A stretch of DNA of 31,554 bases from a virus (IMGVR_UViG_3300048136_000083:1-31554), one strand, 5' to 3'. Positions 1-31,554 are shown, counted from the first letter of the stretch. The notes: generated from the letters alone by a model not told the origin. Made by a program: numbers and translations.

Positions 1-2
1 GA

Positions 3-263
3 TTTAGCTTCCCTGTCAACTCTGCCTACCGTTGCCCTGACCATCCCATAGAGGCCCGTAAAGACTCTCCCGGCGCTCATGCGTCAGGTAGGGCCATAGA
101 CATAGGGGTACGTGGTCAAGCCGCTTACAAGCTCTTACAGGGCGCTCTAGAGGCAGGTTTTACAGGTATTGGTGTCAGTCAGAGGAGAGGTGTAAGGTTT
201 ATACACCTTGATGACCTTGAAGACTCTGAAGGCCGTCCAAGACCACACATTTGGAGTTATTAA
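3..263 (+). CDS. Peptidase M15-like endolysin, 3' part only
   Basis: The window opens inside this gene, so the start is missing. The open frame encodes 86 residues ending just before the holin. They carry the zinc-peptidase signature of the M15 D-Ala-D-Ala carboxypeptidase/endolysin family: SPGAHASGRAIDIG (zinc-ligand His and Asp), then GFTGIGV, then the second His-Asp region RFIHLDDL, and the terminal RPHIWSY typical of the M15A subgroup. Such proteins cut peptide cross-links in peptidoglycan. Placement directly before the holin gene supports a host-lysis role, though virion-associated members also exist. The family call rests on these motifs; the lysis role is inferred from context. Confidence 0.85.
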   Translation, partial: FSFPVNSAYRCPDHPIEARKDSPGAHASGRAIDIGVRGQAAYKLLQGALEAGFTGIGVSQRRGVRFIHLDDLEDSEGRPRPHIWSY

Positions 264-264
264 T

Positions 265-654
265 ATGAGTATTGTAGCACAGCTAGTAGGGCCTGTAACG
301 GGCTTGCTAGACAAGTTCATTGAAGACAAAGACCAGAAGGCTATGCTGGCCCATAAGATTGCTACGATGTCAGAAGAACATCATCAGGATCTTATGAAGG
401 CCCAGATAGAAGTCAACAAAGTTGAAGCAGCTAGTTCTAATTTGTTTGTATCTGGGTGGCGTCCCTTTATTGGTTGGACATGTGGGCTGGGTATGTTTGG
501 TAACTTCATCACAATACCCTTTGCTAACTTTGTACTAGCCCTAGTGGGTATGGATATTGTTATACCTCTAGTTCCGCTAGAAACTATGATGCCTGTTCTC
601 ATGGGCATGTTAGGTCTAGGTGCAATGAGGAGCTTCGAGAAGACCAGAAAATGA
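265..654 (+). CDS. Holin (3TM phage holin family)
   Basis: A 129-residue membrane protein. The start ATG at 265 has GGAG nine bases upstream; an earlier in-frame start at 208 would overlap the peptidase and lacks this signal. The N-terminal half is amphipathic. The second half begins with SGWRPFIGWTCGLG, a motif of the three-transmembrane phage holin family, followed by two hydrophobic stretches (about residues 65-85 and 90-118) and the end motif GLGAMRSFEKTRK. Holins make lesions in the inner membrane that let the endolysin reach the wall. The neighbouring peptidase upstream and a second membrane protein downstream make a lysis cassette. Confidence 0.85.
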   Translation: MSIVAQLVGPVTGLLDKFIEDKDQKAMLAHKIATMSEEHHQDLMKAQIEVNKVEAASSNLFVSGWRPFIGWTCGLGMFGNFITIPFANFVLALVGMDIVIPLVPLETMMPVLMGMLGLGAMRSFEKTRK

Positions 655-1118
655 TTATAGAGAGTGTTGCAGCCGCTTCAGCCATCTTGTCGAGCCTTAA
701 CGGACTGATAAAGACAGCCAATGAATCTGGGCAGGGTATCCAGCAGCTTATGGGTACTATTAGTGACTTTGGTGAAGCTTTAACAAACTTTGAAGTAGAG
801 CGTAAGTCTAGTACATTCAAGCCTCTTAGTCAAAGCGAGATCTTGAAGCTAACCCAGATTAAGAAAAGCTATGAGAGATACTGGAAGGATGTACACGATA
901 TACTTCTTGTGGCAGACCCAGAGACTTTAGAGGCTTTCAAAGCGGCAAAGAGAGAGCAGGAGAAAGCCAGACAGGAGCATTTACGCTTAATAGCCCGTAA
1001 GAAAAAAGAAAGAGAAATACTTATGCAACAGTTATTAGTGGGTGGCGCTACATTGTTCATAGGTGGTATAATTGCTATTGGATCAATATTTATAATAGTA
1101 AAAGTTTTCGGAGGATAA
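651..1118 (+). CDS. Small membrane protein, possibly spanin- or holin-related
   Basis: 155 residues, starting at an ATGA overlap with the holin stop. Residues 1-45 are mildly hydrophobic. Residues about 60-120 are charged and likely helical or coiled coil, with many K, E and R between 105 and 123. Residues about 125-150 form a strong C-terminal transmembrane segment (LLVGGATLFIGGIIAIGS). I do not recognise the family. Position in the lysis cassette and the charged-helix plus membrane-anchor design are compatible with a lysis accessory protein, but there is no lipobox and the anchor is C-terminal, unlike a classical Rz. Function unknown. Confidence 0.75.
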   Translation: MIIESVAAASAILSSLNGLIKTANESGQGIQQLMGTISDFGEALTNFEVERKSSTFKPLSQSEILKLTQIKKSYERYWKDVHDILLVADPETLEAFKAAKREQEKARQEHLRLIARKKKEREILMQQLLVGGATLFIGGIIAIGSIFIIVKVFGG

Positions 1119-1119
1119 C

Positions 1120-1317
1120 ATGGCAGAAAAGAAGAAGCCAGCTAAAAAGAAGTCAAGAGTTAACGAGGCGGGTAACTACACCAAGCCTACTATGCGCAAG
1201 AATCTATTTAACAAGATTAAAGCAGGTTCAAAGGGTGGTAAGCCGGGGCAGTGGTCGGCGCGTAAAGCCCAGATGCTCGCTAAGGAATATAAGGCTAAAG
1301 GGGGCGGTTACAAGTAA
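1120..1317 (+). CDS. Small basic phage protein, DUF5872-like
   Basis: 65 residues, very rich in Lys and Arg, with a conserved-looking core: RVNEAGNYTKPTMRKNLFNK, then GSKGGKPGQWSARKAQMLAK and a GGGY end. I recall this pattern as the DUF5872 type found in marine phages and large algal viruses; the domain number is from memory. The start is preceded by CGGAGGATAAC. First of three consecutive basic genes (TAATG overlap with the next). The high positive charge suggests binding to nucleic acid or a packaged structural role (inference). Confidence 0.8.
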   Translation: MAEKKKPAKKKSRVNEAGNYTKPTMRKNLFNKIKAGSKGGKPGQWSARKAQMLAKEYKAKGGGYK

Positions 1318-1571
1318 TGGCACTAAAGAAATCACAGAAATCCCTAAAGAAGTGGACTAAAGAAAAATGGGGAACTAAATCAGGTAAGCCATCAACACAA
1401 GGAGCAAAGGCAACAGGTGAAAGGTATCTCCCGAAGAAGGCTAGAGAGGCTCTATCAGACAAGGAGTACGCTGCCACTTCCCGAAAGAAACGTGAAGACA
1501 CAAAGAAAGGAAAGCAGCACTCCAAGCAACCCAAAAAGATAGCTAAGAAAACAGCGAGGCATCGTAAATGA
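1317..1571 (+). CDS. Small very basic phage protein
   Basis: 84 residues, about a third Lys or Arg. It contains KKWTKEKWGTKSGKPSTQG, a GERYLPKKAREALSDKEYAA core and a KKIAKKTARHRK tail. Proteins of this composition accompany DUF5872-type proteins in marine phages and algal viruses (from memory). It starts in a TAATG overlap with the gene before and overlaps the next by four bases. No enzyme motif. A DNA-condensing or capsid-packaged role is possible but unproven. Confidence 0.75.
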   Translation: MALKKSQKSLKKWTKEKWGTKSGKPSTQGAKATGERYLPKKAREALSDKEYAATSRKKREDTKKGKQHSKQPKKIAKKTARHRK

Positions 1572-1885
1572 GAGAAGAGTACAAGAAGGGCGGTAAGTCT
1601 AGGAAGAAAGACTCACGTTTAGAACGTGCAGGAGTTAGCGGCTATAACAAACCAAAGAGGACTCCGAAGCACCCTACAAAATCTCATGTTGTAGTGGCTA
1701 AAGAAGGCGATAAAGTTAAAACTATTCGCTTTGGTCAACAAGGTGCTAGTACGGCAGGTAAGCCGAAGGCAGGAGAGTCTGAGCGTATGAAGAAGAAACG
1801 TGCAAGCTTCAAGGCTCGACATCGTAAGAATATTGCGAAGGGTAAAATGAGCGCAGCATATTGGGCAGATAAAACGAAATGGTAG
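1568..1885 (+). CDS. Basic phage protein with conserved KKDSRLxxAGVSGYNKPKRTP core
   Basis: 105 residues, basic. The N-terminal part has KKDSRLERAGVSGYNKPKRT, then HVVVAKEGDKVKTIRFGQQG, and the C-terminal part has FKARHRKNIAKGKMSAAYWA. I recognise this three-block pattern from small proteins in marine tailed phages (possibly DUF6321, from memory); no function is known. The start is an ATGA overlap with the preceding gene. It is the third of a run of basic proteins, suggesting a shared role in late infection. Confidence 0.75.
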   Translation: MREEYKKGGKSRKKDSRLERAGVSGYNKPKRTPKHPTKSHVVVAKEGDKVKTIRFGQQGASTAGKPKAGESERMKKKRASFKARHRKNIAKGKMSAAYWADKTKW

Positions 1886-2088
1886 GGCCTGTATCTGCTA
1901 TATCAAGTACGTTATTAAACAGCTATGTTGACACGCAAACAAGGCACAATGTTGTTACTGATCCTACTGGGGGTACTAATAGAATTGATACTACTGTTTT
2001 TAAAACTGTGTACTACCAGTATGATCATGGGACGATAAGTGTACGCAATGTATCCTCATCATCCCAGACCATAAATATATCAGTTTAA
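1879..2088 (+). CDS. Unknown 69-residue protein
   Basis: Last gene of the plus-strand late cluster. It overlaps the end of the preceding gene by seven bases (ATGGTAG) and the convergent minus-strand gene by nine. The sequence is Ser/Thr/Val-rich with VFKTVYYQYDHGTISVRNVS, which reads like a small beta-rich protein. I do not recognise it. The lack of space before the convergent operon leaves no room for a separate terminator. Confidence 0.5.
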   Translation: MVGPVSAISSTLLNSYVDTQTRHNVVTDPTGGTNRIDTTVFKTVYYQYDHGTISVRNVSSSSQTINISV

Positions 2089-2286
2089 AGCTTCCAACTC
2101 TTTCTCAAGATGTTCGTGAAGGTTTCCTACTTTAACATCTACCTCATTTAGTATTTTTTTAATTAGAGGTACATCGTATTCATCAAATATAGTAATTAAT
2201 TCCTTCACAGGTATTTTACTATATTCACTCATGACTTGTCCCTTAGAGTTAATAAATACTTTAAAACTAATAATGTTCCCCTCCAT
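2080..2286 (-). CDS. Unknown protein following nrdB
   Basis: 68 residues from the ATG at 2286, which comes one base after the nrdB stop. A later start at 2232 (MSEYSK, preceded by AAGGGAC) is an alternative. The C-terminal part, KKILNEVDVKVGNLHEHLEK, is helical and acidic. It is the last gene of the leftward operon. The C-terminal HEHLEKELEALN vaguely resembles the ends of the small proteins at 3772-3999 and 3992-4159, but no family is recognised. Confidence 0.6.
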   Translation of the reverse strand: MEGNIISFKVFINSKGQVMSEYSKIPVKELITIFDEYDVPLIKKILNEVDVKVGNLHEHLEKELEALN

Positions 2287-2287
2287 G

Positions 2288-3259
2288 CTAGGCAACCTTA
2301 GTAAAGGAAACTTTACCAACGTCACCGCGCAGCCCAGCCTTCATGTAGGTGGTGGCACGGCCTTCAAAGAAGTTCTGATGCTCTACACCTAGCACATCGT
2401 CAAGCCAGTTTAATGGGTTGTCCTTGACTCCATAGTTAGGTTTGAGTCCTAACTGTAACAACCTACGATCAGCAATGTACCTTATGTACTGCTGCATTTC
2501 CTGCTTAGTCAAGCCCGGTATGTCGCCTTGCTCAAACACAAGATCCAAGAACCTATCCTCTAGGTCAACCATTTCACGGCATGCCTGATAGATCTCCTTC
2601 TTGAAGTCATCAGTCCATAGGTCAATGTTCTCCTGCATAAACTCCCTGAAGAGCTTTGTCATTGCCTCTACGTGCATGGACTCGTCACGTATGCTGTAGG
2701 TAATGATCTGTCCCATGCCCTTCATCTTACCAAAGCGCGGGAAGTTCAGTAGGATGATGAAGCTACTAAAGAGTTGCAGCCCTTCAGTGAATCCTGAGTA
2801 TATCGCCAGTGCCTTAGCTATAGACTTCTTGTCGCCCTTAGTGACCTTCACAGCGTTGATGTACTCGTGCTTGTCAGCCATAGCCTCGTACTCTGCAAAC
2901 GCCTTATACTCCAACTCTGGCATCCCTACAGTGTCCAATAGTAAGCTATAGGCATGTTGGTGTATTGACTCCATGTTAGCGAAGCTAGACATCATCATAC
3001 GTGCCTCTGGCTTCTTGAAGATACGCATGTAGCGGTCTACATAGCCAGCACCTACGTCTACGTCTGACTGTGTAAACAAGCGGAAGATCTGAGTCAGTAG
3101 GTTCTTCTCCTCGTCAGTCATCGTCTGCCAGTCTTTCACATCATTGTGCAGCGGTACGTCCTCTGGGAACCAGTGCATCTGGTTCTGCTGTGAGTAATAG
3201 TCGAACATCCAAGGATGGTCAAATGGTTTGTAGTAGTCTCTAGTATCTAATAAGCTCAT
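2288..3259 (-). CDS. nrdB: Ribonucleotide reductase class I, beta subunit
   Basis: 323 residues. NrdB houses the metal cofactor and tyrosyl radical that start reduction of ribonucleotides in NrdA. Visible metal ligands and radical site: Asp66, Glu97 and His100 (NMESIHQHAY), Glu159 (GFTEGLQ), Glu193 and His196 (RDESMH). The 31-residue gap from Asp66 to Glu97 and the 34-residue gap from Glu159 to Glu193 equal those of E. coli NrdB. Tyr104, four residues after His100, matches radical Tyr122, so this looks like a conventional tyrosyl-radical enzyme rather than one of the radical-less types. The C-terminal GKVSFTKVA would be the NrdA-docking tail. Unusually, eight small or accessory genes separate it from nrdA. 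Confidence 0.95.
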   Translation of the reverse strand: MSLLDTRDYYKPFDHPWMFDYYSQQNQMHWFPEDVPLHNDVKDWQTMTDEEKNLLTQIFRLFTQSDVDVGAGYVDRYMRIFKKPEARMMMSSFANMESIHQHAYSLLLDTVGMPELEYKAFAEYEAMADKHEYINAVKVTKGDKKSIAKALAIYSGFTEGLQLFSSFIILLNFPRFGKMKGMGQIITYSIRDESMHVEAMTKLFREFMQENIDLWTDDFKKEIYQACREMVDLEDRFLDLVFEQGDIPGLTKQEMQQYIRYIADRRLLQLGLKPNYGVKDNPLNWLDDVLGVEHQNFFEGRATTYMKAGLRGDVGKVSFTKVA

Positions 3260-3477
3260 TCAGCATCCTCCGCAAGTCCAGCCATTTCAAACTCATGCTC
3301 TTTCAGGTATCTTTTACACGCTTTGTACATAAGAATATGTGAGTAACCCACAGCCTGTGTAAAGCAGCTAAAAAACTCCATAAGTTCATGTATGTCCACT
3401 CCGTTACTTATATTCATTTCTACAGAGTAATCATTTAAGAATCCAGAATTGTTTTCATTACTTGTAAATTTAATCAT
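3256..3477 (-). CDS. Unknown 73-residue protein
   Basis: Lies between mazG and nrdB, overlapping each by four bases (ATGA), so it is translationally coupled to both. Residues 25-60 (GVDIHELMEFFSCFTQAVGY) are predicted helical. It has no transmembrane segment or known motif. The context suggests a small accessory to nucleotide metabolism, but nothing in the sequence proves it. Confidence 0.65.
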   Translation of the reverse strand: MIKFTSNENNSGFLNDYSVEMNISNGVDIHELMEFFSCFTQAVGYSHILMYKACKRYLKEHEFEMAGLAEDAE

Positions 3478-3779
3478 CCTACGTCTCCTTCCTTAATAAA
3501 GACACCATGAGTATTCATGTGTCCCTTCCTATCTTTAATATCATCATACGCTACCTTCAAACATTCCTCTAAGGTAGTTTCATTCATAATGGCTAGTGTG
3601 TTTAATACCACCAAACAGTCACCAATATCATCAGTCACATCACGCTCCTTGGCTATATTATCTCCTAGCTCTCCTATTTCAGACACAAGCTTGGCAAACT
3701 GTGCCAGTGGTGTACTGTTATTTACTATACCACGATTCATAGCCCAAAGGCTTATGAGGTGTATTAGTTCATCACTCAT
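3474..3779 (-). CDS. mazG: MazG-like nucleotide pyrophosphohydrolase
   Basis: 101 residues, a single MazG-type all-alpha domain. The metal-binding pattern of the family is visible as LVSEIGELGDN (Glu34, Glu37) followed by VTDDIGDCLVVL (Asp51, Asp54). Family members hydrolyse (d)NTPs to the monophosphate and pyrophosphate. In marine phages MazG has been linked to nucleotide recycling or ppGpp control, with the substrate unsettled. Its place between the RNR subunit genes fits nucleotide metabolism. The start ATG lies in a 29-base stretch repeated at the next gene junction upstream. Confidence 0.85.
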   Translation of the reverse strand: MSDELIHLISLWAMNRGIVNNSTPLAQFAKLVSEIGELGDNIAKERDVTDDIGDCLVVLNTLAIMNETTLEECLKVAYDDIKDRKGHMNTHGVFIKEGDVG

Positions 3780-3800
3780 CTTTTATGTTCTCCAAGTGTT
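3772..3800. repeat. 29-bp direct repeat, copy 1 (gene junction)
   Basis: Identical to 3992-4020. On the minus strand it encodes the end of one protein (HLENIKDE and stop), a GGAG Shine-Dalgarno sequence, and the ATGAG start of the next gene. It therefore carries the whole translational-coupling junction. Confidence 0.9.
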
Positions 3801-3999
3801 GACTTGTTTCAGATACATTTAAAACTATCTTTTCTGTTGTTATGGGCATACGAACTACATTACCGCACACACCTGCAACGAAACAATCCTCTAAGGCTTG
3901 TTGTTGCGCGTCTAGTTCGTCCTTAGCTTTTACTGATACCTCCACCAGCACAGTCTCTTCGATAGTCACATAGAACGGCTTTAATGATTGTTCACTCAT
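3772..3999 (-). CDS. Unknown 75-residue protein
   Basis: The N-terminal part, FYVTIEETVLVEVSVKAKDE, recalls small beta-strand proteins of the DpnD/PcfM type (weak, by eye). It ends in HLENIKDE, exactly the last residues of the next protein upstream. Its 3' end and the start signal of the following gene are a 29-base repeat of the corresponding junction at 3992-4020. It overlaps mazG by eight bases. Confidence 0.6.
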   Translation of the reverse strand: MSEQSLKPFYVTIEETVLVEVSVKAKDELDAQQQALEDCFVAGVCGNVVRMPITTEKIVLNVSETSQHLENIKDE

Positions 4000-4020
4000 C
4001 TTTTATGTTCTCCAAGTGTT
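3992..4020. repeat. 29-bp direct repeat, copy 2 (gene junction)
   Basis: Exact copy of 3772-3800, 220 bases away, with the same reading frame and the same job: protein end, ribosome binding site and start of the next gene. Flanking codons are not alike, so it looks like recent gene conversion or a junction duplication rather than a whole-gene duplication. Confidence 0.9.
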
Positions 4021-4159
4021 CTCTTAGTAGTTGATTGAAACCTATATCAAGTATTAATTGAACGGCAGGCGGTTCTAAATGAAGCTCTACCTCTGCGGAA
4101 CCATCTTCGTTTTCTTTTACTTCGCCTACAACTATCTTAGGCAGTGTTTCATCTATCAT
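3992..4159 (-). CDS. Unknown 55-residue protein
   Basis: A short open frame reading MIDETLPKIVVGEVKENEDG, then an acidic-hydrophobic part with LEPPAVQLILDIGFNQLL, and the end REHLENIKDE. It starts in an ATGA overlap with the gene upstream and overlaps the gene downstream by eight bases, like its neighbours, which supports that it is translated. No known family. Confidence 0.65.
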   Translation of the reverse strand: MIDETLPKIVVGEVKENEDGSAEVELHLEPPAVQLILDIGFNQLLREHLENIKDE

Positions 4160-4371
4160 TCTACTTCATGTCCCGTTGTTATTATTACAGATTTGAATAC
4201 TTCAATCATATATATGATCTCTTTTATATCTAAGGAAGCTGTAGATTTAGCACTCATTAAGCCCTCTTCACTCCAACCAATAACCAGTAATTGCTCAAAC
4301 TCATCTTTGCATTCATCCAGAACTTCATTAGCCGTAGCATTCTCAGGCATTAAACTTATTACATTACTCAC
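4156..4371 (-). CDS. Unknown 71-residue protein
   Basis: I place the start at GTG 4371, which lies in the stop region of the preceding gene with GGAG ten bases upstream. A longer TTG-started version (from 4392) is less likely, and ATG 4350 lacks a ribosome binding site. The protein has VLDECKDEFEQLLVIGWSEE and a helical IKEIIYMIEVFKSVI region. This layout resembles small acidic proteins of T7-like marine phages, without known function. Confidence 0.6.
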   Translation of the reverse strand: MSNVISLMPENATANEVLDECKDEFEQLLVIGWSEEGLMSAKSTASLDIKEIIYMIEVFKSVIITTGHEVE

Positions 4372-4567
4372 TGAAGTGTGTCTCCAATACAATTAGTTTA
4401 TCTTCTGCTTCTGCAATTTTAGCAACAAGGTTATCCATAGTATCAACCAAGTTACCATGCTCTCCTACGCCCACAGGGTTGTCTAGATAGTTCTGCACCT
4501 CTGCCTTGTATATATCTATCTCAGCATTGTACAGCTTCTTCATGGCGCTAATCTTTTGGTCTATCAT
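4364..4567 (-). CDS. Unknown 67-residue coiled-coil protein
   Basis: Nearly all helical by composition: AEIDIYKAEVQNYLDN, then NLVAKIAEAEDKLIVLE with heptad-like spacing of hydrophobic residues. It overlaps the preceding gene by 20 bases and the following one by eight. No family recognised. Confidence 0.6.
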   Translation of the reverse strand: MIDQKISAMKKLYNAEIDIYKAEVQNYLDNPVGVGEHGNLVDTMDNLVAKIAEAEDKLIVLETHFSE

Positions 4568-4811
4568 AGAATCCTTCCTCTAACAGTTTTGTGTACTTAT
4601 CGACATATTCTTTGTAGCTCAAGGGTGCTTCACGCCTTTTGCATTTGTCATCCATGTAGCTTGCCCACATCTGAGAGCAATAGTAGCTATACAGCCAAAA
4701 TTGCTCATCTAAGTCCCTATAGTAGTCTAGGTACTCTTTCCATGATACAGACTTTTTTAGCTCTGGTATATAAAATTTAGCCCTGTAGACAGGGTGTTCA
4801 TCAGCCTTCAC
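4548..4811 (-). CDS. Unknown 87-residue protein next to nrdA
   Basis: Starts at GTG 4811 with GAGGAG ten bases upstream, inside the last codons of nrdA (overlap 11 bases). It is rich in Tyr and Trp: SWKEYLDYYRDLDEQFWLYS and YKEYVDKYTKLLEEGFYD. The two YxxYL/YVDKY segments look like an internal duplication. Unknown function; coupling to nrdA is evident from the overlap. Confidence 0.65.
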   Translation of the reverse strand: MKADEHPVYRAKFYIPELKKSVSWKEYLDYYRDLDEQFWLYSYYCSQMWASYMDDKCKRREAPLSYKEYVDKYTKLLEEGFYDRPKD

Positions 4812-6690
4812 AGCTTAGACACTCCTCTTCTAAATTAATTCTTGGTATCTTGATGTTAACATTCTCTGTATTTCTAGCCGCTGTAGTTCGCAGGTAATAC
4901 ATAGATTTGAGTTTGTTAGCTCCTGTCCAATGTACGTGATTAACGTATGCCAAATACTCATCGTGTACCTCCTGTGGTGCTGTCGCTGGGGGCGGCTCAA
5001 AGAATAGGTTTACTGACTGCGCCTGACAGACGTACTTTTGTCTTTGGTAGGCGTGTTCAATGACCCAGATTTGGTTAAGTTCAGGCGCTGTTTTAAATAC
5101 CTCCTTTTCTTCTTCTGTGAGTTTCTCCAAGTCTTTAACAGAGCCTTCAGCAGCAGCAATATCTTTCCACGTTTGTTCGTTGTTAATACCTTTCTTCTCA
5201 AGTAACTCCTCCAGATACTTATTCTTTACCTTGTATGAGCCTGTCAGCGTCTTGTGCGTAAATACGTTAGCCCTCGTTGGCTCAATTGAAGGACTCGTTC
5301 CACCGCATATAATGCTACTAGAGGCATTAGGAGCAATAGCAAGCAGGTGAGAATTACGAAGGTTCCTACCAACCATATCAGGTGCTTCAGTACGTTCAGA
5401 TGCAAGAACACTAGAAGCTGATGTGGCTCTATCTTTAATGTGCTTGAATGCTCTGTTATTGAAACTGGCAGCGTACATACCTTCAAAAGGTATATCATTG
5501 CGTTGTAGGTAGCTGTGAAAGCCCATCGCTCCAAGGCCAATTGCGCGTTCTCTATATGCACTATAAGCGGCTTTTGTAAAGCCTTTTTTATCTGGGTGAA
5601 CATACTTGCTAAACTCCTCAAAGGTGTCATCAAAGTGCCACGCATGTTCTCCATGTGTAGCGTTGTCAATGAAGTGTTCTATCACGTTGTCAAGCATTGT
5701 GATTAGATCACTGATGAATAACTCATTGTCCTTCCATTCGTCAAAGTACTCTAGGTTCACACTAGATAAACAACAGACTGCTGTACGTTGCTCGCTAGTC
5801 GCTAAGGTAATCTCAGAGCATAGGTTACTCTGGCGTACCTCTAGTCCCATGTCCTTCTGTGTCTCAGGTAGATCCTCGTTACAGCGGTCTAAGTTAACAA
5901 TGTAGGGTTCCCCTGTCTCTGCCCTAGTGTGTATTAGCTGCCACCACAAGTCCCTTGCCGATACAGTCTTGATGGCCTGCTTAGACTTAGGATCAATCAG
6001 TCTCCACTGGTCATCGTTCCTGACTGCTTCAAGGAACTCATCTGTTATTGTAATTCCGTTGTGTAAATTAAGACACTTACGGTTAAGATCACCGCCAGTA
6101 GTCTTTCGCATGGCAATAAACTCTTCAACTTCTGGGTGAGTAATATCCATGTACGCTGCATAAGATCCTCTTCGTGTGATACCTTGATTAAACGCCAGCA
6201 TCTGACTATCAACTACGTGCATGAAAGGAATGCTACCAGTAGACTGACTACCGTTAGAAGTTGAAACACCATTACTTCTAACAGCACCCCAATATCCACC
6301 CAAGCCTCCACCTCCACTTGCCAGCCATATGTTCTCATCATAGTGGTCAGATAAACCACGCCTTGAGTCAGGAACATAATTGAGAAAACAGCTAATAGGT
6401 AAACCACGAGTGGTTCCCCCGTTGCTAAGTATAGGAGTGCTAAAACCGAACCAGCCCTTGCTTGCGTAGTCGTAAAGTCGCTGTGCAAGATTGTAGTCAG
6501 TATGTCCTTGATAAGTTGCACTATAGACCGATGCTCTTGCGAAGGCTTCTTGTGCATGGGTTTCATCCTCCCAGAAATATCTATCTTTTAAAGTTTCTAG
6601 AGAAAAATTATTTAATAGGCCATCACGATCATAGTCAATCTGAATCCCCAAATAATCCTGCTTGCCAATTTTGGATGTCGTACTCGTCAT
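4801..6690 (-). CDS. nrdA: Ribonucleotide reductase class I, alpha subunit
   Basis: 629 residues. It reduces ribonucleoside diphosphates to deoxy forms, feeding phage DNA synthesis. Active-site residues: Cys101 (GLPISCFLN), the Asn289-Cys291-Glu293 triad (QSNLCSEI), and Cys306 (AVCCLSS) as redox partner of Cys101. The radical-path Tyr pair (MYYLRTTAA) and the C-terminal redox pair Cys624/Cys627 (CLSCEG) are all present, so it looks active. The N-terminal ATP-cone found in most bacterial NrdA is missing (only about 30 residues precede the core), so dATP feedback through that domain would be lost. Start ATG has GGGAGAAAG upstream. Confidence 0.96.
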   Translation of the reverse strand: MTSTTSKIGKQDYLGIQIDYDRDGLLNNFSLETLKDRYFWEDETHAQEAFARASVYSATYQGHTDYNLAQRLYDYASKGWFGFSTPILSNGGTTRGLPISCFLNYVPDSRRGLSDHYDENIWLASGGGGLGGYWGAVRSNGVSTSNGSQSTGSIPFMHVVDSQMLAFNQGITRRGSYAAYMDITHPEVEEFIAMRKTTGGDLNRKCLNLHNGITITDEFLEAVRNDDQWRLIDPKSKQAIKTVSARDLWWQLIHTRAETGEPYIVNLDRCNEDLPETQKDMGLEVRQSNLCSEITLATSEQRTAVCCLSSVNLEYFDEWKDNELFISDLITMLDNVIEHFIDNATHGEHAWHFDDTFEEFSKYVHPDKKGFTKAAYSAYRERAIGLGAMGFHSYLQRNDIPFEGMYAASFNNRAFKHIKDRATSASSVLASERTEAPDMVGRNLRNSHLLAIAPNASSSIICGGTSPSIEPTRANVFTHKTLTGSYKVKNKYLEELLEKKGINNEQTWKDIAAAEGSVKDLEKLTEEEKEVFKTAPELNQIWVIEHAYQRQKYVCQAQSVNLFFEPPPATAPQEVHDEYLAYVNHVHWTGANKLKSMYYLRTTAARNTENVNIKIPRINLEEECLSCEG

Positions 6691-6802
6691 CTTTCTCCCT
6701 TAACTGTTCTTTCCTGTACCCTCTGGTACGAGCTTTGTTTTTAGATTGTTTCTTTTTCTGAAACCTTTCAATACGTTCTGCTTTCCTATCGTAGATGCTC
6801 AC
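6635..6802 (-). CDS. Unknown 55-residue basic protein overlapping nrdA start
   Basis: Starts at GTG 6802 with CTGGAG seven bases upstream and ends 56 bases inside nrdA in another frame. The N-terminal half is Lys/Arg-rich (KKKQSKNKARTRGYRKEQ), the end acidic (DDEYDIQNWQAGLFGDSD). The gene fills the space between its neighbours and has a good start signal. Long out-of-frame overlap with an enzyme gene is unusual here. Confidence 0.6.
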   Translation of the reverse strand: MSIYDRKAERIERFQKKKQSKNKARTRGYRKEQLREKDDEYDIQNWQAGLFGDSD

Positions 6803-7208
6803 TAGGATGCTCCAGCAGATAAGTTATAAGACGCTCTTCGTACCAACGCGCCTTACGTAAATCTTCTATTGGCTTACCCTTGTAGCGGCATCGCCAGTTA
6901 TACTTTAGTGCATTACCACGGAGATAACCAATGTATTCATCATGAGTCAACATGCCTCTGATTGCGTCTATACACTCCATACCACCGTTATTGTAATGTT
7001 CTGGTCTGTTGACATTATCAAACTTAGTGCTGTTATCAGGTATGTTTTCACCAAACACAGGGTTATCATTAGGTTCATTGTCCGGTTTATTGTCCGGTTT
7101 ATCTCCAAAGAAAGGGTGGTCATTACTAACTTCATCCATCCACTCCCACTCTTTCTTCCTGTATACTTTGTTCCATTCTTCTGGGGTTGCGTCATCAATA
7201 CTTTTCAT
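6786..7208 (-). CDS. DUF3310-domain protein
   Basis: 140 residues. The C-terminal domain (about 66-135) shows the DUF3310 pattern: VNRPEHYNNGGMECIDAI, then YLRGNALKYNWRCRYKGK and EDLRKARWYEERL. This domain is common in phages beside nucleotide-metabolism genes; its function is unproven despite frequent 'nucleotide kinase' labels. The N-terminal part holds an internal repeat, HPFFGDKPDN and NPVFGENIPDN with KPDN units between, built on a tandem 11-base DNA repeat near 7080-7101. Coupled to the endonuclease gene upstream by an ATGA overlap. Confidence 0.8.
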   Translation of the reverse strand: MKSIDDATPEEWNKVYRKKEWEWMDEVSNDHPFFGDKPDNKPDNEPNDNPVFGENIPDNSTKFDNVNRPEHYNNGGMECIDAIRGMLTHDEYIGYLRGNALKYNWRCRYKGKPIEDLRKARWYEERLITYLLEHPSEHLR

Positions 7209-7759
7209 TGCATCTCCAAGTTAAGTTTGTCATTACGTTTTTTGTATTCCTCTGTATCCTTAGCTGCTACGTCGATCCAGCTATCAGGTATAGTATCCTC
7301 ACTGAACCACCTGAACCCATTAGCTGTTGCCCATTCTGCATGAGATCTCTTCGTACCATCTTTTCGTCTCTTGGCTCCCGGCATTGGAGCAGAAGGGTTG
7401 GCGAACAAGAATACTAGCTCAGTGTTTTTAGGTAAATGTTTTTTCACCCAAACATACTTGTTGTACTCTTGAAAATCCCAGAATCTACCCTTGGACTCAA
7501 GAAGAATCTTTTTCTTTCCTATCGTTCTAACAAAATCAGGCTCGTACTTATGTTCAACAACATAGGATACATAGTCTGTATGATGTTCCCAGTCTTTAAG
7601 TATAGACTCGTGTAACACGGCCTCCCAAATAGAATCATACTTGCTACCATCAGGCTTCAAATACTTCTTAGGTCTAGGTACTCTAGGCTTGCGCCAGCCA
7701 CTAGAAGCTTTCTTTCTGGTACTAATAAGACACCCCACGATTCTTGGTGTAAGACTCAA
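7205..7759 (-). CDS. Endonuclease I, T7 gp3-like Holliday junction resolvase
   Basis: About 184 residues. The catalytic set of T7 endonuclease I is visible: Glu46 (YDSIWEAVLHE), Asp75 (HKYEPDFVRT), and Glu88-x-Lys90 (LLESKGRFW), followed by HLPKNTELVFLFANP and the terminal IPDSWID. The T7 enzyme resolves branched DNA and breaks host DNA for nucleotides. No ATG exists near the start: TTG 7759 or GTG 7738 are candidates, neither with a strong ribosome binding site, so the N-terminus is uncertain. The overlap with the preceding gene suggests coupled translation. Confidence 0.88.
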   Translation of the reverse strand: MSLTPRIVGCLISTRKKASSGWRKPRVPRPKKYLKPDGSKYDSIWEAVLHESILKDWEHHTDYVSYVVEHKYEPDFVRTIGKKKILLESKGRFWDFQEYNKYVWVKKHLPKNTELVFLFANPSAPMPGAKRRKDGTKRSHAEWATANGFRWFSEDTIPDSWIDVAAKDTEEYKKRNDKLNLEMQ

Positions 7760-8015
7760 GATCAGCCATAGTAATACTTTCTACTTCCCTTCCTAGTTTA
7801 ACAAGTTTCTTTATGCACTTGCGCACCCACTTAGGGCTATAAAAGCTCAGTCTTATCTGGCGATTAACAAAGAAGTGCCTTGATTCTGGGAGATACTGGT
7901 ATAGATTCTTTTCATCTATTTTATCATGATCACTCTCAGGCACAATAGTTCTGAACCATTCAAGAAGCAGTAAGTCTGTCTGCCTACTTATTCTTTTACA
8001 TATCTTTGGATTCAC
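7722..8015 (-). CDS. Unknown 97-residue protein between nucleases
   Basis: Starts at GTG 8015 sharing one base with the stop of the exonuclease gene (TAGTG). It is basic and aromatic (SRHFFVNRQIRLSFYSPKWV, KCIKKLVKLGREVESI). Its last 38 bases overlap the endonuclease I gene. It lies inside a recombination-nuclease block, so a DNA-related accessory role is possible. No family recognised. Confidence 0.65.
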   Translation of the reverse strand: MNPKICKRISRQTDLLLLEWFRTIVPESDHDKIDEKNLYQYLPESRHFFVNRQIRLSFYSPKWVRKCIKKLVKLGREVESITMADLESYTKNRGVSY

Positions 8016-8869
8016 TATAAGAATAACTCCTGTACGTTAGGGGTAGATGTGACTCTTGTAAAATACTTAATACCGTTGGAGTACTTGAAGGCTCTGAGTC
8101 CTCTACCGTTATTAGAGTCTGACCAGCACTGGTTCTTAAAACCACAATAAGAACAGCTAGATCCAAGGCGCATGTTACCTTTCTTTCCTTCAGGGATAGG
8201 TTCGTAGCATCGTTCAGGAGGGGTGTCGGATTGTAGATTATTTTTGAGTACATCTATTCTAGGGCGTACATTAGGTTTTGTCAAGTCTCCCGGCTGAAAT
8301 AATGCAAGTTCTCCTGTCTCTTTGTTGATGGCGAGAAAGCCTCCACCCTTGGTGCCTTCTGCTTCTTCGTATCCTGCAAGCTGATACATGTAGCCAAAAG
8401 GGTCATCAGTAATTAGACTTCCTTCCTTGAACTTTTTGAATCCGAAGTTGGATGCAGTCTTTATATCTACAACCTCTCCATCTATCTTGCAGTCCATGTG
8501 GCCTATTATGTCATCCACTTCAACCTTCTTTTGTTCGTCTGATACCTCGTGCCCTGAGAGTTTTACCAGAAGAAGTAAGACTTCTTCAAGAAGATGACCA
8601 TATAAAAATTTAATTTGAGTTGATGCTTTGGGCGGGGAAGGAGGACTTTCACTGTTCTGTTCGTACCATAGCTGACGAGCAGGTCTACCTATGTTGCTCA
8701 TGCGTAAGCCTTTGCTCTGCTTGTGAGGCTGTGCCCAGTGCAGAATGACATCCTTCATTCGCTCACCAAACTCGTCTACCATTTCAGAAGGTATGTCTAG
8801 CTCTTCTCCAGAAGACAAACAATCTAATATATCATAGATGTCCTCAACAACTGTGCTTACTTCTTTCAT
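8015..8869 (-). CDS. PD-(D/E)XK exonuclease, Cas4/RecB-like
   Basis: 284 residues from ATG 8869, an ATGA overlap with the preceding stop. Nuclease core: RPARQLWYEQ, GHLLEE (Glu95), IIGHMDCKIDG (Asp126), VVDIKTAS (Asp135, Lys137) and YMYQLAGY (Gln motif). Near the C-terminus come Cys221 and a Cys239-x2-Cys242-x5-Cys248 cluster, as in Cas4- and AddB-type nucleases that can hold an iron-sulfur cluster. Its position after DNA polymerase and before endonuclease I is where T7 keeps its gp6 exonuclease, so it probably degrades 5' ends in recombination and host-DNA breakdown (inference). Confidence 0.85.
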   Translation of the reverse strand: MKEVSTVVEDIYDILDCLSSGEELDIPSEMVDEFGERMKDVILHWAQPHKQSKGLRMSNIGRPARQLWYEQNSESPPSPPKASTQIKFLYGHLLEEVLLLLVKLSGHEVSDEQKKVEVDDIIGHMDCKIDGEVVDIKTASNFGFKKFKEGSLITDDPFGYMYQLAGYEEAEGTKGGGFLAINKETGELALFQPGDLTKPNVRPRIDVLKNNLQSDTPPERCYEPIPEGKKGNMRLGSSCSYCGFKNQCWSDSNNGRGLRAFKYSNGIKYFTRVTSTPNVQELFL

Positions 8870-9390
8870 TGAAACTTTCTCATTGGTAGTTCTAATATAG
8901 ATGTGGCTACAGGATGCTGTATGTAGAACCACTCGCCCTTACGACCATGCCGCTTAGATAGAAGCTCATGCGCAAACCTCTCAGCCTCACGCCTATCAAG
9001 TACATCATATACTTTAATTAACTTATAATCTCTATGCGGGGAGCTAGTCTGATACTGCTTGAGCCTGTCCTCTGCGTCCACAGCCATTCCCACTTTACAC
9101 CATCCGGGGTAGGCAGGGCTTACTATTATGTAGACCTGTCCTTCTTTGGACTGCTCGTAGTTTTTTAAGGAGCTAAAGGCTGCGTCAGTGAAGCCTTTGT
9201 ATCTTCCGGGTTTGTGTAGAGGATGTGTTTTAGGAATATACTTTCCATTAACAAACATTCTAGTTTTGTTTTTCTTTGTGTGAGACTCTAAGGATCTTTT
9301 GGCCCCATCGTTACACCCAATGTACCACCATCGCCCATCCTCAAAGTATATGTTCTTATTAGTGGGTTTCTGACCAGTTACTTCCGACAT
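8866..9390 (-). CDS. T5orf172/GIY-YIG-type nuclease-fold protein
   Basis: 174 residues; start ATG preceded by GGAGAAT. The C-terminal domain (about 84-156) fits the T5orf172/MUG113 branch of the GIY-YIG superfamily: GQVYIIVSPAYPGWCKVGMA, then DRLKQYQTSSPHRDYKL with Arg109, EAERFAHELL and KGEWFYI with Glu153. The N-terminal 80 residues contain HTKKNKTRMFVNGKYIPK and may bind DNA. Catalysis is not proven for this branch. It overlaps the polymerase gene by 32 bases and may be a former homing-type endonuclease now fixed in the operon. Confidence 0.8.
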   Translation of the reverse strand: MSEVTGQKPTNKNIYFEDGRWWYIGCNDGAKRSLESHTKKNKTRMFVNGKYIPKTHPLHKPGRYKGFTDAAFSSLKNYEQSKEGQVYIIVSPAYPGWCKVGMAVDAEDRLKQYQTSSPHRDYKLIKVYDVLDRREAERFAHELLSKRHGRKGEWFYIQHPVATSILELPMRKFQ

Positions 9391-11155
9391 TATATTCTCC
9401 GTCTAGTGGACAGTTGAGCGAAAAGTGTCTACCTGCTTCTCGTATTGCTTCAACACCTAAGTTACCTATAGAATCGGCTATGGTTTCTTCTGATTCAATC
9501 TGCCATTCATCATGGACATTAGCAACAAAGTGAGCATCAAGGTTTTGTTCTTTAATCTTTCTATCTAGAAGTATCAGCGCCTTCTTCATGACGATAGCTC
9601 CTGCACTCTGCAAGAGAGTATTGAGAGCAGCATGCTGACTTCTTACGAACAGCTTGCGACCATCTATACCTTTCACGTACCCGTCTTCTGCCGCTCTTGC
9701 AACTCTATTTTTAAGAGATTTAAATGATGGTAGATTATCGAAGAAAGATTGTCTAAGTCTTGAACCAAGCTGCTTACCTCCTCCAGCCACGCTTCCAAGC
9801 TTTTCATCTCCTGCTCCGTATAAGAGGGCATAGATGAAAGTTTTTGCCTGAGATCTTGATTCAAGTCCCGCAAGTCTTTGGTTAGCTGTGTGGATGTCTC
9901 CGTTAACGATTTCATTTGTATAGTCCTCATCGTTCATATAGTGGGCAAGCATTCTTAGCTCAAGACCACTAGCATCTATACCTACAAGTTTATATCCTTC
10001 TGGCACAATCCACAAGGCCCTGCATTTGCCTCCGAATGGAGAGTTGGAAGAAGGAACCTGAGCCATGTTAGGCTCCCTGTGTGTCATGCGACCAGTAATA
10101 GCGCCGTTGGGTATAACGAAACCGTGTACCCTACCATCATCTTGCATGGCCTCTCCCCAAGAAACTATCTGAGATACTCTCTTTTGGTACATAAGGTATG
10201 CATTGATAAGGTCTGCTTCAGGTATACCTTTCACTTGAGAAAGTGTCTTTTCATTTACTATTGGTCTTCCATGTGCAGTGAATTCAGTAGGCTTCCAACC
10301 AAAGTCCTGAAGGTACTCACCAACCTGCTGTCTAGAAGATAGGTTGAAATCTTTTGCTCTGCTTCTAACTATAGGATCACAAACATCAATACTACCATCA
10401 ACTTTATCAAGTTTTAGGGTTAATAGATCATGCTCTGCTTTAGTAAGCCTAACACCTTTTCCACTCCCTAGTAAACAGGAATCCGCAGTTTTACTAAGCT
10501 TGCCTTGTCCTGTAATTCTGGGAAAGAGTTTTGTTTTTGTGACTTTAGGCTTGAAGACATGCTTGACTTTCGCCTCTGTCTTAGCAACCACCTCGCGCAA
10601 CTCAGCAAGAAGTAGCTCTGCTCCCATGAAATCAAATAAAAAACCATGACGTTCCTGCTCCTTTAGGATGTCTGCAACCTCGTGTTCTATCTCTAGGGAC
10701 TCTTTACTGAATCCACGAGATTCCTCTCGCAAGGCGTAGTACACTTTTAAGTTTAGGTTAACATCTTGAATACAGTACTCTAGCATTTTAGTTGAGAATC
10801 CTTCACCGAAAGAATCAAACTCAATCTTACCTGATTCAAGCTTGTATCCCCAAGCTTTCAAACCATGCCCTGCTTCTCTCACTGGATCAAACAACCTTGA
10901 GAGTACAAGAGTGTCTACAATCTTTTGACCAGCACCTAGAGTCCTAAACCTAGTTAGATCTCGCAACACAGGAAGATCGAACCCTATTATGTTATGACCG
11001 ATTAGCTCATCTGCGCTACAAAGAAGCTCACATCCCTCTTCAATCTGATCAGGGCCAAATGTGTACACTTGTTCTGTGTCAACATCCTTAGCAACGATAC
11101 ACCAGATTCGTGTAGCGTTTAAGTCATCTGTCTCTATGTCAAAAACTAATTTCAT
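9359..11155 (-). CDS. DNA polymerase I family A, T7 gp5-like
   Basis: 598 residues, replicative polymerase with proofreading. Exonuclease motifs: DIETDD (Asp6, Glu8), GHNIIGFDLP (53-62) and YCIQDV (Tyr127, Asp131). Polymerase motif A VGIDASGLELRMLA (Asp394), motif B RSQAKTFIYALLYG (Arg434, Lys438, Tyr442) and motif C VHDEWQIE (Asp549). Tyr442 takes the place of E. coli Phe762 and T7 Tyr526, a residue linked in viral metagenomics to lytic phages and to weak discrimination of the 3' position. It is shorter than T7 gp5 (704), and I do not see a clear thioredoxin-binding insertion. The start overlaps the helicase stop (ATGA). Confidence 0.96.
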   Translation of the reverse strand: MKLVFDIETDDLNATRIWCIVAKDVDTEQVYTFGPDQIEEGCELLCSADELIGHNIIGFDLPVLRDLTRFRTLGAGQKIVDTLVLSRLFDPVREAGHGLKAWGYKLESGKIEFDSFGEGFSTKMLEYCIQDVNLNLKVYYALREESRGFSKESLEIEHEVADILKEQERHGFLFDFMGAELLLAELREVVAKTEAKVKHVFKPKVTKTKLFPRITGQGKLSKTADSCLLGSGKGVRLTKAEHDLLTLKLDKVDGSIDVCDPIVRSRAKDFNLSSRQQVGEYLQDFGWKPTEFTAHGRPIVNEKTLSQVKGIPEADLINAYLMYQKRVSQIVSWGEAMQDDGRVHGFVIPNGAITGRMTHREPNMAQVPSSNSPFGGKCRALWIVPEGYKLVGIDASGLELRMLAHYMNDEDYTNEIVNGDIHTANQRLAGLESRSQAKTFIYALLYGAGDEKLGSVAGGGKQLGSRLRQSFFDNLPSFKSLKNRVARAAEDGYVKGIDGRKLFVRSQHAALNTLLQSAGAIVMKKALILLDRKIKEQNLDAHFVANVHDEWQIESEETIADSIGNLGVEAIREAGRHFSLNCPLDGEYNVGSNWSETH

Positions 11156-12855
11156 TCACCAAACTCCAGTGCTATTTCTTTGTCCTCAGATGAAGAGTTA
11201 GTAAGTTCATCTGTTGCGACCTCGCTCAGTCTACCTGTTTCGTTATCGAACACAAGTTGAGTGGCTAACCCTACGTCACCAGTGTACCTACTCTTCAGGA
11301 TACGTACCCTAGTGGTTGAGGCTTCTAGTGGATCATCAGATTGCTGGTTACGCTCCAGAGAGATCACACAATCAGATAGCTGTGCAATTGACTGACTTCC
11401 TCTGAGGTGGCTCAAGCCTGTCTCAATGCCGTTCTCGTGCCCCTTGTTACCGTCTACCCTGCGCAAGTGAGACACGAGTATCAGACCAACACCCGTCTCC
11501 TCTACAAGAGTTCTTAGTCGGTGCATGATTGCGTCAATAGATCGCCGCTCATCACCTTCAATGGTGGTGGATACAAGCATGTGCAAGTGGTCAATCACTA
11601 CCCACTTACAGTTACATCCGATGATCATAAACCTAAGCTTACTGAATATAGATTCAATATCGTTAGCTCCGAAGTGAGCGTGAATCCACACACGATTGTT
11701 GTTGTCACCATCATACATCACATCAAAGAATTTATCTAACTCTTCTTCAGTATACTGCTCACGTATGCGATCAATGTGTAGCTTTGCATTTGCTTCTATA
11801 GATAGTATACCATCAACTGTCCTGTTGAACGATTCCTCTAGCGCAATGATTCCTACGTTATCGTTAGTTGTTTTGATTAGGTGATGCTCTATCTCGCGTG
11901 TGACACTGGACTTCCCAAGACCTGTACCACCAGTAAGAGTTATCAGTTCACCATGTCGCATTCCCTCTAGCTTCTCATTCAAACCTTCCCAAGGGTAGGG
12001 AAAGGACTGCTTCTTCTCTCTGTTTTTGTACTTGTCCCTGTTCTCTGAAACACTAAGGACTCCAGAGGGTGTGTAGGTTTTAGATGCCCACCAAGCCTGA
12101 ACATAATTAGTATGATCATGCTTTCTCAGCATGTCATTGGCATCCTTGAAACCTTCAGGCATACGCATTATCTTTGCTTTGCTTGGACGAAGAAGTCGAG
12201 CCACTCTTTTAGCTGCTTCTATCCCTGCCTTGTCTTCATCGAAATTTACGATGACCGTATCGAAACTCTCTAGGTATTCTAGTGAAGCTTTTACATCACG
12301 CTCTGCTCCGTTTGCTCCAGACCTGATGCTAACCACAGGCCACTTAGAGCCTAGTAGTTCATAAGCAGCCATAGCGTCACACTCTCCCTCAACCAAGGTT
12401 ATGTACTTACCACCCTCTTGGAAGATGTGCTGACCAAACAAACCTGCATCACGAATAGATCCTCTTGAATAGAAGTTCTCTTTTCCAGTAGAACCAAGAA
12501 CCCTTTCTTTAAAAGCAACGAGTTCTTTTTCTTTGTAGTAGGGATAGAGGTGTTTCTTAATTGAACCATCGCTACCCATAATACATCGAACCCCGTATCG
12601 CTTTGCTGTTTCCTCTGATATACCTCTGTCATTTAGAGCAACGTACTCACCCTCTTCTGAGAAAGTCAAAGGCTCTGTATTAATTACGTTAATGTTGGAT
12701 TCTCCCATCGGTTGTTCACCCGTTAAGTTAGTGTACCTTCTTTGACTGAACCTGTCATTACATGAAAAACAAAATGCGCTACCATCCTCATTGATAGATA
12801 GGGCATCACTTGACCCGCACTCTGGGCAGGGTTGGTGTAGTTTTACAAAAGCCAT
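11152..12855 (-). CDS. Primase-helicase, T7 gp4-like
   Basis: 567 residues from ATG 12855 (GGAGG four bases upstream; a GTG directly before is an alternative). Order of domains: a zinc ribbon with Cys10, Cys13, Cys29 and Cys32; a TOPRIM-type primase fold with LVEGECDAMAA (Glu156) and NFDEDKAG (Asp206, Asp208); and a DnaB-type helicase with Walker A GGTGLGKSS (309-317), Walker B KWVVIDHLHML and the LILVSHLRR motif. It unwinds DNA and makes primers at the fork. A terminator-like hairpin lies directly upstream, so it may be separately controlled. It is coupled to the polymerase gene. Confidence 0.95.
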   Translation of the reverse strand: MAFVKLHQPCPECGSSDALSINEDGSAFCFSCNDRFSQRRYTNLTGEQPMGESNINVINTEPLTFSEEGEYVALNDRGISEETAKRYGVRCIMGSDGSIKKHLYPYYKEKELVAFKERVLGSTGKENFYSRGSIRDAGLFGQHIFQEGGKYITLVEGECDAMAAYELLGSKWPVVSIRSGANGAERDVKASLEYLESFDTVIVNFDEDKAGIEAAKRVARLLRPSKAKIMRMPEGFKDANDMLRKHDHTNYVQAWWASKTYTPSGVLSVSENRDKYKNREKKQSFPYPWEGLNEKLEGMRHGELITLTGGTGLGKSSVTREIEHHLIKTTNDNVGIIALEESFNRTVDGILSIEANAKLHIDRIREQYTEEELDKFFDVMYDGDNNNRVWIHAHFGANDIESIFSKLRFMIIGCNCKWVVIDHLHMLVSTTIEGDERRSIDAIMHRLRTLVEETGVGLILVSHLRRVDGNKGHENGIETGLSHLRGSQSIAQLSDCVISLERNQQSDDPLEASTTRVRILKSRYTGDVGLATQLVFDNETGRLSEVATDELTNSSSEDKEIALEFGE

Positions 12856-12865
12856 CACGCCTCCA

Positions 12866-12888
12866 TAAAAGAAGGGGCCGAAGCCCCT
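12866..12888 (-). terminator. Terminator or attenuator before primase-helicase
   Basis: On the minus strand AGGGGC-TTCG-GCCCCT (12888-12873) forms a six-bp GC stem with the very stable UUCG tetraloop, followed by TCTTTTATGG. It sits between the gene ending at 12894 and the primase-helicase start. The T-run is short and interrupted, so read-through is likely. Confidence 0.7.
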
Positions 12889-12893
12889 CTTGT

Positions 12894-13142
12894 TTAGTCA
12901 AGACCAGAGAGTTCTAGCTCCATTTGAGCGTCAGGTTCGTCAGCCATGCTGTCAAACTCTCCTTCCAGTTCCTCAGAGAACTTTACTTCAGCGCCTTGAA
13001 GGATAGCTAGTCGGGCCTGTAGACCACCAGCTTCTTCACGCACCATCTGTACAAGACCTACAAGTTGCTGGGCACGATCAGATAAATCCGACACGTTGTA
13101 CTCAACGTCTTTATAGGTCACTGTGTTCTTTGATTCGGTCAT
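12894..13142 (-). CDS. Small acidic protein, DUF6447-like
   Basis: 82 residues. The N-terminal VTYKDVEYNVSDLSDRAQQL and the helix GLQARLAILQGAEVKF follow the pattern of small DUF6447-type proteins (from memory, by eye). The C-terminal 30 residues are very acidic (EELEGEFDSMADEPDAQMEL). Lying next to the SSB gene, and itself acidic-tailed, it could act on the replisome, but that is guesswork. A terminator-like hairpin follows. Confidence 0.65.
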   Translation of the reverse strand: MTESKNTVTYKDVEYNVSDLSDRAQQLVGLVQMVREEAGGLQARLAILQGAEVKFSEELEGEFDSMADEPDAQMELELSGLD

Positions 13143-13153
13143 ACTTCCTCCTT

Positions 13154-13612
13154 CTAAAATGCTAATGATTCTAAACTTACAGGCCCAGCCGATGGCACAT
13201 CTCCGCGCTCAATCAGGTCTAGGATCTGCACTGCCTGAAGCTGTGGACGAACAATCTTCTTTGGCTTTCCGTACTCTTTACGTGCCCACTGTACTGCGAC
13301 TGTTGAACCGTTACCGATTCCAACATCTGTTCGGTTCTTATCCTTATCTACTACGATAGGGGGAGTAACCTGAGAGCCGTCTGAGTTGTGTGCCCATGTT
13401 GCAAACTTAATAACAGGGTCTGGCGTGAAAGACTTTCCACCAGCGGGAATCAGAAATGCTTCTGAGAATCCTGCGTCAGTGAACATGTCAAAGACATCAT
13501 CTGAAACAGCTAAGAAAAGCTCGTACCAAGATTTAGTCTTGTTGTAGTCAAGGTTAGGAACAACCAAGTGTGGAAAGTAAATCTGTCCTTCTACAATGTT
13601 GGGTGGGTTCAT
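13154..13612 (-). CDS. Single-stranded DNA-binding protein, T7 gp2.5-like
   Basis: 152 residues; start ATG has GGAG nearby. The signature near residues 98-115, GIGNGSTVAVQWARKEYG, followed by RPQLQAVQILDLI, is that of the phage gp2.5/DUF2815-type OB-fold SSB. The N-terminal IYFPHLVVPNLDYNKTKSWY is the usual first strands. T7 gp2.5 is longer (232) and ends in an acidic tail with Phe; here the tail is short (SAGPVSLESLAF), keeping the final Phe but not the acidic run. The acidic tail of the next gene product could compensate (speculation). It coats single strands during replication and recombination. Confidence 0.8.
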   Translation of the reverse strand: MNPPNIVEGQIYFPHLVVPNLDYNKTKSWYELFLAVSDDVFDMFTDAGFSEAFLIPAGGKSFTPDPVIKFATWAHNSDGSQVTPPIVVDKDKNRTDVGIGNGSTVAVQWARKEYGKPKKIVRPQLQAVQILDLIERGDVPSAGPVSLESLAF

Positions 13613-13621
13613 CTAAAACTC

Positions 13622-13858
13622 CTATGTTTTATTTAAGGTTCCTGAATTGTACTCCCTAATGAAAGGAATGTACACATCTTTTTCAATGTCAATGTCAATT
13701 GGTTCACTGAACTCGACGATCAAATTGTTACCGCTAAATTGTTTAGTACACGAAAGAATTGAACACTTATTTTCGTACAATAATCCCATATACTTTGAGG
13801 TAGTGAAAGTAGAGTACTCTTGTTCTGTCATGAATATTTTAGTCACAGTATAGTTCAT
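13622..13858 (-). CDS. Unknown 78-residue protein
   Basis: The start is uncertain. ATG 13858 gives a 20-base overlap with the gene upstream; ATG 13894 or 13831 are alternatives, and none has a clear ribosome binding site. The sequence contains YMGLLYENKCSILSC and FSEPIDIDIEKDVYIPFI, suggestive of a small beta protein. No family recognised. Confidence 0.55.
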   Translation of the reverse strand: MNYTVTKIFMTEQEYSTFTTSKYMGLLYENKCSILSCTKQFSGNNLIVEFSEPIDIDIEKDVYIPFIREYNSGTLNKT

Positions 13859-14063
13859 CCAAAAAGTCACTGAACAATCTTCCCAAGTCATCATCCATGA
13901 TACGCCAGCATCCTACTTCAGCGCACCTGTCTCTGACAAAATCAAAGAACTTCATCTTGACTCTTGATGATGGGGTAACTGTGGTTATTCGTAGTGCCCA
14001 TAACTGTGCCCACCAATCGTCCAGTGCGGAGTAGAACTCTGCCTCTGTGTCATTCGCACTCAT
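13839..14063 (-). CDS. Unknown 74-residue protein
   Basis: Acidic and Trp-rich (EAEFYSALDDWWAQLWALRI), then KMKFFDFVRDRCAEVGCW and a C-terminal FSDFLDELYCD. Overlaps the gene upstream by 14 bases and the one downstream by 20. Small acidic proteins in this position of T7-like phages often inhibit host enzymes, but there is no specific match. Confidence 0.6.
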   Translation of the reverse strand: MSANDTEAEFYSALDDWWAQLWALRITTVTPSSRVKMKFFDFVRDRCAEVGCWRIMDDDLGRLFSDFLDELYCD

Positions 14064-14235
14064 GTGTTTCCTCCAGTGTTAAGTAGTTTTCAATATAGTT
14101 TATCACAAACTCCTCGCCATGCACAAGACATAACTGAAGTGCCTCCTCACGCACAAGATCAGTCACTGGAGCCTGTAGTGTATAGACTTGTGAATACTTG
14201 AGAATATGATTCGACACATCAATTACGTTCTTCAT
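14050..14235 (-). CDS. Unknown 61-residue protein
   Basis: MKNVIDVSNHILKYSQVY, then VREEALQLCLVHGEEFVINY and an acidic end. It lies nine bases after the DUF932-like gene stop and is probably expressed from the promoter upstream of that gene. No recognised domain. Confidence 0.55.
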   Translation of the reverse strand: MKNVIDVSNHILKYSQVYTLQAPVTDLVREEALQLCLVHGEEFVINYIENYLTLEETHECE

Positions 14236-14244
14236 GTTACTACC

Positions 14245-15195
14245 TTACGCTGCAAGTGACTTGGATGCAAGTCGAACAGAGTCGGTACGCTTGGCCTTGA
14301 TTGCTAGGATGCTACCTTCAACAGTCTTTCTAGCAGCAGGGGCGTGTGTACTCCAGTGAGTCATAGCATTGTACGCTGCCCAGTGAGTAGATCCAAGTGT
14401 CTTCTGCTCATCAGTAGTGTACTGGTTCCACATGTACTGTAGCGCACGATTGCGGTACACCTCTGGCTCCTCCATCAACTCAGTGACAGACATGTTAGGC
14501 TTGGACAGCACAAACTTACACTTAGCTGCGATAGCGAACACGTTGAATGCCTCACGGTTAGTGATGCTGTTCTGAGTCCAGTACTTCCAACGATCAGCCT
14601 CATGCTGGTAACTATTGAGAGCAGCAGCAAGCTTACGCTGGGCATGTTCAGTACTCATACTGATAGTGTGCTTCGCCTTGTACATGCTGAAGTTATCCAC
14701 AAAGACCTGACCATTAGTGCATACCATACGAACCGCGCCTATCTGTAGAGTGACTGCCCAACCACCATCAAAGGATGTCCTACCATTGATCTGGAATCGG
14801 CTCTCGTCACCCTTTGCAGTCTCTATGGTATACTCAGGAAGAGTGATTGTAATAGTACCCTTGCCTCCTTCTGGTGTCATCATAGAGTCAACATAGGCAC
14901 CCTTACAGTTGATGCCTGATGCCTTGCAGATGTTAACCATAGCCCTGTATAAGTCACCATACTGTGCGCCCTTGAAGTTGTAACTAGGCTTAACCACATT
15001 AATTGGTGGCTCATCAGTACCTGCTACATGTAAACCTCTACGGTTAGGATCAGCAACATTAAAGCCATCACTGTTAGTATATAACATAGGTCTTGACTCT
15101 ATTATAGTATCAACAATACTAGGTGGAACTAAGTTATCAAGAGGATGAGACTCAGTAACTGTATTGTTAAATATGTTAAATACATTTGTATTCAT
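14245..15195 (-). CDS. DUF932-like (phage/plasmid-type) protein
   Basis: 316 residues; start ATG preceded by AAGGGAAAAT. The middle of the protein fits the DUF932/phage-plasmid-like family: GGWAVTLQIGAVRMVCTNGQ followed by VFVDNFSMYKAKHT, then a helical C-terminal half (HAQRKLAAALNSYQHEADRW). Members occur in phages and plasmids, usually near early genes; their function is not settled, with anti-restriction or DNA-binding roles suggested. It is the first gene behind an extended -10 promoter and could be strongly expressed early. Confidence 0.75.
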   Translation of the reverse strand: MNTNVFNIFNNTVTESHPLDNLVPPSIVDTIIESRPMLYTNSDGFNVADPNRRGLHVAGTDEPPINVVKPSYNFKGAQYGDLYRAMVNICKASGINCKGAYVDSMMTPEGGKGTITITLPEYTIETAKGDESRFQINGRTSFDGGWAVTLQIGAVRMVCTNGQVFVDNFSMYKAKHTISMSTEHAQRKLAAALNSYQHEADRWKYWTQNSITNREAFNVFAIAAKCKFVLSKPNMSVTELMEEPEVYRNRALQYMWNQYTTDEQKTLGSTHWAAYNAMTHWSTHAPAARKTVEGSILAIKAKRTDSVRLASKSLAA

Positions 15196-15253
15196 TATTT
15201 TCCCTTGGTTATAAAAATATATAGTAAACTAGCTGTTTCAATATGTTAAATAG

Positions 15254-15262
15254 ATTATAGCA
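15254..15262 (-). promoter_or_regulatory. Extended -10 promoter for the DUF932-like gene
   Basis: On the minus strand the sequence reads TGCTATAAT, an extended -10 element with a perfect TATAAT. No good -35 is seen 17 bases upstream, as is usual for extended -10 promoters. Transcription would start about 50 bases before the ATG at 15195. This 111-base gap is the only clear intergenic promoter inside the leftward operon. Confidence 0.7.
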
Positions 15263-15306
15263 TACAACCTTGGTAGGTGTTGCTGATTAAATTGTAACAA
15301 ATTGTT

Positions 15307-15540
15307 TCATTTTTCTGAGTATCTTCGACACCTCCTTATCACAGACATCACACTAACCCTAGATACATTAAGTTCTAACATGATGTCGGTTATGGCTGAT
15401 CCAGTGCCATACATGGTTGCTATCTTGATTGTTCTTTCAGATGGTTTTTCTCTCCAACCAATAGGCCAGTATCTGTCAGGATACAGTTTGTTTATGTTGT
15501 CTTGAGACTTGATTGCTTTGTAGAATTTGTCATTAGTCAT
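15307..15540 (-). CDS. Small helix-turn-helix protein
   Basis: 77 residues. The C-terminal part, ERTIKIATMYGTGSAITDIM then LELNVSRVSVMSVIRRCRRY, fits a helix-turn-helix of the resolvase/homeodomain-like type, with the recognition helix around SRVSVMSVIRR. The N-terminal LYPDRYWPIGWREKPS may contact a partner. It sits just upstream of the extended -10 promoter, so it may regulate that promoter (inference). Confidence 0.65.
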   Translation of the reverse strand: MTNDKFYKAIKSQDNINKLYPDRYWPIGWREKPSERTIKIATMYGTGSAITDIMLELNVSRVSVMSVIRRCRRYSEK

Positions 15541-15992
15541 TTATCTTTCCACCTCATCTCCATCATTGTTGGTTTGTAATTGAAATAATATTCAGTGTAA
15601 CCAGCCAATGCAGTCTCACGTTTACACTCATCAGGCATGCACTGGGGAGGATCTGACCAATCAGTATCAGGCATACCGCTAGGAGCGCACAGGAGGAGCT
15701 TAGAACACTTTTCCCATGACATGTGTACCTTACCATACCTCTTGGTATACTCCTCTGAGAGGCCGTGAAAATGCCTGTACAGCCAGTAGTAGTGCTTAGT
15801 ATTAGACCGCACCCATACAGTGCTTGGGTGATTCTTATGTGCCAGACGGTAAGGAACAGGCGCACCACCTTCGACCACATGATGTGCAGCACACAGCATT
15901 TGCGCTGACTCCAGTACCATCTTGACCACATGCTTATCACACTGCATGGACGCAGCCTTCAAAGGGCATGGGTCTATGTAGAATATGTTCAT
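15537..15992 (-). CDS. Conserved phage protein with CDKHVVKM and NHPSTVW motifs
   Basis: 151 residues. The N-terminus, MNIFYIDPCPLKAASMQCDK then HVVKMVLESAQMLC, followed by AHKNHPSTVWVRSN, WLYRHFHGLSEEYTKRYGK and PTMMEMRW, is a pattern I know from many unrelated phages. Conserved His, Cys and Asp residues suggest an enzyme or metal site. It is sometimes labelled a pyrimidine-dimer glycosylase in databases, but I see no convincing similarity to T4 endonuclease V. Function unknown. Confidence 0.7.
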   Translation of the reverse strand: MNIFYIDPCPLKAASMQCDKHVVKMVLESAQMLCAAHHVVEGGAPVPYRLAHKNHPSTVWVRSNTKHYYWLYRHFHGLSEEYTKRYGKVHMSWEKCSKLLLCAPSGMPDTDWSDPPQCMPDECKRETALAGYTEYYFNYKPTMMEMRWKDK

Positions 15993-16306
15993 GCTTGCTC
16001 TCTCATGCGGTCTTGATAGTCATGGTACTCTTCTCCCCAAAACTCCAGATCATCGTGCAAATCTTTCAGAGCATCACGGGCATCAGTGAGTCGATCATAT
16101 CTCTTAAGGCCAGCGTTAGGAAACTTCTCCCTCTGTCTTTCATAGTGTCTAACACGTTCCATTAGAGTATCTTTAATTTCCATTAACACAAGCTCACGCA
16201 ATCTACTTTCAAATTGCTCCTTGTTACCATTAAGTATTAGAGCCTCTCGACTCTCAGAGTAAATTACAAAATGATCCACAAATAAATCTATATTATCCAT
16301 CATCAT
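15989..16306 (-). CDS. Unknown charged helical protein
   Basis: About 105 residues. There are three successive ATGs at 16306, 16303 and 16300, with AAGGAT just upstream; the second or third has the better spacing. The sequence is rich in R, E and D: ESRLRELVLMEIKDTLMERV, then RLTDARDALKDLHDDLEFWG. It is almost certainly alpha-helical. It overlaps the stop of the gene upstream and the start of the gene downstream. No family recognised. Confidence 0.6.
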   Translation of the reverse strand: MMMDNIDLFVDHFVIYSESREALILNGNKEQFESRLRELVLMEIKDTLMERVRHYERQREKFPNAGLKRYDRLTDARDALKDLHDDLEFWGEEYHDYQDRMREQA

Positions 16307-16457
16307 TATCCTTTTCAAAAATAGTAACGCTTATAGACCAAGAAAAACTTTCAGAGTTGTACCCCCTATCAATTAGTTCAGCCTGAATACACTCACTAAT
16401 GTAGTCACTGTCCTGATTATCATGGAACTCATTGATTAAAATATCTATAGTTTTCAT
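16293..16457 (-). CDS. Unknown 54-residue acidic protein behind pseudoknot 1
   Basis: Start placed at ATG 16457 (MKTIDILINEFHDNQDSDYI); an upstream extension would run through the pseudoknot. It is acidic (end TIFEKDNDDG). Its leader holds copy 1 of the pseudoknot element 28 bases before the start. The ribosome binding site is weak, which would fit control by the leader structure. Confidence 0.55.
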   Translation of the reverse strand: MKTIDILINEFHDNQDSDYISECIQAELIDRGYNSESFSWSISVTIFEKDNDDG

Positions 16458-16484
16458 AAAATTTCTTATCTGTACTAGTAAAGG

Positions 16485-16512
16485 TGAGCAGTTTATCCAC
16501 ATACTCAGGTGG
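16485..16512 (-). ncRNA. Pseudoknot element, copy 1
   Basis: Minus-strand order: CCAC, C, TGAGTA, T, GTGG, ATAAAC, TGCTCA. Stem 1 is CCAC/GTGG; stem 2 is TGAGTA/TGCTCA with one U-G wobble. The crossing loops are one nucleotide and an A-rich six, as in classical H-type pseudoknots. It begins 11 bases after one gene's stop and ends 28 bases before the next start. Confidence 0.75.
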
Positions 16513-16522
16513 CAGGAGTAAC

Positions 16523-16780
16523 CTATTCAACAGCGATACCGAAGTCGCTGCCATCCTCATGAAACACAGTGATCTCATGATCTGAGGTGCCATACTTGTA
16601 GTTAATCAGGTGTAGTATCTCACGTATCTGACTATTGCTAGCATTCACCTTCTCTGCAATGGTCATCACATGCTCATCTGTAAGATGCACAGGGTCTGAC
16701 TTCCTGCAAACTTTAATATCAGTCCAGCCCTTATCTGAGTCACGGCTGATCACCGCCTTTCTTGCTCTGTGGATATTCAT
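16523..16780 (-). CDS. Unknown 85-residue protein
   Basis: MNIHRARKAVISRDSDKGWT, then SDPVHLTDEHVMTIAEKVNA and EITVFHEDGSDFGIAVE. It starts in a TAATG overlap with the gene upstream. The end looks like a small beta hairpin. Its stop is followed after 11 bases by pseudoknot copy 1. No known family. Confidence 0.6.
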   Translation of the reverse strand: MNIHRARKAVISRDSDKGWTDIKVCRKSDPVHLTDEHVMTIAEKVNASNSQIREILHLINYKYGTSDHEITVFHEDGSDFGIAVE

Positions 16781-17004
16781 TATTTAATGTCCTTGATTAC
16801 TTGAATGCATACACCATCGGCAACACTGTACGACTTGTACGTACCCTTGCCTAGATAGATATGCGCTGATGCTCTTGCTCTAACTGCATGTTCTTTAGGA
16901 ACAATGAACCAATCACCTTGCTTCATGCCAGAGAAGAGTCCCTTCCAGCGTGAACGTCCAGTGGTAGGAGCAGGAGCAGATTGCACTTTATAATACGTAG
17001 CCAT
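16780..17004 (-). CDS. Unknown 74-residue protein behind pseudoknot 2
   Basis: Start at ATG 17004 (MATYYKVQSAPAP), with AGGAAG eight bases upstream. The centre, MKQGDWFIVPKEHAVRARAS, followed by IYLGKGTYKSYSVADGVCIQ, resembles small SH3-like or WYL-like beta proteins found in phages, which often bind nucleic acid. Pseudoknot copy 2 ends 16 bases before the start, so its last stem borders the ribosome binding site directly. Confidence 0.65.
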   Translation of the reverse strand: MATYYKVQSAPAPTTGRSRWKGLFSGMKQGDWFIVPKEHAVRARASAHIYLGKGTYKSYSVADGVCIQVIKDIK

Positions 17005-17019
17005 ATTTTTCTTCCTCGT

Positions 17020-17047
17020 TGAGCAGTTTTTCATCATGCTCAGGATG
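17020..17047 (-). ncRNA. Pseudoknot element, copy 2
   Basis: Minus strand: CATC, C, TGAGCA, T, GATG, AAAAAC, TGCTCA. Stem 1 is CATC/GATG, stem 2 a perfect TGAGCA/TGCTCA. The Shine-Dalgarno sequence of the next gene (GAGGAAG) begins three bases after stem 2, so folding would be expected to affect ribosome access. Confidence 0.8.
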
Positions 17048-17102
17048 CGAGGGGTTTTGGTCATCAGCACAGGCCCTCGTTACCTATGCTGATGTTTGTA
17101 AT

Positions 17103-17795
17103 CTATCCGACTGCAATTAGGTCTGTGTCTACAACAAAGTTGCCTTTGTCTTTCTTAGCCTTAGCCTTAGCAATCAATCCGACAATAACCTTACCAGCCT
17201 TGACGTTCACAAGGTCTGAGGCATCGCCATCTATCACCCTGCGACCTTTGTAATACTTGGGCATACCATTGCGGAACACCACAGACATAGGCACATTAGA
17301 CTTGAGTGCCTTGACCACATGTTTTTGGTATGCAGGTTCGTTACTGTAGGAGTACATCAACTCGTAGTTGGGTGGAGTCTTACCCAGCCTTGACGCATTC
17401 TTCGTATAGTCATAGAAGAAAATATCGGGAAACTCCTGCGGTATCCCATGCTTCTCCCACGGTATGTCTGACAATACATTAAGACGCACTGCCGCCTTGA
17501 CACCCTGACGCTTGCAAAGCTTGTCGAAGTTAGTCAATTCCTTGCGAAGCTTGTCAAGGAAACCAGCCCTGTCGCTATGCCACCAATCAGACTTGCGTTG
17601 CCTACCTGCCTTGACGTTTGAGAATACGCCCATACCTGCCGACTCAAGGCAAGACTCTGCACATCCTGCTACATGCCGGTAAGGACAGAGAACATCATCA
17701 GGCATGAGAGACAGACCCGCCAGCCGATACTCTTGGCTGCTATTGTCACTTTTCTTTAGCTTGGTGTTACCGCCTGTTGTATCAAGTAGTTTCAT
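17103..17795 (-). CDS. Conserved phage protein, Cys-rich N-terminus (DUF7227-like)
   Basis: 230 residues. Pattern: LAGLSLMPDDVLCPYRHVAG, then CAESCLESAGMG (Cys37, 45, 49), a run of VKAGRQRKSDWWHSDR, VRLNVLSDIPWEKHG, FYDYTKNASR, and a C-terminal VIDGDASDLV with VIVGLIAKAKAK. I know this arrangement from hypothetical proteins in many lytic phages (possibly DUF7227; number from memory). Cysteine clustering hints at a metal site, and conserved N, D and E hint at an enzyme. Function unknown. It overlaps the gene upstream by four bases. Confidence 0.75.
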   Translation of the reverse strand: MKLLDTTGGNTKLKKSDNSSQEYRLAGLSLMPDDVLCPYRHVAGCAESCLESAGMGVFSNVKAGRQRKSDWWHSDRAGFLDKLRKELTNFDKLCKRQGVKAAVRLNVLSDIPWEKHGIPQEFPDIFFYDYTKNASRLGKTPPNYELMYSYSNEPAYQKHVVKALKSNVPMSVVFRNGMPKYYKGRRVIDGDASDLVNVKAGKVIVGLIAKAKAKKDKGNFVVDTDLIAVG

Positions 17796-17983
17796 TCTTC
17801 CTCCATCATTGCCCTGTCTGCTTGGAATCTTTCAATCGTTGTCTCAATTGAATTGATCTTCTCGCACTCAGCCTGAATCACTGGATGCCATAGTTCATCA
17901 ATGACATCCCCCGGCTTATAGAAATCCCATGCCCATTCTTTGAAACTTTTGATCTCAGTTGGATCTAATTCTTTAAATATCAA
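17792..17983 (-). CDS. Unknown 63-residue protein
   Basis: I place the start at TTG 17983, overlapping the preceding TGA (TTGA) with GGAGGAAGG upstream; GTG 17998 is an alternative. Sequence: IFKELDPTEIKSFKEWAWDF, then YKPGDVIDELWHPVIQAECE. The N-terminal motif resembles small phage proteins of the same operon region in marine podoviruses (impression only). Function unknown. Confidence 0.6.
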   Translation of the reverse strand: MIFKELDPTEIKSFKEWAWDFYKPGDVIDELWHPVIQAECEKINSIETTIERFQADRAMMEEE

Positions 17984-18147
17984 CTCGCCTTCCTCCACTT
18001 TGCTCTGCGTTCTAATTCTAGTTGGCAAGCCATGCCCTGCCTAATGAAATGCTCCGCGTCAATACTGCCATAAGCTTTGCTAGCCTTAGCCCAGTAGCGC
18101 AACCCAATCTCATTGATCTGCTTATCCGATAATCTTTTGAGATTCAT
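17980..18147 (-). CDS. Unknown 55-residue protein behind pseudoknot 3
   Basis: Start ATG 18147 with CGAGG upstream. Sequence: MNLKRLSDKQINEIGLRYWA, then SIDAEHFIRQGMACQLELER; helical and basic at the end. Pseudoknot copy 3 ends 30 bases before the start. It is the first protein gene after the structured RNA region. Confidence 0.6.
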   Translation of the reverse strand: MNLKRLSDKQINEIGLRYWAKASKAYGSIDAEHFIRQGMACQLELERRAKWRKAS

Positions 18148-18176
18148 ACACTTACCCTCGTTTATTAAACAAAAAA

Positions 18177-18205
18177 TGAGCAGTTTAACGCCATACTCAG
18201 GGCGT
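18177..18205 (-). ncRNA. Pseudoknot element, copy 3
   Basis: Minus strand: ACGCC, C, TGAGTA, T, GGCGT, TAAAC, TGCTCA. Stem 1 has five pairs (ACGCC/GGCGT); stem 2 TGAGTA/TGCTCA has one U-G wobble that would be a mismatch on the other strand. It ends with A/T-rich TTTTTTGTTTAATAAACGAGG leading to the next gene. Confidence 0.8.
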
Positions 18206-18329
18206 GTAGCAGTTATGGTTATGTACACCCTTGCGAGGCATACATAGAGCCAAGGCAAACGAGCTTGAGAGGCCATAGGCACCCCGACTGGTTACGGTGG
18301 TTCCGTCCCGCCCTGCTACGAAATACTGT

Positions 18330-18357
18330 GGGGCAGTTTATAGTCATGCTCAGGACT
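18330..18357 (-). ncRNA. Pseudoknot element, copy 4
   Basis: Minus strand: AGTC, C, TGAGCA, T, GACT, ATAAAC, TGCCCC. Stem 1 AGTC/GACT is perfect and different from all other copies; stem 2 has a weaker outer part (an A-C mismatch). Followed by ACAGTATTT and the closing stem of segment C. Confidence 0.7.
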
Positions 18358-18413
18358 CCGCGACTGTTAGTATCCTATCTGCAATTCGCCACGGCTCCAC
18401 TAGGCAGATAAGA

Positions 18414-18441
18414 TAGACAGTTTAACGCCATGTCTAGGGCG
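18414..18441 (-). ncRNA. Pseudoknot element, copy 5
   Basis: Minus strand: CGCC, C, TAGACA, T, GGCG, TTAAAC, TGTCTA. Stem 2 is changed on both sides (TAGACA/TGTCTA instead of TGAGCA/TGCTCA) with full pairing kept, the strongest covariation among the six. Confidence 0.8.
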
Positions 18442-18565
18442 ATTGTGTGTGACGCTTACGGTTATCCATCCTCCAATTAGTCAAGTAGGGCCGTCAGTCT
18501 GGACTATTCCAGCCGGAGGCTACGCCATATCAATGGCGCATACCAGACGAATCACACAAATACTG

Positions 18566-18596
18566 TAGGGCAGTTTTACATCGTACCCATAGGATG
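18566..18596 (-). ncRNA. Pseudoknot element, copy 6
   Basis: Minus strand: CATC, C, TATGGGTA, C, GATG, TAAAAC, TGCCCTA. Stem 1 CATC/GATG; stem 2 pairs TA and GGGTA with TGCCCTA leaving one bulged T and one U-G wobble. Followed by ACAGTATTT as in copy 4. Confidence 0.7.
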
Positions 18597-18667
18597 GTTC
18601 CCAGCGCCGGAGAGAAACGCTGGTATTGAAAGTTTACCCTTTACAATGCCACGTTGGATTTTGGTTG

Positions 18668-19150
18668 TTATTGAGCCTGTAAGTCTGCCAGCGTGGAGCG
18701 TAGTACCGCCTCTAACCTATCATTGGCAGATGATACCTTGGCCCGTCCCTCCTCTTTGGCTTTGTCCAGAGAAGAAAGCAGCGCCTTGGCTTTTAGGATC
18801 AAGTCTAGATCTGGCTTGGCTATGCCTTCCCTACTGAATTCGTACCAGTTCGATTCTATTGGCTTGACCTCTATGCTTTCGCCTTTGATCTTTTTAACAA
18901 CAAAACCGTCCTGATCTTTTGCCGCTAAAAACTTCACATTGGCATGAGCTTTAATAAAGTTTTTAAGGTCAGCACTGCGAATGCTTTTCATCGTAACACT
19001 AGCATTCACTAGCATTTCGATCCGCGACGTGTCGCCATGTTGCGCGTAGGTATCGACAGCCGATACTGTTAGCAATTGGATATTGTCGCGTAATGTTGAC
19101 TCTGATTTCTTAGCCGCTTTAATTTTTGCGGCGAATGTTTTTGTGTCCAT
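18668..19150 (-). CDS. Unknown 160-residue protein between two structured RNAs
   Basis: MDTKTFAAKIKAAKKSESTL at the start, then LLTVSAVDTYAQHGDTSRIE, a central LKNFIKAHANVKFLAAKDQD, VVKKIKGESIEVKPIESNWY and a helical C-terminus (DLILKAKALLSSLDKAKEEG). It is predominantly alpha-helical and basic in the first half. It is the first protein gene of the leftward operon, with GAGGG upstream of its start. A similar N-terminal pattern occurs in hypothetical proteins of marine podoviruses (impression). Its place between two candidate structured RNAs raises the possibility of an RNA-binding role; there is no sequence motif for it. Confidence 0.75.
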   Translation of the reverse strand: MDTKTFAAKIKAAKKSESTLRDNIQLLTVSAVDTYAQHGDTSRIEMLVNASVTMKSIRSADLKNFIKAHANVKFLAAKDQDGFVVKKIKGESIEVKPIESNWYEFSREGIAKPDLDLILKAKALLSSLDKAKEEGRAKVSSANDRLEAVLRSTLADLQAQ

Positions 19151-19195
19151 AGTGTTACCCTCGAAAGTAAAAAATAAATTAACGTGACATTGTAA

Positions 19196-19274
19196 AAAGC
19201 AAACAAAAAGCCAACGCTAACAGTACCGATTGACCACCAAAAATGACGATCAATCAACCCACTAGACGTTGGCT
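19196..19274 (-). terminator. Rho-independent terminator of the leader RNA
   Basis: Minus strand: AGCCAACG (19274-19267) pairs with CGTTGGCT (19216-19209), eight perfect pairs. An inner stem GATTGA/TCAATC (19255-19250 with 19233-19228) lies between. It is followed at once by TTTTTGTTTGCTTTTT. It would separate the leader RNA from the gene starting at 19150. Confidence 0.75.
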
Positions 19275-19557
19275 AACGTTCACTATTTATTTTTGCTAGG
19301 TGGCCACCCCAAAGGGTTCCTCACTTCACATAACCAAGCGTTTAAGCAATGGCTCCCTCTAATGCTTTCGCATGGGGCATTTAATCGTGCCGCTTTAAGG
19401 GTACCCAACCTATCCCGAAAGATAGCACCTGCAATTTAAATCGCAGGTTTTGGTGTTTCTTCGCTGCCCCATAAGGGTCTATTGATCGCATAGCATTGGG
19501 CCTACACTCGCGTACTGTTATCCGTACCCCCACCATTTTTGCCTTTTACGAGTGTAG
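19196..19557 (-). ncRNA. Candidate structured leader RNA
   Basis: About 360 bases with no credible gene. Minus-strand pairs: CTACACTCG/CGAGTGTAG, nine perfect pairs (19557-19549 with 19510-19502); long-range ATGGGGCA/TGCCCCAT, eight perfect pairs (19379-19372 with 19472-19465); inside it a stem ACCTGCGA/TTGCAGGT with a U-G wobble (19448-19427) and CTATC/GATAG. Next to it is ATGC-GAAA-GCAT, a GNRA tetraloop that exists only on the minus strand. It ends in a terminator. It does not match tmRNA, RNase P or 6S RNA by the landmarks I know. Expression from the LexA-marked region upstream is inferred. Confidence 0.6.
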
Positions 19558-19648
19558 CAGGTTGGTGCGCTTTTCCTCGACCGCCGTTGAAGCGATGGGA
19601 GTAGATTAATCAATTGGGTAGGCATTGCAACAAGTAAAACAAGTTTAT

Positions 19649-19665
19649 TGTAACAAAGTGTTACA
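19649..19665. promoter_or_regulatory. Operator-like palindrome TGTAACA-aag-TGTTACA
   Basis: Seven-base perfect arms with a three-base centre, just downstream (leftward) of the LexA box at 19690. A dyad of this size is typical of a dimeric repressor site. The binding protein is unknown; the small HTH protein at 15307-15540 is one candidate. Confidence 0.5.
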
Positions 19666-19689
19666 GAATGTTTCCAAGATGTTAAATAC

Positions 19690-19705
19690 CTGTATATATA
19701 TACAG
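19690..19705. promoter_or_regulatory. LexA (SOS) box 1
   Basis: CTGTATATATATACAG is exactly the consensus core of the E. coli-type LexA operator (CTGT-N8-ACAG with alternating TA). On the minus strand a TTGCTT -35 and TATATA -10 with 16-base spacing would overlap it, so LexA binding would block leftward early transcription. The promoter reading is tentative; the palindrome is certain. Confidence 0.8.
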
Positions 19706-19754
19706 TACTTTTCAACAAGCAACTAACATGCCAACTACGAAAACTAAGGGGAAC

Positions 19755-19770
19755 CTGTATAAACATACAG
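19755..19770. promoter_or_regulatory. LexA (SOS) box 2
   Basis: CTGTATAAACATACAG has the CTGT-N8-ACAG pattern with T/A-rich centre, 65 bases (about six helical turns) from box 1. That spacing places the two sites on the same face of the helix, allowing joint repression. Confidence 0.75.
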
Positions 19771-20014
19771 TATCCTAAAGCTTTCCATTTTGCCTTGTGT
19801 CGGTTTTTAGGGGTAGGGCATAGCGTACTAGCAGAAAATATTTTGTGGCTTAGATGGGAAAATAGAAGGAATCAGGGACTGGATGGATATACAGGTAAGA
19901 TGTTGAATGTGGGGAATATTTGCAATATTTATGCCAACAATTTCACATATTCCAAAGCTTACACAATATTGTAAATATTTTCCAATTGGGAATAGGTGAC
20001 GAAGCGAGGCTAAA

Positions 20015-20054
20015 TGAGAATCATTTGCAATTGGGAAATATTGTCAAATGGGGA
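20015..20054. repeat. 40-bp direct repeat, copy 1 (iteron-like)
   Basis: Begins TGAGAATCATTTGCAATTGG and continues with GAAATATTG; 36 of 40 positions match the copy at 20089-20128. Pieces of it (CAATTGGGAATA, GGGAAATATT, GGGAATATT) recur between 19910 and 20140. AT-rich repeats of this kind are typical of replication origins; no DnaA box was confirmed. Confidence 0.7.
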
Positions 20055-20088
20055 AATATTTTAAATAAGAAACAATGGCATTTGCTAT

Positions 20089-20128
20089 TGAGAATCATTG
20101 GCAATTGAGAAATATTGTTAAATGGGAA
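20089..20128. repeat. 40-bp direct repeat, copy 2 (iteron-like)
   Basis: Begins TGAGAATCATTGGCAATTGA; starts 74 bases (about seven helical turns) after copy 1, with four mismatches. It is followed by GGGAATCATTCTC, another partial copy fused to a palindrome. Confidence 0.7.
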
Positions 20129-20139
20129 TCATTCTCAAT

Positions 20140-20174
20140 GGGCGGGGCAGGTGGTCACGGGGGTAGGGGTGGGG
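20140..20174 (+). other. G-rich tract, possible G-quadruplex
   Basis: Runs of GGG, GGGG, GGGGG, GGGG and GGGG with short linkers lie in the middle of a strongly AT-rich intergenic region. The last three runs (GGGGG-TA-GGGG-T-GGGG) plus the GGGG at 20144 fit a quadruplex pattern with one long loop. It is not part of any gene. Confidence 0.6.
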
Positions 20175-20256
20175 AGTAATACAATCTTACACATTTTGCA
20201 CTATTTTGCAATTGTAAAGCTAATAACCCAATATGCATAATATTCACAATATTGCG

Positions 20257-20370
20257 CTCACTGTACAATAAGTACAATCTAGTTAACATCTATTGTACTA
20301 TATATTGTTAACTATATTTTTATATTATAGTTAACTAGATGTTACTTATTGTACAATATTATACAGTGAG
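20257..20370. repeat. Large nested inverted repeat upstream of terminase
   Basis: Three successive perfect arm pairs: CTCACTGTA/TACAGTGAG (20257-20265, 20362-20370), TACAATAAGTA/TACTTATTGTA (20264-20274, 20343-20353) and ATCTAGTTAAC/GTTAACTAGAT (20277-20287, 20330-20340). The AT-rich centre adds GTTAACTATA/TATAGTTAAC (20307-20316, 20326-20335), which competes with the third pair. Altogether 31 paired bases per side. Candidate roles are packaging site, origin or operator; it lies 50 bases before the small-terminase promoter. Confidence 0.75.
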
Positions 20371-20418
20371 ATTAAGGATCTGTCAAGTGTTTTTTGTTAA
20401 AAAAAACAAAAATAATGC

Positions 20419-20447
20419 TTGACAAAAGTGTAATACAACCCTATACT
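20419..20447 (+). promoter_or_regulatory. Sigma-70 promoter for the packaging/structural operon
   Basis: TTGACA (20419-20424), exactly 17 bases, then TATACT (20442-20447): a near-consensus bacterial promoter. Expected start near 20454 leaves only about 14 untranslated bases before the ATG at 20468, with no visible Shine-Dalgarno sequence. It is used by host RNA polymerase (known of this promoter type) and matches the absence of a phage polymerase gene. Confidence 0.85.
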
Positions 20448-20467
20448 TATATTTATTTCAGATAACT

Positions 20468-20908
20468 ATGTCACATATTTCACAATTTGTACCTAAAGAT
20501 TCTCGTCCTTCTAAGGACAGAGTGTTAACTGAAAAGCAGCAGAAGTTTTTGGATTCTTTGGTATCTACAGGAGGTGATCCAAGACTAGCAGCAGAGCTTG
20601 CAGGATATGCAGAAGGAAGTCACTCCCAAGTCATAAAAAGTTTGCAACAAGAAGTGATAGATTTAGCCTCAAATATCCTTGCTCAGTCTGCGCCCCAAGC
20701 TGCCTTTAAGCTAGTGGAGGTTATGACTTCAGATGAAGCTATACCTCAAGTAAACACTAAGCTACAGGCGGCACAGACTATCCTTGATAGGGTAGGCATA
20801 TCTAAAACAGATAGGTTAGATGTTAACCACAATGTAGATGTCAATGCTGGTAGTTTATTTATACTTCCTGCCAAACAAGTAAATGATATTGAAGGTGAGT
20901 TAGATTAA
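20468..20908 (+). CDS. terS: Terminase small subunit
   Basis: 146 residues. The N-terminal SKDRVLTEKQQKFLDSLVST followed by GDPRLAAELAGYAEGSHSQV is the homeodomain-like DNA-recognition part of small terminases. The middle helices (QAAFKLVEVMTSDEAIPQVN, KLQAAQTILDRVGISKTDRL) match the oligomerisation region, and NHNVDVNAGSLFIL the usual C-terminal end. It recognises the packaging site and feeds DNA to the large subunit. It is first in the rightward operon, behind a strong promoter, and its stop overlaps the start of the large-subunit frame. Confidence 0.85.
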   Translation: MSHISQFVPKDSRPSKDRVLTEKQQKFLDSLVSTGGDPRLAAELAGYAEGSHSQVIKSLQQEVIDLASNILAQSAPQAAFKLVEVMTSDEAIPQVNTKLQAAQTILDRVGISKTDRLDVNHNVDVNAGSLFILPAKQVNDIEGELD

Positions 20909-22760
20909 GTTTCCAGAAACTAAACCTATACGCAGAGGAGCCAAGCCTTTTGGTTACAAGGTATCAGAAGATGGCTCTAAGCTTGTAGCAGTACCTGAAG
21001 CTATTCAACTACTGAAAGATACCATTGATGGTGTTATATCTGGAAAGATAGCAAGCTTGAGAGAAGCGAAAGAGATTATTGAAAACTATTCCGAAGATTC
21101 AACAATCTCTCACCAGACAGTCAGTAACTATGTTAAGAAGGCAAAAATTGAAGCAGGTCTTTTAGACCCTGATGCTCCTAAGAGACAATATAACTTTCAC
21201 TCAGCTACTAAAGCTAAGATGTCTGCACAGCGTTCTCTTAGAGAAAAGAAAAAGAAAGAGAAGAAGCTCCAATCAGAGTTAGCAACAGTAAGAACAAGTC
21301 TGAAGAAACAAGAAAGTATTCAGAGTAAGTTAGATGAACCAGCCGATACTTCTACTGTTGAAGGTAAAGTTGTAGATCTAGCAGATGTAGAAAAATTACC
21401 AGTAAACGTCCAAGAAGAAATAGCAGAAAGAAATGTCATATTCTCTCCTAACGAAGGGCCGCAGACAGACTTCTTAGCAGCCCCAGAAACGGACGTATTG
21501 TACGGTGGCGCAGCAGGGGGCGGTAAGTCCTATGCTATGCTCGTAGATCCCCTCAGATTCGCTCACAGGGCTGCTCATAGGGCGTTAATACTAAGACGCT
21601 CAATGCCTGAACTGAGGGAGCTTATAGATAAGTCTAGGGAGTTATATCCAAAGGCTTTTCCGGGATGTAAGTTCAGAGAGGTTGAAAAGATCTGGACATT
21701 TCCCAGTGGTGCTAAACTAGAGTTTGGATTCCTTGAGCGTGATGCAGACGTATACAGGTATCAAGGACAAGCATACTCTTGGATTGGTTTTGATGAGATT
21801 ACTCACTTATCAACAGAGTTTTCTTGGAACTACCTAGCATCACGATTGCGTACTACAGATTCTGAGATTACGCCATATATGCGTTGTACAGCTAACCCCG
21901 GTGGTGCTGGTGCGACATGGGTAAAGAAGCGTTATGTGAACCCATCAGAGCCTAATGAAAGCTTTACAGGCGATGATGGTTTGACACGACGCTTTATACC
22001 AGCCCGACTAGAAGACAATCCGTATCTTGCTAAAGATGGTAGATACGAACAAATGTTAAAAGCTTTGCCTGATGTACAGCGCAAGCAGCTTCTAGAGGGT
22101 AACTGGGACATTACAGAGGGTGCTGCCTTTACAGAGTTTGATGTAATGGAGCATGTTATTACACCCTTTGAGATTCCAGTAGGTTGGGAAAGAGTCAAGG
22201 GGATTGACTATGGTTATGCTTCTGAGAGTGCTTGTGTTTGGGGTTGTGTTGATCCCACTGATGGCACACTAATAATTTACAGAGAGCTATATCGCAAAGG
22301 ACTCACAGGCGTAGATTTGGCTCAGATGATTACGAACATGGAGCTACAAGATCCTTTTTCAGTACCCGGAGTGCTTGATACAGCGGCATGGAACAGAACA
22401 GGAACAACAGGCCCTACAGTTGGAGAGACGCTTCAACGAGCAGGGCACAAGCTGCGAAGAGCAGATAAAAATAGAATACAGGGTAAAATACAAATCCACG
22501 AATACTTACGAGTGCAGTCTAGTGGCAGACCAAAGATACAGATATTTAATAGCTGTCCCAACTTGATACGCGAACTCCAAAGTCTTCCTCTGGATAAATC
22601 TAACCCAGAAGATGTTGATACACATGCACCTGACCATGCTTATGATGCACTAAGATACTTAGTTATGTCAAGACCTAAAGTCAACGACATTTTTAGTCAG
22701 TTCAGAAACATGAGAATGGAACAGGCATACACACCCGTTGATGCGGAGTTTGGATACTAA
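20904..22760 (+). CDS. terL: Terminase large subunit with N-terminal recombinase-like domain
   Basis: ATPase motor and nuclease for DNA packaging. Walker A GGAAGGGKS (201-209), Walker B WIGFDEIT (293-300), nuclease motifs at VKGIDYGYAS and HAPDHAYDALRY. The frame is open from 20904 and its N-terminal part, RRGAKPFGYKVSEDGSKLVA then LREAKEIIENYSEDSTISHQ, resembles a serine-recombinase-type domain with helix-turn-helix seen in other phage terminases (from memory). There is no ATG, GTG or TTG before TTG 21057, which would cut this domain. AUU 20904, with AAGGTGAG four bases upstream and overlapping the small-subunit stop, is the likely start (618 residues). Frameshifting from terS is the alternative. 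Confidence 0.92.
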   Translation: MKFPETKPIRRGAKPFGYKVSEDGSKLVAVPEAIQLLKDTIDGVISGKIASLREAKEIIENYSEDSTISHQTVSNYVKKAKIEAGLLDPDAPKRQYNFHSATKAKMSAQRSLREKKKKEKKLQSELATVRTSLKKQESIQSKLDEPADTSTVEGKVVDLADVEKLPVNVQEEIAERNVIFSPNEGPQTDFLAAPETDVLYGGAAGGGKSYAMLVDPLRFAHRAAHRALILRRSMPELRELIDKSRELYPKAFPGCKFREVEKIWTFPSGAKLEFGFLERDADVYRYQGQAYSWIGFDEITHLSTEFSWNYLASRLRTTDSEITPYMRCTANPGGAGATWVKKRYVNPSEPNESFTGDDGLTRRFIPARLEDNPYLAKDGRYEQMLKALPDVQRKQLLEGNWDITEGAAFTEFDVMEHVITPFEIPVGWERVKGIDYGYASESACVWGCVDPTDGTLIIYRELYRKGLTGVDLAQMITNMELQDPFSVPGVLDTAAWNRTGTTGPTVGETLQRAGHKLRRADKNRIQGKIQIHEYLRVQSSGRPKIQIFNSCPNLIRELQSLPLDKSNPEDVDTHAPDHAYDALRYLVMSRPKVNDIFSQFRNMRMEQAYTPVDAEFGY

Positions 22761-24910
22761 TGGCAGAAAATACTTTAACAGCGAATGATATTTACTTTGG
22801 AGAAGTTGAGGGCGAACAGGGCCTAGAGCTTACTCTTGAAGAAAGTCTTCGTAATAATTTAGTAGGTCTTATTAATGACCGCTATGTTTCTGCTAAGACA
22901 GCTAGAGACTTAGATGAGCAACGATGGCTTACAGCCTATCACAATTATCGTGGTTTGTATGGTAAAAACACAAGGTTCCGTGAATCTGAGAAGTCTAGAG
23001 TATTTGTAAAAGTAACAAAGACCAAGGTGCTTGCAGCCTTTGGTCAACTTGTAGATGTAGTGTTCGGTGCGAATAAGTTTCCTATTGGTATCAGTGAAAC
23101 TAAGATGCCTGAAGGGACTCCTGAGTATGCACACATTCAACCCGGAATTGAAACATCTGAAGGCGAAGTACAAGAAGAAGAAGTAGAAAATCCGTTTGAC
23201 GTAGGTTTTGAAGGCGATGGTAAAGTACTAAAGCCGGGAGCAACTTACGGAACAGGTAAGTTTGAAGATATAAAATTAGATAAGCAAGCCGAAGAAAAAG
23301 GTATGCTTGCTGAAGGCCCCTCTCCAGACCCTAAAGCTCTTGAACTTAGTCCTGCACAAAAAGCTGCAAGACGCATGGAAAAACTTATACACGATCAGAT
23401 AGAGGAGTCTAACGGCGCTAGTGAAATTAGAAACGCATTATTTGAATCAGCTTTATTCGGCACAGGAATCGTCAAAGGGCCGTTCAACTTTAACAAAACA
23501 TTACACAGATGGACAGAAGGAGAGGGCGGTGATAGAACTTACTCTCCTGTGGATGTGCGGGTTCCTCGTTTGGAGTTTGTTAGCATCTGGGATTTCTTTC
23601 CAGACCCCAACGCAACAAATGTTAATGAATCCGAATATGTATTCCATCGACATAAAATGAATCGAACACAGCTTCGTAGTCTAGGTAAGATGCCTTACTT
23701 TGACAAAGAAGCTATACGTACTTGTCTCCAGATGGGGCCTAACTACGTAGAAGAAGATTATGAACAAGAACTGAAAGATGACAGCCGAAACGATGAATAC
23801 GGTGCATCTCAGTATGAAGTTCTAGAGTATTGGGGCGTGATGGATGCGGAATACTGTCGCCAAGTAGGTATGGAAATACCCGAAGATGTAGACGACCTAG
23901 ACGAAGTCCAAATTAATGCTTGGGTTTGTAATGGTCAAATGCTTCGCAGTGTTGTAAATCCATTCACCCCCTTCCGAATACCGTATCATTCTTTTAGCTA
24001 TGAAAAGAATCCCTATAGTTTTTTTGGTATTGGCGTAGCAGAAAACATGGATGACTCTCAAAAGATTATGAATGGTCATGCACGTATGGCTATTGATAAT
24101 CTTGCGCTATCGGGATCAGTTATTTTTGATGTTGATGAGACTGCTCTTGTGGGCGGTCAGAACATGGAAATATACCCCGGTAAGGTATTTAGGCGGCAAG
24201 CTGGTGTACCGGGACAGGCAATCAATGGCTTGAAGTTTCCTAACACCACTGTAGAAAACATGCAGATGTTTGACAAGTTCCGACAACTTGCAGACGAACA
24301 AACAGGTATTCCTTCGTACAGTCACGGTCAAACAGGCGTACAAAGCATGACACGTACTGCATCAGGTATGTCTATGTTGCTTGGTGCAGCTTCGTTGAAT
24401 ATTAAAACGGTAATTAAGAACCTTGATGACTTCTTATTGAAGCCTTTGGGCGAAGCATACTTTCAATGGAACATGCAGTTTTCAGATCGTAGATTAGGTA
24501 TTGAGGGTGATTTAGAAGTCAAGGCTACAGGCACAAATAGCTTAATGCAGAAGGAAGTACGAAGTCAACGCTTGACAATGTTCCTTCAGACCGCAGCTAA
24601 TCCTGCTGTTGCTCCGTTTATTAAGATGAACAAACTCATTAGTGAACTGGCATATAGTCTTGATCTAGACCCAGATGAACTAATGAATGACCCTGAAGAA
24701 GCTGCAATAATGGCTCAAATTATAGGAATGCAAAATGCTGGACAAACAGTTAGCCCGGAAGCTGGCCCCGCTGGTCAAGAACCCGGAGGTATGGGAGCCA
24801 CTCAAGGAGTACCTGAACAGCCTCAAGACCTTGGAGTTACAGGTACTGGTGGGGGCAACATCGGAACTGGAAATGTTCCGCAGTCAGGGGAAGATGAATT
24901 TTCTGGCTAG
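22760..24910 (+). CDS. Portal protein (head-tail connector)
   Basis: 716 residues, starting in a TAATG overlap with terminase. Portal dodecamers form the DNA gate at one capsid vertex. Recognisable parts: AKTARDLDEQRWLTAYHNYR near the N-terminus, RRMEKLIHDQIEESNGASEI, FVSIWDFFPDPNA, a stretch with FRIPYHSFSYEKNPYSFFGI, SHGQTGVQSMTRTASGMSML and a helical part before the end, all fitting podovirus portals of the marine T7-like/P22-like type. The last about 55 residues are Gly/Pro/Gln-rich and probably disordered. They are also the region overlapped by the next gene in another frame. Confidence 0.9.
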   Translation: MAENTLTANDIYFGEVEGEQGLELTLEESLRNNLVGLINDRYVSAKTARDLDEQRWLTAYHNYRGLYGKNTRFRESEKSRVFVKVTKTKVLAAFGQLVDVVFGANKFPIGISETKMPEGTPEYAHIQPGIETSEGEVQEEEVENPFDVGFEGDGKVLKPGATYGTGKFEDIKLDKQAEEKGMLAEGPSPDPKALELSPAQKAARRMEKLIHDQIEESNGASEIRNALFESALFGTGIVKGPFNFNKTLHRWTEGEGGDRTYSPVDVRVPRLEFVSIWDFFPDPNATNVNESEYVFHRHKMNRTQLRSLGKMPYFDKEAIRTCLQMGPNYVEEDYEQELKDDSRNDEYGASQYEVLEYWGVMDAEYCRQVGMEIPEDVDDLDEVQINAWVCNGQMLRSVVNPFTPFRIPYHSFSYEKNPYSFFGIGVAENMDDSQKIMNGHARMAIDNLALSGSVIFDVDETALVGGQNMEIYPGKVFRRQAGVPGQAINGLKFPNTTVENMQMFDKFRQLADEQTGIPSYSHGQTGVQSMTRTASGMSMLLGAASLNIKTVIKNLDDFLLKPLGEAYFQWNMQFSDRRLGIEGDLEVKATGTNSLMQKEVRSQRLTMFLQTAANPAVAPFIKMNKLISELAYSLDLDPDELMNDPEEAAIMAQIIGMQNAGQTVSPEAGPAGQEPGGMGATQGVPEQPQDLGVTGTGGGNIGTGNVPQSGEDEFSG

Positions 24911-24968
24911 ATTAGAGACTTTACCTGCTCAAGTAGAAGAAGCACTTAATAGGAAAGAATATGAATAA
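24735..24968 (+). CDS. Small phage protein overprinted on portal 3' end
   Basis: 77 residues in a different frame, 176 bases of which lie inside the portal gene. The sequence reads like a real folded protein: APLVKNPEVWEPLKEYLNSL, then ELQVLVGATSELEMFRSQGK and LARLETLPAQVEEALNRKEY. The pattern of an NPxWxxL start and a QGK followed by LxxLxxLP matches small proteins that follow the portal gene in other tailed phages (from memory). Codons in the overlapped part look less typical than the portal's. The start ATG 24735 has GGAATG upstream. A shorter product from ATG 24895 is possible. Confidence 0.6.
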   Translation: MLDKQLARKLAPLVKNPEVWEPLKEYLNSLKTLELQVLVGATSELEMFRSQGKMNFLARLETLPAQVEEALNRKEYE

Positions 24969-25797
24969 AAATGATGAAAGGTTTGATCCTGTAAAAGGTT
25001 ACATAGATATGTACCGTACATTTGAGCGTAGTCTTGCAGCAGCAGAGTCTAATGAGCAACGTGAAACTATTAAGAAAAATTTTATTAAAGATACCAGTAA
25101 TGTAAGCGATATGACTAAGATTGCTGCGATGAAAGAAATAGATAAGGAGCTTATGGCTCGTGAAGGAAAAGCTAAAGGCGGTAAGTTTCCAGATCTTACA
25201 GGCGATGGAGAGGTTACTAAGGCAGATGTCCTAAAGGGGCGTGGAGTATTTAACGAAGGTGGCTCTATGTTGATGCCTACAGAAGGTATGCCAGTAGACA
25301 CCTACCCTAACATCCCTGATGATGAAATGGACGAAGCAATGGCTTCACAACTTCCAGATGATGAAATGGAAGAAGATTATATTAAGTACGTCATGGATGA
25401 ATCCCTTGACGATGAAGAACAAATGTATTTAGCAGGTGTGTTACAAGACGATCCAAGACTATCAGACATCTTGGACAAAGTAATTACAGTTGCTTCAGAA
25501 TTTTCGGGTGCTGGCGAAGTAGACGGCCCCGGAACTGGTGTATCAGATTCTATCCCCGCTCGTTTGAGCGATGGTGAGTTTGTATTTACCAGAAAAGCAA
25601 CCGACCAGATTGGTGCAGACAATCTCCAAGTAATGATGGATGATGCTGAACGCGCTTATGATGGCGGTTATCAAATGAAGGCTATCGGTGGTTATATGCA
25701 AGAAGACCCTGAACAAGAAAAGAATCCCATGAGTGTAACTGATGAGGAAATCAAAAAACTTATGATGGGTGCAAATAAGATGCCTAGCCTTCAATAA
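24961..25797 (+). CDS. Virion-associated protein with SDSIPARLSDGEFV motif
   Basis: 278 residues, acidic. The motif at about 189-213, GPGTGVSDSIPARLSDGEFV followed by FTRKA, is found in many marine phage virion proteins and probably marks a structural or processing region. Residues 78-91 (DLTGDGEVTKADVL) look like an EF-hand/dockerin calcium loop. An acidic internal repeat (IPDDEMDEA, LPDDEMEED) lies at 118-140. Position between portal and scaffold suggests a head or internal virion protein. The precise function is unknown. Confidence 0.75.
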   Translation: MNKNDERFDPVKGYIDMYRTFERSLAAAESNEQRETIKKNFIKDTSNVSDMTKIAAMKEIDKELMAREGKAKGGKFPDLTGDGEVTKADVLKGRGVFNEGGSMLMPTEGMPVDTYPNIPDDEMDEAMASQLPDDEMEEDYIKYVMDESLDDEEQMYLAGVLQDDPRLSDILDKVITVASEFSGAGEVDGPGTGVSDSIPARLSDGEFVFTRKATDQIGADNLQVMMDDAERAYDGGYQMKAIGGYMQEDPEQEKNPMSVTDEEIKKLMMGANKMPSLQ

Positions 25798-25804
25798 TTT
25801 TCAC

Positions 25805-25875
25805 GGCTACCTTGGTAAGACAAGCCCCATAGACTCGACGGAGTTAATATGGCTACCTTGCAAGACACAAGCCCC
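25805..25875 (+). repeat. Duplicated 24-base leader segment before scaffold gene
   Basis: GGCTACCTTGGTAAGACAAG with CCCC (25805-25828) recurs as GGCTACCTTGCAAGACACAA with GCCCC (25851-25875). Each copy is followed by a GGAG and an ATG: GGAGTTAATATG at 25849 and GGAGATTGAGAAATG at 25893. The first ATG opens a frame (MATLQDTSPAKEIEK) out of phase with scaffold. Confidence 0.65.
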
Positions 25876-25892
25876 GCGAAGGAGATTGAGAA

Positions 25893-26726
25893 ATGTCAGA
25901 AGTACAACAAGAGGAAACACCTAATCCATACAACGCTAAGAAAGCTTGGCATACGCCAGACAAGCCTAGTATGGGAAGTGCAGACGGTTTATTTTACGAG
26001 CCACAGCAAGAACAGGCTACCCCTGAAGAGGCCCCTGTAGAACAAGAAGCTGAACCTCGAAAAAGAACTAACTATAAAAAGCGATACGATGATCTAAAGA
26101 AACATTATGATCAAAAGCTTTCTGAGTTTAAGCAAAAGGAAGAAGAACTTTTAGCTATGGCTCAGTCAGCACAACCTCGTTATGAACCGCCTAAGTCTGA
26201 AGAAGAGTTAGAAAGTTTTAAACAGGAGTATCCTGATTTGTATAACACTGTTGAGTCTGTAGCACATATGCAGAGTCAGCGGCAGGTTGCAGATCTTGAA
26301 GCACAACTACAGTCTATGCGGCAACGTGAGTCTGAAGTAATGCGACGAGAAGCTGAGACTACATTGAAGCAACGTCATCCAGACTTTGAAGACATCAGAG
26401 GGGATGAAGAGTTTCATTCGTGGGCTAAGGAGCAACCAGAGCAAATTCAGGATTGGGTATATAATAACCCAGATAATGTTGCTTTGGCTTCAAAAGCTAT
26501 TGATCTGTACAAGTTGGAAAGAGGCATTACTCAAACAAAATCACAGCCCAGACAAAAACAACAGGGAAGTGCAGCAGACATGGTATCAACCAAAACAACT
26601 AACATTGATGCTGGACAACCTAAAATCTGGACTGAACGGGAAATCGCTGCTATGTCCCTAGATCAGTTTGATAGACACGAAGAAGAAATCAAGCAGGCAA
26701 TGATAGAGGGTCGCGTAGTAGCATAA
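25893..26726 (+). CDS. Capsid scaffolding protein
   Basis: 277 residues, acidic, Gln/Glu-rich and helical, with no Cys: typical of scaffolds that shape the procapsid and then leave. Features: a disordered N-terminus (EQATPEEAPVEQEAEPRKRT), a coiled coil (DLKKHYDQKLSEFKQKEEEL and ADLEAQLQSMRQRESEVMRR), the central HPDFEDIRGDEEFHSWAKEQ and VYNNPDNVALASKAIDLYKL, and a basic-acidic C-terminus expected to bind capsid protein. It lies directly before the capsid gene, as in T7 gp9-gp10. Confidence 0.88.
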   Translation: MSEVQQEETPNPYNAKKAWHTPDKPSMGSADGLFYEPQQEQATPEEAPVEQEAEPRKRTNYKKRYDDLKKHYDQKLSEFKQKEEELLAMAQSAQPRYEPPKSEEELESFKQEYPDLYNTVESVAHMQSQRQVADLEAQLQSMRQRESEVMRREAETTLKQRHPDFEDIRGDEEFHSWAKEQPEQIQDWVYNNPDNVALASKAIDLYKLERGITQTKSQPRQKQQGSAADMVSTKTTNIDAGQPKIWTEREIAAMSLDQFDRHEEEIKQAMIEGRVVA

Positions 26727-26755
26727 TTAATTTGTGTTATTAGGAGAATATTAAC

Positions 26756-27745
26756 ATGGCTTTTAATGTAAGTGACCAATTTTTTGAACCGTCAACTGAT
26801 ACAGATGCAAACTTTGCGAATTCTGTATCAGGTCAGACTAATTCATTTTTCCTACCTAAAGTTTATTCCAAGCAGGTATTAAACTTTTTCCGTAAGGCTT
26901 CTGTAATTGAAGCAATCACTAACACGGACTATGCTGGTGAAATTGCAGCATTCGGTGATAGTGTTCGCATCATCAAAGAGCCTGAAATTACTGTTTATCA
27001 GTATGAGCGTGGTCAAGACGTAACTCAGACCAAGCTGACCGACCAAGAAGTAACTTTGGTTGTTGACACTGCAAACGCATTTAAGTTTATCGTAGATGAC
27101 ATTGAAACAAATATGTCTCACGTTAACTTCCGTGACGTTGCTACGTCTTCAGCAGCTTACTCTTTGCGCGATGCTTTTGACCAAGGCGTTCTAGCTTCTA
27201 TGTTCGCTGGTGTATCTAGCTCTGGCCCTGACCATGTAATTGGTGCAGACGCTGCTGCTGGTACTGGCGGTGTAGCTGAAACCACTGCTTCCGTAGACCT
27301 TTTGGGTAGCGACGGCACTGGTGTAGACGCTATTGACCTGATGGCTCGTATGGCACGATTGCTGGACGATCAAAACATCCCTGAAGAAGGCCGATGGTTT
27401 GTAGCTCCTCCTTCGTTCTACGAAGAGCTATCACAGTCTGGATCTAAGTTACTGTCTGTAGACTTCAACGCTGGTCAAGGCTCTATCCGTAACGGTTTGG
27501 TAAGCTCTGGCAAGTTGCGTGGGTTTGATATGTACAAGTCCAACAACATTGCTGCTACCTCTACCGCTTCTGGTAAAGTAATGGCTGGTCATATGTCTTC
27601 TACGGCTACTGCTCAAACAATCACCAGCACTGAGGTTCTTCGTGACCCAGATAGCTTTGGTGACATTGTTCGTGGTTTGCACGTATACGGTGCTAAGGTA
27701 CTTCGCCCCGAAGCGATGGTATCTGCATTCTACACTGTAGACTAA
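26756..27745 (+). CDS. Major capsid protein
   Basis: 329 residues; strong start signal (AGGAG). It has the usual sequence of this capsid group: FFLPKVYSKQVLNFFRKASV, then ITNTDYAGEIAAFGDSVRII, a beta-rich EITVYQYERGQDVTQTKLTD, IDLMARMARLLDDQNIPEEG, RWFVAPPSFYEEL and the end HVYGAKVLRPEAMVSAFYTV. It should adopt the HK97 fold and form the icosahedral shell. Codons are the most regular of the window, as expected for high expression, and a terminator follows. No sign of a decoration domain or frameshifted long form. Confidence 0.92.
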   Translation: MAFNVSDQFFEPSTDTDANFANSVSGQTNSFFLPKVYSKQVLNFFRKASVIEAITNTDYAGEIAAFGDSVRIIKEPEITVYQYERGQDVTQTKLTDQEVTLVVDTANAFKFIVDDIETNMSHVNFRDVATSSAAYSLRDAFDQGVLASMFAGVSSSGPDHVIGADAAAGTGGVAETTASVDLLGSDGTGVDAIDLMARMARLLDDQNIPEEGRWFVAPPSFYEELSQSGSKLLSVDFNAGQGSIRNGLVSSGKLRGFDMYKSNNIAATSTASGKVMAGHMSSTATAQTITSTEVLRDPDSFGDIVRGLHVYGAKVLRPEAMVSAFYTVD

Positions 27746-27753
27746 ACAAGTTT

Positions 27754-27782
27754 GGGGGCTGCTTAGGTGGCCCCCTTTCTTC
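27754..27782 (+). terminator. Terminator after the capsid gene
   Basis: GGGGGC (27754-27759), ten-base loop, GCCCCC (27770-27775), then TTTCTTCTC. A strong GC stem with a modest T-run right after the capsid stop, in the position of the T7 late terminator. Partial read-through would lower expression of the tail genes relative to capsid. Confidence 0.8.
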
Positions 27783-27796
27783 TCTTGGAGATTTTA

Positions 27797-28009
27797 ATGC
27801 CTCAGATTGGATCAGAAAAAAACTCAGTAGTTCTTCGTAGCGGTCAACGCAACAAAGGGCGTACACTTGGAGTAACAGGAAGTTTTTATAAAACTGAAAA
27901 CAAAGCAAAGTACGATTCAAACTGGGATAGAATCTTTGGCAAAAAACATCAAACAGAATTTGATATTGCTAGGGAAAAAAGTAAAACATTCTCAATGGAG
28001 CAAGACTAA
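27797..28009 (+). CDS. Unknown 70-residue basic protein
   Basis: Start at ATG 27797 with TTGGAG upstream. Sequence: MPQIGSEKNSVVLRSGQRNK, then GVTGSFYKTENKAKYDSNWD and RIFGKKHQTEFDIAREK. Directly follows the capsid terminator and overlaps the next gene by one base. The place is typical for a small head or tail accessory protein; no known domain. Confidence 0.65.
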   Translation: MPQIGSEKNSVVLRSGQRNKGRTLGVTGSFYKTENKAKYDSNWDRIFGKKHQTEFDIAREKSKTFSMEQD

Positions 28010-28191
28010 TGGATTATGGAAAAAAGAAGATGATGGGCGGCGGCTACAACATGATGATGGAAGAAGATAAAAAGAAGCCACGTACAGGCGCTGCTATGGG
28101 CCGCATGATGTATGGTCATGGCGGTAAAGCTTCCTCTGATATTTATGCAATGGAAGCTGCTTGCAACAAAATGGCAAAAAGAACAAAATAA
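28009..28191 (+). CDS. Small Met/Gly/Lys-rich protein
   Basis: 60 residues: MDYGKKKMMGGGYNMMMEED, then GAAMGRMMYGHGGKASSDIY. Eleven or so Met residues and Gly-rich loops make it look disordered. Short proteins of this composition are seen in marine phage structural operons (impression). It is flanked by one-base overlaps on both sides. Confidence 0.6.
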   Translation: MDYGKKKMMGGGYNMMMEEDKKKPRTGAAMGRMMYGHGGKASSDIYAMEAACNKMAKRTK

Positions 28192-28334
28192 TGAAGGTAG
28201 AAGCACCTAAAGGCTATCACTGGATGAAGTCTGGTAAGTCTTATAAGCTTATGAAAGATCCTAAAGATGGGTACAAGGCTCACAAGGGCGCAAGTAAGTC
28301 AGCAAACTTTGAGGTTCAAAAGGTACATAAATAA
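28191..28334 (+). CDS. Unknown 47-residue protein
   Basis: MKVEAPKGYHWMKSGKSYKL, then KDGYKAHKGASKSANFEVQK. It begins in a TAATG overlap with the preceding stop and ends in the same way with the next gene, which supports translation. Aromatic and basic; the PKGYHWM and HKGASKSANFEVQ segments appear conserved in other marine phage small proteins (from memory). Confidence 0.65.
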   Translation: MKVEAPKGYHWMKSGKSYKLMKDPKDGYKAHKGASKSANFEVQKVHK

Positions 28335-29101
28335 TGGCAACATATCTAGATCTGGCAAATGAACTCCTTCGAGAGATGAATGAAGTTGAACTTACCAGTT
28401 CTAGCTTTGCTTCTGCTGTGGGTATTCAACAGCATGTTAAAGATTCGATCAATAGAGCGTATCTTGATATTGTCAATGAAGAACCACAGTGGCCTTTTTT
28501 AGCTTTGAATCTTAGTGGTGAAACAGATCCAATGTACGGTAATGTCTATGTAGAGACAGTAGCAGGACAGCGTTGGTACAACTTAAAGCCTGCTAGTTCT
28601 TCATTAGTTACCGACTACGGCTATATAGATTGGGATAACTTTTATTTAACTACAGTGGGTGTGAGCGGAGAGACTGCTCCTTATGAGGCTCGTAACTTAC
28701 GTTTTACTACTATTGAAGAATGGAAAGACTATCGACGTATTTCAGAAAACTTAGATGACGCAGATACGCAACAGTATGGCATACCGGATCGTGTAATTAA
28801 AAGTCCTGATAATCGTAAGTTTGGTCTTAGTGCTATACCAGATAAAGTATATCGTATTTGGTTTTATGCTTATACATTACCTACAGAGCTTTCAGCATTT
28901 GGAGACGAGACAGTATTTCCAAATACTTACAAGCCTGTACTACTGAACAGGGCTAGATATTATATTTATCAATTTAAAGAAAGCCCACAGTTTTCTGCAT
29001 TTGCTCTTGAAGACTACAAGCGTGGTCTGCGTTTGATGAAGCTAAACTTAATGGAACCAACTCCGGGTTATTTCAAAGATGATCGCATGAGGTTTATCTA
29101 A
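28334..29101 (+). CDS. Tail adaptor, tail tubular protein A-like
   Basis: 255 residues. A helical N-terminus (YLDLANELLREMNEVELTSS, QHVKDSINRAYLDIVNEEPQ) is followed by WPFLALNL, GQRWYNLKPASSSLVTDYGY and IDWDNFYL. A C-terminal helix part (LLNRARYYIYQFKESPQFSA, YKRGLRLMKLNLMEPTPGYF) is typical of the gp11-like (T7) adaptor that sits between portal and nozzle in podoviruses. It overlaps the nozzle gene by one base. Confidence 0.78.
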   Translation: MATYLDLANELLREMNEVELTSSSFASAVGIQQHVKDSINRAYLDIVNEEPQWPFLALNLSGETDPMYGNVYVETVAGQRWYNLKPASSSLVTDYGYIDWDNFYLTTVGVSGETAPYEARNLRFTTIEEWKDYRRISENLDDADTQQYGIPDRVIKSPDNRKFGLSAIPDKVYRIWFYAYTLPTELSAFGDETVFPNTYKPVLLNRARYYIYQFKESPQFSAFALEDYKRGLRLMKLNLMEPTPGYFKDDRMRFI

Positions 29102-30705
29102 TGTCTCAACCGTTTGGTTTATCAGCAAAGGGTGGACTATACACTAGTCTTAACCAACTTGAAATGTTGGGTCAACCGGGGATTGCTTCTAAGTTAACAA
29201 ACTTTGAAGTAGATACTGATGGCGGCTATCGTCGTATTAATGGGTTTAGTATATATGGAGGAGCTTCAGCAGTTAGACCTAATGGTTCTAATAAAGTATT
29301 AGGAATTAGGGGCTATGCTGATGGTGTAATTGTTTGTTCAGGTACTGGAATATTTTTTAGCACAGATGGTACTTCATGGATTTCTATAGCTAAGTCTGGA
29401 GTATCTGGTTTAGGAGATGACTACGCAACTTTTACAGGCCGTTCAGACTTAGTACGAACTGGTCAAAAACAAACTAGCTTTTCTTTATTTGAAGGTACTT
29501 TTGACTACGGTGAAGTTTTAATATGTGATGGAGCTAACAAGCCTTATTTCTTTAGAATGGAAGGCACAGGAGCTTTAACTACTAGAACTTTTTTTTCAGA
29601 TGAAGTGACAGTAAGTAACACTGTTGCTCCTCGTTTTGGTACAATCCATGATGGACATTTTGTAGTTGATGGCGGTAGTAGTCACCCTAATACAATTTTT
29701 TACAGTTCTTTTAATGACCCAGATAATTTTACTGGTTCTGGAGCAGGCTCTATTGTACTTGAAGACAAAATAGTAGGATTAGCTAGTTTCCGTAGTGATC
29801 TTATTATTTTCTGTACTAATAGTATTTTTAAACTTTTAAATATAAATGATTCTTCTAGTATTGTTGTCGATCCTGTCACTAAAAACGTAGGCTGTATGGA
29901 TGCACACAGCATTCAAGAAATTGCAGGTGATCTATTGTTCTTGAGTCCCGATGGACTTAGAACCGTTGCAGGTACGGTACGAATTGGTGACGTTGAGTTA
30001 GGAACTGTAAGTAGACCTATTCAACCTACAATTAAAAGTATTGCGGCTAACATTGACAACTTAGATATTACCAGTGCTGTTCTTAGAAGTAAATCACAAT
30101 ATAGATTATTCTACAATACAGACGGCACAGCTAATATTGCTGCCAAAGGTCTTATTGCTACACTGACTAATGAAGGATTTCAATACTCAGAAACTCAAGG
30201 TATTAAAGCTACGGCTTTGACATCAGATTTAGATTTAAATGGTATTGAACAAACTTGGCATGGAGATACCGATGGTTACATATACAACCATGATGAAGGT
30301 AACTCTTTTGATTATGGTGGTACTGCTTCTAATGTAACAGCAGCTTATCAAACACCTAACTTAGATTTTGGTGATGTAGGTACTAAAAAGACTATGCGCT
30401 ATGTTCGCATTTCTATGAGTCCTGAAGGGGCTGTTCAACCTACACTACGTGTGCGTTATGATTATGAAGATCCTCAAATAGCGCAGCCTTTAGATTATGT
30501 ATTAGACAGCATACCGCTGCCTAGTATTTTTGGATCAGGTGTATTTGGAGCTAATGTATTTGGCGCTTCTTCAGATCCTCTAATACGTCAAACAGTACAA
30601 GGCAGTGGACATACTGTAAGTTTTATTGTGACAAGTTCAGATCAACAATCGCCATATACAGTGAATGGTCTTTATATAGACTACACTCCATCAGGAAGGA
30701 GATAA
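29101..30705 (+). CDS. Tail nozzle/stabilisation protein, tubular protein B- or P22 gp10-like
   Basis: 534 residues, nearly all beta. The N-terminus, GGLYTSLNQLEMLGQPGIAS then NFEVDTDGGYRRINGFSIYG, is characteristic of podovirus nozzle/stabilisation proteins, followed by repeated propeller-like segments (VVDGGSSHPNTIFYSSFNDP, IVGLASFRSDLIIFCTNSIF, AGDLLFLSPDGLRTVAGT). It forms the distal tail tube below the adaptor. Its presence supports a short-tailed morphology. The exact class (T7 gp12 versus P22 gp10) cannot be decided by eye. Confidence 0.78.
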   Translation: MSQPFGLSAKGGLYTSLNQLEMLGQPGIASKLTNFEVDTDGGYRRINGFSIYGGASAVRPNGSNKVLGIRGYADGVIVCSGTGIFFSTDGTSWISIAKSGVSGLGDDYATFTGRSDLVRTGQKQTSFSLFEGTFDYGEVLICDGANKPYFFRMEGTGALTTRTFFSDEVTVSNTVAPRFGTIHDGHFVVDGGSSHPNTIFYSSFNDPDNFTGSGAGSIVLEDKIVGLASFRSDLIIFCTNSIFKLLNINDSSSIVVDPVTKNVGCMDAHSIQEIAGDLLFLSPDGLRTVAGTVRIGDVELGTVSRPIQPTIKSIAANIDNLDITSAVLRSKSQYRLFYNTDGTANIAAKGLIATLTNEGFQYSETQGIKATALTSDLDLNGIEQTWHGDTDGYIYNHDEGNSFDYGGTASNVTAAYQTPNLDFGDVGTKKTMRYVRISMSPEGAVQPTLRVRYDYEDPQIAQPLDYVLDSIPLPSIFGSGVFGANVFGASSDPLIRQTVQGSGHTVSFIVTSSDQQSPYTVNGLYIDYTPSGRR

Positions 30706-30708
30706 TAG

Positions 30709-31554
30709 ATGGCTCAGAGCTATACCAGACAAAGTACGTTTGCTGATGGAGATACTATATCAGCATCATTATTTAATAATGAGTACAACCAATTAGTAAA
30801 CTCTTTTGCTTATTCTTCTAGCAGTGCAGTAAATACAGGTCACAGACATGATGGCACTGCTGGACAAGGTGGTAATATTCCTAAGATTGGTGATCTTGAC
30901 TTTCTTAACAAGATTGAAGTAGATAGCACTAACAATCGTTGGGGTTTTTATGTTGAAGTCTCTAGTGCAGCGGTTGAACAAATTCGTATTCAAGACGGTG
31001 CTATTGTTCCTGTTACTGACAATGACATTGACTTGGGAACATCTTCCCTTCAATTTAAAGATCTTTTTATTAATGGGACTGCCAACATTGATTCTTTGGT
31101 ACTCTCAAGTGGCTCTACAGTAACAGCTATTCTTGATGAAGATGGCTTAACTTCTAATAGTGCTACATCTTTAGCCACGCAACAGTCTATCAAAGCTTAT
31201 GTAGACGCGCAAGTAACAGCACAAGATTTAGACTTCAGTGCAGACTCTGGCGGTGCTTTGAGCATTGACCTAGACAGTGAGTCACTGACCTTTACAGGCG
31301 GTACAGGTATTGATACGTCTGGTTCAGGTAATGCAGTCACTTTTGCAATTGATAGTACTGTAGCAACTCTTACAGGATCTCAAACCCTTACTAACAAAAC
31401 TTTAACAAGTCCAGATATAAATGGTGGTACTGTAGACGGCGCTACAATTGCTACGTCTGATATTACTGTAGGGACTGGTAAAACTTTAGATGTTTCAGCA
31501 GGTACTTTAACACTCGCAGACAATCAAATCTCTGGTGATAAAGTAGAGGGCGGT
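30709..31554 (+). CDS. Tail fibre protein, N-terminal part (cut by window end)
   Basis: 282 codons are visible; the frame runs off the right edge. Start ATG 30709 follows AGGAAGGAG. The N-terminus, SYTRQSTFADGDTISASLFN, is a virion-attachment part seen in phage fibre proteins. Then come NDIDLGTSSLQFKDLFINGT (fibre repeat with peptide 'DLGTS...FKDLF'), ATSLATQQSIKAYVDAQV and LTGSQTLTNKTLTSPDIN, all common fibre-shaft motifs. It probably binds the host receptor with the missing C-terminus. Confidence 0.85.
   Translation, partial: MAQSYTRQSTFADGDTISASLFNNEYNQLVNSFAYSSSSAVNTGHRHDGTAGQGGNIPKIGDLDFLNKIEVDSTNNRWGFYVEVSSAAVEQIRIQDGAIVPVTDNDIDLGTSSLQFKDLFINGTANIDSLVLSSGSTVTAILDEDGLTSNSATSLATQQSIKAYVDAQVTAQDLDFSADSGGALSIDLDSESLTFTGGTGIDTSGSGNAVTFAIDSTVATLTGSQTLTNKTLTSPDINGGTVDGATIATSDITVGTGKTLDVSAGTLTLADNQISGDKVEGG

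Follow-up and report, generated by a model that had tools for sequence, protein, structure and literature searches.

Six pseudoknot copies in the window

The window (the whole viral stretch analysed, 31,554 nucleotides) carries six copies of a small RNA pseudoknot between positions 16,485 and 18,596, interspersed with genes on the minus strand. As for the other metagenomic loci, these genes are simple ORF calls, GenBank annotation being used for named phages. Reading along the minus strand, a 160-residue gene (18668-19150; phrog_1448, unknown function) is followed by a stretch of about 460 nt (18205-18667), which has no sizeable sense ORF, contains copies 4 to 6 and has copy 3 at its 3′ edge. 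Copy 3 lies 30 nt upstream of an ATG at 18147. Copy 2 is found 55 nt after the stop codon of a 230-residue gene (17103-17795; phrog_1617, unknown function) and 17 nt upstream of an ATG at 17003, and copy 1 follows the stop of an 85-residue ORF (16523-16780) by 10 nt. The earlier note had placed three copies shortly before small genes, in agreement with the 17-30 nt measured here to the ATGs at 17003, 16457 and 18147.

A covariance model trained only on sequences of other phages, none of them from the window (hereafter R1), was used to search the window with filters off. All six copies were recovered, all on the minus strand, with no other match at E<2, which confirms the six-copy family described in the earlier note. 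Written from stem 1 to the second strand of stem 2, copy 1 (16485-16512) reads CCAC-C-TGAGTA-T-GTGG-ATAAAC-TGCTCA (40.6 bits, E 6.8e-10), copy 2 (17020-17047) CATC-C-TGAGCA-T-GATG-AAAAAC-TGCTCA (43.8 bits, E 8.3e-11) and copy 3 (18177-18204) CGCC-C-TGAGTA-T-GGCG-TTAAAC-TGCTCA (41.2 bits, E 4.6e-10). Copy 4 (18330-18357) is degenerate, AGTC-C-TGAGCA-T-GACT-ATAAAC-TGCCCC (34.0 bits, E 4.7e-8), copy 5 (18414-18441) carries a compensated stem 2, CGCC-C-TAGACA-T-GGCG-TTAAAC-TGTCTA (35.9 bits, E 1.3e-8), and copy 6 (18566-18596) is divergent, CATC-C-TATGGGTA-C-GATG-TAAAAC-TGCCCTA (16.3 bits over 18567-18596, E 0.004).

Stem 1 had been said to vary while remaining paired, and it does so in all six copies (CCAC/GTGG, CATC/GATG twice, CGCC/GGCG twice, AGTC/GACT), with one additional A-T pair in copy 3. 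Covariation of stem 2, also claimed, is borne out by TAGACA/TGTCTA in copy 5, but stem 2 is intact in only four of the six copies. In copy 4, where stem 1 is intact, TGAGCA/TGCCCC forms four of six pairs, and stem 2 of copy 6 pairs only with a bulged T (TA-t-GGGTA/TGCCCTA). The set thus comprises three intact copies, one with a covaried and one with a damaged stem 2, and one that is divergent and bulged.

The stretch at 18205-18667 is possibly a phage noncoding RNA. Paired regions are predicted throughout it, yet its stability was no greater than that of shuffled sequences (z = -1.46). Arrays comparable to it are found in related phages, in some cases with degenerate knots or a tRNA.

Architecture and covariation of the knot

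The family consensus is an H-type pseudoknot of 28 nt, (N)NNC - C - UGAGYA - U - GNN(N) - WWAAAC - UGCUCA. Stem 1 changes freely in sequence while keeping Watson-Crick pairs. Loop 1, an invariant single C, crosses the 6-bp stem 2 (U....A with U....A). In loop 2 the base is mostly U. Loop 3, six A-rich nucleotides (WWAAAC) ending in AAAC, crosses stem 1. Apart from being poor in G, neither flank shows conservation.

We scanned the IMG/VR collection with the pattern CTGAGYATNNNNWWAAACTGCTCA, which fixes the core and leaves stem 1 free and for which about one chance match was estimated collection-wide. At least 120 viral stretches were matched, on contigs of 4 to 116 kb, and stem 1, among 139 distinct contexts from the matches listed, formed four of four pairs in 121 and three of four in 18, with none worse. 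When two stem-2 pairs were freed instead (CTRGRCATNNNNWWAAACTGYCYA), the first of them was GC in 61, AU in 23, GU in 23 and AC in one of 108 distinct matches among those listed, all 108 of which had three or four of the four stem-1 pairs. A one-sided mismatch control (TGAGCA with TGCCCA) matched a single stretch. With a structural descriptor demanding full pairing, related and matched loci totalling 1.6 Mb yielded 182 distinct copies, and the reversed sequence yielded none.

Covariation was evaluated on 92 rows picked by sequence only, bearing in mind that selection by sequence pattern biases the set toward canonical forms. Paired cells amounted to 96.7%, compared with 75.1% (sd 1.0) in shuffled and 26-37% in slid alignments; the covariation score was 0.631 versus 0.213, and cells changed on both sides numbered 227 versus 68. 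The inner stem-1 pairs (columns 2-15 and 3-14) were Watson-Crick in 184 of 184 cells and never G-U, a pattern that docking of adenines in the minor groove would predict. U-G wobbles, on the other hand, are frequent in stem 2 and would turn into A-C mismatches if the opposite strand were read, which argues for the minus-strand reading in the window. The same conclusion follows from placement, since long-ORF stop codons lie 4-25 nt before 206 of 364 copies on the sense strand and before 13 on the antisense strand. An inverted repeat acting at the DNA level was rejected on these two grounds.

Taken together, a selected H-type RNA pseudoknot with real covariation in both stems is well supported by sequence comparison. 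The earlier note had reached this view from compensatory change within the window and had looked to homologues that keep the pairing; such homologues were found in large numbers, and the compensation exceeds that of shuffles. Its further statement that only loop bases stay constant does not extend to the wider family, in which stem 2 is mostly fixed (TGAGCA or TGAGTA with TGCTCA).

Distribution among phages and cellular genomes

The knot is present in phages of Cyanobacteria, Proteobacteria, Actinobacteria, Bacteroidota (crAss-like) and Bacillota, with one to eight matches per phage genome searched. Complete or near-complete knots are found in two cobaviruses (roseophage SIO1 and Lentibacter phage ICBM2), in the cyanomyoviruses S-RIM4 and S-H35, Nostoc phage NMeng1 and Kyanoviridae phage C48C1, in Paracoccus phage ParMal1, Mycobacterium phage Labelle, crAss-like phage cr7_1 and Arthrobacter phage Molivia, in an Acutalibacteraceae phage and in Lactobacillus, Moorella and thermophilic D6E phages, as well as in a microvirus of 5,035 bases. 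Synechococcus phage S-EIV1 has seven model matches. Weaker or bulged forms occur in Staphylococcus phage DW2, Vibrio phage D456 and Chaseviridae of Erwinia and E. coli. Some BLAST matches, in an ACG-2014a coding sequence and in Aeromonas phage ZPAH14, were not genuine knots and were discarded.

In bacterial genomes the knot is rare. In a scan of 84,980 bacterial and archaeal species, 38 stretches carried the core pattern, and 25 of these have at least three stem-1 pairs, and the 30-31-nt query matched neither plasmids nor any of 5,426 E. coli genomes. One of the 38 cellular matches (L204:212-235) is a CRISPR array spacer in a cyanobacterial MAG, apparently directed against a knot-carrying phage. 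No earlier account of the knot was found in the literature searched, the coverage of which was incomplete, and it is apparently a very widespread and previously undescribed element across phages.

The earlier note had also considered a binding site for a phage's own protein, which is unlikely for an element shared by unrelated phages, one of them as small as a 5-kb microvirus. The many host phyla and the microvirus favour instead a mechanism that is universal among hosts or intrinsic to the RNA.

The upstream stop codon as the fixed landmark

Among the 364 copies, no stop codon of a long ORF lies 0-3 nt before the knot, one lies at 4 nt and 52 lie at 5 nt, with counts declining beyond. The knot keeps its place relative to the stop codon of the upstream gene, normally 5-15 nt behind it, and this position is the main new fact of the analysis. 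GenBank annotations give spacings of 5, 5, 6 and 11 nt in S-EIV1, 9 nt in SIO1, 6 nt in Labelle, 6 nt in ParMal1 and 10 nt in S-RIM4, while in Molivia the knot lies 6 nt after the stop of the SSB gene. Many of the neighbours that appeared convergent or divergent in simple ORF calls resembled calling artefacts on inspection and were set aside.

Upstream gene families that recur with differing downstream genes include DUF932 and Hsp20, other upstream genes encoding SSB, ribonucleotide reductase and a clamp-like protein. Several of the products of these readable upstream genes are expected to be abundant. The window itself encodes a DUF932-type protein (14245-15195; phrog_1221), whose homologues elsewhere often have a knot 3′ of the gene; none follows the gene in the window. 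In five loci (L013, L036, L060, L061 and L062), a conserved block follows the Hsp20 gene and consists, in this order, of a TATAAT-like box, a short stretch rich in hairpins and the knot.

These positions bear on whether the knot serves the downstream gene, as a protein site (host or phage) or a small riboswitch comparable to the T4 gene 32 knot or the GP20-b RNA discussed below. Such a cis-regulator would account for the three window copies close to starts and for the finding that about half of the copies for which a neighbour was called lie at most 45 nt from the next start or tRNA, the majority of these in short gaps; GP20-b is, moreover, listed as Cis-reg in Rfam, and scaffold and capsid genes follow the knot in Bacillota phages. 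We nevertheless consider this explanation unlikely. Of 165 copies in gaps longer than 120 nt, 106 lie close to the stop, 21 close to the following start and 38 at neither, a preference for stop over start of about 5:1. Downstream genes and distances vary, 24 copies stand 3-13 nt before tRNA genes, a single phage protein common to a 5-kb microvirus and large myoviruses is implausible, and neither preQ1 nor any other Rfam riboswitch was matched. Control of the downstream gene thus fits the Bacillota capsid-operon copies and not the general position.

The same preference makes it improbable, more so than downstream control, that the knot is an RNA-processing element, left by cleavage at the 5′ end of the downstream message and protecting it from 5′-end-dependent decay. 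Its intercistronic location, often just before the next ribosome-binding site, and the G-poor, unpaired-looking flanks would suit this role, but the knot tracks the stop rather than the start and no conserved cleavage-like sequence was detected in the flanks. Upstream flanks contain no conserved -10 or promoter-like block, and neither promoters nor terminators are enriched downstream of knots. An intrinsic terminator was rejected as well, T5 or longer being present in only 45 of the 364 copies.

The earlier interpretation is therefore supported for the selected, covarying, minus-strand H-type knot and not supported where it tied the element mainly to small downstream genes or to a 5′ end: the stop codon is the landmark across relatives, and copies also precede tRNAs.

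A possible guard of the upstream message

We propose, with a probability of roughly 0.4, that the knot is a 3′-UTR roadblock that would act on the upstream message as an exonuclease block or an insulator. Given the sharp limit at 5 nt, a ribosome halted on the stop codon would hardly ever cover the knot, and this points to selection for nearness to the gene end while staying folded. The knot would be placed as near the stop as possible without being melted by the terminating ribosome and would halt 3′-to-5′ exonucleases there. Once an endonuclease or RNase P has cut farther downstream, the 3′ end of the upstream gene would thereby be kept whole. The knot may also insulate the cistrons on its two sides from each other, and tertiary contacts made by the invariant C, U and AAAC could give such a small knot its rigidity. 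This reading fits best where a tRNA follows, since RNase P must there make the mRNA 3′ end just beyond the knot.

Several observations sit less easily with a roadblock. The Bacillota copies before scaffold and capsid genes, some of which come after an apparent terminator, are more like a 5′ leader, and in the window copy 2 is 55 nt from a stop and copies 3 to 6 are in a noncoding stretch, which speaks against it. More bases are conserved than the stability of the knot alone should require, so that a specific partner is possible.

The main rival to the roadblock, which we judge less probable though still ahead of downstream control, is a device facing the ribosome, in which the knot would touch the leading edge of the terminating ribosome and block readthrough, forward sliding or 70S re-initiation at the following gene, or tune termination and recycling. 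The 5-nt limit and the mode at 5-10 nt correspond to the spacing at which knots meet ribosomes, and the stops adjoining the knot are TAA in 72% and TGA in 6%, in a comparison whose control may contain false ORFs. Against such a device, copies that precede tRNAs have no downstream cistron to insulate, and other copies are in noncoding stretches far from stops. Promotion of stop-codon readthrough was rejected, in-frame extensions being short and one spacer frame at once meeting a TGA inside the knot.

In chromosomes of Bacillota, of Aminicenantes and of the phylum of one Syntrophaceae locus (L221), the knot ends tiny genes of about 18-24 codons with a Shine-Dalgarno sequence (L198, L203, L221, L208, L212, L405, L408, L410, L413, L383, L384, L385 and L381). 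These mini-genes share a conserved AHCxxGC (or THCxxCG) motif and matched nothing in Rfam or NCBIfam. Their stop codons fall between 8 nt before the knot and 14 nt within it, and the frame is largely the same from one to the next. Conservation of the frame into the knot favours the ribosome-facing device, and the knot would meet the ribosome while it decodes the last Cys of AHCxxGC. Several mini-genes have an intrinsic terminator after the knot, which would render an exonuclease block redundant there.

More broadly, we tentatively entertain, with somewhat less assurance than the roadblock itself, that a single tiny RNA device, tuned to the leading edge of the terminating ribosome, may have spread among dsDNA and ssDNA phages of most bacterial phyla and into the family of AHCxxGC mini-ORFs, using conserved host machinery as a general 3′-end guard or cistron separator. 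RNA elements common to unrelated phages and host phyla are few, and a strongly covarying 28-nt knot locked to the stop codon suggests a general solution to a problem that all phages share, a candidate being how to keep dense polycistronic messages intact or separate.

Comparison with known RNA elements

Rfam gave no match in the window, and none appeared within 18100-18720 at E<=10. The earlier statement that no named family matches holds in this sense; it misses that GP20-b (RF03003) has a knot of this kind as its 5′ domain. GP20-b, of the Rfam class Cis-reg, is found in Firmicutes phages and prophages upstream of the scaffold (GP20) gene. Its 5′ domain shares the H-type architecture, with loop 3 as UAAAA(C/G) and stem 2 annotated. 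Stem 1, absent from the Rfam model, covaries among bona fide members (GGCC/GGCC, GCC/GGC, GGUC/GACC, GUC/GAC, GAC/GUC), as read by eye and for part of the members by script. Membership of GP20-b requires a covariance-model score of at least 36.2 bits, and no part of the window matched. Two sequences form a bridge. One (L368), a GP20-b member close to the threshold, scores 35.2 bits with GP20-b and 26.7 bits with R1 (E 4.5e-6), and the other, the best phage copy, the near-canonical knot of a Lactobacillus phage (L355), reaches 26.2 bits with GP20-b, below this threshold. GP20-b additionally carries a second hairpin and UAAAAAAGCgUA, both absent after the window copies, and sits upstream of a scaffold gene, whereas the window copies neighbour small early genes. 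We conclude from these sequence features that the GP20-b 5′ domain is probably a local form of the knot, which would explain that family, and that the knot is not a GP20-b RNA. In two gut phages (L352:1501-1686 and L347:2501-2684), the knot abuts the 5′ end of the DUF2800 RNA (RF02960), and this direct junction suggests that the DUF2800 RNA may extend further 5′ than drawn.

The pseudoknot of T4 gene 32 is bound by gp32 and belongs to the 5′ UTR of a single gene, that for SSB. Knots of the T4 gene 32 family and the present one are H-type elements of phage mRNA with a 1-nt loop over a stem 2 of 6-7 bp and a loop of 6-7 nt over a stem 1 of 4-5 bp; unlike them, the present knot is repeated, lies near the stops of many unrelated genes, has other conserved bases and, in Arthrobacter phage Molivia, stands 3′ rather than 5′ of the SSB gene. 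The STAXI motif (Weinberg et al. 2010, PMC2864571) is likewise a small pseudoknot that occurs in repeats close to genes of DNA metabolism, SSB among them, but differs in its tandem repeats and UUCG loops, and Rfam gave no match for the window knots. A type III toxin-antitoxin RNA (ToxI-like), which would consist of tandem repeats directly before a toxin endoribonuclease gene, does not fit, the copies being dispersed among varied genes. Recoding pseudoknots (readthrough, -1 frameshift) share with the present element a location 5-9 nt after the A-site codon, but here no in-frame extension is conserved beyond the stop. If the knot indeed guards 3′ ends, it would parallel the exonuclease-resistant RNAs of eukaryotic viruses.
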